Below the pieces are notes generated by a model that searched no databases, was not told where the DNA came from, and was given only the letters and a program-made list of their open reading frames with translations. A stretch of 64,000 nt of DNA from assembly GCA_002731275.1 (NCBI GenBank), contig PCBK01000012.1, positions 1 to 64,000 of the forward strand. Direction: 5' to 3'. Source of the DNA: Deltaproteobacteria bacterium. Lineage in GTDB: Bacteria > Myxococcota_C > UBA6777. A program made the translations under genes and the position numbers. Of this stretch, positions 1 through 64,000 are shown piece by piece. Each line of letters opens with the position of its first letter. The stretch's first letter is position 1.

Positions 1-91
1 CTGCGAGCAGTATCCGTATTGCAAGAGAGGGATTATGCCATATGTTCGGGTGCACTTTGCGAAGACACAAGTGCAACTGCCCCTGGATCAG
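1..91. repeat. 91-bp direct repeat, copy 1
   Basis: These 91 bases recur without a visible mismatch at 212-302, a period of 211 bp. The copy starts at the window edge, so the true unit may be longer. Immediately downstream (92-135) the sequence differs from that after copy 2. In the forward direction the repeat is open in one frame (YCEQYPYCKRG...), which stops at 134-136 after copy 1. I do not recognise the peptide and find no ribosome binding site, so I treat it as a non-coding or relic repeat. Confidence 0.85.
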
Positions 92-211
92 ATAGGGGGA
101 AGTCACGAAGTGACAGGGGGATGGAGAGGTTTGTAGAAGGGGTGGTTGCAAAGTGAATGAAGCAAATGACAACCGCATATATTCCCTGAGCAATCGAGCG
201 TTTAGAGGATA

Positions 212-302
212 CTGCGAGCAGTATCCGTATTGCAAGAGAGGGATTATGCCATATGTTCGGGTGCACTTTGCGAAGACACAAGTGCAACTGCCCCTGGATC
301 AG
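212..302. repeat. 91-bp direct repeat, copy 2
   Basis: Second copy of the repeat at 1-91, separated from it by 120 bp of unrelated sequence. No terminal inverted repeats or target-site duplication could be made out. Confidence 0.85.
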
Positions 303-361
303 CATTCTAGTATTCCCCGTATACGCAGTATAAACGCTTTACCCGATACAGATGATTGGCT

Positions 362-2773
362 CTAACGAGACTCTTTAGCACGTGCCCATGAACGCCCACG
401 ACAGGCTCTGTGTGTTTTGATATGATGGACCGTTCGTTTATGTCCGGCAGGACAACTCCAACAACCGTGTCGATACATGTCAAAGAATGTCCCTCTGCGG
501 CAACGTTTGAAGACTTTTTTGCGGTAGTGATACTTCGCATGTCTCCAGCCATCCCGGAAACAAGCTCGTGAAGAGGTCACAGGATGGATCGAGCGTCGAT
601 ACCCTCTTGGACATTGGTAACAACGACCATTTGGATCCTTAAAGTATCCTCTTGGACATTTACGGAAGATGGAAGGCTTTGGTTTGGGATGTTTGACTCT
701 CATCTCCACACCAAACGGATAGGATGAGCCAGAGTACGACTTCAAGCGGCCATGCAGGAGCTTGCGATATCCAAAGTGACGAATACGATACACACCTCTA
801 GGCGCATTACGTGGGATCTTCCAGTCAATTGTAATGTGTGAAGCCGCAACCCCATGACGCCTCCATGAGATCCAGGTGTTATCATCCCAGTCACGTGCCA
901 CAGTGATCCAACGTCGCCCCACTCTTCGCTCAACGTTAAAATAGGTTCTTTGTGTCATCAGATTGTTCTTGAGGTGTGCCCCCCAAAAGACGACACGCGC
1001 GCGCTGTCCACGTCGATACATTTCACGAGGTTGATTGCGCACCTGACCAAACTTCTTGCCAATCGGGACAGCGTCCAAAACGACACCAACAGTCCGAACC
1101 CCCTGGAAACGACTTAGATCTCGTGGCAACCGTCCCATACGGATAGGTTTGTTAGAGCGAATCGCTTGCGCCATTGTGTAGAAAGACTGACGCAGCGCAG
1201 CCCCTGTCCAAGGACCAAAGTGCGTGGAACCTCCCTCATAGTGTTGTTTGGCATACTCATGACGTGTCGTGACATATCCAGAGTAGGCGTTGGAGAGACC
1301 TGCAATCACGACCTCTGTGATCCCCTTGGAACGCAATGCGCTGAGGATATTTTTGCGCAGCCGACGTCCTACCATTGTCGTCAATTCAAAGGGAACCCCT
1401 GCGATCGCGAGCTGACCAATAGTAAACAGTTGAAGTGGCAACACTCGATCCGTCATACGAAACTTGTTCCCCAAGAAACCGGGATTTCCAATGGGCATAT
1501 AGATATCTTTTTCGGCATGACAGCGGATCATTTTCTTGGTCACAGGGCGAAAAAGGACGTTGCTGTGCGTTCGTCGTCTACGTCCCATCGTCCAACCTTC
1601 TTTGACCATTTTTCCGCCTTTGATCTTGTGATAACTTGGACCATCTTCTGTACTTCCGGCCGCAAAAGAGATCCCAAAGGCAGCCACACATGTTCTCTGA
1701 TGACCTTTTCCTGTAAATTGAGGCTTCACGCGGATCTTCGAGAAGTCGATAAACATGTGGCGAAAATCAACCGCACCGCTGAGCTTTTTCCTGGCACGAG
1801 AGTATATTTGAAGCGCCGTATTGTACTGACGTTTCGCGATGATGTCGGCATTTCGATAATCCGTTTGTGGCTTGGGGATCCCCCAGAGGTTGGGACTGAC
1901 ATCGCCACAGTTCGCCTGCGCAAAGGCCGCCACAAAGGTATCGCGAGCTTGATAATTGGTGCGAAACTTTTTCTCGAACCAGTAAGACGCGAGGCCCTTG
2001 GAGTCGCCATTTACGTGCCTGTGTTTGGATGAAAAACTCGTCGCGTGAACGGCGAACCAGTTGATCAGACCGAGTGGTCTGTTACCTCTCACAGCATCAA
2101 AACGGACCAACGTCATGCGCTTGTCAGTGTCATGTCGATAGCGCCTACGCTCCGCCCAAGGGTTGTGATTGTAGGCTGCTTTTGAGCGGTTCATCGAGGC
2201 ATTGAGAAGATCACGTGCGCCCATCTTGATGGTCGCTGGCTTCATATTGTAGTGAGCGTTGACGATCGATTGGTAGATACCGTTGACAATCGCGTTGTAA
2301 TTTTGCTTGTTAAAACCTTGTTTAAAGAAACCGCCGTTTGTCAATCCAGTCATGTTGAAGAGCGCACAAAAAGAGTACCCAGCGATCCCCTGGTGTGTGT
2401 GGATCGCGCTGATCATGACGTTGTTGTAATTGTACAACCCACGAAATTTTCTCTTCAACTTGCGAATGACACCCCAACGAACGGAGTGGAACATCTGCGC
2501 AAGATCGACAGAGACAAAGACGACGCGCTTGCGATTACAGGGACTTTCGATGATAAAAGCCCTCGAACGCAAACGCATGTGGATCCCCTTCGCTTGTTGC
2601 TTTCCAAGGGCATACCCCATCATTTGGGTTTCGGCTGCAGGACCGGTGATATCGTAGATTCCCTGCCCGACTTTGTAAACAGTCTTCCCTTTACATCGTC
2701 GGGCAAATGAGGAAGACGGTAGGGTGGTGAGCACCACACCTATCATCAAAAGAAAACGTGTACACTTCGACAT
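362..2773 (-). CDS. secreted neutral/alkaline ceramidase with Cys-rich C-terminal tail
   Basis: Predicted extracellular neutral ceramidase, hydrolysing the amide bond of ceramide to sphingosine and fatty acid. The start at 2773 follows AGGAGA four bases upstream and gives a clean signal peptide (about residues 1-24); an in-frame start at 2827 has no such site. Family landmarks are YKVGQGIYDITGPA near residue 33, the zinc-site HTH at 125-127, the FAVHATS histidine at 243, GDSKG at 256-260 and the nucleophile motif GDVSPN with Ser293. The ceramidase fold ends before about residue 700. After it come two copies of a Cys-rich unit (CPRGYF...CYQCPRGY... and CRRGTF...CWSCPAGH...), residues about 706-803, absent from typical ceramidases. 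The protein is very basic (many Arg/Lys). Family assignment is secure; substrate and the role of the tail are inferred. Confidence 0.9.
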   Translation of the reverse strand: MSKCTRFLLMIGVVLTTLPSSSFARRCKGKTVYKVGQGIYDITGPAAETQMMGYALGKQQAKGIHMRLRSRAFIIESPCNRKRVVFVSVDLAQMFHSVRWGVIRKLKRKFRGLYNYNNVMISAIHTHQGIAGYSFCALFNMTGLTNGGFFKQGFNKQNYNAIVNGIYQSIVNAHYNMKPATIKMGARDLLNASMNRSKAAYNHNPWAERRRYRHDTDKRMTLVRFDAVRGNRPLGLINWFAVHATSFSSKHRHVNGDSKGLASYWFEKKFRTNYQARDTFVAAFAQANCGDVSPNLWGIPKPQTDYRNADIIAKRQYNTALQIYSRARKKLSGAVDFRHMFIDFSKIRVKPQFTGKGHQRTCVAAFGISFAAGSTEDGPSYHKIKGGKMVKEGWTMGRRRRTHSNVLFRPVTKKMIRCHAEKDIYMPIGNPGFLGNKFRMTDRVLPLQLFTIGQLAIAGVPFELTTMVGRRLRKNILSALRSKGITEVVIAGLSNAYSGYVTTRHEYAKQHYEGGSTHFGPWTGAALRQSFYTMAQAIRSNKPIRMGRLPRDLSRFQGVRTVGVVLDAVPIGKKFGQVRNQPREMYRRGQRARVVFWGAHLKNNLMTQRTYFNVERRVGRRWITVARDWDDNTWISWRRHGVAASHITIDWKIPRNAPRGVYRIRHFGYRKLLHGRLKSYSGSSYPFGVEMRVKHPKPKPSIFRKCPRGYFKDPNGRCYQCPRGYRRSIHPVTSSRACFRDGWRHAKYHYRKKVFKRCRRGTFFDMYRHGCWSCPAGHKRTVHHIKTHRACRGRSWARAKESR

Positions 2774-2940
2774 AGATTCTCCTGTCGTGGAGGATACCTC
2801 CACCATCTGTATGAACCCGTCTATCACGGCTGATGACCACGGACGGGGTTGGATAGGTCATACAGAGTGTCGAAGCCAGATCCCAAAGTGCACCACATCA
2901 CACATTCTTTTTTGTGTGTTGTAAGGCTATTGATTTGCTC

Positions 2941-3852
2941 TCAGTGGGGAAGCGCTGCGTAAAGTGTTTGTAGCAATCGGTGAAAATCATCCAGATACGT
3001 CGGCGTCTCATCTTCCCGACGAACCGCATACCACATCCTCCACATCCCCTCTGTGGTAATGCGCGTACGTGACAGCCCGCCCTTCTCCAGATAAGAAGAC
3101 GCCGCCCAAGACGCCATCACAGTCACTCCCATAGAGGCCCGCACAAGCTCAATCACACCCTCTGTCGTCATTGGAAAAGTCGATATCTTCTTTGGCTTCG
3201 CTCCCTGTGGAAGGGGCAAAGGACGTGGAGGCTCACGTTCAAGGTCGTAACGCTGGTACACGATAAGATGCTCATCGGAGAAGTCAGAGGCATCGATATA
3301 CGAGCGCGAAGACCAAGGGTGATGCGCCGATGTCACTGCGATCATCTCATCTTCGAACAGAGGCTGCTGTGATAACGCTTCGTATGATGAGAGCCCCGCG
3401 ACTTTTGTCATCAACGCGACATCCAGACGCCCATTCAACAAGAACGGTATGGGATCTTCTGTCGCCTCGACGACAAGTTCGATATCGACATTTGGATGGA
3501 CTGTACGAAAGGAGGTCAACATCTTAGGGAGCCAATGATAGGTCGTATAACACTCTGACGCCATACGAACAGTCCCATGTCCTCCTTCCTGGAGGGTTGC
3601 GATGTCTCGCTTTAATGACGCCAGATCTCCCAGGATACGTTGCGCTGAACGAAAACATCGTTCTCCCATCGCGTTAGGCTTCATCCCTCGACCTGTACGC
3701 TGAAATAACGCACCTCCAACCTGCTGCTCTAACTTTTTGAGTCGCCAACTCGCAGCAGACTGTGTCAGATGCAGCGCTTCTGCTGCACGCGTAACACTAC
3801 CATGCTCACAAATGGCCCGAATTAACGCAAGGTCATCGATGTCGATATGCAT
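2941..3852 (-). CDS. LysR-family transcriptional regulator, MetR-like
   Basis: 303-residue LysR-type regulator. The winged helix-turn-helix occupies residues about 2-60 (SVTRAAEALHLTQSAASWRL) and the effector-binding domain about 90-295. The segment ASECYTTYHWLPKML followed by a DPIPFLLNGRLDVALMT-type stretch resembles MetR, the homocysteine-responsive activator of methionine genes, more than other LysR subfamilies. No methionine gene lies next to it, so the regulon is unknown. The start at 3852 was chosen because AGGAGA sits nine bases upstream and the DNA-binding domain begins directly; longer in-frame starts reach 3930. It is divergent from the beta-propeller gene at 3983, which is its likeliest local target. 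Confidence 0.9.
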   Translation of the reverse strand: MHIDIDDLALIRAICEHGSVTRAAEALHLTQSAASWRLKKLEQQVGGALFQRTGRGMKPNAMGERCFRSAQRILGDLASLKRDIATLQEGGHGTVRMASECYTTYHWLPKMLTSFRTVHPNVDIELVVEATEDPIPFLLNGRLDVALMTKVAGLSSYEALSQQPLFEDEMIAVTSAHHPWSSRSYIDASDFSDEHLIVYQRYDLEREPPRPLPLPQGAKPKKISTFPMTTEGVIELVRASMGVTVMASWAASSYLEKGGLSRTRITTEGMWRMWYAVRREDETPTYLDDFHRLLQTLYAALPH

Positions 3853-3874
3853 GGTATCAAATCTCCTCATACCT

Positions 3875-3903
3875 GATATAAACAAAATGCGTTGGACTTG
3901 TAA
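3875..3903 (-). promoter_or_regulatory. candidate promoter of the MetR-like regulator
   Basis: On the reverse strand TTACAA (3898-3903) and TATATC (3875-3880) are separated by 17 bp, close to sigma-70 elements, and lie just upstream of the start at 3852. Found by eye only. Confidence 0.35.
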
Positions 3904-3982
3904 CACGCCCCTCTTTACCATGTCAATCAAGACAAAGCCGCGCTCTCACAAAGCACGAATTCATCAAAACATGGAGACAACA

Positions 3983-5839
3983 GTGAAAATTCAAATCAAT
4001 GTGTATAGCTGTATCATCTACTTTTTGCTCATCACATTTGCCAACGCCACCCCTCACACAACACAGACCTCTTTTCCCCTGCCAAGAAGGTTTCAGCTCC
4101 CAAATGGTATCGCGCTCGGACCAGATGGCTCGCTGTTCATCGGCTCCGTCACTGAAGGTCATATCATCAGAAGACGCCCCAATGGTCGCTTTGAGACATT
4201 CTTCCGAGGACACCCAAAGGTCTTCGCAGGTACATCACTGCGCGTCGATCACACGAGAGGATGGTTGTGGGGCGCTTCGCCAGACTTTTTGGGTACACGC
4301 CGCAAAGATGGAAGCCTCCACCGTAGACCCCACCGAATCTTTGCCATCTCACTCAAGGACGCGACCCTTCAAAGGGTCATCTACCTCCCAAAGGGTGGTT
4401 TTGGAAATGATATCGCGATCAGCCCACGAGGTGATGTCTTCATCACCGACAGCAAACTTGGATGTATCTGGAAAGTCCACAACAACGCAACGACACTGAA
4501 GAGGTGGTTTCGTGCACCGCAACTACAACGAGGAAAGCTCGGCCCCGCAGGGATCGCGCTCTTTCCAAACGGCGATCTCCTCGTCGGGTTGTTCTCCGTC
4601 GGGAAACTCTATCGCATCTCAAAAAAACACAAACACATCAAACGACTGTTCCCATCTGTCAACATTAAGAATGCAGACGGTTTGCGCGTCCTTCCGGACC
4701 GCTCGATTGTTGTACTGGACGCCAATATAGGCCGAAGCGGTCGCGTCATCCTGCTGCGCAAAGGCAAAACACCTCACATCCTCGCGCAGGGTCTAAAAGA
4801 TCCAGTCAACCTGACCTACAACCCACAAAGCGGCGCGCTGTGGGTGACGACATGTGATATCCGTCATCTCATGAAGCCCAAACAACACAAACGTGTCCCC
4901 AAACAATTCTACATCCATAGAGTGCTCTCACCGCGATGGAAAAAAAGACCTTCGGCCGTGAAAACACTGAGGCTCCCAAAGGCCTTCTACCCTGAGAGCA
5001 TCGCGATGGCTGCCGATGGTACGATCTTCACAGGGAGCGCGACACGCTCAACGATCCTTACGCTGACAAAGAACACACCTCCAACGCGCTGGCTTGATGG
5101 TACGAAAATGGGACTGATGTCCGTCCAAGGACTCCTGGTCCACGAGCCGACACAGCGCTTATTTGTGTGTACTGGAGATCTAAAGGTCGCGAAGATCAAG
5201 GACAGACCTTCTGCGCTGTTTGCCTTTGACTTGCGCACCAAACGGAAGCGTGGATATTGGACATTACCTAGTGGTGGGTTCTGTAACGATCTGACACAAG
5301 ATGGACATGGAGGGCTGCTCATTTCAGACACCTCGAAGGCGCGTATTCTTCGACTCTCCTTACAATCCAAGAAGCCACAGCTCAAGACCTGGCTCACCCA
5401 CCCCCTCCTTGGAGGCAGCGCGTACAACGGAAATGGTATCGCCTATGACCACAGCACACAGTCGATCTATCTGAATACATTCGCAGATGGTCGCCTCTTA
5501 CAGATCACAATGAACCGTACAGGTCACCCCAAACACGTCCGCTCATTGAAGCTACCAAGGCGCCTCGATGGTGCTGATGGGATGCGTGTGATGGGAGCGG
5601 GACGACTGCTTATTTTTGAAAATGGTTTGATCAAAGGCAATGGACGGATCACAGAAGCAAGCATTCATGGACAAAAGGTCACCTTGCGGACACTCCACAC
5701 TGCAACAACACAGCCAACAAGTGGGCTCTTCACGGGGACTGAACTTCTCTACTTGCGCTCCCACTTTTCCGAGGTCTTTGGCAAACAAAAGACACGCACC
5801 CCTCGTGCAGCTGCGATCGTCATACAACCTCTGCCGTAA
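3983..5839 (+). CDS. secreted double beta-propeller protein (SMP-30/NHL-like)
   Basis: Exported protein of 618 residues with two successive propeller halves. The GTG start at 3983 is preceded by GGAG six bases upstream and yields a compact signal peptide ending near FANA; ATG 3971 would place the Shine-Dalgarno inside the gene. The first half opens with LPNGIALGPDGSLFIGS and contains FGNDIAISPRGDVFITD; the second repeats the pattern with YPESIAMAADGTIFTGS and FCNDLTQDGHGGLLISD, showing internal duplication. Such blades occur in SMP-30/gluconolactonase and NHL proteins, which often bind Ca2+ and hydrolyse lactones or act as binding scaffolds. No catalytic set could be assigned. Its 3' end is four bases from the convergent hydrolase gene. 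An enzyme or a binding protein are both possible. Confidence 0.8.
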   Translation: MKIQINVYSCIIYFLLITFANATPHTTQTSFPLPRRFQLPNGIALGPDGSLFIGSVTEGHIIRRRPNGRFETFFRGHPKVFAGTSLRVDHTRGWLWGASPDFLGTRRKDGSLHRRPHRIFAISLKDATLQRVIYLPKGGFGNDIAISPRGDVFITDSKLGCIWKVHNNATTLKRWFRAPQLQRGKLGPAGIALFPNGDLLVGLFSVGKLYRISKKHKHIKRLFPSVNIKNADGLRVLPDRSIVVLDANIGRSGRVILLRKGKTPHILAQGLKDPVNLTYNPQSGALWVTTCDIRHLMKPKQHKRVPKQFYIHRVLSPRWKKRPSAVKTLRLPKAFYPESIAMAADGTIFTGSATRSTILTLTKNTPPTRWLDGTKMGLMSVQGLLVHEPTQRLFVCTGDLKVAKIKDRPSALFAFDLRTKRKRGYWTLPSGGFCNDLTQDGHGGLLISDTSKARILRLSLQSKKPQLKTWLTHPLLGGSAYNGNGIAYDHSTQSIYLNTFADGRLLQITMNRTGHPKHVRSLKLPRRLDGADGMRVMGAGRLLIFENGLIKGNGRITEASIHGQKVTLRTLHTATTQPTSGLFTGTELLYLRSHFSEVFGKQKTRTPRAAAIVIQPLP

Positions 5840-5843
5840 CACA

Positions 5844-7040
5844 TCAGGGTTTGATATATTTATCAAAAAAGTCCAGGACTTTCTTTACGTTGGCTGCAGT
5901 CTTGAACGCCGGGTCTGAGTGTCCGGCGCCCTTTAGAATCTCCATTGAGACGGGAACATTGATCCCTGTGGCCTTGAGACCATCTCGTAGCGCCTCACTC
6001 TGTGGGTAGGCTACAGTGCAGTCTTTGTCGCCGTGTTGGATGAAAAAGGGTGGATCGTCCTTTGTGATATGGGTGAGCGGACTCGCGAGCTTCACAGCGG
6101 CCTGCATTTGTGTGATCTGACCACCGATCATACGGGACTCAGGAGAGTTCGGTCCGCTGTGATTGCTCCTCGCGCAGCCCGCAGTCTTCGCGTCCGTGTC
6201 CATCGTCAAAAAGTTTGTCGGACCGAACCAATCGACAACAGCCTGGACTCGGCTCGATTGGCCTTTGTATCCAAGCGTCTCACCTTCGAGCGCCGTGACG
6301 CCTGCCGACGTCCCGAGCAACGCCACAAGGTGACCTCCCGCCGACGCTCCCCACACTCCAAGTTTTTTCGTATCAAGCGCATAGTGTTGTCCATTCGCAC
6401 GTAAAAACCGAATCGCCGTCTTCACGTCGTGGATTTGTGCAGGAAAAATCGCCTCACCGCTCAAACGATAACCAACACTCACGAGCGCATACCCTCTTGT
6501 CAACGCGCTCCTCTGGTAGGCATTCGCTGCGAGATTTTTCGAGCCAGATTGCCAGCCCCCTCCATGCACCCACACAACAACAGGGAAAGGTCCATTACCC
6601 GTCGGAGGGAGGAAGATATGAAGACTCTGTTTCCTGGAGACATTCGCATACTTTACATCCCTCCATGCCCTATCGGAAGGGATCTCTGGCTGCACTTCAG
6701 GACCGCTCTCTTGTGTCGGCTCAGGGATCAGCTCAGGTTCAGGCATCACACTTGCGTCGACTTCAACGATGCCTTCCACACGCTCCTCCCCAACGGGCTC
6801 TTGTGTCGGCTCTTGTGGCGTTGGCTCTGGCCCCATATCCAAAACAGGCTCTTGTGCGTTTGTCTCTTGCCCACCTGCATCAGCCTGTGTACTTTCGCTT
6901 ACAGTCTCATGTGCTTTTTCAACAGCTTGCTCGACGTTGGGTTCGGAGACAGCAGGAGCACAACCGCTACTGTGTGTCCCCAAAAAGCCTCCAACAAACA
7001 ACATCGCCATCAAAGAACCAACCCATGTCGTGTATCTCAT
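5844..7040 (-). CDS. alpha/beta-hydrolase lipoprotein (BD-FAE / esterase-lipase type)
   Basis: Outer-surface or periplasmic lipoprotein esterase of 398 residues. Starting at 7040 puts GAAGGAG six bases upstream; a start at 7046 would leave no spacer. The signal peptide ends in HSSGC with lipid Cys27. Residues about 30-120 form a Glu/Pro/Val-rich low-complexity linker, typical of myxobacterial lipoproteins. The catalytic domain shows the oxyanion motif HGGGW (159-163), nucleophile GASAGG (Ser233), an Asp in HGDKDCTV and a His in GAGHSD, the order expected for carboxylesterase/feruloyl-esterase-like hydrolases. Substrate unknown. It is convergent with the propeller gene (four-base gap). Confidence 0.88.
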   Translation of the reverse strand: MRYTTWVGSLMAMLFVGGFLGTHSSGCAPAVSEPNVEQAVEKAHETVSESTQADAGGQETNAQEPVLDMGPEPTPQEPTQEPVGEERVEGIVEVDASVMPEPELIPEPTQESGPEVQPEIPSDRAWRDVKYANVSRKQSLHIFLPPTGNGPFPVVVWVHGGGWQSGSKNLAANAYQRSALTRGYALVSVGYRLSGEAIFPAQIHDVKTAIRFLRANGQHYALDTKKLGVWGASAGGHLVALLGTSAGVTALEGETLGYKGQSSRVQAVVDWFGPTNFLTMDTDAKTAGCARSNHSGPNSPESRMIGGQITQMQAAVKLASPLTHITKDDPPFFIQHGDKDCTVAYPQSEALRDGLKATGINVPVSMEILKGAGHSDPAFKTAANVKKVLDFFDKYIKP

Positions 7041-7176
7041 CAGCATCTCCTTCCCAGCTCTCGGTCACGAAAAAATGGACACCAGCATCCACTGTTTCCA
7101 TCGTAAAAAAGAGCGCTTTTGGCTTGCAATATCGGACCAAGAGCGCAAACATATACCCAGGCTCGCGTCACCATGA

Positions 7177-7206
7177 TTGAAGTGAGCGTAGTATCCTCTA
7201 TATAGT
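7177..7206 (+). promoter_or_regulatory. candidate promoter of the methyltransferase-GH3 operon
   Basis: TTGAAG at 7177-7182 and TATATA at 7199-7204 (16-bp spacer; TATAGT at 7201-7206 gives 18). It would give a leader of roughly 105 bases to the gene at 7318. Confidence 0.35.
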
Positions 7207-7281
7207 AATGCTTGTCTCCGTCAAAAATGTATTCTCCACCCCTGAAAAAGCGGGCACAAGAGCACATCGACGAAGCGTCAA

Positions 7282-7300
7282 TCCACGGAGCGTTCGTGGA
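7282..7300 (+). promoter_or_regulatory. leader hairpin just before the ribosome binding site
   Basis: TCCACG (7282-7287) pairs perfectly with CGTGGA (7295-7300) around a seven-base loop. It is followed by GC, a run of A and the AAGGAG site of the gene at 7318. Its position suits modulation of translation or mRNA stability, but no function is shown. Confidence 0.35.
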
Positions 7301-7317
7301 GCAAAAAAAGGAGTCTC

Positions 7318-8061
7318 ATGTTGAAAAAAAGTACACATCCCTTGTCACTGTGTTTGTTGAGTGGTTTGTTGATCATCGCCACTTTTGTGGGTCACAACGA
7401 AGCCACCTCATATGCCAAAACCACCAAATCTTCCGCTCTCAAGCAACACGCCAAGAAGCTCAACAAGCGCTTCCTCAGCAAAAAGCTCGACGCCAAACGA
7501 TGGAAAGGGGTCTTTGAACGTGAAAAACGAGAGGTCTTTCGCTTTCGCAAACAGATCGTCGCGGCGCTCGGACTCAAAAAAGGTCAACAGCTCGCCGACG
7601 TCGGTGCTGGTTCAGGTGCATTCATCGCCTCCTTTGTCAACACAGTCGGCGCCAAAGGTAGCGTCTACGCGGTCGACATCTCCCCCAACTTTATCAAGTT
7701 CCTCAACAAACGCTTTCAGGCCCATAAGAACGTCAAAGTGGTCCACAGCAAAGCCACCTCAACGTTACTGCCGGACAACTCCGTCGACGTGATCTTCTCC
7801 TCCGATACATACCATCACTTCAGCGACCCGAAAGCCATGCTCAAGGACTTTCGACGCATCCTTCGTCCAGGAGGACGCCTGATCATCGTCGACTTTAAAC
7901 GCATCCCTGGCGTCTCCTCCAAGTGGATGCTCAATCACGTCCGCCAAAACCAAAACCAAGTCACCTCACAAATCAACAGAAATGGCTTCGTGTTTGACAA
8001 AGAGATCAAGATCAAGGGCATGAAACAAAATTACATTGTCACCTTCAAAACAACGAAGTGA
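7318..8061 (+). CDS. exported class I SAM-dependent methyltransferase
   Basis: 247 residues, ATG 7318 with AAGGAG four bases upstream. Residues 1-33 form a signal peptide or N-terminal anchor (hydrophobic LCLLSGLLIIATF). The methyltransferase fold follows: motif I LADVGAGSGAF at about 92-102, acidic motif II VYAVDIS, then DVIFSSDTYHHF and RILRPGGRLIIVDF, the UbiE/type-11 pattern. Export of an SAM-dependent enzyme is odd because SAM is made in the cytoplasm; the segment could instead anchor it on the inner face of the membrane. The GH3 gene starts 13 bases downstream, so the two are probably co-transcribed. Substrate not predictable. Confidence 0.85.
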   Translation: MLKKSTHPLSLCLLSGLLIIATFVGHNEATSYAKTTKSSALKQHAKKLNKRFLSKKLDAKRWKGVFEREKREVFRFRKQIVAALGLKKGQQLADVGAGSGAFIASFVNTVGAKGSVYAVDISPNFIKFLNKRFQAHKNVKVVHSKATSTLLPDNSVDVIFSSDTYHHFSDPKAMLKDFRRILRPGGRLIIVDFKRIPGVSSKWMLNHVRQNQNQVTSQINRNGFVFDKEIKIKGMKQNYIVTFKTTK

Positions 8062-8074
8062 AAAAGGTTTTCCT

Positions 8075-10492
8075 ATGAACAAGGACATCCCGACGCTCCT
8101 CTCTCAGCTCACACTCGAAGAGAAGGCTTCTCTGTGCTCAGGTCGTGACTTTTGGCATCTCAAAGGCATCGAACGCCTCAACATCCCCTCCATCATGGTC
8201 ACTGACGGTCCACACGGACTCAGAAAACAACGCACAGACAGTGAGATGAGCAACCTGGAAGACAGCGTCCCTGCGACCTGTTTTCCCACCGCATCAGCCC
8301 TCGCGGCCACCTGGAATCGACAGCTCATCGAGGACATCGGTGTCGCCCTTGGAGAAGAGTGTAGACAGGAGCAGGTCGGTGTCCTGCTCGGTCCAGGTGC
8401 CAACATCAAGCGCTCTCCCCTCTGTGGACGAAACTTCGAATACTTCTCCGAAGATCCCTATCTCTCAGGGGAGATCGCGGCATCCTTCATCAACGGTGTA
8501 CAGAGTCAGGGCATCGGGACATCCCTCAAACACTACGCGGTCAACAACCAGGAACATCGGCGTTTGACGACAGATGCCATCGTCGATACAAGGGCCCTTC
8601 ATGAGATCTACCTCGCAGGCTTCGAGCGAGCTGTACGACAAGCCCAACCCTGGACCGTGATGTGTGCATACAACAAGGTCAACGGAACCTATTGCGCCGA
8701 GCACACAGAGTTGATGCTCGACATCCTCAAGAACACATGGGGACACGAAGGGCTGATCGTCACAGATTGGGGCGCGATGAATGAACGTGTCGATGGTCTC
8801 CGTGCGTTGGTTGAATTGGAGATGCCCGGCGCCCCCAACGGGAATGACCAAAAGATCGTCAAAGCAGTACGCGAGGGACAGCTCTCCGAAGAGCTCCTCG
8901 ACAAAGCCGTCACACGCGTCCTCAAGCTGATCTTCAAGGCGCAAGAGACCCTCGCGACAACATACACATATGATCAACAGGCACACCACACGCTCGCAAG
9001 ACAAGCCGCCGAAGAAGGCGCTGTCCTGCTCAAAAATGACGATCATTTGCTTCCCCTCAAACAGGGACAATCGATCGCGCTGCTCGGTCGCTTCGCGAAG
9101 CATCCTCGATATCAAGGCGCAGGCAGCTCATTGATGAATCCAAGTCAGCTCGACAACCTGCACGATGCGCTCACATCTCTCATTGGGGCCGAACACATCA
9201 CTTACGCGCCTGGATACACGGCACAAGCAGACACACCTGATCAAACATTGATCGAGGAAGCCACCGACATCGCGAAAGTCGCAGACGTCGTCGTCCTCCA
9301 TGTTGGCCTGACAGATATGTTCGAGTTGGAGGGGCTCGACAGAACCCATATGAAGCTGCCACCTGGACATGAAGCGTTGATCGAGGCGGTCAGCGCCCTC
9401 CACCCAAAGGTTATCGTCGTGTTGAGCAATGGCGCACCTGTCGAGATGCCTTGGGCGGCACACGTCTCCAGCATCCTCGAAGGGTATCTCGGAGGTCAAG
9501 CCGGTGGCAGCGCTCTCGCCCGGCTCCTCACAGGAGACGCCAATCCATCAGGCAAGCTCGCGGAGACTTTCCCGCTCTGCCTCGAAGACAACCCCTCCTA
9601 TCCTCACTTTCCAGGGGATGATCACCACGTCACGTACTGCGAATCGCTGTATGTCGGCTATCGATACTACGACACAGCCGAACAAGACGTCCTCTTCCCC
9701 TTCGGTCACGGGCTCAGCTACACACAATTCACCTACAGCGACTTGAGTGTGGACAAACAAGAAGCACAAGCTGACGAGACACTGACCTGCCGTCTTCGTA
9801 TCAAAAATACGGGTACAGTCGCCGGAAAAGAGATCGTGCAGCTCTATGTCAGCCCTGCTTCTTCCAGCCATTTTCGCCCGACAAAAGAGTTAAAGGCGTT
9901 CACAAAAGTCTCCCTCGCACCGGGCGAGGAGACGCTGATTGAGTGGACGCTCGAAGAGAGAGCCTTTGCGTATTACGATCCACAGCAAGCACAGTGGCTG
10001 GTCGAAGCAGGCACTTACACCCTCCTTGTAGGCGCGTCATCACGAGACATTCGTCTGCAACAAGAGGTGACCATCCACTCATCGGCAAAACCTTCGCCTG
10101 TCGATAGGGCTTCTCTGTTGGCGTACTACACACTCTCAAGAGAGACGAGCTTCACACGTCAGGATTTTGAAGCCTTACTCGGCGCTCCGATCCAGCAATT
10201 CCCTCCAATCCAAAAAGGACAGTACACCCTCAACACACCCTTGGAAGATCTGCGGGATTCTTGGGCGGGACGACGGCTACATGACATCGCGATCAACGAG
10301 ATCAAAAAGATGAACAAGGCAGACAGCGAGACACCAACATCCGTATTTATGGAGAGGATGGTAAGCGAGATGCCGATCCGTAACCTGCTGATGTCCGGTG
10401 ACGTCCCCCTCACAAGGGGTCAACTAGAGGCCCTTGTCGACCTCCTCAATGGACGGTATATGAAGGGCTTCATCGGTCTCCTCAGAAGATGA
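8075..10492 (+). CDS. glycoside hydrolase family 3 beta-glucosidase
   Basis: 805-residue GH3 enzyme without signal peptide, so probably cytoplasmic, releasing glucose or related sugars from beta-linked oligosaccharides. The start at 8075 (MNKDIPTLL) fits the family N-terminus; a longer frame from 8036 would overlap the methyltransferase gene. Domains in order: GH3 N-terminal TIM barrel with TDGPHGLR and the nucleophile in IVTDWGAMN (Asp231), GH3 C-terminal domain with AEEGAVLLKNDD and GYLGGQAGG, the fibronectin-III-like domain (about 590-680), and a C-terminal extension as seen in Firmicutes-type beta-glucosidases. No transporter for a glycoside is adjacent. Family is secure, exact substrate inferred. 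Confidence 0.95.
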   Translation: MNKDIPTLLSQLTLEEKASLCSGRDFWHLKGIERLNIPSIMVTDGPHGLRKQRTDSEMSNLEDSVPATCFPTASALAATWNRQLIEDIGVALGEECRQEQVGVLLGPGANIKRSPLCGRNFEYFSEDPYLSGEIAASFINGVQSQGIGTSLKHYAVNNQEHRRLTTDAIVDTRALHEIYLAGFERAVRQAQPWTVMCAYNKVNGTYCAEHTELMLDILKNTWGHEGLIVTDWGAMNERVDGLRALVELEMPGAPNGNDQKIVKAVREGQLSEELLDKAVTRVLKLIFKAQETLATTYTYDQQAHHTLARQAAEEGAVLLKNDDHLLPLKQGQSIALLGRFAKHPRYQGAGSSLMNPSQLDNLHDALTSLIGAEHITYAPGYTAQADTPDQTLIEEATDIAKVADVVVLHVGLTDMFELEGLDRTHMKLPPGHEALIEAVSALHPKVIVVLSNGAPVEMPWAAHVSSILEGYLGGQAGGSALARLLTGDANPSGKLAETFPLCLEDNPSYPHFPGDDHHVTYCESLYVGYRYYDTAEQDVLFPFGHGLSYTQFTYSDLSVDKQEAQADETLTCRLRIKNTGTVAGKEIVQLYVSPASSSHFRPTKELKAFTKVSLAPGEETLIEWTLEERAFAYYDPQQAQWLVEAGTYTLLVGASSRDIRLQQEVTIHSSAKPSPVDRASLLAYYTLSRETSFTRQDFEALLGAPIQQFPPIQKGQYTLNTPLEDLRDSWAGRRLHDIAINEIKKMNKADSETPTSVFMERMVSEMPIRNLLMSGDVPLTRGQLEALVDLLNGRYMKGFIGLLRR

Positions 10493-10540
10493 AACCGACG
10501 ATGACGACAAACACAAAGCCCACACGAAAGGAATGACTCG

Positions 10541-11506
10541 ATGGATCTGAGTGTGCTCATCTCCCCTCTCACAAGAGGCGCTTACTTTAGCGAATACATC
10601 GACCTCGCACGTGCAGAGTTCGAGGCCACCTTCCCCGACACAGAGGTTGAAGTTGTGCAGCAAGGTGGACTCGACTTTTTGCACACAAAACTTCCAGAAG
10701 ATGCCCTACAAACGCTCGCTCGATTATCCTTCGTACAGGGAGCGTTTACACGACGTGAAGATGGCGCGCTCACCCCACTCCCTCTTGAGCATGCGTTCTT
10801 GTTGCCTCGGGAGCTTATCTTTGGTGTCCGGTACCAGGGAAAGACCAACGAACTTGTGACACAGATGGCGATCAACATCGGGTTGCAGTATTGCCAAACG
10901 GAGCGGACGCAAAAGACGCTCCTCGACCCAATGGCTGGGCGAGGAACGACGCTGTTATGGGGGCTTCGTTATGGACTCGATGTGACAGGGATCGAACAAG
11001 ACCAAAAGGCTCCACTTGCGCTGCACAACCACATCAAAAAGCAGACAAAATTACACAGACTCAAGCACAGCCATGAAAAAGGCTTTGTCGGCAAGAAGAA
11101 CAAAAAACACCAGGGCGCTTACGCACAGTATACCCTTGGGGGACATCGACTGAAGTTCATCACAGGGGACAGCCGCGAAGCGATGACGCTCCTTCAAAAG
11201 CAGCGTTTTGATTTGATCGTCAGTGATTTACCGTACGGTGTGCAATTTAAGGGCGAGACACGTCGCAATCCCCAACAGATCATCGAGGCGTGTGTGGATG
11301 GATGGCTCAAGAGTTTGCGAAATGGTGGCGTGATGGTCTTGATCTTCAATCAATATCAGCCGACGCGGGAGGCGTTAACTGCGGCGTTTGACAAGCCTGG
11401 ATATGATGTCCAACCGTTCACAGCGACACATCGGATGAGTGAATCGATCGTGAGAGACTTTTTTGTCGTGACATCAACGAGCGTACATACGGAGGAAAAA
11501 ACGTGA
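10541..11506 (+). CDS. Trm11/RlmL-like SAM-dependent RNA methyltransferase
   Basis: 321 residues. Motif I LLDPMAGRGTT (127-137) and the catalytic SDLPYG (228-233, a D-P-P-Y variant) mark the N2/N6-amino methyltransferase group that includes UPF0020, TrmG10/Trm11 and RlmL. The N-terminal 100 residues are short for a full THUMP domain but may hold a degenerate one. Residues about 165-195 are a basic Lys/His-rich insertion suited to nucleic-acid binding. Target RNA is unknown. It follows the GH3 gene by 48 bases. Its TGA overlaps the GTG of a truncated frame (GTGA at 11503-11506). Confidence 0.8.
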   Translation: MDLSVLISPLTRGAYFSEYIDLARAEFEATFPDTEVEVVQQGGLDFLHTKLPEDALQTLARLSFVQGAFTRREDGALTPLPLEHAFLLPRELIFGVRYQGKTNELVTQMAINIGLQYCQTERTQKTLLDPMAGRGTTLLWGLRYGLDVTGIEQDQKAPLALHNHIKKQTKLHRLKHSHEKGFVGKKNKKHQGAYAQYTLGGHRLKFITGDSREAMTLLQKQRFDLIVSDLPYGVQFKGETRRNPQQIIEACVDGWLKSLRNGGVMVLIFNQYQPTREALTAAFDKPGYDVQPFTATHRMSESIVRDFFVVTSTSVHTEEKT

Positions 11507-11673
11507 AGACTTCGCTGCCAGAGACACGTATCATTCTGACAGGGCTTTGGAGCGCAGTGATGTTGACCTACTACCTTGCGATATTTTTCATCTGTTTTTG
11601 GATAAAACGCACGGCCCATTGTGGTGCGATCCGTCGCAAAAAGCTCATAAACTTAGCGTCGGAGCCGACGTAA
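11503..11673 (+). pseudogene. truncated membrane-protein gene (DUF6326-like N-terminus)
   Basis: A GTG at 11503 with GGAGGA seven bases upstream overlaps the preceding stop as GTGA, a classic coupled start. The frame encodes 56 residues. The first 35 (RIILTGLWSAVMLTYYLA...) look like the first membrane helix of a DUF6326-type small membrane protein. From 11571 it simply reads through the antisense of the SDR 3' end and stops at 11673. The likeliest reading is a gene that lost its 3' part when the SDR block came to lie here. The family match is from memory of the pattern and tentative. Confidence 0.45.
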
Positions 11674-12368
11674 ATGTAGAAGCGATTGCGTTCGATCCCA
11701 TCGAGCATAATCTTCGCGGCGTCGGCTGGTGCAAGTGTCTTGTGTCCTCCACCATCAGCGTCTGCCGAGATGTCACCGGCGCCGGAGTTCTTCACAATAT
11801 CCGTACCGATCGCACCAGGCATCGCGATAGAGACACCGACGTTGGTCTCCAGCAGCTCGGCGTACAGCCCCTCCGTCAACAACTTCACACCGGCTTTTGC
11901 AGCACCGTAAATCGACTGACCAGGAAAGGGGATGAAGCCTCCCATACTCGACACGTTGAGGACATGTCCTTCTGGTCGCTTGAGCAGATGAGGTAAGAAG
12001 GTCTTCGTCATGTTGATCGTGCCGTGGAGATTGACGTTGATCACGCGATCGACGATGTCAAAGCCGACCTCGCTGACATCGACAAAGGGCTGGATAATCC
12101 CGGCGTTGTTGATAATGCAATCGACGGCTCCGTGATGTGCGATGACTTCGTCAGGCAGCTCGGCGACGCGATCGCGCTCGGCGATGTTGGCGAGATGGGT
12201 GGAGAGTCGATCACCAGCATTTGCGATCGAAGCGACCTCATCGAGGCTCTCCTGGCGGATATCCAGGGCGGCCACACGTGCGCCACGTTTGAGCGCCTGC
12301 AAGACGAGCTCACGCCCCATTCCATTGCCACCACCTGTAATCACAACGACTTTTTCTTGAAGCTTCAT
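11571..12368 (-). CDS. short-chain dehydrogenase/reductase
   Basis: 265-residue classical SDR. NAD(P)-binding TGGGNGMG at 11-18, NNAG at 87-90, the catalytic Asn in NVNLHG (111-116), Ser140/141 in NVSSMGG and Tyr154-x3-Lys158 in YGAAK are all in place, so it should be an active NAD(P)-dependent oxidoreductase. Asp36 at the end of beta-2 (VAALDIR) favours NAD(H). It starts eight bases after the flavoprotein gene at 12377, the two forming an operon. With that partner it may act on a hydroxysteroid, sterol-like or alicyclic alcohol; this is inference from context. Confidence 0.92.
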   Translation of the reverse strand: MKLQEKVVVITGGGNGMGRELVLQALKRGARVAALDIRQESLDEVASIANAGDRLSTHLANIAERDRVAELPDEVIAHHGAVDCIINNAGIIQPFVDVSEVGFDIVDRVINVNLHGTINMTKTFLPHLLKRPEGHVLNVSSMGGFIPFPGQSIYGAAKAGVKLLTEGLYAELLETNVGVSIAMPGAIGTDIVKNSGAGDISADADGGGHKTLAPADAAKIMLDGIERNRFYIYVGSDAKFMSFLRRIAPQWAVRFIQKQMKNIAR

Positions 12369-12376
12369 GACACCTC

Positions 12377-14032
12377 CTACTCAGCCAGATGATTGGCTGC
12401 GATCGCACCGAATACAACAGCCGGCCCCAGCGTTGAACCAGGACCAGGATATGTATGGCCCATTACAGAAGCAGAGCAATTGCCTGCCGCGTAAAGTCCC
12501 TCAAAGACAGAGCCATCTTCACGTAAGACACGTGCAAACTCATCCGTCAAGAGACCACCTTTTGTCCCCAGATCACCAGGATACACTTTCACAGCGTAGA
12601 ATGGGGGCTTATCAACAGGACCCAGGTTCGGGTTGGGCTTCACTCGGGGATCACTGTACACACGATCGTAGGCACTGTCACCACGATGGAAGTCGAGATC
12701 TTTGCCCGTCTTCGCAAATTCGTTAAAGCGCTTCGTCGTCTCAACGAGGCCGTCAACATCGACACCGATCTTCTGCGCCAACTCCTCGATCGATTGGGCT
12801 TCGATAAACAAGCCCATCTTCACACCTTTCTTGGAACCACCGCGTCCAGGCATTAACATCCCAAACGGGTAATACTTGCGGTGGCGAGAGTCCATGATCT
12901 GCCATGCGGGAATGGCTTCGACTTCACGATGCTTGTCGTATTGGTGGTGCCCTGCATCGACGTAGGATTCAGACTCATTCATAAAGCGCTTGCCGTCTTT
13001 TGCGACGATAAAACAAAAAGGCAATGAGCGCTCTTGCAACATAAACTGTGGTTCACCTGACTCTGGATACATCATCGTAGGTCCCCACCAAGCGTCTTCC
13101 ATCAATGAGAGCGCTGCACCGGCGTCACGGGCAAGCTCGATCGGTCGACCTGTGTTACCTTCAGTCCCAGAGGTCCAGGCATCTGTGACTGGATGCTCTT
13201 GGTATTGCTCGCGCATCTTCGCGTTCTTCTCAAATCCACCAGATGTCAAAATCACACCACGACGTGCGTATACGTGCTGTCTCTTGCCCCCGTTCTCGAC
13301 GACAATACCAACGACACGACCGTTTTCGATGAGGAGCTCTTTCATCGGCGAAGAGAGCCACATCGGGACCTCTCGCGCCAACAACAGCTCCAAAAGCTGC
13401 CCCATCAAGGAGTTCCCCAAACCAACAAGCTGCATCCCCACAAGACGGGGGAACAGCGCCTCCAGCCCGATCACACGCGCGGCCGTAAAGAACCCCTTCC
13501 AGGTCCGAAGAGAGACCGCCATCTTATTGACTTCGCTCGTATAAAGCGGCATCGCCCGGACGGAGTAGCGCAACTTATCAGCCCAATGACCAAGACGCTT
13601 GATGTTGTACTTTTTGCCCTCGATCCCCCGTCCCATAGGCTTACCACCGGGACGCTCCGGGTAATAATCGGAGTACCCACGACCGTACACCCATTTGAAG
13701 CCCAGATCTTCGAGCCATTGGACAACCTCTGGTCCGCGCTTCAAGAACGCATCGCGACGCTCAGGCGAGCTCGCAGGTCCAACATCACCGATGCACGCGT
13801 CCATGTATGTACGAGCTTCTTCATAGCTGTCTGTCTGACCGGCCCTTTTGATCACGTGGTTGTTGGGGATCCACACACCACCACCCGAGATCGCTGAGTT
13901 CCCACCCAACATCTCCGTTGACTCCACCAGGATCGTCTCCAACCCCTTCTCCTTGGCTGCTAACGCCGCGACCATACCAGCCGCTCCTGAACCCACAACC
14001 AAGACATCCACTTCGATCTTTTCTGAACTCAT
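12377..14032 (-). CDS. FAD-dependent oxidoreductase, 3-ketosteroid-delta1-dehydrogenase-like
   Basis: 551 residues starting at 14032 (MSSEKIEVDVLVVG), with an AAGGA site nine bases upstream; the frame continues to 14152 but that part is intergenic in character. The FAD dinucleotide motif VVGSGAAGMVAALAA lies at 12-26 and GGNSAISGGG follows. The C-terminus ASVMGHTYPGPGSTLGPA matches the KstD signature, with Tyr528 and Gly532 at the spacing of the catalytic Tyr and Gly of 3-ketosteroid delta1-dehydrogenase. Related fumarate-reductase-like and ketosteroid delta4 enzymes share the fold, so the substrate is not settled. First gene of an operon with the SDR at 11571; divergent from the TetR gene. 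Confidence 0.88.
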   Translation of the reverse strand: MSSEKIEVDVLVVGSGAAGMVAALAAKEKGLETILVESTEMLGGNSAISGGGVWIPNNHVIKRAGQTDSYEEARTYMDACIGDVGPASSPERRDAFLKRGPEVVQWLEDLGFKWVYGRGYSDYYPERPGGKPMGRGIEGKKYNIKRLGHWADKLRYSVRAMPLYTSEVNKMAVSLRTWKGFFTAARVIGLEALFPRLVGMQLVGLGNSLMGQLLELLLAREVPMWLSSPMKELLIENGRVVGIVVENGGKRQHVYARRGVILTSGGFEKNAKMREQYQEHPVTDAWTSGTEGNTGRPIELARDAGAALSLMEDAWWGPTMMYPESGEPQFMLQERSLPFCFIVAKDGKRFMNESESYVDAGHHQYDKHREVEAIPAWQIMDSRHRKYYPFGMLMPGRGGSKKGVKMGLFIEAQSIEELAQKIGVDVDGLVETTKRFNEFAKTGKDLDFHRGDSAYDRVYSDPRVKPNPNLGPVDKPPFYAVKVYPGDLGTKGGLLTDEFARVLREDGSVFEGLYAAGNCSASVMGHTYPGPGSTLGPAVVFGAIAANHLAE

Positions 14033-14159
14033 CTCAACACTCCTTTTACGCCCTGGGGTTGATACTCTCTTCCCATTGAAAAAAGCACCTCCTGCCGGGC
14101 ATGTTGCCCAAAATACATTCTTTCGAAGGCTGGACAACGTCACCATGCTCACCTATTTA

Positions 14160-14174
14160 TGACACCAGATGCCA
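14160..14174. promoter_or_regulatory. operator-like site O2
   Basis: Read on the reverse strand, TGGCATCTGGTGTCA. It is a diverged copy of the site at 14195-14209, centre-to-centre 35 bp, lying just downstream of the flavoprotein promoter where a bound repressor would block elongation. Confidence 0.45.
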
Positions 14175-14190
14175 TAAACTCTCCAGGATA

Positions 14191-14219
14191 TATATAGCAC
14201 TCGGTGCCATAAAAGTAAA
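14191..14219 (-). promoter_or_regulatory. candidate promoter of the flavoprotein-SDR operon
   Basis: Reverse-strand TTTACT (14214-14219) and TATATA (14191-14196) are exactly 17 bp apart. The palindromic operator at 14195-14209 fills the spacer. Confidence 0.5.
14195..14209. promoter_or_regulatory. palindromic operator O1 (probable TetR site)
   Basis: Forward strand TAGCACTCGGTGCCA: arms GCAC and GTGC around a three-base centre, extended by T/A at the ends. It sits between the -35 and -10 of the operon promoter. The divergent TetR-family protein is the obvious candidate ligand, as such pairs usually are autoregulated; binding is inferred. Confidence 0.5.
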
Positions 14220-14242
14220 GCGTCGAGAATCTGCGTGTTCCC

Positions 14243-14270
14243 TTGACAAAAGTGTGTGAGCGTATATCTG
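14243..14270 (+). promoter_or_regulatory. candidate promoter of the tetR gene
   Basis: TTGACA at 14243-14248 and TATCTG at 14265-14270, 16-bp spacer. The -35 is a perfect consensus match. It gives a leader of about 55 bases. Confidence 0.45.
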
Positions 14271-14330
14271 TGAGGGAGCGAGGCCAAAAGATGAAAAGTG
14301 CGAAACGATACAGAAAGGCGATGTGAGAGG

Positions 14331-14936
14331 ATGTCAGCATCAAAAGGAAAAAGAGGAAGACCAAGAGAGATCGACAAGACAGACGTTGCGCTTGCTGCGT
14401 TGACGTTGTTTGAGGAGAAGGGCTTCGACAAAGTCACAATGAATGAGCTTGCCAAAGCAGCCTCAGTGAGCAGGAGGACGCTCTTCCGCTTGTTTCCGAC
14501 CAAGTCGGACTTGGTCTGGGATGGGATCTGGGATGCCCTCACATATGCAAAAGAGCAAATCCCAGAGCTACCAAGTGAAGGGGTCTCTTTGGCATCTTTG
14601 ATCCAGGCTCTCCTGCTCCCGAGTCTCTCTTTGCTCGAACAACCGGAACAAACAACATGGGCTCGTCGCCGCTTGCGGATCATCGCAGAGACCCCCAGCC
14701 TCTTTGACCACCCGGCGTTTCAAGAGATGCGACAGATTCTCACAGAGACGATCGAGAAACACGTCTCCCCAACCAAAGCTCCACCGGAACTTTTGGCCAA
14801 CAGCCTCGTCTCAGTTTGCTTTGCCTCTGTCTTGTGGTGGGCCAAAAACGACGACGTAATGACTGCTACAGAAGCACTTCAGCTCGCCTTCTCAACCTTC
14901 TCAGAGCTTCATCTTCCCCTCAACAACGAGACATAA
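14331..14936 (+). CDS. TetR-family transcriptional regulator
   Basis: 201 residues from ATG 14331. The N-terminal KGKRGRPREID arm and the helix-turn-helix (MNELAKAASVSRRTLFRLFPTKSDL, about 36-60) are textbook TetR. The C-terminal ligand domain (about 70-200) is helical with a Trp-Trp pair and no recognised subfamily signature. A GTG at 14298 is an alternative start, but the ATG gives the usual basic N-terminus. Divergently placed to the ketosteroid-dehydrogenase-like operon and near two related operators, so most likely the repressor of that operon. Confidence 0.93.
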   Translation: MSASKGKRGRPREIDKTDVALAALTLFEEKGFDKVTMNELAKAASVSRRTLFRLFPTKSDLVWDGIWDALTYAKEQIPELPSEGVSLASLIQALLLPSLSLLEQPEQTTWARRRLRIIAETPSLFDHPAFQEMRQILTETIEKHVSPTKAPPELLANSLVSVCFASVLWWAKNDDVMTATEALQLAFSTFSELHLPLNNET

Positions 14937-15162
14937 GCTGCTTCTCACACCCTCCATCTGACATACAGTTCAGCTCTGCGACACAAAAGCGAACTGCATT
15001 CACATTTTTTCACATCCAATTCACCGGACACACAGAGTTTGTCTTGTCATTCTCTGGGACAGCCACGTGAGGATTCTGCTATACTCGGCTATTGTATTGC
15101 TTTTGTTGGAGAATAGAGTCGGCACTTTTGTGCGTTGTTTGGATTGTGAAAGGATCATCACA

Positions 15163-17262
15163 TTGAAAAGATTGGCCCAATTGATTTGTTTATTGGCAGT
15201 ATTTGCCTCGCTACATCTGTGGGGAATGTCGTGTACAGGGACCCCCTCCTCGGAGAAGACGCAGCAGCAAGATGGTGGAGGTGTCGAGAAGCGACCTGAA
15301 AAGGCCGTGGAGGTGGGACCTGAACCCACACAAGAAGCGCCCGTCGAGACGAACACAGAAAAAGCGCCAGAGAAGACCGCGCCGCTCTGCCAAAAGGTCG
15401 ATCCAGTTAAGCCAACAAAGGATTTCTTTGTCGATATATCTCGCCAAAGTGGGATACAAGATGGCAACTTCCTGCGGACGTTCAGCAAGAAGGTCCCGAT
15501 CAACGATCACAGTCGTTTGGCGTTCGCGGACATCAACGGCGATGGATTCGATGATATCGTCGCTCACAGTTTGTACCCCAACGCACAGGCTGGTATTCCC
15601 TTTCAGCACCTCGTCTTCATCAACAATGGTGATGGGACCTTCAAGAACTTCAGTGACGAATCAGGCCTGCGCAATGTCCAGGCGGCTTTTTTTGCCTTCG
15701 CAGATATCGACAACGATGGTGATCAAGATTGCTTTGCAGGATTGGATATCCCACTTGGAAACAACACCAATCAGATCTACCTCAACGATGGAAAGGGTCA
15801 CTTTACGCGCAAGGCCAATGCAGGTGTTGAGGTCGCGAACCTTTTCGCTGCCAATGCCGTCTTTGCAGACTTCAACAACGACGGAAAACTCGACCTCTAC
15901 GTAGGCGCAGGTGGTACGACATACAGGATGAAGGACGCGTTCTTTTTGGGCAACGGCGACGGCACCTTCAGCAACGCGACCTCACGACTGTACGGAAACT
16001 CACAGCAGCCGACCAACGGGACCGTGACGTGTGACTTCGACAACGACGGCGATCTCGATATTATCGTCTCGACTTACAGCACCAGCACCCTCCGAGGCGC
16101 TAACATCTTGTGGCAAAACGATGGCAAGGGGAATTTCAACAACGTCGCGAGAAAGCTCGGCTTTGAAGCCCTCGCGACGGGCAATTACTATCTCAGCGCG
16201 ACGGGCTTTGGCCAAACCCCCGAACCTGGCAAAAACGCCAACTCCTACATCGGCTCCAATGGCTTTGGGATCGACTGCAAAGATGTCAACAACGACGGGA
16301 ATTACGACATCTTTTTGACGACGATCTCCCACCCAAATGTCGGCGTCGCCTCACGACAATGGTCCGACCCCACACAGCTCCTGATCAACCTCGGCGCGAG
16401 CGGACAATTCGCATTTAAGAATGAGTTCTTGAAGAGAAAGCTCCCCTTCAATGAGGGAGACGTTGACGGTGCGATGCACGACTTTGATAACGATGGGCGG
16501 ATTGACCTGTCTGTCTCTCGCGAGAATAAGTACGAAAAGAGTTACAACAATGTCGAGCAAAAAGGCTGGTTTGGGTTGTTTCACCAGCAGCCTGATGGGA
16601 GCTTTAAGAGCCTCGTCTCTGTCAGCGGGATCAACAGATTAAACACGACAAACAGCGCGAGCCTTTCGACCTGTGATGCACAGACGCCTTGCCCAACAGG
16701 TGAGACCTGTTTACTCTCACGTTGTCGTCAGGCCTGTACAAAAGACGATGAGTGTACATCGAAAGATGACCACTGTGCTTCATATTGGGACGCGGCCAGC
16801 AGCAAGGTCTTGCGCTTTTGCCGAAGCTCTTTGCAGGCCAAAGGTGTACAAAACCACGCGTGGGCAGACATCGACCACGATGGGGACCTCGATCTGTTGA
16901 TCGGCGGGAGAGACAAAGGAGGCGGCCGCCCCAACTTCTTGTATCGCAACGATATAGGCTCAAAGAATCGCTGGTTGGCGCTTCGCATGTTTGGAGATGG
17001 CAAGAAGATCAACCGCGACGCCATCGGCGCGCGCGTCAGTTTGTTGCTTAAGGACGGCAAAGTCATCACGAGAGAGGTCCAGTCGAGCCGTGGGATGTAC
17101 AACTCGATGGACACAAAGATCCTGCACTTTGGGCTCGCAGACTTCGACTGTGATTACGAGATCAAGATCCGCTGGCCCAATGGCGAGACCAAGACCATCC
17201 CGAGAGCATCCATCAAAGAAAACACCTTCCACAAAGTCACCTACCCCAACACATTGCAGTAG
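15163..17262 (+). CDS. FG-GAP / ASPIC-UnbV repeat lipoprotein
   Basis: Surface lipoprotein of about 699 residues. A TTG start at 15163 (AAAGGA eight bases upstream) gives MKRLAQLICLLAVFASLHLWGMSC, a perfect lipoprotein signal; a GTG frame from 15067 would bury it. A Glu/Pro/Gln-rich linker follows. Seven FG-GAP-type Ca2+-loop repeats are visible (for example FADINGDGFDDI, FADFNNDGKLDLY, CDFDNDGDLDI, WADIDHDGDLDLL), forming a predicted integrin-like propeller. Between the sixth and seventh is a Cys-rich insert (CDAQTPCPTGETC... to DDHCAS) of the kind common in myxobacterial surface proteins. The C-terminal ASPIC/UnbV domain ends with KIRWPNGETKTI. CRTAC1-like proteins share this order. Probable role in adhesion or binding; no enzyme motif. 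Confidence 0.85.
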   Translation: MKRLAQLICLLAVFASLHLWGMSCTGTPSSEKTQQQDGGGVEKRPEKAVEVGPEPTQEAPVETNTEKAPEKTAPLCQKVDPVKPTKDFFVDISRQSGIQDGNFLRTFSKKVPINDHSRLAFADINGDGFDDIVAHSLYPNAQAGIPFQHLVFINNGDGTFKNFSDESGLRNVQAAFFAFADIDNDGDQDCFAGLDIPLGNNTNQIYLNDGKGHFTRKANAGVEVANLFAANAVFADFNNDGKLDLYVGAGGTTYRMKDAFFLGNGDGTFSNATSRLYGNSQQPTNGTVTCDFDNDGDLDIIVSTYSTSTLRGANILWQNDGKGNFNNVARKLGFEALATGNYYLSATGFGQTPEPGKNANSYIGSNGFGIDCKDVNNDGNYDIFLTTISHPNVGVASRQWSDPTQLLINLGASGQFAFKNEFLKRKLPFNEGDVDGAMHDFDNDGRIDLSVSRENKYEKSYNNVEQKGWFGLFHQQPDGSFKSLVSVSGINRLNTTNSASLSTCDAQTPCPTGETCLLSRCRQACTKDDECTSKDDHCASYWDAASSKVLRFCRSSLQAKGVQNHAWADIDHDGDLDLLIGGRDKGGGRPNFLYRNDIGSKNRWLALRMFGDGKKINRDAIGARVSLLLKDGKVITREVQSSRGMYNSMDTKILHFGLADFDCDYEIKIRWPNGETKTIPRASIKENTFHKVTYPNTLQ

Positions 17263-17288
17263 AACCTTCTTTCGATGGCTTCACAAGT

Positions 17289-18026
17289 TCAGGGTTTACG
17301 TAAGCGTTTCCACCAAGAGGACAGAAAGCTTTTGTACCTTCTGGGATAGCGACGCACCTTGAGGATGGCGGGATCTTTGTTTTGGAAGGCGGTCTTCATA
17401 CCCAACAAGACGTCAAGTGGTACAACAGTTTCATTGAGCTTCCATTTTTTCTGCATGGCAAAAAAGTATCGATGGACTTTGCGCTTAAAGCCTCGTCCTT
17501 TGTTGTATTTGGGATGAAGGTAGCTGATCCAGCGTTTTTTGGGCAGGATATTCTTGAGCCCTTCAAGCGCCATGGAAGTGCATTGGTTGTTGATCCCACT
17601 GTAGTCCTTTTTGAGACGATACCGTGTGTGTAGAGTCCCCTTTTTTTTCCATCGCGCGCGTTTGAGTTTGCGTTCGTAATACTGGTAAATTTTGCGCTCT
17701 TCTTTCGGTGACACACGGATTACAAAGCCAATGGAGTCGCGGTAAGAGGTCTGCTTGCGAAAATATCTCTTGATCTGCTTTTTGCCACGCCACACGCGCA
17801 TGATACCTTCTCCATGAAACCCCAGATATCCCCAAGTCTTGCCGTAGCGACCGAAGTCGTAGATCACCTCCTTATTCCGATCGAACGTCCTAACACGGAC
17901 AGCTGTGTGGCCGATCGTGTGGTGTTTGTAGGGCATTCCCAGGATCACTTCGAGCGCATACGCTTGATGACTCATTGTCGTGACCAACAAGACGACACAG
18001 CCGACAGAGCAAAACATACGAATCAT
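17289..18026 (-). CDS. secreted protein, possible permuted NlpC/P60 (papain-like) fold
   Basis: 245 residues, start at 18026 with AAGGAG six bases upstream, signal peptide to about residue 24 (ending QAYA). I do not recognise a named family. Two spots look catalytic: GHTAVRVRT with His40 and YSGINNQCTSMALEGL with Cys149 at the head of a helix. His before Cys is the order of circularly permuted NlpC/P60 or DUF4105-like thiol hydrolases, and YDFGRYG between them is reminiscent of those proteins. The C-terminal half is strongly basic (about 110-245). If correct it would cleave peptide or acyl bonds in the envelope. Alternative: a non-enzymatic basic periplasmic protein. Confidence 0.6.
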   Translation of the reverse strand: MIRMFCSVGCVVLLVTTMSHQAYALEVILGMPYKHHTIGHTAVRVRTFDRNKEVIYDFGRYGKTWGYLGFHGEGIMRVWRGKKQIKRYFRKQTSYRDSIGFVIRVSPKEERKIYQYYERKLKRARWKKKGTLHTRYRLKKDYSGINNQCTSMALEGLKNILPKKRWISYLHPKYNKGRGFKRKVHRYFFAMQKKWKLNETVVPLDVLLGMKTAFQNKDPAILKVRRYPRRYKSFLSSWWKRLRKP

Positions 18027-18080
18027 CAATGTCTCCTTTCATAGAGAAAAGTGTTTTGCGGTTCTACCATCTCCTCCCCC

Positions 18081-19085
18081 TCATACATCATGGCGAGTGT
18101 GGTGGACATCGGAGATACCGGGCCACCAGTGTAAGACGAAGTTAGAAGATGTGATGCGATAGCCGAGTTTATGAAGCGCCGCGAGCGCCAGGTAGTTGGA
18201 GCTCATCGTGCGGACAGACGCATACTTCACTCCTTGCTCGTGTAGCTGGTGAAGCGCAGCGAGGTTGAGCGCATGTCCAACCCCTTGTCCCTGTGCACGA
18301 GGATGCACACCGATAAAATCCAGGCACGCAAAGGGCCGACCAAAAAACTGACTCAGGCTTTTGTTTTGACGAAAGCTCAGAAAACCGACGGCCTCTTGCT
18401 CTTGTGTGGCGACGAGGACCTCTACATGCTCGGAGGTCGCCTGATAACGGACGAGCGCCTCAAACAACGCAGCGGCATCTTCTGAAGAGAGGCGTGGATC
18501 GTAAATGTAATGGTTGTGTTCATGACACATGCGCGCGATCGAACAGATATCATCGAGCTGGGTCTTCTGTATGGACTGAAGCTCATGTGTGAGAGGCTTT
18601 GTGAGAGGTTGGCAGCGAACATTCCCGACGAGCTCGCAACCAACGTTGCGAAAACCGATCGACTCCAGCCCTTGTACAGAGAGGATGTCCGAAGAAGCAG
18701 GACGTGCGAAGACAAAGTCAACCTCATCCTTGATCGAGGCGACCGCCTCGCGCAGCAAACGAGACACCAACCAAGGCTCGATCTCTGGTGCGAGCACCAA
18801 GTGCTGGACGTACCATATATTGAGACCAAGCTGACGACTCAACCAGGGCTTAGGGACGAGACACAAGAGCCCTTTCAGGCGACCCTGCAAAGAGAGAGAG
18901 AAGAGCCGCCCTCGCGCCTGCAATGTCTCTAGCTGTTGATACAAATAAGCGACCATCTGGGACTTTTCAATGCGTTGTGTGTGTAGCTGAAAGTCTTTGT
19001 GAGGGTAATCCTCAAACAGTTGACAGAGGTCGTCCTTCATGTGCTCGTAACGGCTGACAGCGAATGAATGTAAGATCTGGTTCAT
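18081..19085 (-). CDS. GNAT-family N-acetyltransferase, probable tandem-domain
   Basis: 334 residues from ATG 19085, which has GGAG six bases upstream; the frame runs on to 19319 inside the dehydrogenase gene. The C-terminal half is a clear GNAT domain: LDFIGVHPRAQGQGVGHALNLAAL (255-278) carries the acetyl-CoA loop R-x-x-G-x-G. The N-terminal half (about 1-155), with VQHLVLAPEIEPWLVSRLLREA, resembles a degenerate second GNAT fold without the pyrophosphate loop. It follows the fused E1 gene by 34 bases in the same direction and is likely co-transcribed. Acceptor substrate unknown. Confidence 0.85.
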   Translation of the reverse strand: MNQILHSFAVSRYEHMKDDLCQLFEDYPHKDFQLHTQRIEKSQMVAYLYQQLETLQARGRLFSLSLQGRLKGLLCLVPKPWLSRQLGLNIWYVQHLVLAPEIEPWLVSRLLREAVASIKDEVDFVFARPASSDILSVQGLESIGFRNVGCELVGNVRCQPLTKPLTHELQSIQKTQLDDICSIARMCHEHNHYIYDPRLSSEDAAALFEALVRYQATSEHVEVLVATQEQEAVGFLSFRQNKSLSQFFGRPFACLDFIGVHPRAQGQGVGHALNLAALHQLHEQGVKYASVRTMSSNYLALAALHKLGYRITSSNFVLHWWPGISDVHHTRHDV

Positions 19086-19119
19086 GATCATCTCCATGGA
19101 GTGGAAGGGTTGGAGAGAG

Positions 19120-21273
19120 TTATGGTCTTGAAGTAGTACAAAGCCCACAAACAGCTTGCACGATGCGTGACACATTAGGCAGATAGGTTTGTTCACGTGC
19201 AGGGAAAGGAATGGGTGTATCCCAGCCAGCAACACGCGCAAAACAGCCAACCTCACCGTAGAGTTCGGCGATTTGAGCGATAATCTCCGCGCCAACGCCG
19301 CCGGTTCTCGGGCTCTCATGGACCGTCACGAGGCGGCGTGTACGCGCGAAAGATGCGGCGATGGTCTCAATGTCAGGTGGCGAGATGGTCACAAGATCGA
19401 TCACCTCTGCCTCAAGTCCATGCTCATCTTGGAGTTGTGTAGCAGCCTTGAGCGCCCGGTGTAACATTGTCCCGTAACTCACGATCGTGACGTCTTTGCC
19501 TCCACGTAGGATTTCAGCACGTCCAAGCGGGAACGACTCGATCGCAGACGGGACGTGCTCTGTAATGCTTCTGTAGAGAGGAATGGGTTCGAGAAAGAGA
19601 ACAGGGTCATCACTTTGTATGGACGCATGAAGAAGCGCTCTTGCCATTCTTGGCCCACGAGGGACGACGACTTTGACACCAGGAACGTGTAAAAAGTGCG
19701 CCTCAGGGGAGTCGGCATGGCTCTCTGGTGTGTGGACCCCACCACCATATGCCGCCCGGCAAACCATCGGGACCGAATGTGAGCCTTGTGTCCGACTACG
19801 AAAGCGCGCGGCGTGGGAGATCAACTGTTCAAATGCTGAATACAAAAAGCCAGCAAATTGCACCTCACAGACCGCACGGTAGCCTCCAAGTGACAGACCA
19901 ATGCTCGATCCAACAATCGCAGATTCAGACAAAGGCATATCGACGACCCGCCTCTCCCCATATCGCGCCTGTAATCCCTCCGTCACACGGAACACACCTC
20001 CAAGAGCACCGATGTCTTGGCCCATCAAGAGCACCTCCTGTGAGGCGTCCAAGACCTCTCCCAAAGCGAGCTGTAAAGCAGAGACCATGTTCATCGACTG
20101 GCCTTCTCCCTCTCGCCGCCATGTGTTGGGTATCGGTGGACGGGTGTGCTCTGTCACAATGTCATGTTGTGTAGAGAGACACGCATGTTTTTGTGCGGCG
20201 AGTGAGGTGGGAGCCGTTTCGTAGGCGAAGTCAAAGATCACTTTTTTGTTCTCGGACAACGATCTCCTTTTCGCCTTCAAATGCTCGCAGGCTTCAGAGA
20301 TCAGCTGTTGGCAATGTGACTCCCAAGAGCGCTGTTGTTGTTCGCTCCACAATCCACACTCAAGAAGCTTTGTTTTTGTCCGCATAAGGGGATCGAGTTG
20401 GGCCCAACACAGCTCCTCTTTGACGTTGCGGTAATGGCTTGCATCCTGACTGCTGTGGCCACCTAATCTGTACGTGACAGCTTCGATGAAAGTAGGTCCC
20501 TCACCAGCCCTCGCGCGTGATGTCGCTTCGGCGACACTTTGGTACACCGCTGCGACATCATTTCCATCCACGCGATGTGCAGGCATACCATATGCGTCGG
20601 CCCTCTGGGCGACCGCGTCGATCGCCATCTGTTTGGATGGTGGTGTGGAGATCGCCCACTGGTTGTTTTGACACAAAAAGATCACGGGCAATTGTTGGAC
20701 AGCCGCGAGATTCATGGACTCGTGAAAGTCCCCTTTGCTCGTCGCTCCATCTCCAAGACAGGCAAGGACACACGCTTGACTCCCACATAATGCTTCGGAC
20801 CATGCCAGGCCCACAGCGTGGGGGAGTTGTGTTGCAACAGGTGCTGTGATCGGGAGATTCCTCGTATCGTGGACGTTCCCCTCCTCAAAGCCCGCCCAAA
20901 ACAACAACATATGCTCAGGCGACACACCTCGCTGCAAAAGCACCCCCATATCCCGAAATGTAGGTACAACCCAATCCTGCGATCCTAGCGCAAGTCCAGC
21001 GCCAACCTGCGCTGCCTCCTGCCCCTTTAATGGCGTGTACACCCCCACACGTCCCTGTAATGATAAATTGGCGATCTTTTCGTCGAACGCACGCAAAAAA
21101 TACATCCTCTGGTAGGCATCAACCTGCCACGCTCCCCCTGTCTCTGGTGTCTGTTGCTTTTCAACTCTCGCTGGAATTTGATGCGTGTATTTGTTCACGT
21201 GAAACGTTCGATTTCCTCTGTACTGTTGATCTTTACGTAGAATTGGCCACCTCCCTGTTATACGTTGTTTCAA
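19120..21273 (-). CDS. fused alpha-beta 2-oxoacid dehydrogenase E1 component
   Basis: 717-residue single-chain E1 of the pyruvate / branched-chain 2-oxoacid dehydrogenase family, decarboxylating a 2-oxoacid with thiamine diphosphate and passing the acyl group to lipoyl-E2. Residues about 50-345 are the alpha part: ThDP motif GDGATSKGDFHESMN (174-188) with CQNN, and the loop YRLGGHSSQD (268-277). Residues about 393-717 are the beta part: QDIGALGGVFRVTEGL, DMPLSESAIVG, PRTGGVGAEI. Separate subunits are usual. No E2, E3 or lipoate gene is near. The start is uncertain: the frame begins at a TTG with no good ribosome site, and GTG 21198 is an alternative. An internal start sits at the domain junction. 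Confidence 0.9.
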   Translation of the reverse strand: MKQRITGRWPILRKDQQYRGNRTFHVNKYTHQIPARVEKQQTPETGGAWQVDAYQRMYFLRAFDEKIANLSLQGRVGVYTPLKGQEAAQVGAGLALGSQDWVVPTFRDMGVLLQRGVSPEHMLLFWAGFEEGNVHDTRNLPITAPVATQLPHAVGLAWSEALCGSQACVLACLGDGATSKGDFHESMNLAAVQQLPVIFLCQNNQWAISTPPSKQMAIDAVAQRADAYGMPAHRVDGNDVAAVYQSVAEATSRARAGEGPTFIEAVTYRLGGHSSQDASHYRNVKEELCWAQLDPLMRTKTKLLECGLWSEQQQRSWESHCQQLISEACEHLKAKRRSLSENKKVIFDFAYETAPTSLAAQKHACLSTQHDIVTEHTRPPIPNTWRREGEGQSMNMVSALQLALGEVLDASQEVLLMGQDIGALGGVFRVTEGLQARYGERRVVDMPLSESAIVGSSIGLSLGGYRAVCEVQFAGFLYSAFEQLISHAARFRSRTQGSHSVPMVCRAAYGGGVHTPESHADSPEAHFLHVPGVKVVVPRGPRMARALLHASIQSDDPVLFLEPIPLYRSITEHVPSAIESFPLGRAEILRGGKDVTIVSYGTMLHRALKAATQLQDEHGLEAEVIDLVTISPPDIETIAASFARTRRLVTVHESPRTGGVGAEIIAQIAELYGEVGCFARVAGWDTPIPFPAREQTYLPNVSRIVQAVCGLCTTSRP
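20092..20110 (-). promoter_or_regulatory. internal ribosome binding site at the E1 alpha/beta junction
   Basis: On the coding (reverse) strand GGGAGAAGG stands seven bases before an in-frame ATG at 20094 (codon 394), exactly where the beta domain begins. It may be a relic of two formerly separate genes or allow a free beta chain to be made. Confidence 0.45.
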
Positions 21274-21742
21274 AAGTCACACATGGGGCCAAACCTGTGA
21301 GAGGAGACCACACCTCTCACTCACCAATACAAGAGATATCCTTGATGGCACCGCAGCGAACATCTACCATTCGCTTTTTTCCACCTGCTTCTGTCGCACA
21401 CCTGCGAAAAAAGCCCCATGACTACAAACCACTGTCGTCACATACAGACGACATCGCCCAACTCCAAACATGGACGAAAACCAATATAGTGGCACAATAA
21501 ATGGAAGAAACATTCACATTTTCAACCCACTACATATATCAACGAATATACAGTGACCACCTCGTAGAAGCAAGTTTCTTGGCGGAGAGAGGACACACAA
21601 AGCAAGAATGGCAAGTGATACTAGATTGTTACGAAGACAAAAAGATCTGGAGCATACATGAGGTCATACAGAGCACGTGGAGGAGAGTAGGATTCACAGA
21701 TTGTCAACCAACACAAAGGCCATAGGATAGAAAAAGCAGTCG
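21274..21742. other. intergenic stretch with one doubtful small frame
   Basis: 469 bp between the E1 gene and the oxygenase gene. It should contain the E1 promoter, but none was convincing. The only frame of note is 21501-21725. No repeats or stable terminator hairpins were seen. Confidence 0.4.
21501..21725 (+). CDS. doubtful small hypothetical protein
   Basis: 74-residue frame, ATG directly after a TAA (TAAATG) and ending 17 bases before the convergent oxygenase gene. The product is acidic/aromatic and has no signal peptide or recognisable motif (YSDHLVEASFLAERGHTKQ is its most protein-like part). No Shine-Dalgarno is evident. Listed because it is the only frame in a 469-bp gap; it may not be expressed. 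Confidence 0.3.
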   Translation: MEETFTFSTHYIYQRIYSDHLVEASFLAERGHTKQEWQVILDCYEDKKIWSIHEVIQSTWRRVGFTDCQPTQRP

Positions 21743-22327
21743 TCAACGTCTGGGGGGATCGACATACATGACATCTGTGCGTAGAGTGTATTTTCGGCCG
21801 CTCGTGACAGCTGCCCCTTCATGCCAGACATCATGCTTAAAGATCAGCGCGGTCCCAGGCTCAGGTTTGACACCCAACAACACATGACCAAAGCGCGCAT
21901 CCAACATCGTCGCAAAAAAGTTGGTCTCTCCGCCCTCAAAGTGTGCATTTAGATATATCATAAAGGTTAAATAACTTTGTTGTACAGGACGCCTGAATAA
22001 CATCTTGGCACCATCTCTATGAGGCTTAAAATATTGTCCTTTATCATATCGATAAAATCGAAAACCGTCGTACAACCGATGGAGACTTCTCTCTTCCATC
22101 TTGGGAGGAAGATGAGGTTGTGCGCGATCAAAGAACGACGCCGCGAGTGTTTCGTCTTCTAACAAAGCGCATACGTTGTGCCTGACATGCACATGCTCTG
22201 TATCCGTGAAGTTACCGACCTCGTAACCAATATCCTCACTCTGCCTGATCAAATCTTCACATTGCCGCTCGGATACAAAATCCTTGAGCAGAAAGATACG
22301 ATCTTCCATGATCTCTACTTTTTCCAT
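21743..22327 (-). CDS. 2OG-Fe(II) oxygenase, prolyl-4-hydroxylase-like
   Basis: 194 residues, start at 22327 behind GGAGGA. A P4Hc-type double-stranded beta-helix: iron ligands His103 and Asp105 in KPHRDG and His169 in HDVWHEG, and Lys179 ten residues later for 2-oxoglutarate. LTFMIYLNAHFEGGETNF is the classic strand before the site. The compact size (no substrate domain) resembles bacterial P4H and PKHD-type enzymes that hydroxylate peptidyl proline, translation factors or small molecules. No signal peptide, so cytoplasmic. No neighbouring substrate gene is apparent. Confidence 0.9.
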   Translation of the reverse strand: MEKVEIMEDRIFLLKDFVSERQCEDLIRQSEDIGYEVGNFTDTEHVHVRHNVCALLEDETLAASFFDRAQPHLPPKMEERSLHRLYDGFRFYRYDKGQYFKPHRDGAKMLFRRPVQQSYLTFMIYLNAHFEGGETNFFATMLDARFGHVLLGVKPEPGTALIFKHDVWHEGAAVTSGRKYTLRTDVMYVDPPRR

Positions 22328-22695
22328 AGCTCCTCCAAGTATCACGAGAGAAACAGGTCATGATAAAAAAGAGAGTCATTTCTACACTCCTTCTCATCCA
22401 ACAGCCTTGCGATTTTGTTAACACATAGGGCTGTTGCCTAACATCTACAGAGATGCTTGTTTGTCCTTCAAAACGTATCTGATTCTTTTGTTATAGACAA
22501 AATCAACTCCACACACAAGCCCCTCGTGAAAAATGCACTCAAAAAAGTGAAGTTGTGTTCTCATTTCGCCCAAGACACTCCACCGCCTGTGTTTTCTTCC
22601 TCCACAATCCGGACTCTATGGTACTCTTTCTCGTGATGGACTCTTTCGTCGGACTCCTTCTTGGCGTGTGGCGAAACAACAGATGGAGTGAGGAG
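22328..22695. other. divergent intergenic region with an inverted repeat
   Basis: 368 bp between the divergent oxygenase and TM2 genes, A/T-richer than the flanking genes. The one structure I see is an eight-base inverted repeat, CAACAGCC at 22399-22406 and GGCTGTTG at 22429-22436, with a 22-base loop. The upstream part of the TM2 frame (22555-22695) is open but probably untranslated. Confidence 0.4.
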
Positions 22696-24570
22696 ATGTA
22701 CGGTAGGAGAGAAGAGCTTCCGCCTTTTTCGGAGTTTGAGCGAGAGTTATGGGTCGCAGTGTTTGTCTACGCCTTGGGTGGCTGGCTGGGAATGCACCGC
22801 TTCTATCTGGGAAAATGGAAGACCGGCCTCCTCTATATGTGTACCTTTGGGCTCGTTGGATTTGGCTGGATCGCAGACGGATTCCAGCTCAAAAAGATGC
22901 TCGAAGAAGAAAACCAACGCCTACGAGCACTTTACAGAGAACAACCTCATCTCTTCGCCAATCCACACGCAACCTGGGCTCCCTCTTCACACCAACGCCC
23001 TACCCTTTGGGGTCTTCTCTCACAGGCCTTCTTCTTCATGTTTGCCCCTGGATTCTTCGCCTACCTGTGCTTCAAGCATCAACATATCAGCCTGATGTTG
23101 CTGATGTTCTTCCTGCTCATTCTCGGCTATATGGGGATCACGGTTAACAGCTTGCGTCGAATGTTTCCAGGCGTCCTCAATATCCCTGGCCTCGGTGGCA
23201 TCCTCAAGCGACTTGTGTCCCTCAACGTGTTTTATCTCGACCATCAGCCGGGTCGTATCTCGTACTATCTCTTCTATCCAATCACCGCCCCTATCATGAT
23301 GATTCGTTCAACGTCCGCCCGACAGGAGCTCAAGATGCTCCTGTTTTGGCTCGGTACAATCGCCATCTTTACACTCGGTGAGATCTATCTCTTTTACTTC
23401 GACGCCTTCCCCCCCCATCTCAAGCTACTAGACGCCTGGGATCTGTTGTTGTTCGAGATAAGCACAGTCTACATCATGTTTTTCTGTTGTATCCTCCCGA
23501 CAGTTGCGCTTCAGCAAAAAGCCCATCATACAGGGCAGACAGGTGTCTTCCGCTCTATCATCGTGCTCGGCTTGTTGAGCTTTGGCACGATCATCGGCGT
23601 CTTCAAAGACGCAAAGACCACGCGCCCAGTGCTCCCCGTCTTCGAACAAAAACTGCTCGACAAAAAGCTCTCCAAACCCTTCTTTCAGGCTGCATTTTGG
23701 AAGGCAAATAAACGTCTCGCGCGAGACCTCCGGACACATCTCGACCTTCCTCCGACATCACGCCCCACAACGCGCACGACTGCGACCAAGAAAAACACAT
23801 GGAGATCTCGATACAATCGCGAACTCGAAGACTTCATGGATCAAGCTGAAGCGCGTGGCTTTGCGCTCTATTCGACAGGGACCAAGCACGCACAGTGGAC
23901 AGGTGTGTTGCTCGATTTTTACTTGAACAGCCCCAGATGGTTGGCCCTTTACTCTCCCCAAAAAGGTTGGCTCACCCGATGGAAGCAGGTACCACCAGAC
24001 TTGCGCAAGTGGATGCGAGACATCCAGCTCAAGATCATGTACCCCTCGCTCGCTCGCTCCCCAGAGCACGCGAAGACGCTCGAAACATCCAGCGTCCCCA
24101 AAGGTTTGTTCTACGATCGTTACAAGCAAACAGCTCCCCCTCCTTCCACGACACCGCTCCATCAAAAAATGTCTTCGCTACGTGGCAAGTGGAGCTGTCA
24201 AACACACACAATGCCAACCAAGAGCGGAATTTTGCTTCGCATCACAGAAAACGAGCCCCCTTCTTACACACTCACCTACAAAGAACCAACGCCCTCTGGA
24301 AGTCATGCCACATGGTCCATTCGCTGGGATACGCACAGAGCACGTCTCGCCGCGACCTTTCAAAACAAACGGGGAAGTCGTGGGGTCGGTTGGTCCAAAG
24401 ATGGAAAGGTGTGGGAGTTTACGCTCAAGACAAAGACACGCAAACGGCTCCCTCTACGTTTTGTGTTCAGCCCCCGAACATGGTTACAGGAGACACTCAC
24501 CTTCTCGTTGTATGGCAAGAAACAAACAGGTGCATGGCTTCGCTTGAATCATTGGACGTGCAAAAAATAG
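22696..24570 (+). CDS. TM2-domain multi-spanning membrane protein
   Basis: 624 residues from ATG 22696, chosen because GGAG lies seven bases upstream and residues 1-17 then form a short cytoplasmic start; in-frame starts reach back to 22555. A TM2 domain (FVYALGGWLGMHRFYLG ... GLVGFGWIADGFQL) spans about 22-65. Further hydrophobic helices lie at about 100-150 and 215-310. The second half (about 340-624) is soluble, basic, and ends in a beta-rich stretch with conserved-looking Trp residues (GKWSCQTH..., LNHWTCKK). TM2 proteins often sense or scaffold in the inner membrane. I do not recognise the C-terminal part. Confidence 0.75.
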   Translation: MYGRREELPPFSEFERELWVAVFVYALGGWLGMHRFYLGKWKTGLLYMCTFGLVGFGWIADGFQLKKMLEEENQRLRALYREQPHLFANPHATWAPSSHQRPTLWGLLSQAFFFMFAPGFFAYLCFKHQHISLMLLMFFLLILGYMGITVNSLRRMFPGVLNIPGLGGILKRLVSLNVFYLDHQPGRISYYLFYPITAPIMMIRSTSARQELKMLLFWLGTIAIFTLGEIYLFYFDAFPPHLKLLDAWDLLLFEISTVYIMFFCCILPTVALQQKAHHTGQTGVFRSIIVLGLLSFGTIIGVFKDAKTTRPVLPVFEQKLLDKKLSKPFFQAAFWKANKRLARDLRTHLDLPPTSRPTTRTTATKKNTWRSRYNRELEDFMDQAEARGFALYSTGTKHAQWTGVLLDFYLNSPRWLALYSPQKGWLTRWKQVPPDLRKWMRDIQLKIMYPSLARSPEHAKTLETSSVPKGLFYDRYKQTAPPPSTTPLHQKMSSLRGKWSCQTHTMPTKSGILLRITENEPPSYTLTYKEPTPSGSHATWSIRWDTHRARLAATFQNKRGSRGVGWSKDGKVWEFTLKTKTRKRLPLRFVFSPRTWLQETLTFSLYGKKQTGAWLRLNHWTCKK

Positions 24571-24659
24571 ACGTATGACATCCAGACCGGACACAACACC
24601 CTGACGCTACGAAGGAAAGTTCACATCACTCTTGTACGTTGGCTGCGCGAGAGAACCGC

Positions 24660-25805
24660 CTAGTACTTGGTCTTTCGTCTCACCCCAACAAAGACACACA
24701 ACACCATCAAACATAACCACCCTAACGCGTCTTCGTGACTTGACGCAGAACACCCACAACCTCTCTCCACAACGGGCTCCTTTTCGGAAGGCTCTTCGGC
24801 GATCTGCTCCTTTGGTGAACCTGCATCAGGTGTCACAGGTTCACTTGAAGGCTCGCTTGAAGTCTCTTTTACAGGTTCCACAGCAGGCTCACTCTTTGGT
24901 TCAGGTCGTGGGGGGAGGTTGACACAAGGCAGCTTGTAGATGGGCATGGGGGCGTTCTCTGTCGTCAACAACACGTTGATGCCGTCGATATCATACGCAA
25001 GGGACTCTCCCTGTGAGACCGCGGGTGGTGTCAGGGTCCCAAAGCGATTGGAATCTTTTGGGATACCGTCACTTCCGACAGCATACAAGAACACATGGTT
25101 ATAGGTACGAAGCATCACTTGATCACCAAAGGGCGAGATGTCACCGCCTGTGAATGTCCCTCCGCCTGGGATGTTGAGCGTCGCGACTTTCTTGAGAGTG
25201 TGTTTTCCAGGAGCTTTGTCACCGGGGAGCATGTAGACGATCCCCGTATTGTTCTTCTCCTTGGTCACGAGGATGATGTCCCTGGTTTTAGGATGGATCA
25301 ACAACGTCTCGCAGTTGTGGGCGCCGTCGGGGTATGTCAACGTGAAGACATCGGCCTGTCCTGTTGTCCCATTCGTCTTATTTTGAAAGTCCACTTTGGG
25401 TTCGAGGACGCGATAGATCATGATGTTAGGACGGATGTAATTGTTATCTCCGAAGCCACCAATGTACAGACAATGCGCGCCGTTGGGACAGGGTCCAGCC
25501 GCCATATCTTCCCAGTCGAAGTTGCTCGCTCCCTGCACTGTAAATGTCCCAAGATGAGTGCCCTTCTCGTCGAGCGCGTACAATCTCGGCCGACCTCCAG
25601 AGTCGTTGTGGCTCCACCACGCGCCCGGATTGAGTCGCGACGCAGCGAGACCAGAGCTCTCGTTGAGCTGAGCGTTTGCGATATTTCCGGTCTTCACACC
25701 AGGACCATACGAACGACAGGTCTGTGCATACACATTTACGCCACAGAGAAGCACCCACAAACAACACACATAGGACCAACACTTCACAACAAACACCCCA
25801 TACAT
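24660..25805 (-). CDS. secreted propeller-like protein with MYXO-CTERM-like tail
   Basis: 381 residues. Signal peptide about 1-27 (ending NVYAQ). The body begins SSGLAASRLNPGAWW and SHNDSGGRPRLYALD and keeps a blade-like D-G/Y-x-hydrophobic rhythm, consistent with a beta-propeller. Residues about 305-345 are a Glu/Pro/Ser spacer. The last 33 residues are a sorting tail: GCGCSASS, a hydrophobic helix, then VRRKTKY. This matches the MYXO-CTERM arrangement (Cys-rich motif, helix, basic end) used in myxobacteria for processing and cell-surface anchoring. No Shine-Dalgarno is evident before 25805. Function of the propeller part unknown. Confidence 0.82.
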   Translation of the reverse strand: MYGVFVVKCWSYVCCLWVLLCGVNVYAQTCRSYGPGVKTGNIANAQLNESSGLAASRLNPGAWWSHNDSGGRPRLYALDEKGTHLGTFTVQGASNFDWEDMAAGPCPNGAHCLYIGGFGDNNYIRPNIMIYRVLEPKVDFQNKTNGTTGQADVFTLTYPDGAHNCETLLIHPKTRDIILVTKEKNNTGIVYMLPGDKAPGKHTLKKVATLNIPGGGTFTGGDISPFGDQVMLRTYNHVFLYAVGSDGIPKDSNRFGTLTPPAVSQGESLAYDIDGINVLLTTENAPMPIYKLPCVNLPPRPEPKSEPAVEPVKETSSEPSSEPVTPDAGSPKEQIAEEPSEKEPVVERGCGCSASSHEDALGWLCLMVLCVFVGVRRKTKY

Positions 25806-25878
25806 CAAACGGACAAAAAGAACACCTCACCACACAAAGCGGTGGGACCTCGCAAGATACAACCGACGCCTGAGAGCG

Positions 25879-26751
25879 TCAACGCCCCAAAATAACAAGG
25901 ACCGCACCAAACACCATCACAGACGCACCGAGCAGTCGAGGTCCAAGGGGACGTTCGTGAAAGAAGAAGTACCCAATAAGTACGACAAAAATCACCCCCG
26001 AACGCTTGATAGTGTCGACATATGCGACGAGGATCTCTTCGATCGCGAGCAGCTGCGTCCAGCTCGCGATGAACATGGTCACACACGCCGTAAAACACAC
26101 AGGCCAACACTGTTTCAACCCACCAAGCTCTTTCAAGCGCCCTCTATACCACATCACAAACAAGACCGAGACACCTATCACGAGATTGATCGCCGTTGAA
26201 AGCAACCATATCGAGCCATGTTGAAGCGCCATCTTATCGAAAGGCCCCGAGTTGCTCCACAAAAACGCGACGATCAACATATAGAGTGAACCGCGCTCTT
26301 TTGTGAGGGCTTTAAGCGTCGCAAAGCGCCCTCCTCCAACTCCTGGGTTGAGAAGCATCGCACCGAGCAAGATGACAAAAGCCCCTGCCCCTGCGATCCA
26401 TGAAGGCACTTCGCCGAGCCACAAAAATCCAGTGAGGAGTAAAAATACAGGTGTAAAACTGAGATAGGGGACGGTCAAGGACAACGGACTGAGTTGGACC
26501 GCCCGAAAAAACAGCAGGTTGGCAAACAAATTGAGAACAGCAGAAGCTAACGTCGCCTTCCAAAAGGCAAAAGACGTCAGCCCCTCCAACGGCACAAAGG
26601 CAAGACCACACGAAAATAGGATCGCACTCCCTAGAGACAGATACGCGACCCCTGCGAGTGCTGCGAGGTCTTGCGAGAGGCGTTTTCTTTGAGCGTCAAG
26701 TGCAGCCCAACACAACGCTGACATGATCGCGAAATAGATTCCCATAGACAT
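25879..26751 (-). CDS. EamA/DMT-family transporter
   Basis: 290 residues with about ten hydrophobic helices and an internal duplication (two EamA halves, about 3-135 and 155-290), the drug/metabolite transporter layout. Typical landmarks are WAALDAQRKRLS in helix 1, FLWLGEVPSWIAGAGAFVILLG at the end of half one and the GYFFFHERPLGPRLLGASVMVFG counterpart in half two. Family members export amino acids or other small metabolites; substrate cannot be told. It precedes the MYXO-CTERM gene by 73 bases in the same direction. Confidence 0.9.
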   Translation of the reverse strand: MSMGIYFAIMSALCWAALDAQRKRLSQDLAALAGVAYLSLGSAILFSCGLAFVPLEGLTSFAFWKATLASAVLNLFANLLFFRAVQLSPLSLTVPYLSFTPVFLLLTGFLWLGEVPSWIAGAGAFVILLGAMLLNPGVGGGRFATLKALTKERGSLYMLIVAFLWSNSGPFDKMALQHGSIWLLSTAINLVIGVSVLFVMWYRGRLKELGGLKQCWPVCFTACVTMFIASWTQLLAIEEILVAYVDTIKRSGVIFVVLIGYFFFHERPLGPRLLGASVMVFGAVLVILGR

Positions 26752-27020
26752 GTCATCACACCAAAATCAAAAGACAGGTAACAAATACACGGACACAAAC
26801 ATCGTGACCATTCAGCGACAAAAAAGATGCCTGTCATATCACACAAGACACAAAAAGACAGCCACAATGTACTTATTTGTTGGTACGTACATCCAGAGGT
26901 TGGAACACCAACAACATCGAAACCCATCGTCGATCTGCACACAACAAAATACATATTGCAACAACACGCCGATACAACTACGTTACAGAGACGACGATGA
27001 TTCGACACGTGGAGGTCATG

Positions 27021-27917
27021 ATGACGAGACAAAAGCACATACACAAGGCGCTGCTCTTTTGCATCGTTCTCTTGTCAAGTTGTGCCCCTTCCCCCTCCCA
27101 ACTCCTTGCGCCAGGTGGAACACAACGCCCTGGCGAAAAAGGCGTTTTCGGTGCACATGTCTTTCATGCACACGTTCAAGTCAACATCACAGCGAGCGCT
27201 GAGATCCAAGTATACTATCCATCAACACGGGATGGAGCGTTCGACACAAAAGCAGCTCCTGCGCCTGTTGTGCTGTTTTTGCAAGGGGGAGCTGTCTCAG
27301 TCTCCCGATACAATTGGTTGCTGCAACACCTTGCATCTCGTGGTCATGTCGTCCTCGCTCCCCAGCACATTCTCAACGCAGCGATCCTGCAAGGCGAGCT
27401 CAGCACTGCAGCCAGACAAGCCTATACACAATGGGTGCAAACCCCCACACATTTACTCCATCAAGCCTCCTCTTCAGAGCCGATGACGATCTTGATGGGT
27501 CACTCTCTTGGCGGCATCACAGGCGCAAAACTGTACCTCAAACAAAAGAAGTACCAAGGCCTCGCGGTCCTTGGATCATACATCCTCCCAGAGGAACCGC
27601 TCACCTCTCATACATCCCGCGTACAAGGTTCCATCTTGCTCTTAACGGGAGCGAGAGACGGAGTCATTATCCCCCAAAAAACAAGGGACACCTTCTCAAG
27701 GCTGAGCGCTTCGGCATACTTGGGGTTGGTAGAGGGTATGACACACTACGATTGGTGCGATGAAGTCACTGATGCCGAACAAACAACGGACACACAGCCA
27801 CAGAGACCAACCAAAGAGGTAAGGATTCCGCAAAGATCCTGTTGGATACATGGCTCGAAGCGCTCATCACACCATCCAAACAGCAAGAACTGGAGCGTTT
27901 CCAACGCGACGATATAG
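27021..27917 (+). CDS. alpha/beta-hydrolase lipoprotein, frameshifted near its C-terminus
   Basis: Lipase/PHB-depolymerase-like lipoprotein. ATG 27021 has GGAGG five bases upstream; the signal ends in LLSSC with lipid Cys21. Catalytic elements are GHSLGG (Ser162), GARDGV (Asp) and GMTHYDWC (His). After about 27786 the protein stops looking natural and ends at 27917. In the frame one base back, residues reading GKDSAKILLDTWLEALITP run to a TGA at 27932-27934 that overlaps the next gene as ATGA. So the ancestral gene very probably ended at 27934 and one base is missing between 27773 and 27820 (mutation or sequence error). All catalytic residues precede the shift. Confidence 0.82.
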   Translation: MTRQKHIHKALLFCIVLLSSCAPSPSQLLAPGGTQRPGEKGVFGAHVFHAHVQVNITASAEIQVYYPSTRDGAFDTKAAPAPVVLFLQGGAVSVSRYNWLLQHLASRGHVVLAPQHILNAAILQGELSTAARQAYTQWVQTPTHLLHQASSSEPMTILMGHSLGGITGAKLYLKQKKYQGLAVLGSYILPEEPLTSHTSRVQGSILLLTGARDGVIIPQKTRDTFSRLSASAYLGLVEGMTHYDWCDEVTDAEQTTDTQPQRPTKEVRIPQRSCWIHGSKRSSHHPNSKNWSVSNATI

Positions 27918-27930
27918 AGTTTAAAAAAAA

Positions 27931-28521
27931 ATGAACCGTCCTTTACTCACATTCTCCACCCTCTTCATCTTGTATGTGACGTATGCGCCTTCAAGGGCTG
28001 AGGCATCGCTGCCCTTACTGTCAGGTGCGACAACACCACGAGCCATCCGAATCGTTGGGGGGTGGCCTGCAATAGGTGCTTCCTATTGGCCAACAGAACA
28101 TTGGGGAGTCGGTATACGTTGGCGACTTCCTTATGCTTCGATGGCATTCTCGGCAGGTGGTAGGTTACGTACACAGTCAAAGACAGGCTGGTACATCGAA
28201 GGCCAACTCGCAGGTTCACTTGCCATTCCGATTCTCACACCGGGACTTGCGCTTGCGCTTATGCCTGGACTGGAAGGTGGTTTTCAGCACCATTCATTTG
28301 CACTGTGGATCGGACTCAAGACATCGCTGGTCTTTCAAACAACACCTCCGCTTTCGCTCGTCTTTCCCATACGTTTTGTGCTCGGAGGTCGGTGGCAAAG
28401 AGGACCGTGGTATATTGACTTGGAGGCTTCTGCAGGTGTGGATTTACAGTGGGACGCTTTACCCACTGCGGAGGTGCAGGTGAGTGTGCTCGTTGGTTGG
28501 CTATTTGCGCTTGGAGATTAA
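27931..28521 (+). CDS. putative outer-membrane beta-barrel protein
   Basis: 196 residues, ATG overlapping the restored stop of the hydrolase (ATGA), so translationally coupled to it. Signal peptide about 1-25 (ending RAEA). The mature chain alternates aromatic and small residues in short strands (WGVGIRWRLPY, FALWIGLKTSLVF, WYIDLEASAGVDLQW), fitting an eight-stranded barrel. No family recognised. Convergent with the DUF4870-like gene after 18 bases. Confidence 0.7.
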   Translation: MNRPLLTFSTLFILYVTYAPSRAEASLPLLSGATTPRAIRIVGGWPAIGASYWPTEHWGVGIRWRLPYASMAFSAGGRLRTQSKTGWYIEGQLAGSLAIPILTPGLALALMPGLEGGFQHHSFALWIGLKTSLVFQTTPPLSLVFPIRFVLGGRWQRGPWYIDLEASAGVDLQWDALPTAEVQVSVLVGWLFALGD

Positions 28522-28539
28522 TTCACTTGGGTTTTGCGA

Positions 28540-29016
28540 TCACTTCGCCTTGGTCTTCTTCAAAAAGAAATACTCCATCCACTCCCCTCTCGCGGCTGCA
28601 CGCGCACCTGACAGGGCCAGATAGAAACCGATACCAAACTCGACAATCATCGCGCCAGTGTTGACAATCGTCACCATCAACAACGCAGGGGCAATCCATC
28701 CAGGAGGTGGTGTACCTGTCCCGTCGAACGCATAGCTCTGCATGAACTTCGCGAGTGTGATCAAGAGATGCAAAGACACATGGACCACAAACACCATCAA
28801 TAACCCAAAAGATAACCAAAACGCCTGTCGTCCATGATGCGCCACAAAGGCCTCTGTGCTTCGCTTCATTCTCCACGGATACCAGAGCAACAAGCCACAT
28901 CCTAACGCTGAAAGATGTACGCGCGAAGCCTTTTGCCGAAGCTGTGAATCGGCCTCAAGATGCATTTGTGGGACACTGTTTTCCTCTTCGCTTGTCTCTT
29001 GTGTGTGCTCCAACAC
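28540..29016 (-). CDS. DUF4870-like inner-membrane protein
   Basis: 158 residues with an acidic N-terminal tail (about 1-25) and three hydrophobic helices (about 36-50, 66-92, 110-138). VHLSALGCGLLLWYPW, then HHGRQAFWLSFGLLM, is the spacing of DUF4870 proteins (LSHLS ... HGKEAL.FQ), although the usual Asn-Phe-Gln is altered. Role unknown. It lacks a strong ribosome binding site. Confidence 0.65.
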   Translation of the reverse strand: MLEHTQETSEEENSVPQMHLEADSQLRQKASRVHLSALGCGLLLWYPWRMKRSTEAFVAHHGRQAFWLSFGLLMVFVVHVSLHLLITLAKFMQSYAFDGTGTPPPGWIAPALLMVTIVNTGAMIVEFGIGFYLALSGARAAARGEWMEYFFLKKTKAK

Positions 29017-29205
29017 TCACCTCCATCATCTTCTGTATTGGCAAACGTACTTGGTGATATCATTTCCATACATCAATGTGAAGGTGGAGTTGGAAGCGTG
29101 ATCGAGACAAGCCCCCTCATTTTCGGGCCTTTGTTTGATATCAAGATATGACTTTCGACAAATATCCCCCACCAATGTTGTCTTAAGAATGGGCTGGAGG
29201 TCTCT

Positions 29206-31521
29206 TCACCCCTTCACTTCGACATCAACGTTCTCAGTTGCTGAAGAGGCACCACTGGCAGCGAGCAGTTTGCCCATAAAAGGACCGGCGTTGCGAAAGA
29301 AGACGACCTGCTTGAGCTCCTTCGCGAGTGTCTCAAGCCACTGGGCGTAAGCCTCCTCTTCTCCCGCCTCGGGAATCACCATCCCAAAGAACACGATGTC
29401 AGCGTCATGACTCCTTCTATGAATCAACTCTTCGATCGGTGTCCCGTCATCACGCACGATAACATCGACATCACCTACAATACGAGCATCGGAGAGCGTT
29501 TTACATGAACGCACACGTGCGGCCTCTTGCTCAGAGACATCATCAACGATCGTTCGCAACACAACTTTGGCCTTTAACCACTCAGTGTTGCGCTGTAACA
29601 AGTAAGACATCAGCAACATCAGCTCGGCGTTGTGCTCTTCTCCACGCCACCAAACATCAATACGCCCAAAGAGACAGTCATCGTATTGTTCAGGAATCCG
29701 GGCGATGAAGACCTGTTTATGAAGCCGTGAGACGACGCGCATGACTCGAAGCACACGAACAAAGCTTTCAGTCGAGTGCGGCCAACCAAACATCACGATG
29801 TTGGATTGCATCCCAGCGAACCCATGCGCCTGGATAATGTTCATAAAGCCCGTCGTGTACCCTGCGACGACATCGACCTCAGCAAACGCCGTCATCCGCT
29901 CTTGAGCGATCGCAGCTTCGAGCTCTTGCAGATGTTCTTGAACGGTCTCGTGGATGTCTTCAGCCTCCAGATCGCCTTTGATGGCTTGTGTCACAGAGAC
30001 GATCCCTCTGTTTTGGTTGAGCCAATTGGCGAGCCTCACGAGCCCTGTTCCTTGCTTGGGTTCACCGACAAAGACGAGAATATTGGGTCTCCAGTGACGA
30101 GCTCTTCGTACAAGGCGACGCATTTGCAACAATGACAACCGCGTCAACGCAGTCCATAGACTCGTCCTCACATCCCCCCAGTGACTCTCAAGGGCTTTCC
30201 CATTGAGATAAAAGTACAACGCGACCTCAAGGAGTAACGCGCCGACGCAAGCGATCGGACTGATCAAGAACATCACCGTGATGGCACCGAGAACGCCTAA
30301 GAAAGACACTCCCCAATGCACTTGGATGGTCGGTCGATAGGATGGATCTCGCACGATGCGCTCGACACCTGCGGCGAGATTGATGCTGACGTAGAGCGTG
30401 AGAAAGAAGATCGTCACCCACTTCCCGACAGCGTTGAGATCACCGAGAAGGACAGCGAAGAGCGCGATCCCACCAGTAAACCAGGTCGCATATGTGGGCT
30501 GCCCTGTGTCGCTTGTTTTGGCAAAGATACCCGGCGCCATCTTGTCGAGAGACAACGCCTGTAAGACACGAGGTCCACCAAGCACGCTCCCAAAAGCAGA
30601 TGAGAGGATGGCGCCGAGCATTCCAGGCGCGACAAGCCATGCACCCCCCATCGCGATCTTGGTCCAGATCGGTGGGACATTGGGGTCGAGATTGGCAAGC
30701 TCGCTGCCGCTCACCTTTCCTGTCACAGCCAACAGCACGAGGATCAAGAGATAAATCACAGTCCCTAATACGACCGCCGCCATCGTCCCACGTGGGATCG
30801 AACGCTGTGGATCCTTGAGGTCACCGCTCATCCCGATCCCCGCAGTAAAACCTGTCACAGCAGGAAAAAACACCGCAAACACAAACCAAAACCCGCCCGG
30901 CGCCGAGCGCGCGTAATGTGCCCCCCACTCAACAGAACGAACCCCTCCACCAAAACCACCTAACGCCAAAGCGATCAAACTCAAGAAGACGGTCATCATG
31001 ATGGGTACTTGCAACTTGAGCGTAAGCTCCGCGCTCTTACCGGCGACAAAGGTGATCAAAACAATCACCGCTGCGGCGATCGCCTTCATCGGGAGCGGGC
31101 CCCAACTGACAGGCCAGAACAACGATAACGCTTCGGCCAAACCAAATGCGTACAAGGTGATGCTCAACGTACGACATAAAAAGAGCGGGATACCAATCGC
31201 GCCACCAAGCTCCAGCCCCAGACTGCGTGATATCATGTAGTACTCACCACCAATCCCAACACGCATGTTGGTCGATATCGCAGAAGCGCTCAGTGCGGTG
31301 ATAAATGTAATGCTGCTCGCCATAAAGACGATCATCAACGAACGCCAAAGACCGACATTTCCGACAACCCAACCAAATCGCAAGTACATCATCACGCCGA
31401 GGATCGTCAGGATACTCGGCGTAAAGACGCCCAAAAATGTTCCAAAACGCTTTTGTGTGGATGTCTCTTCTTGTTTGTTTGATGGTGATTTTGTGTTCAA
31501 TAGATCATCTCGCTTCGTCAT
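29206..31521 (-). CDS. SLC12-type cation-chloride cotransporter / APC-superfamily permease
   Basis: 771 residues from ATG 31521, giving a short cytoplasmic tail before FLGVFTPSILTILGVMMYLRFGWVVG, the first two helices of the SLC12 (Na-K-Cl cotransporter) family. About twelve helices extend to about residue 460, including IGGEYYMISRSLG and FFPAVTGFTAGIGMSGDL. The C-terminal 300 residues are cytosolic (RPNILVFVGEPKQGTGLVRLAN ... DADIVFFGM), matching the SLC12 C-terminal domain. It should move Cl- with Na+ and/or K+, or amino acids as in the bacterial homologue structurally studied from Methanosarcina. Ion choice not predictable. Confidence 0.88.
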   Translation of the reverse strand: MTKRDDLLNTKSPSNKQEETSTQKRFGTFLGVFTPSILTILGVMMYLRFGWVVGNVGLWRSLMIVFMASSITFITALSASAISTNMRVGIGGEYYMISRSLGLELGGAIGIPLFLCRTLSITLYAFGLAEALSLFWPVSWGPLPMKAIAAAVIVLITFVAGKSAELTLKLQVPIMMTVFLSLIALALGGFGGGVRSVEWGAHYARSAPGGFWFVFAVFFPAVTGFTAGIGMSGDLKDPQRSIPRGTMAAVVLGTVIYLLILVLLAVTGKVSGSELANLDPNVPPIWTKIAMGGAWLVAPGMLGAILSSAFGSVLGGPRVLQALSLDKMAPGIFAKTSDTGQPTYATWFTGGIALFAVLLGDLNAVGKWVTIFFLTLYVSINLAAGVERIVRDPSYRPTIQVHWGVSFLGVLGAITVMFLISPIACVGALLLEVALYFYLNGKALESHWGDVRTSLWTALTRLSLLQMRRLVRRARHWRPNILVFVGEPKQGTGLVRLANWLNQNRGIVSVTQAIKGDLEAEDIHETVQEHLQELEAAIAQERMTAFAEVDVVAGYTTGFMNIIQAHGFAGMQSNIVMFGWPHSTESFVRVLRVMRVVSRLHKQVFIARIPEQYDDCLFGRIDVWWRGEEHNAELMLLMSYLLQRNTEWLKAKVVLRTIVDDVSEQEAARVRSCKTLSDARIVGDVDVIVRDDGTPIEELIHRRSHDADIVFFGMVIPEAGEEEAYAQWLETLAKELKQVVFFRNAGPFMGKLLAASGASSATENVDVEVKG

Positions 31522-31839
31522 CCCACATAGGCAAGTTGTCCGATGTGAGGAGGTGAATGATATCCTTCCACTCGTGATTGTAAGACCACCAAGAAGCGAC
31601 CTCATTGATCAACATCAAACACACTGCCCTCTTTATGGTTTTCGCCCCACTCTGACAACCTTCAAAAAGTGTCGACTTCGCTCCGACTCTCCAAGGTCCC
31701 GGAATACAACGAAGGGACAGGTTGTTGTCTCTCAAACCGGTGCAAGACAAAAGAACGGACTTTCTGACGCGTCACTCTTGAAAGTCTCTTCACCACGATC
31801 TCTTATCCTCATGGATACATCACCTTCAGGGAGCAAACA
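31522..31839. other. divergent intergenic region
   Basis: 318 bp between the transporter and the DsrE-like gene. A reverse frame (31505-31750, TTG start) ending ...SDNLPMWDDEAR overlaps the transporter start by 17 bases; it is possible but unsupported by a ribosome site. No convincing promoter or repeat found. Confidence 0.35.
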
Positions 31840-32328
31840 TTGAATACTCAAAAATGGTCCTTTGCGTTTATGTTGGTAGGTCTTATGGCTTTTACATATC
31901 CCCTCCTTCCCCTCTCGACAGCGAGCACCCCCAAGCCTTACCGCGTCGTCTTCCACGTCAACAGTGGCAACCCAAAAGTCCAGGCAGGGGCACTTCGCAA
32001 CGCGCGAAACTTTCTGCGAAAAGTGGGCGCCAAACACGCAGACCTGCGTATCCTCTTGCACTCAGGAGGCGTGAAGATGGTCCTCCTACCAAAAGCCGCA
32101 AAGAGAACAAGGTTCAAAACAGGTTTGGCCACAGGCAAACAAAAAGATATGATCACGTTTTTGCGCAAACAAGGCGTTCGCTTTTTGGTCTGCAACAACA
32201 CGATGAAGAGCAAACATATCACACGTGAAAAAGATCTCTTCAATGTCCCCAAAAAAGACGTCGTACCAAGTGGCGTTGTCGCCCTTGTCGAATTGCAACG
32301 ACAAGGATTCGCGTACGTCAAACCCTGA
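31840..32328 (+). CDS. exported DsrE-family protein
   Basis: 162 residues. TTG 31840 is the start, with AGGGAG six bases upstream, and opens a signal peptide (about 1-29, ending LSTA). The mature part RVVFHVNSGNPKVQAGALRNARNFL, then RILLHSGGVKMVLL and VRFLVCNNTM, is the DsrE/DsrF/YchN fold. The Cys in VCNNTM is the usual conserved position. Cytoplasmic DsrE proteins relay sulfur; periplasmic versions are widespread but uncharacterised. Convergent with qorB after four bases. Confidence 0.82.
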   Translation: MNTQKWSFAFMLVGLMAFTYPLLPLSTASTPKPYRVVFHVNSGNPKVQAGALRNARNFLRKVGAKHADLRILLHSGGVKMVLLPKAAKRTRFKTGLATGKQKDMITFLRKQGVRFLVCNNTMKSKHITREKDLFNVPKKDVVPSGVVALVELQRQGFAYVKP

Positions 32329-32332
32329 CCGC

Positions 32333-33184
32333 TTACGCGCTCTCTGCCAAAGCCGCTCTCATGGCCTCCGACAACGACGTCGTAGGACGGCCGATAAGTG
32401 AAGAGAGTTGTTTGCTGTCATCGAAAAGCTCGCCTTTAGAAGCTCCAACATCTCCACCTGCGATCACTTGCGCGAGACCTTCGGGCAAACCAACGCTGAC
32501 CAATACAGAGATATACTCAGCCTCGGACATATCCTTGTAAGGAATCTCTTTGCCCACCTGCTTTGACAGCTCCGCGGCGAACTCTGTGAGCGTATACGAC
32601 TCATCACCTGCGAGTTCATAGACCTTTCCCTTGTGCGTATCTTCGAGTAATACGACACTCGCAGCCTCCGCGAAGTCTGCGCGTGTGGCAGAAGCAATCT
32701 GTCCATCCCCTGCCGCACCAAGAAGCGCTCCACCTGCGAGCGCACCGTCTACCAAGGCGAGATAATTCTCTGTGTACCAACCATTCCTCAACAAGGTGTA
32801 GGTCATCCCAGAATCCTTAATGAGCTGCTCTGTCTCTCGATGCTCATCTGCAAGGGATAATGTCGAGTGCTCTGCACCCAAAAGGCTTGTGTACACCAAG
32901 TGTGAAACGCCTGCCTCGACGGCCGCGTTGATGACATTGCGATGTTGTGGTGTTCTTTTGCCAACTTCGCTCCCAGAGATGAGCAGCAACGTCTCAACAC
33001 CTTGCAGCGCCTGTACCAAAGAAGCAGGTTCGTCGTAATCTCCACGTCTGACCTCCACACCCAGATCGGCTCCCTTCTCAGGACTGCGTGCGATGGCAAC
33101 GATCTTTTCGGTCGCTCCCTTCTCTTTCAAAGATGTGATCACGAGACGTCCCAAATTCCCAGTGGCTCCAGTGACTCCGATCAT
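32333..33184 (-). CDS. qorB: NAD(P)H:quinone oxidoreductase, QorB-like (NmrA family)
   Basis: 283 residues starting at 33184 (AAGGAG seven bases upstream). Very close in pattern to E. coli QorB (YtfG): IGVTGATGNLGRLVI for NADPH, QGVETLLLISGSEVGKR, QHRNVINAAVEAGVSH, TLLRNGWYTENYLA, and DVGASKGELFDDSK...LIGRPTT near the end. QorB reduces quinones with NADPH and is linked to redox stress. Here it lies downstream of an Rrf2 regulator gene and behind two copies of the same inverted repeat that precedes that regulator, so it is probably its target. Confidence 0.92.
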   Translation of the reverse strand: MIGVTGATGNLGRLVITSLKEKGATEKIVAIARSPEKGADLGVEVRRGDYDEPASLVQALQGVETLLLISGSEVGKRTPQHRNVINAAVEAGVSHLVYTSLLGAEHSTLSLADEHRETEQLIKDSGMTYTLLRNGWYTENYLALVDGALAGGALLGAAGDGQIASATRADFAEAASVVLLEDTHKGKVYELAGDESYTLTEFAAELSKQVGKEIPYKDMSEAEYISVLVSVGLPEGLAQVIAGGDVGASKGELFDDSKQLSSLIGRPTTSLSEAMRAALAESA

Positions 33185-33243
33185 TTTATGACTCCTTTTC
33201 AAGTGGATTCTTCACACCAAGTGTTCACATATGGCGTGATTTA

Positions 33244-33262
33244 TGTAACCTTTTTGGTTACA
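33244..33262. promoter_or_regulatory. Rrf2-type operator, qorB site 1
   Basis: TGTAACC-N5-GGTTACA, a perfect 7-bp inverted repeat, 60 bp upstream of the qorB start. Same motif as at 33283-33301 and 33791-33809. Confidence 0.65.
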
Positions 33263-33282
33263 AATCAGAACAAAAAGAAATT

Positions 33283-33301
33283 TGCAACCCAGAGAGTTAC
33301 A
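33283..33301. promoter_or_regulatory. Rrf2-type operator, qorB site 2
   Basis: TGCAACC-N5-AGTTACA, an imperfect copy of the motif, 39 bp further upstream. Confidence 0.55.
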
Positions 33302-33361
33302 AATCAAGATAAAAAAATGCAGGCGCTCTTCTTTCACGTGGACAGATGAGTGAGAGTGCGC

Positions 33362-33775
33362 TTAAGCATCGATAGATTGGATAAGGTCCGATATCGTTGT
33401 CTTTGCGAGTTGTTGTGCGAGAGCTTGTCTTGCGTCGGAAAAATGCCCTCTCAAAATCTCCTGGATATCACGACCAACAGGACACTTTGGATTGGGTTCA
33501 TTTGTATGCATGGAGAACAACGCTCCTTCTTCGATCGCCCAGTACACATCACGCAGAGTGATGCTCTCAGCAGGCCGAGCGAGGGACCAACCTCCCCCCG
33601 GACCACTTCGAGAGGAGACAAACTTCGCTTCACGTAACAACGCAAGGATTCTCCTGATGACAACGGGGTTTGTATTGACACTGCCTGCGATAAACTCAGA
33701 GGTAAGAGCCTCATCTTTCATCCAGGCGAGTAAAGTCAAAATGTGAATGGCGACAGTATATCGGCTACTACTCAT
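33362..33775 (-). CDS. Rrf2-family transcriptional regulator
   Basis: 137 residues from 33775 (AGGGAG six bases upstream). The Rrf2 winged helix is clear: YTVAIHILTLLAW, TSEFIAGSVNTNPVVIRRILALL and the wing SRSGPGGGWSLARP. Unlike IscR or NsrR it has only one Cys in the ligand region (NPKCPVG), so an Fe-S cluster is unlikely; it resembles the cluster-free YwnA/CymR group. An operator overlaps its own -10, implying autorepression, and two more precede qorB, mirroring the ywnA-ywnB pairing of Bacillus, where the partner is also an NmrA-type protein. Confidence 0.92.
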   Translation of the reverse strand: MSSSRYTVAIHILTLLAWMKDEALTSEFIAGSVNTNPVVIRRILALLREAKFVSSRSGPGGGWSLARPAESITLRDVYWAIEEGALFSMHTNEPNPKCPVGRDIQEILRGHFSDARQALAQQLAKTTISDLIQSIDA

Positions 33776-33790
33776 CAGGTACTCCCTATC

Positions 33791-33809
33791 TGTAACAGAG
33801 ATAGTTACA
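33791..33809. promoter_or_regulatory. Rrf2-type operator at the regulator's own promoter
   Basis: TGTAACA-N5-AGTTACA, 15 bp before the regulator's start codon. Its centre contains the -10 element, so a bound protein would exclude RNA polymerase. Confidence 0.62.
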
Positions 33810-33826
33810 GAAAAAGCGCATGTCAA
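33798..33826 (-). promoter_or_regulatory. promoter of the rrf2-like gene
   Basis: Reverse strand TTGACA (33821-33826), a perfect -35, then 17 bp and TATCTC (33798-33803). Confidence 0.55.
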
Positions 33827-33974
33827 GGAAAAAGGAACTTTCAGTGGCCTACTTGTGCATATTTCCTGCATAGGAGATGACGTACAAGCCCCACCAAGGC
33901 ATCCATAAACAATTGATTTTCAGGGACTTAATCGGCATCCAAAAAAGCTGTGGCGAAAGTGAATAAACTTCCCG

Positions 33975-34003
33975 TTGACTTCGTCGATTAACTGGGATAT
34001 TCC
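33975..34003 (+). promoter_or_regulatory. candidate promoter of the Pls-like synthetase
   Basis: TTGACT (33975-33980), 17-bp spacer, TATTCC (33998-34003). The leader would be about 95 bases. The -10 is weak. Confidence 0.35.
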
Positions 34004-34103
34004 CCGTGAGAAGATCGCCATGGAGTGTGCAAACTGGCTCATACACTCCATTTACCAAAACTCGATATCGTTCTCCTGGAATGATGAGACGAAGATAACC
34101 AAC

Positions 34104-37100
34104 ATGAACACACAGCTTCCACAACAAAGTAATCTGCCTCTCTCCACATACGATGAAGAACATCTGGTCCTGCCAAGCCAGGGGGAAGAGAAACGTTCAA
34201 TCCTCTCATATGCTCCCGAAACCGATCCGATCTTATGGGAGCGAGGAGAGCGTCTCGACCACCTCTTTGAAGCCCGCTGCCAACAATTTGAAGAACAAGG
34301 CAGAGGCGATCACATCGCGCTGCAATTCGACGGCTTCTCCATAAGCTACACCGAATTAAATCGACGCGCCAATCAGCTCGCACATTTTCTGCAAAAACAA
34401 GGGATCCAACCAGGTGATCGCGTAGGTCACATTTTCAACAAAACACCAGAGACCTACGTCAGCTTGCTGGCTATCATGAAGGCCGGCGCGACCTTTTTGC
34501 CATTCGATCTGTCCACACCAGAAGAGAGGCTGCGATTTATCATCGGCGATGGAGAGCTCAAGGCGATCCTCTCCATGTCATCTTATGCCACAAAGTTCGC
34601 GTCACTCGACGTCGATATGTACTTGCTAGACGACCTCGCAGACCAAATCCAGGCAGAATCCGAAGCCCCCATCGAACACGGCGACAACCCCCCCGCAGAA
34701 GACAGCATCGCCTATATCATTTACACATCTGGTACAACAGGACACCCAAAAGGTGTCGCGATCAATCATTCGAGTATCTGTAACTTTGTGCGCGTTGCCG
34801 CCAAAGTATACGGCTACAAAGAAACAGATCGCATCTACCAAGGGATGACGTTGGCCTTTGACTTCTCCTTTGAAGAGGTCTTTGTCCCAATGATCGCAGG
34901 TTCAACGCTCGTGCCCTCCCCTGGCGGTCTGATGTTGGGTTGTGATTTGTGGGAGTTCCTCGACAAGATGAAAGTCACAGCGATGTGCTGTGTCCCCACG
35001 CTCCTCGCATCGATCAACGAAGACCTCGACGACCTCCGCCTGATCCTGCTCGGCGGTGAAGCCACTCCACAAGATCTCGTCGCACGATGGGACCGCCCAG
35101 ATCGTATCATTCTTAACACCTACGGTCCAACAGAGGCGACCATCACCGCGACCGCTGGTCCCATGTACGCTGACGAAGCTGTCACGATCGGAAAACCCCT
35201 CCCCACATATTCTATCGCGATCATCGACCCGGACGAACCCACACTCACTCCATTTGGTGAGCTGGGCGAGATCTGTATCGCTGGGATCGGACTCGCCGTC
35301 GGATACCTCAATCTCGAAGAGAAGACACAAGAGAAATTCATCCCAGACTTCCTGGACCTACCAAACAACCCGTCCAAACGCATTTACAGGACAGGTGACT
35401 TGGGTCGTATCACGGAAAATGGTGAGGTCGAATTTCTCGGACGCATCGACACACAGGTCAAACTCCGTGGATACAGAATCGAGCTGACGGAGATCGAGTC
35501 CGTCCTCCTCGAACACGACGCCATCGCACAGGCAGTCGTCGATGCCATCGAGGTCGAGCCCAATCACAAAGAGCTCGTCGCCTACTACACACTCAAACAA
35601 GACGTTGACCACGAAGACAGAGTTGTCGACCTCGACAGAGGTGAGGTCTTCTCTATGCTCTCACAACGTCTTCCCAAATACATGGTCCCGGCCTACATGG
35701 AACATCTCGAAGAGATCCCCATGCTGCCGAGCAACAAAGTCAACAGAAAAGTCCTCCCCAAACCCACAGGCAGCCGCCTTGTCGCGGTCGTCGAGAATGT
35801 CCGTGCGCCAGAGACTGCGCTCGAAGGCATCCTCGTCGAGGCGTTCAAAGACGCGCTCCAATTGCCAGAGGTCTCAACAGACGCTCACTTCTTCGAAGAA
35901 TTGGGTGCCAACTCTCTCGGCCTCGCACGCTTTTCGTCAACGGTCCGACAGGCTCACCCGGAGTTCACGCTCTCTATCCGTGACTGCTACCAACATCCAA
36001 GTATCCTCGATCTCGCAGCTCATCTCGAAGCACAACCAAAACACACCGCCCCCAAAAAAGAAGTCGCCGAACAATTTGTCCCTTCGCGCTTCTCCTACGT
36101 CATGACAGGGGTCATGCAGTACGCCTTTGGCACGCTGATGGGTTACGGAATGTTTTGGCTCGTCATCGAAGTCGCCCTTTGGCTGCTCGCTGTCTACGGA
36201 ACAACCGCGCTGTATGTTCGTGCGATGATCTTTGGGGTCGCATTTATGGCCGCTTCAGCCGTCGTCTCGGTCTCTGCCAAGTGGCTCCTGATTGGACGGT
36301 ACAAAGCCGAACAGATACCACTGTGGGGCTTGCGTTACTTCCGCTTTTGGATCGCCAAACAGTTCATCGGACTCAACCCCCTCGTCGCATTCAAAGGCAC
36401 CCCTGTTTATAACCTTTACCTCAACATGCTCGGCGCAGACGTCAGTCTCAGCGCTGTGATTGAATCCAAATCCGTTCCCTTCTGTACGGATCTGCTCAAA
36501 ATCGGACCCAACACGGTCTTGCGCAAAGATGTCTTGATGACGGGCTACAAAGTCGAAAACAACATCATGACACTCGGCCCGATCGAGATTGGCGAAGGTG
36601 TCTTCGTCGGCGAGGGCAGTGTGATCGACATCAACACCAAACTCGAAGACAACGCGCAACTTGGACACTCCTCTTCGGTACAAGAAGGGCAAGTCCTCGA
36701 AGCCAACAAGCAATACCACGGCTCTCCAGCGATTGAGACTGACACACAATACGCACAGCTCGACAACGAAGGCAGCGTCGTCCTGCGTGGGTTCCTCTAC
36801 GCCGCGATTCTCTCGCTTCCCGCGCTGCTCTTGCTGCCTCTGTCTTTGTTTATCGCGATCAACGTCGTTGAATACTTTTCACTCGTCCACCCCATCATCG
36901 CCTATATTGAGGCCTTCTCAGTCGCACCACTGCACATGATGCCCAGCTTTATGGCGATCACATCATCCCTCTACATCCTCGGTATTGCCGTCGCGATGGT
37001 CGCCATTCTCATCTGGCCTCGTTTGTACAACATGATCCTCAAACCTGGAAAGACTTACCGCCTGTATGGACTGCGTTACTTCTTCTTCCGCACAGTGCGT

Positions 37101-38219
37101 GGGCTCAGTAACTCCAAGTTCCTCAACACACTCTTTGGTGACAGCTCCCTGATCACCATGTACTTGCAAGCCATTGGCTACAACCTCAATCAGGTCATCC
37201 AAACAGGCTCCAACTTTGGGACCTCACAAAAACATGACACTCCCTTCCTCTGTGAGATCGGAACAGGAACGATGGTCTCTGATGGCCTCTCCATGATCAA
37301 CATCAACCAATCAGCGACCTCATTCCGACTCAAACACACAGCCCTCGAAGAAGAGTGCTTCCTCGGAAACGACATCCGCGTCCCACCTGAGTCCAAAATT
37401 GGCAGAAACTGCCTTCTCGCGACAAAAGTCCTCGTCCCAATCGATGGAAAAGTCCGCGAAGATGTTGGTCTGCTCGGTTCACCAGCCTTCGAGATCCCAC
37501 GCATTGTCGAACGAGATCTCGATCTTCTCGCACAGTATACTCCCGAGGAGAAAGCCCAAAACCTGCGCAAAAAGAACATGAGCAACTTGTTGACCGCGTC
37601 GCTCTACCTGTTCTCAAACTGGCTCTACATCACCGTCGCGATCACACTGACGATCTTCTCTTTTTACGCTTTCTTCACAGGTGGCTTCTTGTTGTGGCTT
37701 GGTGTCGCGACAAGCGCCCTCATCTACACCATTCTCCACTTCACCATCGCCGAACGCATCAGCATCGGCTTTGGACGCCTCGCGACAGGTATGTTCTCCA
37801 TTTATGACCCACGCTTCTGGAGCATCGAACGCTACTGGAAACTCAGCTCAACGCCTCTACCAAGTATGTTCAAAGGTACCCCCCTTCGTGGCATCCTCTG
37901 GCGTCTGCTCGGTGTCCGCGTAGGACGTATGTTGTTCGACGATGGCGCGATCATCACCGAACGAACACTCGTCTCTATCGGCGACCACTGTAACCTCAAT
38001 GAAGGTGTCAGTCTCCAAAGTCACTCCCTTGAAGACGGCGCGTTCAAATGCGAACCCATCGATATCGGCAATGGGTGCAACTTGATGCCTGGTTCATTCG
38101 TCCACTACGGCGTTGACATGCAAGATCGTGTTGTCCTTGAGCCCGACTCCTTCTTGATGAAAGGTGAGCGCCCTGAAGAAGCGTCTGTCTGGCAAGGAAA
38201 CCCCGCACAAAAACTCTAA
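34104..38219 (+). CDS. Pls/PosA-family non-ribosomal peptide synthetase (polylysine-synthetase architecture)
   Basis: 1371-residue membrane NRPS. Adenylation domain about 30-560: core motif TSGTTGHPKG at 208-217, the substrate-pocket FDFS with an Asp that anchors an alpha-amino group, YGPTEAT, and the A10 lysine in SNKVNR. Carrier domain with phosphopantetheine Ser604 in LGANSLG. After about 640 come three membrane-helix blocks (about 670-720, 895-975, 1165-1220), each followed by a hexapeptide-like left-handed helix stretch (GPNTVLRKDVLMTG, NCLLATKVLVPI, DHCNLNEGVSLQSH). This is the layout of epsilon-poly-L-lysine synthetase Pls and its TIGR02353 relatives, which join one amino acid iteratively at side-chain amines. 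The monomer (lysine, diaminobutyrate, ornithine or another) cannot be read by eye. Start 34104 lacks a strong ribosome site. Confidence 0.92.
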   Translation: MNTQLPQQSNLPLSTYDEEHLVLPSQGEEKRSILSYAPETDPILWERGERLDHLFEARCQQFEEQGRGDHIALQFDGFSISYTELNRRANQLAHFLQKQGIQPGDRVGHIFNKTPETYVSLLAIMKAGATFLPFDLSTPEERLRFIIGDGELKAILSMSSYATKFASLDVDMYLLDDLADQIQAESEAPIEHGDNPPAEDSIAYIIYTSGTTGHPKGVAINHSSICNFVRVAAKVYGYKETDRIYQGMTLAFDFSFEEVFVPMIAGSTLVPSPGGLMLGCDLWEFLDKMKVTAMCCVPTLLASINEDLDDLRLILLGGEATPQDLVARWDRPDRIILNTYGPTEATITATAGPMYADEAVTIGKPLPTYSIAIIDPDEPTLTPFGELGEICIAGIGLAVGYLNLEEKTQEKFIPDFLDLPNNPSKRIYRTGDLGRITENGEVEFLGRIDTQVKLRGYRIELTEIESVLLEHDAIAQAVVDAIEVEPNHKELVAYYTLKQDVDHEDRVVDLDRGEVFSMLSQRLPKYMVPAYMEHLEEIPMLPSNKVNRKVLPKPTGSRLVAVVENVRAPETALEGILVEAFKDALQLPEVSTDAHFFEELGANSLGLARFSSTVRQAHPEFTLSIRDCYQHPSILDLAAHLEAQPKHTAPKKEVAEQFVPSRFSYVMTGVMQYAFGTLMGYGMFWLVIEVALWLLAVYGTTALYVRAMIFGVAFMAASAVVSVSAKWLLIGRYKAEQIPLWGLRYFRFWIAKQFIGLNPLVAFKGTPVYNLYLNMLGADVSLSAVIESKSVPFCTDLLKIGPNTVLRKDVLMTGYKVENNIMTLGPIEIGEGVFVGEGSVIDINTKLEDNAQLGHSSSVQEGQVLEANKQYHGSPAIETDTQYAQLDNEGSVVLRGFLYAAILSLPALLLLPLSLFIAINVVEYFSLVHPIIAYIEAFSVAPLHMMPSFMAITSSLYILGIAVAMVAILIWPRLYNMILKPGKTYRLYGLRYFFFRTVRGLSNSKFLNTLFGDSSLITMYLQAIGYNLNQVIQTGSNFGTSQKHDTPFLCEIGTGTMVSDGLSMININQSATSFRLKHTALEEECFLGNDIRVPPESKIGRNCLLATKVLVPIDGKVREDVGLLGSPAFEIPRIVERDLDLLAQYTPEEKAQNLRKKNMSNLLTASLYLFSNWLYITVAITLTIFSFYAFFTGGFLLWLGVATSALIYTILHFTIAERISIGFGRLATGMFSIYDPRFWSIERYWKLSSTPLPSMFKGTPLRGILWRLLGVRVGRMLFDDGAIITERTLVSIGDHCNLNEGVSLQSHSLEDGAFKCEPIDIGNGCNLMPGSFVHYGVDMQDRVVLEPDSFLMKGERPEEASVWQGNPAQKL

Positions 38220-38381
38220 TCCCAACGCCCTCTCATTCCTCCCCAACGCTCCTCAACAAAGTGTCGACAAACGATCGGATACAACGTACTTTCTCCAAAG
38301 CCAGATATCGGCAAGGAGACCGCTCTGTTTTTCTTGGAGTAGCCCTATCTCCAAAACCCCCATACCAAGAGGTCAATATTC

Positions 38382-38846
38382 ATGGGCATGCGTATTCAAT
38401 TGAGAGATGTGACAGAACACAATTGGGAAGAGGTCGTCGAGCTTGAAGTCTTCGACGATCAGGATGACTTTCTTCCGAGCAACGCCTATTCACTCGCGGA
38501 GTCTAAATACGATCCACACGCGATCCCCAAAGCCATTTACAATGGCAAAAAACTCATTGGGTTCTTGATGTATGAATCCCTCGCGTACTGTGGTGAGCGT
38601 GGTTCGTACAGCTTGTATCGGTTTATGATCGATCGCAAACACCAACGCAAAGGATATGGACGTGCTGCAGTTCAAGCGCTCGTGGACCTGATCCGCAAAC
38701 AAGACCGCTCTGTGCGTCGCATAACAGTCTGCTATGAACCGGAGAATATCGGCTCCAAAACGATGTTTGGTAAGTTCGGCTTCAAAGAGATCGGACTCGA
38801 CGAAGACAACGAGATGATCGCTGAATGGTTCTACGAGCAAACTTAA
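38382..38846 (+). CDS. GNAT acetyltransferase, diamine/spermidine N-acetyltransferase-like (BltD type)
   Basis: 154 residues. N-terminus IQLRDVTEHNWEEVVELEV, then FLPSNAYSLAESKY and LIGFLMYE, closely follows the BltD/diamine N-acetyltransferase pattern. The acetyl-CoA loop is HQRKGYGRAA (about 85-95), and the end GFKEIGLDEDNEMIAEWFYE is also typical. Such enzymes acetylate spermidine, spermine or other diamines. It lies 162 bases after the Pls-like synthetase in the same direction, so it may act on a cationic precursor, protect the producer, or be independent. ATG 38388 is an alternative start. Confidence 0.85.
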   Translation: MGMRIQLRDVTEHNWEEVVELEVFDDQDDFLPSNAYSLAESKYDPHAIPKAIYNGKKLIGFLMYESLAYCGERGSYSLYRFMIDRKHQRKGYGRAAVQALVDLIRKQDRSVRRITVCYEPENIGSKTMFGKFGFKEIGLDEDNEMIAEWFYEQT

Positions 38847-39046
38847 CTCCCCACGGATCCACATCTATCGCTCTCTTTGGACTCCACATCCATCCCATAG
38901 ACAATCCCTCTTCGCGCCAAGAATCAACACCCCTACCAAAGTATGGTTTCACAGAACACAACTTTCGTATCTGTTGGGTGGCCATGTCTTTGCGTAGACT
39001 TCAGGGCATACAAGAACGAAACGAACACCCCCTAAGGAGCGAAACA

Positions 39047-39775
39047 ATGAAACAAACAACGCACACACTCTCGAACAGAAACGCAGCTATCATCGCAGGT
39101 TCTTCACTCTTTGTCATGCTCGCGGCGGTCATCCTCGCGATGCCCAACACATTGCAATTGGTGACGAAGGGAGACGCGACAAAAACAGCGCAAGCGCTCA
39201 GACAGGCAGGCGCGATGTTTTCGGTAGGTATCGCTGGATGGTTCATCGTTCAGATCTGTGATGTCGTGGCCTCGTGGGGATTTTACGAGTACTTTCGCCC
39301 CGTCAACAGAGGCGTCTCATTGTTGACCGCGTGGGTACGTCTGTTTTACACGGCGCTGTTTGCGACAGTGACAGTCGCCCTGTTGATCGCAGCGGCTCTG
39401 GTCAATGGTTCATGGGGGACTGGTAGCTTCACGGCAGCGCAAATCGATCAGATGGTCTTGCTCGCGCTTCAAGTGTTTGAGTATGGCTGGTTGTTTGGGC
39501 TTGGCTTCTTTGGTCTGCACCTGTTTGGCCTTGGATACCTTGCCTTGCAATCAACAGAGGTCCCGACATGGTTAGGTGTCCTCTTGATCATTGCGTCCAT
39601 TGGCTACACAGGAGACACACTCGCCTTCATCGCGCTCCCACACTACGAACAATACGCTCCCACGATCAAGGCGATCGTCGCGGCCCCTAACGCACTCGGA
39701 GAGCTCTCCTTTGGTGCATGGCTCTTGTGGAAAGGTGGCAAGCAAAGCCTTCCCAAAAGCGAGACAGAGGGATAG
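39047..39775 (+). CDS. DUF4386-like integral membrane protein
   Basis: 242 residues from ATG 39047 (AAGGAG seven bases upstream). Six to seven hydrophobic helices. RNAAIIAGSSLFVMLAAVIL at the N-terminus, VASWGFYEYFRPVNRGVSLLTAWVRLFYTAL in the middle and FFGLHLFGLGYLALQS later follow DUF4386. No transport motif or known function. Confidence 0.8.
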   Translation: MKQTTHTLSNRNAAIIAGSSLFVMLAAVILAMPNTLQLVTKGDATKTAQALRQAGAMFSVGIAGWFIVQICDVVASWGFYEYFRPVNRGVSLLTAWVRLFYTALFATVTVALLIAAALVNGSWGTGSFTAAQIDQMVLLALQVFEYGWLFGLGFFGLHLFGLGYLALQSTEVPTWLGVLLIIASIGYTGDTLAFIALPHYEQYAPTIKAIVAAPNALGELSFGAWLLWKGGKQSLPKSETEG

Positions 39776-39806
39776 TATAGACGCCCCAAAGACCAAAGGA
39801 GGCGAG

Positions 39807-40229
39807 ATGGAGAAGATATGTGGGATCGAGCTAAAAGGAAAACAGGCCAACATCGCGGTCATCACTTCAGAAGGCGACGAATGGCAGTATGTCGAGACAA
39901 AGCTCCGCAAAATCACACTCGAAGACGATGAATCAGGTGCGTCTGTGAGAGCGTTCTATGAACATTGCGTTGACTTCCTGAAGACCGAAGAGATAGACCA
40001 TGTTGTGATCAAAAAGCGCAACAAGAAAGGAAACTTTGCAGGTGGTCCACTGTCTTTCAAGATGGAGGGGCTGCTTCAGTTGGCGTTTGAAGAAACCCAA
40101 CTGCTCGCTGCAGCCTCGATCTCAGCGTCCCACAAAAAGCACAACTACAGCTCCCCCTCCTCCCTCAAAAAATACCAACAGCAAGCCTTTTTGACGGCCT
40201 GTGCCTTCCACACCCAACAGAATAAATAG
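39807..40229 (+). CDS. DUF3010 family protein
   Basis: 140 residues, AAAGGAGG just upstream of ATG 39807. KICGIELKGKQANIAVIT, later IDHVVIKKRNKKGNFAGG and SFKMEGLLQLAFEE match the DUF3010 pattern (short soluble proteins with an RNase-H-like start). Function unknown in the family. It starts 31 bases after the DUF4386-like gene, so the two are probably co-transcribed, and it converges on the RND gene with a five-base gap. Confidence 0.82.
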   Translation: MEKICGIELKGKQANIAVITSEGDEWQYVETKLRKITLEDDESGASVRAFYEHCVDFLKTEEIDHVVIKKRNKKGNFAGGPLSFKMEGLLQLAFEETQLLAAASISASHKKHNYSSPSSLKKYQQQAFLTACAFHTQQNK

Positions 40230-40234
40230 TCAAC

Positions 40235-43200
40235 CTACGACTTGAACAGGCTAGACCAACCGTTGGCGATGTCATCGAGGAGCATGTAAAGGCAAGGCAC
40301 GAGGACGAGGATAATGGCGGTCGCAAAGAGGATCCCAAAGCCAAGTGAGATCGCCATTGGGATCATAAATCGCGCCTGTCTTGAGGTCTCAAAGATCATC
40401 GGTGCGAGACCACCAAAGGTCGTCATCGTCGTCAACATGATGGGCCGAAAACGCCGCAATCCAGCTTCATAGGCCGCGACAAATGGCGTCGCCCCTTCCT
40501 CTTCAATTTTGTGGTCAATAAAGTCGATCAGGACAAGCGAGTCGTTGATCACAACCCCTGTCAACGCGACCAACCCCATCATACTCAGCAGGCTCAAGTT
40601 GTAGCCCATCATCACGTGACCGATGACCGCACCAACCACACCAAATGGGATCGCCATCAGGATGACAAATGGCTTGGTGTAGCTACCGAAACCGATCGCC
40701 AACAAGAAGTAAATCCCAACAAATGCGAGCATAAACCCTTGCCATAAGCTGAGCAGTCCCTCCTTCATATCGGCCCGTCGTCCGGCAAAACGGATACTCA
40801 ACCCAGGAAAATCATGTTTGAGCTGCGGAAAAATACGAGAGGTCAATTCACGAGCAATTTGCCCAGCCTTTCCGATCGGTGTGACGTCCGAAGTCACAGT
40901 GACAATCCGCCGCGCATCCCGACGATTGATCACTGTATAGGCTCGCCCAGAGACAAGCTCTGCGACCTGCCGCAGTGGAACAAGTTTTCCAGCAGGTGTG
41001 CGAATCAACAACGTCTCGATGGTGTATCGGCTCTGCCGCTCCTTCTCAGGGAGCCTGACGAGCACCCTCACCTCATTGCGCTCTCGCTGAAATCGCAAAG
41101 CCTGTGCACCATAAAAGGCAGCCCGAACCTGCCGCCCGACCTCATTGGAGGTCAGCCCCAAGCTCAGCCCGGCGGTCTTCATCCTGATGTTGATCTGCTG
41201 CTTACCACGGGCAAAACCGTCATCAATATCTTTTGTATTCGGGAACTCTGCGAGCTGCTTCGCCAGCTTCTCACACGCCCTGTTCAGCATCCCAAGGTTC
41301 CCGTGGCTCAGCTCGATACGCAGCGCAGCCCGTCCTCCAGGCCCACCACGGTTAAATTGGAATTTGATGGACTCCAAACCGACGATTGGCCCCACCTCCT
41401 TTCGCCATAACTTTGTCAACGCACGTGTGCTCATTGGACGAATTTCAGGTGCAGTCAACAGCGCAGTGACTTCGACTGTGCTCTCCTCGATCTCAGACGC
41501 GACACCTTTGATCAAGCGCTTGCCGCCATGTTTCTTTTTGAGCTTCTCCAACGCGACCATGATCTTCTTTTGCACAGCTTCCAAACGCTCTTTGGGGCTA
41601 CCAAAAGGCAACACTGCTGTCGTCACGGAATAATCCGACTCCAACCTGGGCATCAAGATCATGCGGATACGTCGACCAAACACAAACCCGTAAGTCAACA
41701 GGAACAACGCCAAACAGCAACAGATCGTGACAACACGCCAACGCATACACAAGGCCAAAAAGGGACCGTATACATTGTTGACAGCTGACTCAAAAAGCCG
41801 GTGAAAAGCTTTTTGTAGGCGCTTGAGTGGGTTTTTGGGGTTAGGATCTTCGGGAGGGATGTGGGAGAGGTGCGCAGGCAGAATCAAGAGCGACTCCAGC
41901 CACGACATCAAAAAGACCGCGATCACGACCATCGGGATGACCTTCCAGATCTTACCGAGCCTTCCCGGGATCGCGTAGATAGGCAAAAATGCGATGATGT
42001 TGGTGAGGATACTGAAGGCGATCGGCTTGGACACCAGTCGCGCTCCAAACACCGCCGCATCCACAGAAGGCATCCCTCTGTCACGATATTCATAGATATT
42101 TTCGCCAGCCACGATCGCGTCATCCACCACGATCCCCAACGCGATGATAAACGCAAACATCGAGACGATGTTGATCGACACACCGAGCGGGTACAAGAGC
42201 AAAAATGCCCCCAAAAATGACGTCGGGATACCCATCGTCACCCAAAACGCGAGCCGAATCTCCAAAAACAACCCGAGCAACACGAGCACGAGGACCAGCC
42301 CCATCGCGGCGTTCTTGAGCAACAACCCCAAACGCTGACCGTAGTAGCTAGAACGGTCTCTGTTGATCGCCCAATTGACCCCTGCAGGTAGCTCAAGCTT
42401 GATCTTCTTCATCATCTCTCGGACAGCAGAAGCCGTCGCAAGAGGCGTCTGATCACCAATACGGAAGACCGCGAGCGCCATGCTGCGCTTGCCATTAAAG
42501 GTCGAAGACTTATTCGCTTCATCAAATCCTTCGGTCACCTTCGCGACATCGCGCAAGCGCAGCGTCGCACCTTGCGCGGTCGTAATCAGCGGGATATTCG
42601 CAAACTCACGCGCCCGAAACCGTCGCTCTTTGACACGAATGACGATCTCTCCGCCTTTCGTCCGCATCTTCCCGCCTGGAATCTCGACCGCATATTGACT
42701 GATCCGGCGGGCAACTTCGTTGAGGGTCAAGTTGTGTGCGCGGAGTTGTTGTTGAGAGATCTCAATATGGATCTCGAAGCTTCGCGCCCCTCGCAAGTCG
42801 ACTTGAGAGATGTCTTTGTGTTGGAGTAAACGATCGCGAACACGTTCAACAATACCTCGCAGCGTCAGCTCAGGTAGGTCACCGTAAATTTGAAGCCGAA
42901 CGACCTCTCTCCGACGTGCGACAAGGGTCACTTGTGGTCGCTCAGCCTCTTGGGGGAGTGTTGTGATGCGTTCTACTGCCTGTTTGATATCTTGGTAGAC
43001 CTTTTGTTGATCAGCGTCATCGCGCAGCTCAAGCGTGACTGTTCCAGAACCTTCCCGAGCCGCCGCACGCATTTCTTTGATCCCGACGATACCTTCGACG
43101 CCACCCTCAACCGCGAGTAAGATACCACGCTCGATAACTTCGGGACTTGCGCCAGGATACGTAACCTGGACTGTGACGATATCCAACTCGAAGGTAGGAA

Positions 43201-43336
43201 AGACCTCTTGCTTGATCCGGCCCGCCATAAACAACCCGCCTAACAGCAAAAAGACCATCAACAGGTTAGGCGTGACGCCATTGTAAACCATCCAGGCAAT
43301 CGGCCCTTTTGGTCGCTCACTTTGTTGTTCACTCAT
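40235..43336 (-). CDS. RND-family efflux transporter, inner-membrane subunit
   Basis: 1033-residue RND pump of the AcrB/HAE1 superfamily, exporting substrates with proton influx through MFP and OMF partners. PNLLMVFLLLGGLFMAGRIKQEVFP is the first helix and porter start. The proton-relay helix 4 contains GIVVDDAIVAGENIYEY with the paired Asp. The second half repeats the layout (SLLSMMGLVALTGVVINDSLVLIDF). Sequence features such as EVFPTFELDIVTVQVTYPGASPEVIE are those of the broad AcrB/MdtBC-like cluster; substrate range unknown. Its ATG overlaps the MFP stop (TGATG), so the two are coupled. Confidence 0.95.
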   Translation of the reverse strand: MSEQQSERPKGPIAWMVYNGVTPNLLMVFLLLGGLFMAGRIKQEVFPTFELDIVTVQVTYPGASPEVIERGILLAVEGGVEGIVGIKEMRAAAREGSGTVTLELRDDADQQKVYQDIKQAVERITTLPQEAERPQVTLVARRREVVRLQIYGDLPELTLRGIVERVRDRLLQHKDISQVDLRGARSFEIHIEISQQQLRAHNLTLNEVARRISQYAVEIPGGKMRTKGGEIVIRVKERRFRAREFANIPLITTAQGATLRLRDVAKVTEGFDEANKSSTFNGKRSMALAVFRIGDQTPLATASAVREMMKKIKLELPAGVNWAINRDRSSYYGQRLGLLLKNAAMGLVLVLVLLGLFLEIRLAFWVTMGIPTSFLGAFLLLYPLGVSINIVSMFAFIIALGIVVDDAIVAGENIYEYRDRGMPSVDAAVFGARLVSKPIAFSILTNIIAFLPIYAIPGRLGKIWKVIPMVVIAVFLMSWLESLLILPAHLSHIPPEDPNPKNPLKRLQKAFHRLFESAVNNVYGPFLALCMRWRVVTICCCLALFLLTYGFVFGRRIRMILMPRLESDYSVTTAVLPFGSPKERLEAVQKKIMVALEKLKKKHGGKRLIKGVASEIEESTVEVTALLTAPEIRPMSTRALTKLWRKEVGPIVGLESIKFQFNRGGPGGRAALRIELSHGNLGMLNRACEKLAKQLAEFPNTKDIDDGFARGKQQINIRMKTAGLSLGLTSNEVGRQVRAAFYGAQALRFQRERNEVRVLVRLPEKERQSRYTIETLLIRTPAGKLVPLRQVAELVSGRAYTVINRRDARRIVTVTSDVTPIGKAGQIARELTSRIFPQLKHDFPGLSIRFAGRRADMKEGLLSLWQGFMLAFVGIYFLLAIGFGSYTKPFVILMAIPFGVVGAVIGHVMMGYNLSLLSMMGLVALTGVVINDSLVLIDFIDHKIEEEGATPFVAAYEAGLRRFRPIMLTTMTTFGGLAPMIFETSRQARFMIPMAISLGFGILFATAIILVLVPCLYMLLDDIANGWSSLFKS

Positions 43337-44586
43337 CAGCCTCTCCCCCCACGTCGTCCAGCTTTTTTGCCCTTACGACTTCCGGCAGTCCGCAAGGACA
43401 TCCCATTGACAGGCGTTGGGAGCAACGTCGTGACGATCTTATCTCCGACCTGTAAACCTCCCCGAATGATCACAGAGTCAGCGCCACGAAACATCACGTC
43501 AACTTTTCGGATGGAGAGTTTGTTGTCATCAGTCATCAACCAGACTGTATCGTTATCGCGAAGAAACCGTCGAGAGACGACAAAGGAAGAGGGAGCGGTT
43601 TTACCGAAGATCTGTGCTTTGACATAGGTACCGAGTAAGAGACGGGGTTGTCCCTTGTTGGCGGCTTTGCGCGCAAGAGGATCTTTGATCTCAACGAGCA
43701 GTCGGGCCATACGCCCCTGAGACTCAACACCAGGATACAGACGGATCACCTCACCTTCGCGAAAAAGAGTCTCTCGACCTGGTAAATAGACCCTGACCTT
43801 CGAGCCTTTCTCTCCTCTCTTTCTCGGAATCCGAAGCCATTTGAGGTCGTCGACTGCGAGCGCAAGCTCAACCCAAAAGGCGTTGGTCCCAACGATCTGC
43901 AACAAAGAAGTATTCTCCGTCACACGCGTGCCAAGATTGACAAGACGTTGGGCGATGAGCGCGTCAAAAGGCGCACGAATCGTGGTCCGTCTTAGATTAA
44001 GACGAGCTTGTGCAAGGGAGGCTTTCGCGGCTCGGACGTTGGCCTTCGCTGTGTCGAGCTGTGGCTTGCGCAACATCAATTGAAGGTTGGCTTTTGAGAC
44101 CCCCTTGTTGAGCATTTTGTATTCTTTTTGGGCAATTTTTTGTTGACCAATCTCTAGCGCGAGCGCTGCCTTGGCCCTCGCGAGCGCGCTGGATGCCTGT
44201 GACACGAGCAATCGATAATCGGCAGGGTCGATGCGCAACAAACGCTGACGACGACGATAAAAGCCTCCAGGTAAGAGTCCCCTGTTCAACCAGACGATCT
44301 CCCCACGTACACGTGGGAAGAGTGTCACCTGTTGGGCCGCTTGGACAGTCCCCATCGCGTCGAGTACGACCTGTTTTTGAGATTTTTGTGCGGAGATCAC
44401 CTCAACGAGTGTCGAATACTGTCGGGGCTTACGCCTCCTGGAGCGAGGTACTGTGTTGAGTAACCAAAATGTCGCGATCACAGAGACGAATAAGACGGCC
44501 AGAGAGAGTCCCGCGACGATCACTTTTCGTCCGACACTCCCCCTCGCATTCATAACATCATGTTCATGTGTTGATTGCTCCTGCAT
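43336..44586 (-). CDS. RND efflux periplasmic adaptor (membrane fusion protein)
   Basis: 416 residues from 44586, whose ATG overlaps the OMF stop as TAATG. A single N-terminal helix (about 19-41, VIVAGLSLAVLFVSVIATFWLL) anchors it. Then come the lipoyl half-motif (DAMGTVQAAQQVTLFPRVRG), a helical hairpin (about 125-190, ALARAKAAL... and ANVRAAKASLAQARLNLRRT), the second lipoyl half IRAPFDALIAQRLVNLGTRV, and beta-barrel and proximal domains. The C-terminus is Arg/Gly/Lys-rich (SRKGKKAGRRGGRG). It bridges the pump and the outer-membrane factor. Confidence 0.93.
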   Translation of the reverse strand: MQEQSTHEHDVMNARGSVGRKVIVAGLSLAVLFVSVIATFWLLNTVPRSRRRKPRQYSTLVEVISAQKSQKQVVLDAMGTVQAAQQVTLFPRVRGEIVWLNRGLLPGGFYRRRQRLLRIDPADYRLLVSQASSALARAKAALALEIGQQKIAQKEYKMLNKGVSKANLQLMLRKPQLDTAKANVRAAKASLAQARLNLRRTTIRAPFDALIAQRLVNLGTRVTENTSLLQIVGTNAFWVELALAVDDLKWLRIPRKRGEKGSKVRVYLPGRETLFREGEVIRLYPGVESQGRMARLLVEIKDPLARKAANKGQPRLLLGTYVKAQIFGKTAPSSFVVSRRFLRDNDTVWLMTDDNKLSIRKVDVMFRGADSVIIRGGLQVGDKIVTTLLPTPVNGMSLRTAGSRKGKKAGRRGGRG

Positions 44587-46004
44587 TATCCGTCCACCTG
44601 CGCTTTCTTCGTTTTGGTTGGGTTGGAGAGAGAACCTGATGATGACCAGCCACCAGCGAGTGCACGACATAACGCCACTCTGTAAAGCCAAAGATCCCTT
44701 TGGGCCGTAAGATGTGTTCGCTCAAGCGCTTGCAGACTACGAAGCGCGTCGAGCACTCTAAGAAAGTTATTTGCGCCATTTAGATAGCGAAACTGCGTCC
44801 GCTCGACGACTTTACGCGCGAGCGCGAGTTGTCTCTTCAGGCTCGCGATGAGTTTGTGCTGACCACGTTCACGGACCAGCGCATTCTCCACCTCTTGAAA
44901 CGCTTGCAAGATCACCTTCCCGTACATGTGCAAGGCTTCTTTGGCTGCAGCCTTCGTCCGCTCCACCTCGGCTTTACGTAGACCACCATCAAACAACGGC
45001 GCAGTCAGCCCTGCGACGAGATTGGCCAACCAGTTTTGAATGTAGAATCCATTTTGCCAGCGTGGGGTAAATTGTGCGTTCCCTGAGAGGGTGATACGAG
45101 GGAATTGGTCCGCAATCGCCACACCCACACGGCGATGAGACGCCAATACAGAGAGATATGCGCTGCGGATGTCTGGTCGACGACGAACAAGCGCAGAAGG
45201 CAACCCCGTCCGAGGCAAGGCTGGCAAAGATGCAAATTGTTCGATTTTAGGGATCGCCATCTGACCAGGCGCTCGACCAAGTAACACAGCAAGCTGATGT
45301 GCCAAAACTTCCGCCTGGAACGTCACTCTTGCGAGCTCTCCTCGCTGTGCTTCAATGAGTTGTTGTTGCTGCAAAATATCTGGCGCAGTTGACTGCCCAA
45401 GACGAAAGCGTGACTGGAGCAAAGAGAGGCTTCGCTTGTTGGTCTGCATCTGCTTTTTGATCAACGCGACCTGACCGTACCTCTCGACCAGTTGATACCA
45501 TACAATCGCGACCTCTCCAGACAAGGAGATCGAAGCCGCCTTGAGTGCCTCTTGGCTCGCAAGCGCGTCGAGTCTCGCCGCGTCTTTACCCGAACGAACA
45601 CGTCCCCACACATCGAGTTCATAATTTGCGACCAAACCAGCAGTCACCGTAAACAACGAGCCGACTTGGTTGGCACCACCTCCACCACTTCCGTTGAAGG
45701 ACACAGAGGGATACATCGACGCGCCGGCTTTTTTGGCGATCGCCAGACGTTGCTTTAAGCGCGCCTCAGCGATACGGATATCGAGATTGCCCTTTAACCC
45801 CTTCTCGATCAACGAGGAGAGTTGACGATCACCAAATCCCTTCCACCACTTCGCAGGCAACACCAGTGTCCCTTGGTGTCGGAACGCCCCAGGAACCTTC
45901 ACTGGCGCCTTGACCTTCTTGAGGGGTGCCAAACAACCTGATAACACAACACACACACACAACCATCCAACGCTTCCAAGTGGAACGCGTATCCACTGAT
46001 CCAT
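44586..46004 (-). CDS. TolC/NodT-type outer-membrane efflux lipoprotein
   Basis: 472 residues from 46004 (AAGGAG six bases upstream). Lipoprotein signal ending VVLSGC. Two OEP repeats: KWWKGFGDRQLSSLIEKGLKGNLDIRIAEARL and VANYELDVWGRVRS in the first, VRRRPDIRSAYLSVLASHRRVGVAIADQFP and APLFDGGLRKAEVERTKAA in the second, as in NodT/OprM. It forms the outer-membrane channel for the pump. Translation is coupled to the adaptor gene. Transcription should start upstream of marR. Confidence 0.94.
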   Translation of the reverse strand: MDQWIRVPLGSVGWLCVCVVLSGCLAPLKKVKAPVKVPGAFRHQGTLVLPAKWWKGFGDRQLSSLIEKGLKGNLDIRIAEARLKQRLAIAKKAGASMYPSVSFNGSGGGGANQVGSLFTVTAGLVANYELDVWGRVRSGKDAARLDALASQEALKAASISLSGEVAIVWYQLVERYGQVALIKKQMQTNKRSLSLLQSRFRLGQSTAPDILQQQQLIEAQRGELARVTFQAEVLAHQLAVLLGRAPGQMAIPKIEQFASLPALPRTGLPSALVRRRPDIRSAYLSVLASHRRVGVAIADQFPRITLSGNAQFTPRWQNGFYIQNWLANLVAGLTAPLFDGGLRKAEVERTKAAAKEALHMYGKVILQAFQEVENALVRERGQHKLIASLKRQLALARKVVERTQFRYLNGANNFLRVLDALRSLQALERTHLTAQRDLWLYRVALCRALAGGWSSSGSLSNPTKTKKAQVDG

Positions 46005-46072
46005 CCAGCACTCCTTTGCTCCCTTCAGACACATTCCAAAAAAGACGCATCACCAACACGTCCCTATAGATG

Positions 46073-46513
46073 TCACATTCCGTTCCCAGTAAGACCATCG
46101 ACACAACGCCACAAGAGCCGTCGCAGCTCAGCGATGTCTGTCTTTTGCAGGTGGGAAAACATTTTCTCTTCGACCGCATCGACCTCAGCCCGCCCCAAAA
46201 GATGAACCTGTTCCCCTTCCTCTGTGAGAAAAAGTTGCTGTACCCTTCCCAAATGGGGATGGCGCTTCTTCTCTACGAGGCTTTGCTTTTCGAGAACTTG
46301 TACGATCTTGTGCATGGTCTGGGGAGTTACGAATGCTGCGCGAGCAAGGTCCGCATTTGAGCTACCAGGTTCTCGCGCCAACGCACTCAACGCTGCAAAT
46401 TGGGGCAAGGTCACATCCATCTTCGTTAACGACTGATCAAGCGCCAACCGCAAAGTGTGCTGTACTCTCTTGATCAAATAGCTGCTGCTCTTCGACTCTC
46501 GTAACTCATCCAT
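46073..46513 (-). CDS. MarR-family transcriptional regulator
   Basis: 146 residues. Winged helix: VTLPQFAALSALAREPGSSNADLARAAFVTPQTMHKIVQVLEKQ followed by the wing VEKKRHPHLGRVQQLFLTEEG. It is the first gene of the efflux operon, 68 bases before the OMF, and a strong palindrome lies 44 bp upstream of its start, so it most likely represses itself and the pump and is released by a pump substrate. Confidence 0.93.
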   Translation of the reverse strand: MDELRESKSSSYLIKRVQHTLRLALDQSLTKMDVTLPQFAALSALAREPGSSNADLARAAFVTPQTMHKIVQVLEKQSLVEKKRHPHLGRVQQLFLTEEGEQVHLLGRAEVDAVEEKMFSHLQKTDIAELRRLLWRCVDGLTGNGM

Positions 46514-46556
46514 GGTTTACACCTGACTCCACAAAAAGATATCCACATGATCAAAG

Positions 46557-46584
46557 CCCTGATAAGTTATCAGGGTGCTGATAA
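46557..46584. promoter_or_regulatory. MarR operator: perfect palindrome plus third half-site
   Basis: CCCTGATAA-G-TTATCAGGG (46557-46575) is a perfect 9-bp inverted repeat. A further TGATAA at 46579-46584 pairs with the TTATCA of the first site across six bases, so two overlapping operators share one arm. Located directly upstream of the marR-pump operon. Confidence 0.7.
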
Positions 46585-46734
46585 ACTATGGATAAGGACC
46601 TCCAAATGCAATAGTGGATTTTCGAAAAATGATTTTGCATGTGTTGTCGAAGTGATGAGTCGCAAAAAATCTGGAACCAATCGACCTCCGACAAGACTGA
46701 TAGTTGTGAACGAAAAACGAAAGGTTTTGTTTCG

Positions 46735-47721
46735 ATGACCCGACCCAAGCTCACCAAAAAGATCTATCTCATGCTCACCAGCTTTGTGTTGTCTCTGTTT
46801 GTGAGCACAAATGCTTACACAAGTTCAGACAAGCAACTGTACAAAGCAGCCATCACATCCCACATGCGCTGCCAACAACAGACTCCCCCCCAGAAAAAAA
46901 AGACCTGTCTTCACGCAGCACAGCGGTATAGACGCTTCATTCGAGCTTTCCCGCACCACAAAAAATCTTACGCACTCCACTGGTACCTTGGGGACGTCTT
47001 GTACCATGCTGGGAGCTATACTGAAGCGATTAAGGTGTTCCAGAAAGTCCGCTCCTGGCCACACAAGCGACAACATCGAGCCAAAGCCGCTTCGTCTATT
47101 TTGTACGCTCTGCGCCATCAGATGACAGCGGCTTGTCGTTTGGGACACATCAAGAGAGGCACGCAACCTCCTTGCCAACAAAACATCTCAACACACCCAC
47201 TCCCATTCCCAAGTCTCCTACAGGCCTTCCAAAAAGAAGCGAAGCAATTCTTTCAGTTGGTACCCAAAACACACAGTGACTACCCGGTCTTCTACTCTCA
47301 ATCCATTTATCTTTATTTTTTGTACGGATATCACCAAAAGAGCCGAACGCTGTTTCGGTCATTTTCCAGCATGTTTCCCACACACAGGGCAACAAAAGAA
47401 CTCAGGAGAATGATACTCCCTCACCATGCGCGGATGAGGCTGAAGTTGATCATCAAAGCCGAACAACACTTTGAACAAAAAGAGTGGAAAAAAGCAGCCG
47501 TATCCTACGAACAAGTAAGCAGAATGTTCCCACACCATAGACGCGCAGCCCACGCGCTTTGGAACGCTCAATTGCTCTACGAAGAAGTGCACGCGTACAA
47601 AAGAGCGCTCACGCTCTGTCATCACCTGCTTTCAACCTACCCACTTTTCCGATTCAGGCACCTGATACCCCCTCAAATCAAAAAGCTCAAACAGCTCACA
47701 AACAAGAGAAATAAACGATGA
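46735..47721 (+). CDS. secreted TPR-like protein
   Basis: 328 residues from ATG 46735. Signal peptide about 1-27 (LMLTSFVLSLFVSTNAYT). The rest is a basic helical repeat protein: AAQRYRRFIRAFPHHKKSYALHWYLGDVLYHAGSYTEAIKVFQKV and AEQHFEQKEWKKAAVSYEQVSRMFPHHRRAAHALWNAQLL are TPR-like helix pairs as in YbgF/BamD-type proteins. Likely an envelope scaffold. It overlaps the next gene as ATGA (47718-47721). Confidence 0.72.
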   Translation: MTRPKLTKKIYLMLTSFVLSLFVSTNAYTSSDKQLYKAAITSHMRCQQQTPPQKKKTCLHAAQRYRRFIRAFPHHKKSYALHWYLGDVLYHAGSYTEAIKVFQKVRSWPHKRQHRAKAASSILYALRHQMTAACRLGHIKRGTQPPCQQNISTHPLPFPSLLQAFQKEAKQFFQLVPKTHSDYPVFYSQSIYLYFLYGYHQKSRTLFRSFSSMFPTHRATKELRRMILPHHARMRLKLIIKAEQHFEQKEWKKAAVSYEQVSRMFPHHRRAAHALWNAQLLYEEVHAYKRALTLCHHLLSTYPLFRFRHLIPPQIKKLKQLTNKRNKR

Positions 47722-48320
47722 AATGCGCGATGTATTCACAAGACTCAATAGCGATTGAGACGACGGGTGGGGACAAACGTTTGTCGTTTCCGATGTATTT
47801 TTTCTCGAAGAAGGATGTCAAAAAGCTACTTTTTGTCGCGATATTTGCGATGTTCAGCCTCCCCACCTCTGTGTCTGCTTTATGTGCTAGAGTGAAACCA
47901 CGCTTCTCCCCACAGCGCAATACGCTCCCACCAAATGCGGTTGTGTACTTCCTCGCTTCAAAACACGACAAAGTGTTTACCTTTTCGTTACGTGGTGGAC
48001 ATATCAAGTCAACACAAAGACACATCGCAGGTGACTTTCAATTCTATCGTGTGTCGCTTCAAGCAACATCAAAACGCATCACTCTCACGGCAACTCGGCG
48101 CAAAGCGATCATCATCAAAAAACGACGATACACGCACAAACTCTCCAAAACGTACGACATCTCCGCTCAACCCCAAAAAGGCGCTCGTCACTCTCTCACA
48201 CTCCAAACATTCGGCACAAAGCAATTTCGCGGAAGTTGTTCATACACAAACGCACGTTTCGTGTCGCTCCCCTCAGATGGCGCGATCGCATACCGCATCG
48301 AGTGGAGTCCAACACGTTAG
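47718..48320 (+). CDS. secreted protein, N-terminal part of a gene interrupted by TAG
   Basis: 200 residues, ATG overlapping the preceding stop. The signal helix is VKKLLFVAIFAMFSLPTSVSA, preceded by an unusually long N-terminus; ATG 47793 would shorten it but lacks a ribosome site. The mature part starts LCARVKPRFSPQRNTLPPNAVVYFLAS, a pattern I associate with exported myxobacterial proteins of unknown function. The frame ends with an amber codon at 48318-48320. The same frame stays open for 91 more codons with protein-like content, so this is probably a broken or read-through gene rather than a complete one. Confidence 0.65.
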   Translation: MKCAMYSQDSIAIETTGGDKRLSFPMYFFSKKDVKKLLFVAIFAMFSLPTSVSALCARVKPRFSPQRNTLPPNAVVYFLASKHDKVFTFSLRGGHIKSTQRHIAGDFQFYRVSLQATSKRITLTATRRKAIIIKKRRYTHKLSKTYDISAQPQKGARHSLTLQTFGTKQFRGSCSYTNARFVSLPSDGAIAYRIEWSPTR

Positions 48321-48593
48321 GGGTTCCGTTCTCGTGCTTTACGCAAAAAGCAGATGATCTGGCATATCGTGAAGCAAGAAGACATTTTGTTACGAAGGAA
48401 AGGGAAACTTGTCCGCGTCCAATACAATGTCCCACAGCTCTATCTAGGACACCTACATTGTGCGGGTCATAGTTTTTTCTGGAAATCACATCCCCATATC
48501 TACGCAAGTATCATCGCGCTGTATCCGGACGGAAGCGAGAGTAAGCTCCACATATCCCCCTTGCTTATCAAACGTCCCCCTTCTCTCCCTTAG
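48321..48593 (+). pseudogene. C-terminal part of the interrupted secreted protein
   Basis: In-frame continuation after the TAG, 90 residues to the stop at 48591-48593. It includes LYLGHLHCAGHSFFWKS and ASIIALYPDGSESKLHIS. A separate start at ATG 48354 is possible but has no Shine-Dalgarno. The part reads as the natural end of the upstream protein. Either a nonsense mutation, an error in the assembly or stop-codon read-through. Confidence 0.5.
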
Positions 48594-48659
48594 AATGTCA
48601 AAGTCAAAAAGCTCTGACCTTATGACAAACTCTTTAACAGAACTGATGACCTCAGCCTC

Positions 48660-49004
48660 CTATTTTTTGGTTCTTTTTGTGCAATGTGTCTTGTAGCAAC
48701 CAGGGATACAGGTGCTCTGTACGTTGGCGAGCATGCTCTCCCATTTCTTTTTCACTTTTGGTTTCCGGCTCTCTTCGCTTTTTTGTGAATACTCCACAGT
48801 CTTGCGGTTACAGGAGAGAACACAGGAGGTGTATTTCTCGGAGCACTGGTTTTGTCCAGCCCCCATGCCACCAAGTTTTCCCAAACCAAGCCACCCGACC
48901 ACCGCAACAACGCCAAGAACTGCGATGATTACGACAAGTAACTTGCCATTGTTGTTCACCTCTTGCGCGGCCTGATTGTGACCTTCCATATTTGCCTTTG
49001 CCAT
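48660..49004 (-). CDS. small single-span membrane protein with CX3C cysteine pairs
   Basis: 114 residues from 49004 (GGTGA just upstream). Short polar N-terminus, one helix (about 21-42, LLVVIIAVLGVVAVVGWLGL), a Gly-rich hinge, then a charged region with two cysteine clusters: C-x6-CVLSC and CIPGCYKTHC about 40 residues apart, joined by a Lys/Glu-rich helix. Paired CX3C motifs suggest a disulfide-linked helical hairpin on the periplasmic side. No family recognised. Confidence 0.65.
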   Translation of the reverse strand: MAKANMEGHNQAAQEVNNNGKLLVVIIAVLGVVAVVGWLGLGKLGGMGAGQNQCSEKYTSCVLSCNRKTVEYSQKSEESRKPKVKKKWESMLANVQSTCIPGCYKTHCTKRTKK

Positions 49005-49246
49005 ATCTTCACCTACCATGACTGGGAGGAGAGTGCCTTTGGCCGCGTAGAGCATTCTACGACTTTCAAACCCACAGGCACCCTCTCAAAAACGGGAAAA
49101 ATCCCTTTCATCTCAATGATAACCAGTTCGAAATAGATTGCAAGCGACGACATCTTCGGAAAGATCATATTCATAGCAAAGCAGGCTCACCTTCGGCAGA
49201 AGAGCAATGTTATGCAAGGGCAACAAAGGGGGTGAGAAAAGAGTCT

Positions 49247-49867
49247 CTACTTTTTCGCAATGATGAAGTGTGTCAACTCGCCTTTGTTCAGCGTCAAATC
49301 TTCTATGATAGTGAATCCAGCTTTTTGCAAACTCCCTGTAAGGGTTTGGGCATCAAAGGCATTCAACTCCGGGAGCAACCCAAGCGCCGCGCCTACAGGA
49401 AAAAACAACTTCATCAACCAATTGACCTGTGCAATACAAGCGCTGTTGCTCACAAAGATCCCACCAGGCTTGAGCAGCCCATGTACTTTTTGGATATGCG
49501 CGTCGAGATCATCGACGAGGTGTAAAATACTCAATCCCAACACAACATCGAATGAACCGAATGTTTCAGGAACATCAAAGAGTGTCCCCTTGAGAAACTC
49601 GACATTCTCCACCTCAGCCCTTTTTGCATTTTCCTTGCATATATCCACCATCTTCTGTGAGATATCGACAGCGACGATGCGATGAACATAAGGCGCATGG
49701 GTTACTGCTGTTGTCCCAGTACCACAGCCGAACTCCAAAACCTGCGTCTCGGGCGTGAAATACTGACGCGTTTTCGCCAACTTGATCTCATATGCGTCGG
49801 GCTCATCGACAGGCTTGGCTGCATATTTTGCCGCGAATCGATCCCAAAAACGTTCTGCTCTGTCCAT
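49247..49867 (-). CDS. class I SAM-dependent methyltransferase (type 11)
   Basis: 206 residues. Motif I VLEFGCGTGTTAVTHA, acidic IVAVDISQKM and post-motifs FDVVLGLSILHLVDD and LLKPGGIFVSN define a Methyltransf_11-type enzyme. N-terminus AERFWDRFAAKYAAKPVDEPDAYE is typical of small-molecule methyltransferases in this group. Cytoplasmic. Divergent from the LysR gene at 50058, 190 bp away, which may regulate it. Confidence 0.9.
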   Translation of the reverse strand: MDRAERFWDRFAAKYAAKPVDEPDAYEIKLAKTRQYFTPETQVLEFGCGTGTTAVTHAPYVHRIVAVDISQKMVDICKENAKRAEVENVEFLKGTLFDVPETFGSFDVVLGLSILHLVDDLDAHIQKVHGLLKPGGIFVSNSACIAQVNWLMKLFFPVGAALGLLPELNAFDAQTLTGSLQKAGFTIIEDLTLNKGELTHFIIAKK

Positions 49868-50057
49868 CTATCTTCTCCTTTTCATCACTCATGGTGGAAG
49901 GGATACCTGACTATCTTGATCCCTATTGTACAAACGATTTTCGCAAAGAGAAGAGACAATTCCGTCCACCTGTGGTACATAAATAAACCACTTTTTTTCA
50001 CGCTGGAACAAATCATTACACACTGCGATACAGCAGATAAGGCTATTGGGGATACAA

Positions 50058-50972
50058 ATGACACAGCCACTCAACTGGGATGCGTTGCGGATCTTTTTGG
50101 TCGTCATGCGCGCGAAGAGTCTCAGACAAGCAGCCGAGAAGCTACATGTCAGCCACCCAACAATCCGACGAAAGGTAGAGGAGCTAGAACAGACGCTCGG
50201 TCTCACACTCTTCTTGAGACGATCAAATGGCTTACATCCAACGGTTGAGGCGATGGAGTTGCTCGAAAAAGCGGAACACGTCGAAGCATCAGTGCAGGCA
50301 TTCCAACGTACAGCACACAACGCAGATCCCAAGCTCAGTGGACCGATCCACTTGACGATCCCGGACTCATCGATGAGCGAGTTGATCATGCCAAGCATCG
50401 CCGCGTTCAATCGAAAGTGGCCAGATATCGATTTGTTCATTGAAACTTCATATGATCTCGCCGACCTCAGTAGCCGTGAGGCTGACATTGCAGTAAGGAT
50501 CATCACACGAGGGAGTCTCCCGGATGGAGAACTTACAGGCCGCAAGGTCGCAAAGACATACGCTTGCAAGTACGGAGAAGGACATCAATGGCTCGGATGG
50601 TGGGGGCCAGAGCGAGACAAAGAATGGAAGGCTGAATTTGGCGATCCCGATCTCCCAAGTGTTGGCGGACTTCGCAATATTTACATGCAAAGAGCTGCAT
50701 GTATAGAGGGAATGGGATTGTCCATTCTCCCGTGCTATTTTGCAGACCCCTACCTCGAACGAAAATCAACGCCAGTTTACACCGCAGATCTTTGGGTCCT
50801 TCTCCACCCAGACATGAGAAAAAAACCACGCCTTCGTCTATTACGAGATACCCTCATCGAGGCACTACGTGCACTCCAGCCCGTCCTCTCAGGAGAACAA
50901 CTTGCCCCTCAACTTCGGCCAATCTGTGAAGTAAGACATCCAGACAGAGGGCCTTCTTGTCAGGCTAGATGA
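50058..50972 (+). CDS. LysR-family transcriptional regulator
   Basis: 304 residues from ATG 50058; a TTG at 50046 is in frame. Helix-turn-helix at about 2-60: NWDALRIFLVVMRAKSLRQAAEKLHVSHPTIRRKVEELEQTLGLTLF. The effector domain keeps GPIHLTIPDSSMSELIMPSIAAF and the READIAVRI signature common in LysR proteins. Divergent arrangement with the methyltransferase at 49247 suggests local control. Not linked to the MopE operon that starts 160 bp downstream. Confidence 0.92.
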   Translation: MTQPLNWDALRIFLVVMRAKSLRQAAEKLHVSHPTIRRKVEELEQTLGLTLFLRRSNGLHPTVEAMELLEKAEHVEASVQAFQRTAHNADPKLSGPIHLTIPDSSMSELIMPSIAAFNRKWPDIDLFIETSYDLADLSSREADIAVRIITRGSLPDGELTGRKVAKTYACKYGEGHQWLGWWGPERDKEWKAEFGDPDLPSVGGLRNIYMQRAACIEGMGLSILPCYFADPYLERKSTPVYTADLWVLLHPDMRKKPRLRLLRDTLIEALRALQPVLSGEQLAPQLRPICEVRHPDRGPSCQAR

Positions 50973-51132
50973 GCACAATAATCCGAAGAATAAGGTCATT
51001 TTGGTGTATAGTCTGTAGATCCGTTGTTTTCAGTACGTACAACACTTACATCATACTTGTTTCCTTGTCGTACTTTTGCTTCTACATGGCACAACAGAGC
51101 AGAAACACCAAAGAGCAAAAACGGAGCTATCT

Positions 51133-54027
51133 ATGAAACAGACCACCACACTTCTCCGCCGTTTCCTCTGGATATGTGCGTTTATGTGTTGCAGTCTCTG
51201 TATGCTTCACTGTGGAGCACCAGAGCGCTGCAAGGGTCGTGTTGGAGAGCAAACGCTGGATCCAAATGGAAGTCCGTGTCTCGTCGACTGCGAGTGTAAC
51301 AACCAGCTATACGAAGGTCACTGTCAAGACAATGTTTGTGTCGGAACACAAAGAGAGACATGCAACACAAAAGGTACAAAAAGACCTTGTCTCCTCACAC
51401 AAGCAGGAGCCAATGGCTGCACGAAAGGCACACAAGTCTGTGCCCCAAGTTACCTTTCGTCTTCCGTTTGGGGCGACTGCCAACCCATCCAAAGCACCCC
51501 AAGTGAATCGACACAGACGCTGTGTTTTGATGGACTTGACAACGACTGTGACGGAAAAGTCGATCTTGGAGACGCAGACTGTAAAGACTTTTGCAACCCA
51601 GGAGAGACCCGAGCCTGCTTTCGGTTCGCTGCCGCACAAAAAGGCGTTGGAGCTTGTAAAGCAGGCCTGCAAACCTGCGGTGAAGATAGACGCTGGCCAC
51701 AAAACTGCCCAGGCGAACAAGGACCGACACAGGAAACATGTGATGGCAAAGACAATGACTGCGATGGCAGCGTCGATGAACACTGCCCCTGTCCCTTGGG
51801 GGAAAGTCGTTCGTGTTTTAGTGGGTTGCCCTCTCAAGCAGACAAAGGTGAATGCAAACAAGGCCGCCAAACCTGCGAGACTAAGGGCTGGAGTGCCTGT
51901 GTAGGGCAGACCAAACCACGCGCAGAAAGATGCGATCAAAGAGACAACGATTGCGACGGACAGATCGACGAAGACAACCCCGAAGGTGGTGAACAGTGTC
52001 CCATCGCAGGCAAAAAAGGCCTGTGTGGACTTGGCACGCTTCGTTGTAAAGAAGGGAAACTTCTATGCCAAGAGCACTACACCCCCACACCAGAGACCTG
52101 CAACGGAAAAGATGATAATTGCGATGGCAAAGTCGATGAAAACAACCCAGAGAGCCAAAAACCCTGCCAAGTGAAAGGACAAAAAGGAGTCTGCGCCAGC
52201 GGAAGCACATTCTGCCAAGCAGGGACACTGCGCTGTATCCAACAACGCTCCGCGACACGAGAAGTCTGCAACGGAAAAGATGACGATTGTGACGGAGAAA
52301 CAGACGAGGGCATGAGTGCACAGCCTTGCTATACAGGAACCTCTGGCTGCCTTCAACGCTCCGATGGGAGCTACATCTGTGAAGCACCTTGTCAGGCAGG
52401 CACGCGCTCCTGTCAACAAGGCATCTGGTCTGCCTGTACAGGGCAAACACTCCCCGCCCAACAAGAAGCCTGCAATGGCAAAGATGACAATTGCAACGGC
52501 AAAGTCGATGAACGCTTTCCTCAACTTGGTCTCAACTGTTTTTCCGGACTCTATGCCTGTCGCACAGAAGGAACCTTCGTGTGTAGCGCCGACGGACTTG
52601 GTGTCGTCTGCAACGCAAAACCTCCTGCCCCCGTAGCAGAGTTGTGCAACAACAAAGACGATGACTGTGATGGTACTGTCGACAACAACATCAAACAAGT
52701 CGGCACTGTCTGTAACAACACACAAACAGGCTCACCCTGTAAACAAGGAACATACATCTGTAAAGGCGGCACACTCATCTGCAACGCCGTCCCACAGCAA
52801 GAGATATGTAATGGAAAAGATGACGACTGTGATGGACAGGTTGACGACATCCCTCCCCAACAATGTCCATACACAGGCCCCGCATACACACAAGACATCG
52901 GCAGTTGCAAAGCCGGCTTCCAGCTCTGTCAACAAGGAAAAATGACCGCCTGTACAGGCGAAGTCAGGCCCGCCTCTGGCGAACTATGTGGAAACAACAT
53001 AGACGACGACTGTAACGGGACCATCGACGACTTATGTAAGTGGCACTATACGCTCCCGATGAGCGCATCAAACAGCTCTTACTCCACCGCCAGTGTCATC
53101 ACGACAGACCAACACGACAATGTCTATGTCGCCGGTGAATACCAGGGTTCATTTACGATACAAAACAAAACCTACACCTCCAAGAGCACAAACCAACGAG
53201 AACTCTTCATCCTCAGCCTTGACCCAAGTGGGCGTATCCGTTGGGTCACGACGGTCTCAACCAACCCTGTTCGCCAAATCGGCGCGGCAACCATCTCCGT
53301 CTCTGTCAATGTCACATCCGGACAAGTCACCGTCAACGGACTTGTCTTTGGTAACACCACGCTTCAGCTCGCCAATAGCACACTCACTGTCACAGGTGGC
53401 TCAACAGCTTTTTCACTTGTGTTTGACAGCCAAACAGGCAAAGACATCAGCGCAAAGACAATCGCCAGTAACAACATTCCCTACAACGCAGATGCCACAG
53501 ACACGACATTGCACTCGTACTTCACAAGATCGTTCACCACCACGTATACACTTGGTCCGACCACTTACACCTCCAAGGGACAATCGGATCTCATGCTCCT
53601 CAAGCGAACCAACCTCGGCCAAATCGTTTGGGGATTTCACGTAGGAAGTCCTGTGCATGATACAAATTACGCCGTAGCGCTCGATCCCACAGAGAAAGAG
53701 GTCTTTTTTGCGCTCAATGCGAGCGGAAAAGTCAGCCTCTCCAACACACATACGATCGATTTGGGTCTACATAATAACAACCCAAACACCCCTGTCAAAG
53801 GAACATTGCTCGTCCGAGCAGAGACCACAACGGGCAACATCTTGGGCATCACAACCCTCAAAGCGCTCGACGCAAGCAGTGGCTTCAACCCAGGCTACTA
53901 CCGCTCACTCCACATCACAAAAGGAAATCTTTACGTTGTCGGTTCTCTTAGAGGAAAAGTCCAATCAGGGAGCCAGATCTTCTCCGCCCCCTCCACGAGA
54001 GCTTTTATCTGGAAGGAGAGCAAGTGA
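51133..54027 (+). CDS. MopE-repeat lipoprotein 1
   Basis: 964 residues, ATG 51133 with GGAG six bases upstream. Lipoprotein signal ending CMLHC. An N-terminal Cys-rich module (SPCLVDCECNNQLYEGHC ... WGDCQPIQ, about 35-125) precedes nine MopE-type repeats (about 128-638), each with a core such as CNGKDDDCDGQVDD and an outer Cys pair. The core looks like a D-x-D-x-D-G calcium loop with a central Cys; the MopE motif takes its name from the copper-binding surface protein of Methylococcus. From 639 on the chain is Cys-free and propeller-like (DNVYVAGEYQGSF, FILSLDPSGRIRW). First gene of a four-gene operon; its TGA overlaps the next GTG. Predicted surface protein; ligand unknown. Confidence 0.88.
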   Translation: MKQTTTLLRRFLWICAFMCCSLCMLHCGAPERCKGRVGEQTLDPNGSPCLVDCECNNQLYEGHCQDNVCVGTQRETCNTKGTKRPCLLTQAGANGCTKGTQVCAPSYLSSSVWGDCQPIQSTPSESTQTLCFDGLDNDCDGKVDLGDADCKDFCNPGETRACFRFAAAQKGVGACKAGLQTCGEDRRWPQNCPGEQGPTQETCDGKDNDCDGSVDEHCPCPLGESRSCFSGLPSQADKGECKQGRQTCETKGWSACVGQTKPRAERCDQRDNDCDGQIDEDNPEGGEQCPIAGKKGLCGLGTLRCKEGKLLCQEHYTPTPETCNGKDDNCDGKVDENNPESQKPCQVKGQKGVCASGSTFCQAGTLRCIQQRSATREVCNGKDDDCDGETDEGMSAQPCYTGTSGCLQRSDGSYICEAPCQAGTRSCQQGIWSACTGQTLPAQQEACNGKDDNCNGKVDERFPQLGLNCFSGLYACRTEGTFVCSADGLGVVCNAKPPAPVAELCNNKDDDCDGTVDNNIKQVGTVCNNTQTGSPCKQGTYICKGGTLICNAVPQQEICNGKDDDCDGQVDDIPPQQCPYTGPAYTQDIGSCKAGFQLCQQGKMTACTGEVRPASGELCGNNIDDDCNGTIDDLCKWHYTLPMSASNSSYSTASVITTDQHDNVYVAGEYQGSFTIQNKTYTSKSTNQRELFILSLDPSGRIRWVTTVSTNPVRQIGAATISVSVNVTSGQVTVNGLVFGNTTLQLANSTLTVTGGSTAFSLVFDSQTGKDISAKTIASNNIPYNADATDTTLHSYFTRSFTTTYTLGPTTYTSKGQSDLMLLKRTNLGQIVWGFHVGSPVHDTNYAVALDPTEKEVFFALNASGKVSLSNTHTIDLGLHNNNPNTPVKGTLLVRAETTTGNILGITTLKALDASSGFNPGYYRSLHITKGNLYVVGSLRGKVQSGSQIFSAPSTRAFIWKESK

Positions 54028-56885
54028 GAGACATGACCAGCCATCTAAAAGACACACCCCGCTGGACTTCCATTTTGGCAGTACTTGCGCTTTTGGGATT
54101 CGCCACCTTGGGTTGCAGCGCCCCGCCTCTCTGTCAGGGGCAGGCATCTTCGCTCTCCATCGACACCAACGGGAGTCCATGTACAAGACATTGTGAGTGC
54201 AACAACCAACGATTTGAAGGGCACTGTGTGCTCCAAGAAGGTCGTGAAACGGGCGTCTGTCAAGCAGTCTCACGGGATATATGCGAGACCAAAGGGAGCC
54301 GTCGTCCTTGCCTGCTCGCAGCTCCCACCACCACTTGTCGCGAAGGTGTCCAAATATGCCACCCCGATTACCTCAACACCGCACTATGGGGCGATTGCCA
54401 ACCTATGCAGACAACCCCTCGTGAGAGCGGCGCCCAGTGTTTCGATGGTCTCGACAATGACTGTGATGGCAAACAAGACCAAGGCGATCCTGATTGTAAA
54501 GACTTTTGTCAGGCAGGTAACACCAGAGCGTGTTTCCAAGGAGAACAAAGTCTTCTGAATATAGGAGAGTGCAAAGCTGGCGAGCAAAGTTGTCAAGAGG
54601 GCCGATGGGGTCCTTGCCTCTACCAAACCCTCCCGACCAGCGAACAATGTAACGGAAAAGATGATGATTGCGATGGCAGCGTCGATGAAGGATGTCCTTG
54701 TACACCGGGTCAGCAGCGCTCTTGTTACGAAGGTCCACAAGACACGCGCAATACAGGTGAATGCCAGGAAGGACTCCAGCAATGTGCAAATGAACAATGG
54801 AGCACCTGTCAGGGACAGGTGCTTCCCCGTGCTGAACGCTGTGATGACCAAGACAACGACTGCGATGGACAAGTCGATGAAGACAACCCCGGTGGTGGCG
54901 CCCCTTGTCATCTTTCGACTCATAAAGGTCCATGTGCTCTTGGACAACGACGTTGTCAGGCCGGTAGACTTTCATGTGTCCAAGTCACCTTTGCAGCACC
55001 AGAGACCTGCAACGGAAAAGATGACGACTGTGACGGCCTCATCGATGAAGACAACCCCGGTGGTGGCGATAATTGCTTCACAAATGCGCCCGGAGAATGT
55101 GCAAGTGGACAGTTGCTCTGCCAACAAGGAGCCCTCACCTGTCATCCCAAACGAACGGCACGTCAGGAAGTATGTGATGGCAAAGACAATGATTGCGACG
55201 GTCAAACAGATGAATCACTCACCAGACCCTGCTTTCCAGGGATTCGTGGGTGTCTCCAACAAGCCAATGGCCAATACACCTGTGAGGCTCCCTGCCAGGC
55301 GGGTTCACAACGTTGTGAGCAAGGGGCTTGGAGCACTTGCCAGGGTGCGTTGCTCCCACAAAAAGAAGAATGCAATGGAAAAGACGATGATTGCAACGGA
55401 AAAGTCGATGAGGACTTCGCGCTTCTTGGACAAACTTGTACAGTTGGCCGTTCTCTTTGCCAGAGAAAAGGAACATGGCTCTGTAACACCCAGGGGAACG
55501 GATTACGGTGCAGCGTCCAGGCCGCTCCAGCCCAACAAGAAGTCTGCAATGGACAAGACGACGATTGCGATGGCAGCACAGACGAAGACTTCCCACAAAA
55601 AGGACAGCCCTGCACACTCTCCTCATCCAACCAGACCTGTACAACAGGCATCACGATCTGCCAAAACGGCCAGCTCGACTGCTTTGCCTCCACCGCCAAG
55701 GAAGTCTGCAACCAACGTGATGATGATTGTAACGGTAAAATCGACGATATTCTCCCGCTCCCCTGCCCTTACAATGGCCCCTCCAACACATTAGGGGTCG
55801 GTGCCTGTAAAGCCGGCGCCAAGTTCTGCTTTAACGGCTCACTGACCACATGTCTCGGCGAATTTCTGCCCAAACCAAAAGAGGTCTGCGGTAACCAACT
55901 CGATGACAATTGCAATGGCTACCTCGAAGAGACTTGTCCGTGGGCGTTTGGCTTCGACAAAGCCTCTGGCACCCTCTACGACAATGTCTCCGGCGCTGAT
56001 GGATACATCTATGCGGCAGGTTCACTCAGCAACACGTTAACCCTCCAAGGCAAAACATACACCCCAACAGGCGCAAGCGACGCATTCATCATGAAGCTCT
56101 CCCCAACAGGCGCGATCGTCTGGTTCAAAATGCTCGGACTCTCTTCGACCCAAGCCAGCGCATACCAACTCTCTTTCGAGACGAAACAAAACAAAACATA
56201 TCTCAACGCAGAGCTCCATGTATACGCAAGTCAACCGTTCGATTTGACCCTTGGAGCTGACACATTCACACAGCGCCAGAAACTCTATGCCGCCGCACAA
56301 ATCGATACAAACACAGGTACGATCCTCTCAGGAAAAGCCATCCCACCCCCAACTCCTATCACATACTACACACGAACCGTCACCGTACAGGACACAAGCG
56401 GCGCGACATACACGATTGGTAACACCAACACCCCAATCACACATGGCACCTCCACATACACCCCAAGAGATTGGGACATCTATGTCACCAAAACCGACGC
56501 GCAAAAGAAACCCGTTTGGTTGTTTGGTATGGGTGGACGATATACAGACAACGGCTTTGACATCACACTCGATGCCCATGGTGATGTTTATATCAGCGGT
56601 GATATCTCAGGTCTCGTGAGTGTCGGCAACAAAACCATCGGACGCGTTGACTATCGCTCTCTGTTCGTTGTTAAGCTCGATGGAAACACGGGAAAACCTC
56701 TGTGGAGCACCTCTGCATCAGGCTCCTACTTCAACAGCATCGCATACGGGTTTATCAATGTCTCTATCCACCCAAGCGGCGACGTGATCGTTGGAGGCAA
56801 TGTCCACCAACAGCTCACCTTGCAACAAACGTCTCTATTTAACACGACACGAACCGCCTTTTTGGCGCGACTGCCGAAACCCTAA
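54024..56885 (+). CDS. MopE-repeat lipoprotein 2
   Basis: 953 residues. GTG 54024 is the start: AAGGAG lies five bases upstream and the codon overlaps the previous TGA (GTGA). Signal ends ATLGC. Same build as protein 1: Cys-rich module (SPCTRHCECNNQRFEGHC...), nine repeats between about 137 and 640 (CNGKDDDCDGLIDE and variants, several followed by a DNPGGG or DFP spacer), and a propeller-like end (GYIYAAGSLSNTLTLQG, DVYISGDISGLVSVG). The last repeat is altered (CNGYLEETCPW lacks the D-E). Its N-terminal module is nearly identical at DNA level to that of protein 3. Confidence 0.88.
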   Translation: MRDMTSHLKDTPRWTSILAVLALLGFATLGCSAPPLCQGQASSLSIDTNGSPCTRHCECNNQRFEGHCVLQEGRETGVCQAVSRDICETKGSRRPCLLAAPTTTCREGVQICHPDYLNTALWGDCQPMQTTPRESGAQCFDGLDNDCDGKQDQGDPDCKDFCQAGNTRACFQGEQSLLNIGECKAGEQSCQEGRWGPCLYQTLPTSEQCNGKDDDCDGSVDEGCPCTPGQQRSCYEGPQDTRNTGECQEGLQQCANEQWSTCQGQVLPRAERCDDQDNDCDGQVDEDNPGGGAPCHLSTHKGPCALGQRRCQAGRLSCVQVTFAAPETCNGKDDDCDGLIDEDNPGGGDNCFTNAPGECASGQLLCQQGALTCHPKRTARQEVCDGKDNDCDGQTDESLTRPCFPGIRGCLQQANGQYTCEAPCQAGSQRCEQGAWSTCQGALLPQKEECNGKDDDCNGKVDEDFALLGQTCTVGRSLCQRKGTWLCNTQGNGLRCSVQAAPAQQEVCNGQDDDCDGSTDEDFPQKGQPCTLSSSNQTCTTGITICQNGQLDCFASTAKEVCNQRDDDCNGKIDDILPLPCPYNGPSNTLGVGACKAGAKFCFNGSLTTCLGEFLPKPKEVCGNQLDDNCNGYLEETCPWAFGFDKASGTLYDNVSGADGYIYAAGSLSNTLTLQGKTYTPTGASDAFIMKLSPTGAIVWFKMLGLSSTQASAYQLSFETKQNKTYLNAELHVYASQPFDLTLGADTFTQRQKLYAAAQIDTNTGTILSGKAIPPPTPITYYTRTVTVQDTSGATYTIGNTNTPITHGTSTYTPRDWDIYVTKTDAQKKPVWLFGMGGRYTDNGFDITLDAHGDVYISGDISGLVSVGNKTIGRVDYRSLFVVKLDGNTGKPLWSTSASGSYFNSIAYGFINVSIHPSGDVIVGGNVHQQLTLQQTSLFNTTRTAFLARLPKP
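54285..54410 (+). repeat. near-identical DNA segment shared with MopE-repeat gene 3, copy 1
   Basis: Aligns without gaps to 57157-57282. I count about nine or ten mismatches, mostly third-position. The flanking coding sequences of the two genes are much less alike. Confidence 0.65.
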
Positions 56886-56916
56886 TCCTCAACAGACCAA
56901 AAGAAAGGCAAATGTC

Positions 56917-59900
56917 ATGCGTACACAGATGCGACAGTTCGCGACTCTCTCAGCGCTGCTTTGTTGTCTGTTCTTAGGACAGGCATGTAGCGCTGACAAC
57001 CAGTGTGAAGGGACACACAGCCAAACCTCAATCAACCCAAATGAAAGCCCATGCACAACATCTTGTGAGTGCAATAACCAACGATTCGAAGGACGTTGTG
57101 TGATCCAAGAAGGTCGCGAAATGGGCGTCTGTCAGGCAGTCTCACGGAATGTATGCGAGACGAAAGGGAGCCGTCGTCCTTGCCTGCTCGCAGCCCCCAC
57201 CACCACTTGTCGCGAAGGTATCCAAGTATGCCAACCTGATTACCTCAATACCGCACGGTGGGGCGATTGCCAACCTATCGAACAAGCGACCAACGAGTCC
57301 ACACAGGCAAAATGCTTTGATGGCATAGACAACGACTGTGACGGTGTTTTCGATCTAGGAGACCCTGACTGCAAAGACTTTTGCCGTCGCGGGACCACTC
57401 GTCCCTGCTTTCCAGGCGACGATACACAGCGAAATGTCGGTGAGTGCCGAGCTGGCATTCAAACATGCGAAGCAAACCAACGATGGGGAGAGTGCAAAGG
57501 AGCCATCTCTCCAACCACCGAACAGTGCGACAACAAAGACAACAACTGTGATGGCAGCGTCGATGAAGGATGCAGCTGCCAAAATGGAGACACTCGGACT
57601 TGTGGTGAAAACAATCAGCTTGGAGAGTGCAAAGCCGGGACACAACAATGTCAACAGGAGACATGGGGCCCTTGCACCAACGCCATCACGCCACAAGCAG
57701 AAGAGTGTGATGATAAAGACAACGACTGTGACGGACAAATCGACGAAGAAAACCCTGGCGGTGGAGGCATATGTGTCCTCCCACAACAAAAAGGAACGTG
57801 TTCACAAGGTGTACGTGTTTGCTCTGAAGGCTCACTCATATGCCAACAACAAACGTTCCCCCAAACCGAACAATGTGACGGGAAGGACAACGATTGTGAC
57901 GGCGAGATCGATGAAAATATCCCCGGACTTGGTGGAACATGCCAGACAGGTAAACAAGGTGTCTGTGGTGATGGGATCTTCACATGCCAAAATGGTGTCC
58001 CAACGTGCCAACAACAAACCCAAGCCACACAGGAACTATGCGACGGAAAAGACAATGATTGCGACGGCCAAGTCGACAACTTGAAGCGCTCCTGTTACCC
58101 AAGCACCAAGGGATGCACACGCGACAGTCAAGGCACCTATCTCTGCCAAACACCATGCCGTACAGGTGAAGACATCTGTATCAACGGTCAATGGAGTGGT
58201 TGCAAAGGAGCGATCGTACCAACCCAAGAGATCTGCAATCAAAAAGATGACGATTGTAACGGAACGATCGACGAAAACTTCCCTCTCAGAGGCACGACAT
58301 GTTCGATCACCACTCCCTGTCAAAGAACAGGCATCTGGAGCTGTAAAACCGACGGAAGTGGACTCTTCTGTAAAGACACGACAGGGAACTTACAGGAGAT
58401 CTGTAACGGCAAAGATGACGACTGTGACGGAGCCATTGATAACATTCCCCCTATCCCATGCCCATACAAAGGTCCAGCCAACACGGAGAACAAGGGAGGC
58501 TGCAAAGCTGGGACACAACAGTGTATCAACGGAACCTTCTCGCTGTGTTCAGGGGAAGTCCTTCCCCAAACCGAACGCTGTAATGGAAAAGATGACGACT
58601 GCAACGGAGTAATCGATAATATTCCAGCCAGGGTGTGCTACTCAAGCCAGACCGGCTGTGTCCTACAATCATCTGGAGGATATAAGTGTACGGCCCCTTG
58701 TCAAACGGGCACACAGAGTTGTCAACAAGGAACTTGGGGGGCGTGCAAAGGCGAGCTCCAACCCAGCCTTGAGCTTTGTGACAGCAAAGACAACGACTGC
58801 GATGGACTGGTCGATGAAGGTTGTAATTGGGTTGCAGCTCTCCCTATCGATGTCGGCGCCACATTCTTAGGCATGAACGCAGTCGGAGATCGTCAAGGAA
58901 ACACGTACATCATAGGCGGTATCAATGGCGATATGACACACAAAGGGACGACCACAAAGGTCAACAATGGCCTCTTTGGTGTCAAACTCGATCTCAAACG
59001 CAACATCGTCTGGACTATCACAGCGCAAGGGAACGCAAAGATCAAACGCATCTTCAAGCTCCAACTCGACACCAGCGGCAGTCAGGACATCCTTAGAATC
59101 TACGGTATTATCGACGTGGGAGCGAACGCTGCCAGTATCTCTTTTGGCAGCCACACCCTTAGCGTCAACATCGGCCAGCGTAGCTTCGTCGCGACACTCG
59201 ACCCAACGACAGGCCAATTCCTCTCTGCAAAGCTCGACTTTTACCACAGTACACGCTCATACTATACGTACTCCCCTACACTCGGAGGAGAATGGCACGC
59301 CCCTGGTATCGGTGGGGATATCTACGCCATTGGCACCCTACACGCCAACGTTACGAGGACATTTGGCACCATCCAGCTCACCTCAAAAGGCGGTACAGAC
59401 GGATACATTTACCGACAAGACAACCAATTCAAGACACCATGGGCCATCCAGTTAGGTTCGACAAGCAGTGGGGATGGTTTTGATACCCTCACGACGGATC
59501 AGGCAGGCGATCTGTACGTTGGCGGTGTCCTGAACACAACAGGCGCACTCGGCACCACAAACATCACAGTCCCAGGCACAGGCTTTACACCCAAACACCT
59601 CGTCGCCCGGCTTCACCGCGCGACGGGTGCACAGGCATGGGTGTCGACCTTTGTCGAAGAATATGGATTCGCAGCGATCACCGATATCTACGCAGACTCC
59701 AACAAAAAGCAGGTCCTCGTTGGCGGGCGATTTGCGAGTAAACTCACATACGGAAGCCAAGTCGTCACCAACCTCGGTGGCGAAGGAGGTTACCTCGCAC
59801 GTCTTGACTACACAACGGGCAATCTATTGTGGCTCAAAAAAATGTCCAACAACATCTTTACATCTTCTTCGCGCTTCGAACTCGGAGATATCTCTGTAGA

Positions 59901-60018
59901 TACACACAACAACGTACTCATCGCGGGTTGCTCCTCCTCAGCACGAAACTTCGACGGTACACAGGTCACATTCAACAAGACCTGCCAGGCCTTCGTCTGG
60001 CGATTTACGATGCCATAA
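56917..60018 (+). CDS. MopE-repeat lipoprotein 3
   Basis: 1033 residues from ATG 56917 (AAAGG eight bases upstream); the frame is open from 56791 but overlaps the preceding gene there. Lipoprotein signal ending LGQAC. N-terminal Cys-rich module as in protein 2, then nine repeats between about 131 and 637 (CDGKDNDCDGEIDE, CNQKDDDCNGTIDE and others), then a propeller-like domain (GNTYIIGGINGDMTH, GDLYVGGVLNTTGALG) about 70 residues longer than in its paralogues. A stray Cys pair (IAGCSSSARN ... KTCQAF) near the end is absent from the other two. Same operon, 31 bases after gene 2. Confidence 0.88.
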   Translation: MRTQMRQFATLSALLCCLFLGQACSADNQCEGTHSQTSINPNESPCTTSCECNNQRFEGRCVIQEGREMGVCQAVSRNVCETKGSRRPCLLAAPTTTCREGIQVCQPDYLNTARWGDCQPIEQATNESTQAKCFDGIDNDCDGVFDLGDPDCKDFCRRGTTRPCFPGDDTQRNVGECRAGIQTCEANQRWGECKGAISPTTEQCDNKDNNCDGSVDEGCSCQNGDTRTCGENNQLGECKAGTQQCQQETWGPCTNAITPQAEECDDKDNDCDGQIDEENPGGGGICVLPQQKGTCSQGVRVCSEGSLICQQQTFPQTEQCDGKDNDCDGEIDENIPGLGGTCQTGKQGVCGDGIFTCQNGVPTCQQQTQATQELCDGKDNDCDGQVDNLKRSCYPSTKGCTRDSQGTYLCQTPCRTGEDICINGQWSGCKGAIVPTQEICNQKDDDCNGTIDENFPLRGTTCSITTPCQRTGIWSCKTDGSGLFCKDTTGNLQEICNGKDDDCDGAIDNIPPIPCPYKGPANTENKGGCKAGTQQCINGTFSLCSGEVLPQTERCNGKDDDCNGVIDNIPARVCYSSQTGCVLQSSGGYKCTAPCQTGTQSCQQGTWGACKGELQPSLELCDSKDNDCDGLVDEGCNWVAALPIDVGATFLGMNAVGDRQGNTYIIGGINGDMTHKGTTTKVNNGLFGVKLDLKRNIVWTITAQGNAKIKRIFKLQLDTSGSQDILRIYGIIDVGANAASISFGSHTLSVNIGQRSFVATLDPTTGQFLSAKLDFYHSTRSYYTYSPTLGGEWHAPGIGGDIYAIGTLHANVTRTFGTIQLTSKGGTDGYIYRQDNQFKTPWAIQLGSTSSGDGFDTLTTDQAGDLYVGGVLNTTGALGTTNITVPGTGFTPKHLVARLHRATGAQAWVSTFVEEYGFAAITDIYADSNKKQVLVGGRFASKLTYGSQVVTNLGGEGGYLARLDYTTGNLLWLKKMSNNIFTSSSRFELGDISVDTHNNVLIAGCSSSARNFDGTQVTFNKTCQAFVWRFTMP
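57157..57282 (+). repeat. near-identical DNA segment shared with MopE-repeat gene 2, copy 2
   Basis: Partner of 54285-54410, encoding the ETKGSRRPCLLAAPTTTCRE stretch in both genes. Confidence 0.65.
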
Positions 60019-60054
60019 GGCCTTCAAACAAATACAAAAACCCACGGATAGCTT

Positions 60055-60915
60055 ATGGAACACCTCACAAACTGGAGCGCCTTCTACGTCAAACATATCG
60101 AAGCGCTCGAACTCGAACGCCTCTATCTCTACCACGGACTCGCGCTGTTCGCCTCCTTTGTCCTCTTTGTCCTCTTTATCACAAAGTGCATGAAGACACC
60201 TGACAACCTCCTGTCAGCCGACAAAGAAAACATGCAAGCGACAGAAGAAACACAAGAGACGGCGAGCAGGAAGCCACCGGAGCGCTTCTTCATCTTCTGG
60301 CGACTGTTTGTCACCCTCTACGTCCTTGCCTTCTCCTGGCTCTTTTGGATCAGCGTTGTGTACACAGCAAAGCTCAAGTTCTTCCCCGCCAATGTAGGCA
60401 GTGTCCTCGCGAGTGTGTTGTCCTTTTTACCTCTCCTGACGCTCGCCATCACTTTCAAAAGTCTCGAAGCAAGATTGATCCCAACGCGCGCCCAAAGAGC
60501 GCAATGTGTCGATGGTTCAGTCAAGCGTCCTCCCAAAGTTCCCGGCCTCCTCCAAATCGAAAACAAACACAAAGGCTGCGCTGCGTTGTTATTTGTGATT
60601 GGGTTCTTTGGTTTTGTCGGTCTCAACGGAGGGTTGATGTCTTATGCTGTCGTCACAGTCAGCGCCCTTTGGGAACATCCACAGGTCGTCCAAGGACAGG
60701 TCATCAAAAAACGCACAGGCGACCGCGCCTCCACACACATCACCTTGCAAGTCAAACGTGCTCGATTCCTCACCCCCAGCGGATTGGGTTCTCATGTGAT
60801 GCTTCCAAAACAGTCAGAGTTCCGCGTCCCCAAAGCGATCTACAAACGTGTCCGATACAAAGAAACGCTCACCCTCGTCGTCTCTTCGGATGAGGGCGTC
60901 ATCCTCTTGCCCTAG
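60055..60915 (+). CDS. multi-spanning membrane protein, last gene of the MopE operon
   Basis: 286 residues starting 36 bases after MopE-repeat gene 3. Hydrophobic helices at about 25-45, 82-108, 113-138 and 182-212. Between helices 1 and 2 is a polar, acidic stretch. The C-terminal 75 residues (VVQGQVIKKRTGDRASTHITLQV...) form a predicted soluble beta-domain. I do not recognise a family. Its place suggests a membrane partner for the three lipoproteins or only shared transcription. Confidence 0.7.
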   Translation: MEHLTNWSAFYVKHIEALELERLYLYHGLALFASFVLFVLFITKCMKTPDNLLSADKENMQATEETQETASRKPPERFFIFWRLFVTLYVLAFSWLFWISVVYTAKLKFFPANVGSVLASVLSFLPLLTLAITFKSLEARLIPTRAQRAQCVDGSVKRPPKVPGLLQIENKHKGCAALLFVIGFFGFVGLNGGLMSYAVVTVSALWEHPQVVQGQVIKKRTGDRASTHITLQVKRARFLTPSGLGSHVMLPKQSEFRVPKAIYKRVRYKETLTLVVSSDEGVILLP

Positions 60916-60925
60916 CCCCGCGACA

Positions 60926-61732
60926 CTACTTCTTTGGCTTCCACAGATGAAATGTGCTCGTCAATCCGACAAGTAGGCTTGAGTCAAGCGGTGACACAGT
61001 CGTCGCGCCCCCAACAGGTGGGATGCTGTTGTATGAAAGCACGTGGGAAATCGTGATCGCGAGCCACTTCTTGAGTTTGATGCTGAGAGACGTATCGACT
61101 AACAGTCGCCAATCCGCAAAGTCCTCGAATGAGGGCTGGAAAAACGTCGTGTGTTGGAAGAACAAGATCTTGTCGAGTTGGAACTTCAGGCGGATGTAAT
61201 TGGACCAACGGTGGAAAATCTTTTCGTTACCTCCACCTGGATATTGAAAAGAGTCTGAGTACTGATTGTACTCGAACATATAGGCAGTCCCAAACATCAC
61301 AGAGAGCTGCTTCAATGGGCGGACACGAAACACAGCGCCCAAGCCCGCCAGACGACGCGCGGCCATCCTCCAAAACTCGTTGTATTCGAGCTGGCCAAAG
61401 GTCTCCGCTCCTAACCTCTTCAAAAACATATATCGATAACGCACATGACTGAACGCACGCGCAACAAATCGTTCGTCACTTTTGATCCCAAGCCCTCCCT
61501 GACCTGAGAGCAAAAACATGTGGCGATTGTATGCCAGTCTCGCGATCAAGCTCCCTTCAACGAGCGTAAAGTTGACATTTCCGACACGCCAGTCTGCCGT
61601 ACCACTCGCGAGTAGCATCAACCCCTGCTTCTTTTGCTCACTGAGAGAGTGGACATTGACAATCTGCCCAAAACAGGGTGAAGCGCACACCAACAGACCA
61701 CACAACAAGAACAACCCTCGAACATATCGCAT
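60926..61732 (-). CDS. DUF481-like outer-membrane protein
   Basis: 268 residues from 61732 (AAGGAG five bases upstream). Signal peptide about 1-23 (LLVCASPCFGQ). The mature chain is a series of amphipathic strands: GNVNFTLVEGSLIARLAYNRHMFLLSGQG, FSHVRYRYMFLKRLGAETFGQLEYN and a closing LVGLTSTFHLWKP, the YdiY/DUF481 pattern of a 10- to 12-stranded barrel. Function of the family is unknown; some members respond to acid. Ten bases from the convergent membrane-protein gene. Confidence 0.82.
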   Translation of the reverse strand: MRYVRGLFLLCGLLVCASPCFGQIVNVHSLSEQKKQGLMLLASGTADWRVGNVNFTLVEGSLIARLAYNRHMFLLSGQGGLGIKSDERFVARAFSHVRYRYMFLKRLGAETFGQLEYNEFWRMAARRLAGLGAVFRVRPLKQLSVMFGTAYMFEYNQYSDSFQYPGGGNEKIFHRWSNYIRLKFQLDKILFFQHTTFFQPSFEDFADWRLLVDTSLSIKLKKWLAITISHVLSYNSIPPVGGATTVSPLDSSLLVGLTSTFHLWKPKK

Positions 61733-61872
61733 ATCCGCTCCTTCGCACAAAGACAGTCCAATCCATTCAGTCAGACAGACTGGATGTACTGTCCGTCCTG
61801 ACAAACAGGAACTGTCATACCATAGACAAACGTTGAAGCGAAAGTTTGAGTGGTCAAAATATCTCAAATCGT

Positions 61873-62556
61873 TCAGGATTCTGCAAATGCAAGCGCAGAA
61901 GGTGTCTGGCAACCAACAATCGCAGGTGCTTCGTGGATCAGTGACTCATCTTCAATAGCCGCCACCATAAACAGCGCGAAGTCAACACGTCTCGTGAGAT
62001 TGCTCTCCAGGATGGGATCTCCGACATGATGACTCCACACAGGCAGCCCCTGACTTTCACCTTCTTCGAGGTCACTCCCACGTACAACAGTCCACTTCCT
62101 ATCGCTCGCAAAAATACGACGTGTCGCCTCGACTTGGTCGTTGATATCCACAAGGCGAAACAAGCGCGCAATCCACGCAGCAACAGCTAAGATTGTCGTA
62201 AAGATCCACGAGTATTGATCCTGTCCGTCCTTCGTAATGTGCCAACCGCACGAGAAGATCAGTCGTGCGCCAGGCTCCGCAAAATCCAACACAGCCTGCG
62301 CAGTCCCTGAGGCGTAATTGTCAACGCCCCAAGGCACAAGAACACTCAAGACCGCATCACAACCAGCAACGGCCTGTTTGATCACCTCTCTGTCATTCGT
62401 GCGTCCAGGGAACACGGTCATCTGATCCTTCCAAGGAGCGAGCTTCCCAACGCTCTGCTCGCGACACACACCGACCACTTCGTAGCCTCTGTTCAGCGCG
62501 TGTTGGATCATGTACTGTCCCAATTTTCCAGATGCACCAATAATACAAACTTTCAT
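61873..62556 (-). CDS. NmrA-like NAD(P)-binding protein
   Basis: 227 residues; AGGGAG eight bases upstream of the start. KVCIIGASGKLGQYMIQHALNRGYEVVGVCR is an atypical-SDR Rossmann start. CDAVLSVLVPWGVDNY, ARLIFSCGWHITKDG and WTVVRGSDLEEGES place it with NAD(P)H-binding/NmrA proteins. The catalytic YxxxK is not visible, so it may be a redox sensor or a reductase of a divergent type. Divergent from the carbonic-anhydrase-like gene at 62776. Confidence 0.85.
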   Translation of the reverse strand: MKVCIIGASGKLGQYMIQHALNRGYEVVGVCREQSVGKLAPWKDQMTVFPGRTNDREVIKQAVAGCDAVLSVLVPWGVDNYASGTAQAVLDFAEPGARLIFSCGWHITKDGQDQYSWIFTTILAVAAWIARLFRLVDINDQVEATRRIFASDRKWTVVRGSDLEEGESQGLPVWSHHVGDPILESNLTRRVDFALFMVAAIEDESLIHEAPAIVGCQTPSALAFAES

Positions 62557-62775
62557 CTCGTGTTCTCCCTATGTAAGGTTGTTGGTCTTTTTCGTCCGAT
62601 AGATTCGGAGTGGATTTCTTTTCTTTGTTGTTTGTGAGTATAGTGGCAAAAAGTAGGGTCCAACAGCTACGAAAGTACTGTTTCCCACTCCAAGACAAAG
62701 ACCCTACTTTGGTCTCTATCACCAACACACAAGGCCCAACAGCGAGCGATTCGCCCGAACATACGAGGAAAACAT

Positions 62776-63315
62776 ATGTTGTACCAATTGAAAGATCGCA
62801 CCCCCATCGTAGGAAAAGACGTCTACATCGCGCCAGGAGCACATATTATTGGCTCTGTGGAGTTGGCCGATCAGGTGAGCGTGTGGTTTAACGCTGTACT
62901 ACGAGGGGATACAGATTGGCTACGCATCGGTAGAGGCAGCAACATCCAGGACAACGCCGTCCTACACACAGATCAGGGGATCGAGTTGGTCATTGGGGAG
63001 AATGTCACAGTAGGACATCAGGTGATGCTTCATGGCTGTGAGATTGGTGACAACAGCCTAGTAGGTATCGGTGCGATTATCCTCAACGGCACAAAGATCG
63101 GAAAGAACTGTGTCATCGGCGCAGGAACCCTCATCCCCGAACGTAAAGTCATCCCTGACAACTCACTTGTGATAGGCACCCCCGGAAAAATCGTCAGAAC
63201 CGTCCCTGAAGACATGCTCGAAAAACTCAAGGCTGGCAGTGGTCATTATATACACAACGCACAACACTTCTCACAACACTTGAGACCACTGGATACAACC
63301 CCCACGAATTCGTAA
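62776..63315 (+). CDS. gamma-carbonic-anhydrase-like hexapeptide protein (YrdA/PaaY type)
   Basis: 179 residues, GAGGAAA upstream of ATG 62776. Left-handed beta-helix with hexapeptide repeats (VGKDVYIAPGAHIIGSVELADQVSVWFNAVLRGD). The three zinc ligands are in place: His64 in AVLHTDQG, His81 and His86 in VGHQVMLHGC. Members are homotrimers that bind zinc between subunits; YrdA-type proteins have weak or no carbonic anhydrase activity and some (PaaY) hydrolyse CoA thioesters. Cytoplasmic. Confidence 0.92.
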   Translation: MLYQLKDRTPIVGKDVYIAPGAHIIGSVELADQVSVWFNAVLRGDTDWLRIGRGSNIQDNAVLHTDQGIELVIGENVTVGHQVMLHGCEIGDNSLVGIGAIILNGTKIGKNCVIGAGTLIPERKVIPDNSLVIGTPGKIVRTVPEDMLEKLKAGSGHYIHNAQHFSQHLRPLDTTPTNS

Positions 63316-63323
63316 CAACACAA

Positions 63324-63998
63324 TTACCCGCCATCACCAAACAACGCAGAGAATCCGCTGCGTCCTACCTTGTTGATCTTTGAGACGTCGAACTCATCAT
63401 CGTTATCTTCGTCCTCGCCTCGTAAGATCCACTGACAATAGAAGATCAACGCGATATGAAGAGGCATACAAAGCTGAAACAACAACACGATGATCGTCAA
63501 AAATCCATTGTACAAGAATGTCCACCATGTCTGCACAAACGCAAATTGTCGCCCAAAATGCTCGTAAAGCAACCCTTGCGCCAACGCCCGAGGGTAATCA
63601 AAAGAAAACAAGGCGTCTGTGTAGGCAAAAAACAAACGCCTCTTCTTCAATCGCTCTCGATATGACTGACGCAGTCTTTTGTGCAAGCCAACAAGCCAAG
63701 CATTCCGACGCTTGAGCGCTGTAATGGTTTGTCGCAACGAGAGGGAGAACGTCTTCAAGCGTGTAAGACGTTGCACAGCAGGTGTAGACGAAGAAGAACT
63801 TGTTGTGGGTTGACTTGCCGGAGGGGTCGTCTCTTTGGGCAACAGAGAGGCCAACACAAACTCGACCTGTGTCATCGCACGCTTGCGAAGTGTTCGCATC
63901 TTCGCGAGTGAAGCAGGGATGCCTTCCTTGTCGAGCGCGCTCCACTGCTTGGGCCATGCTTTGTGCAAAGCCACAAGCTCATCGTTGTCCAGATCCAC
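63324..63998 (-). CDS. membrane protein at the window edge, possibly 5'-truncated
   Basis: 224 residues read from a GTG at 63998, two bases from the end of the window, so the true start may lie outside. Charged helical N-terminal half (about 1-125), a Ser/Thr/Pro linker (about 57-75), one or two hydrophobic helices near the C-terminus (about 158-192, FLTIIVLLFQLCMPLHIALIFY) and an acidic tail (GEDEDNDDEFD). No family recognised. Convergent with the gamma-carbonic-anhydrase-like gene after eight bases. Confidence 0.6.
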   Translation of the reverse strand: MDLDNDELVALHKAWPKQWSALDKEGIPASLAKMRTLRKRAMTQVEFVLASLLPKETTPPASQPTTSSSSSTPAVQRLTRLKTFSLSLRQTITALKRRNAWLVGLHKRLRQSYRERLKKRRLFFAYTDALFSFDYPRALAQGLLYEHFGRQFAFVQTWWTFLYNGFLTIIVLLFQLCMPLHIALIFYCQWILRGEDEDNDDEFDVSKINKVGRSGFSALFGDGG

Positions 63999-64000
63999 CT

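Follow-up and report, generated by a model that had tools for sequence, protein, structure and literature searches.

A local cluster of three old MopE-repeat paralogs in a large, fast-rearranging lipoprotein family of Deltaproteobacteria bacterium

Three successive genes (A, B and C) of Deltaproteobacteria bacterium, followed by a gene for a membrane protein (M), are located in a 64,000-nucleotide stretch of contig PCBK01000012.1, here termed the window. The proteins share one plan: a signal peptide/lipobox, a cysteine-rich head, an array of nine modules with the MopE motif and a C-terminal propeller-like domain. A, B and C are old paralogs clustered at one locus and belong to a very large, fast-rearranging lipoprotein family. 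We consider it fairly probable that the three are paralogous envelope lipoproteins, in which a nine-module, disulfide-linked stalk serves as a stiff spacer for a propeller tip, and that they belong to a lineage-specific family that recombines. The N-terminal lipid anchor and the head would be followed by nine modules in a chain. Every module would contain three or four disulfides and an acidic loop, a probable Ca2+ site. As the stiff spacer, this chain would display a five- or six-bladed propeller of the SBBP type as a binding tip, and recombination within the very large family would exchange heads, tips and stalks of different length. MopE repeats carry a copper-binding annotation; the sequence here points to a spacer of variable length, stabilized by disulfides and probably by calcium, with interchangeable tips. 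This reading would correct the annotation and provide a model of a protein family that is among the largest in a poorly sampled lineage.

The features of the locus, in window coordinates, are as follows.
51133..54027, + strand: gene A, 964 aa; lipoprotein with head domain, nine MopE modules and a five-unit SBBP-type propeller
51523..53031, + strand: MopE module array of A, nine motifs (motif pattern and Pfam)
52687..52848, + strand: module 8 of A, counterpart absent from C (module score matrices)
53032..54024, + strand: C-terminal propeller of A (profile matches, blade HMM)
54024..56885, + strand: gene B, 953 aa; plan as in A, nine modules, five-unit propeller; GTG start
54114..54431, + strand: head domain of B, from the putative lipid Cys (TLG-C); 73% protein identity to the head of C
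54438..55934, + strand: MopE module array of B (motif pattern and Pfam; residues 168-541 modelled)
55587..55748, + strand: module 8 of B, counterpart absent from C (module score matrices)
55932..56882, + strand: C-terminal propeller of B (AlphaFold2 model, Z 28 to the CylK propeller 7ron)
56917..60018, + strand: gene C, 1033 aa; plan as in A and B, nine modules (one apparently lost and one gained relative to A and B), six-unit propeller
58621..58818, + strand: ninth module of C, of module-6 type (module score matrices)
58819..60015, + strand: C-terminal propeller of C, with one blade unit more than those of A and B (blade HMM)
60055..60915, + strand: gene M, 286 aa; approximately four hydrophobic segments and a C-terminal domain of approximately 80 aa; no detectable homolog

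An earlier note on this DNA described three tandem lipoprotein genes of one plan, then a membrane protein, and its coordinates and gaps (31 bases between B and C, 36 between C and M) were reproduced. It also described a GTGA overlap of A and B. The GTG start of B does overlap the stop of A in this way, but there is an in-frame ATG at 54033, nine bases after the GTG, with which the overlap disappears; the overlap thus depends on the start chosen for B. M may be co-transcribed with C.

The same note envisaged the four genes as a dedicated system, with M travelling beside MopE-repeat genes in relatives, and this does not hold. In the collection searched, the source phylum consists of five genomes of one family, including this one. 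M has no homolog in any of the four other family genomes (0/4), and 55 genomes from other families yielded none at E<=1e-3; a search of 195 genomes from a different phylum gave a single match (E 0.007, G125, inside a frame of 3845 aa), which was taken as chance. Orthologs of the A-B-C propellers were also not found in the family, scores being 459–535 bits within the cluster and at most 85 elsewhere. A LysR-methyltransferase pair upstream of A-B-C-M is conserved in genome G003, and no MopE gene was found near it there within the ~14 kb fetched on the LysR side. M was therefore rejected as a conserved partner of MopE genes for want of a homolog in relatives and, as far as these searches indicate, is not part of a conserved unit.

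The MopE arrays are well defined. Nine motifs are found by pattern in each of A, B and C, and Pfam finds nine PF11617 (Cu-binding_MopE) stretches in each; scores of 134.9, 122.7 and 116.2 bits, respectively, are well over the curated gathering cut-off of 27 and far beyond chance. The motif is an acidic loop, C-[ND]-G-x-D-[DN]-D-C-[DN]-G-x-x-D-E, several positions of which are invariant across the 27 motifs. In contrast to the PF11617 proteins, the motif here is only the last third of a module of ~55–70 aa with six or eight cysteines, and there is no copper domain and almost no histidine.

For a comparison of the modules, the proteins were cut at the motif and all module pairs were scored. A1–A9 pair consecutively with B1–B9, the assignment being less sharp for A7/A8 and B7/B8. 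C1–C6 correspond in sequence to the first six modules of A and B, C7 is closest to B7, with A7 and A8 about equally near, and C8 matches A9 and B9. C9 scores 201, 199 and 190 to A6, B6 and C6, as against 105 and 70 to A9 and B9. The simplest reading is that C is without module 8 and has gained a module-6-type copy at its end. Its count of nine would then result from one loss and one gain, and the nine modules of C differ from those of A and B. Third-position identity is ~30–50% for most module pairs, which argues that the duplications are old. The exception is the first unit of B and C, where 56% third-position identity (30–44% in the other B/C units), together with 73% nucleotide identity over 550 bases, suggests a later exchange.

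Nine was also considered as a functional repeat count, fixed in all three proteins as the earlier note proposed. It was rejected on the differing modules of C and on the family at large. The 44 complete MopE open reading frames elsewhere in this genome have 3 to 27 motifs, tandem neighbours often differ in number (9/7, 10/15, 8/3), and open reading frames in other genomes have 4–50. An orthologous pair at the same flanks in two genomes of one genus (G002 and G004) is ~95% identical over the first 800 residues; past residue ~800 one module is lost in one of the two and the remaining C-terminus is divergent. Identity falls abruptly from ~95% to ~40%, which marks a C-terminal swap. Free variation of repeat number among close strains had been named as evidence that would count against a fixed nine; changes do take place between close species, and were seen on this other orthologous pair rather than on A, B and C.

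The family is very large. First-look PF11617 candidates number 351–993 in the five genomes of the phylum, as opposed to at most 74 in the other genomes searched; reports on MopE-repeat expansions were not found in the open-access literature. In this genome, the array of many MopE proteins is followed by a C-terminal propeller of the NHL, WD40 or SBBP class. The NHL- and WD40-tipped MopE lipoproteins of this genome and the family resemble A, B and C in having a MopE array, often the same head, a C-terminal propeller and, in some cases, a tandem triplet arrangement. They differ in propeller class and motif number (3–27), and no M gene was found. The cysteine-rich head is present in all five family genomes, with 67 copies in total, 42 of them in this genome. 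Two other tandem triplets of head proteins were found: one with NHL tips, the third gene being cut by the contig end (G001:C46, L061/L222), and one with two motifs in each protein and Cys-rich tails (G002:C37, L219).

The lipoboxes are MLH-C in A, TLG-C in B and GQA-C in C. Those of B and C fit the canonical form, and that of A is non-canonical at −1; its xxH-C form is shared by four further MopE lipoproteins encoded in this genome. The lipid Cys of A would be Cys27. A, B and C are probably lipid-anchored and probably cell-envelope lipoproteins of the outer membrane, and they may be exposed at the surface. The proposal of a surface receptor set is supported as far as it concerns paralogous cell-envelope lipoproteins with propeller ends; the receptor and surface part stays plausible.

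Profile searches with the tails hit CylK and designed SBBP propellers. An AlphaFold2 model of the B tail is confident (mean pLDDT 90.3, pTM 0.88), and superimposes on the CylK propeller 7ron (Z 28, 278 residues aligned, 2.4 A); the next structural match other than CylK has Z 18.5. An HMM built from the blades of A, B and C themselves detects blade-like units, some weakly: five each in A and B, and six in C. Model and blade units together indicate an SBBP-type propeller fold, with the Pfam SBBP profile itself below its cut-off. CylK has seven blades, and the five-blade model of B fits it surprisingly well at 2.4 A, so that closure of the predicted five-blade ring is uncertain. The tails also show weak profile similarity (E 1e-5 to 1e-11) to the Leptospira LipL53 family (NF047494); LipL53 scores of 23.7, 43.8 and 26.4 bits for A, B and C fall far short of the equivalog cut-off of 400. 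The tails of A, B and C are only 25–29% identical to one another. These domains had been described as propeller-like and Cys-free. A propeller is indeed predicted, but the domains of A and B each have a single Cys at their start, that of C has three (two in its last blade), and ‘nearly Cys-free’ is the better term.

The motif is named after MopE, and high PF11617 scores make it natural to think of a dedicated surface system for copper binding or metal uptake as in Methylococcus, with M as membrane partner. There are further resemblances to Methylococcus MopE and Methylomicrobium CorA: an extracytoplasmic location and the presence of calcium in the MopE and CorA structures (PMC3912023), where a calcium site is situated beside the copper (PMC3423442, PMC3912023). 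However, Cu(I) in these proteins is bound by two His and a kynurenine of the C-terminal MopE* domain, the only part in which CorA resembles MopE (PMC3423442, PMC3912023), and PF11617 spans only a small region of MopE and CorA (PMC6189053). PDB searches with B, with a tail profile and with an array profile found no relative of MopE*. The arrays, ~500 residues with 55–57 Cys, contain two His in A, three in B and none in C, and a site of two His with Trp/kynurenine is absent from them. A copper site in the arrays was rejected on these two grounds, near-absence of His and no MopE* domain, and with it the copper binding proposed earlier. As M, in addition, is without homologs in relatives, a copper system is very improbable.

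Redox-active cysteines, another early suggestion, fare no better, as no CxxC is found in the arrays. The number of cysteines after the presumed lipid Cys is even in A (68), B (68) and C (72). Of 35 further MopE lipoproteins encoded in this genome, 29 also have an even number and six an odd one (p=6e-5), a count weakened by the choice of the lipid Cys of these 35 by eye from an N-terminal listing. Even counts, the lack of CxxC and the scarcity of His thus favour disulfide pairing over a redox pair or a copper site of the MopE type, and would fit full pairing with three or four disulfides per module. The use of calcium by these lipoproteins is retained from the earlier note as probable: the acidic motif suggests that the loop binds Ca2+. 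A consensus peptide gave a weak match, a single hit at E 0.017, to the calcium loop of the LDL-A module. A model of the array of B (residues 168-541; mean pLDDT 88, pTM 0.46) is locally confident with weak inter-module order, as would be expected of a string of beads. The array model has no PDB match below a Foldseek E of 0.001 (best 0.15) and a best VIA Z of 2.2; these searches would point to neither a new nor a known fold.

Two further explanations concern the tips. As the closest structural match is the propeller of an enzyme, A, B and C might be periplasmic or secreted enzymes with a catalytic propeller as in CylK, the MopE array being only a linker. Yet the CylK active site depends on Tyr473 and on Arg105, which its own N-terminal domain supplies (PMC8916777), the low mutual identity of the three tails also counts against this reading, and the MopE arrays of this genome precede propellers of several unrelated classes, a pattern that fits binding better than one chemistry. 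We find a catalytic role quite improbable; ligand binding by the tip is suggested instead. The other explanation is a recombining repertoire for cell–cell or kin recognition, where the diversity of tips and stalks is itself selected. The family size, the tandem paralogs, the C-terminal swap between congeners and the local similarity of the B and C heads are in its favour, but large paralogous families arise without recognition roles too, and we consider it unlikely. The spacer-and-tip reading can also be extended to a lineage-wide display, in which a constant lipid-anchored head, a calcium/disulfide stalk of variable length and exchangeable propeller tips of several classes, shuffled by recombination, would make up a diversified repertoire for recognition or adhesion, and the MopE module would be a calcium-disulfide module without a solved counterpart. 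This extension is possible, if rather doubtful.

Several observations on related loci may be added. In the NHL-tipped triplet (L061 9926-21379, = L222), two genes alternate propeller, two MopE modules and propeller again, and a Ser/Thr-kinase-like gene is directly upstream; L061 (JALTMC) is within G001:C46, and relatives are deposited as Deltaproteobacteria/Myxococcales MAGs. L168 5446-9948 encodes a 1501-aa lipoprotein with MopE motifs, ten STIG1-like stretches (PF04885) and one SBBP stretch. The contig pairs G000:C163/C194, C50/C197, C8/C191 and C178/C193 carry identical-looking MopE, SBBP or head matches; recent copying or duplication in the assembly may explain them (the contamination estimate is 5.5%). 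In the window itself, positions 33975-38219 encode a 1414-aa protein that resembles a fusion of an AMP-binding/carrier domain with membrane and hexapeptide-repeat parts. Finally, L173 (G000:C7) has two adjoining MopE-NHL genes whose motifs are identically spaced, which looks like a recent tandem duplication.
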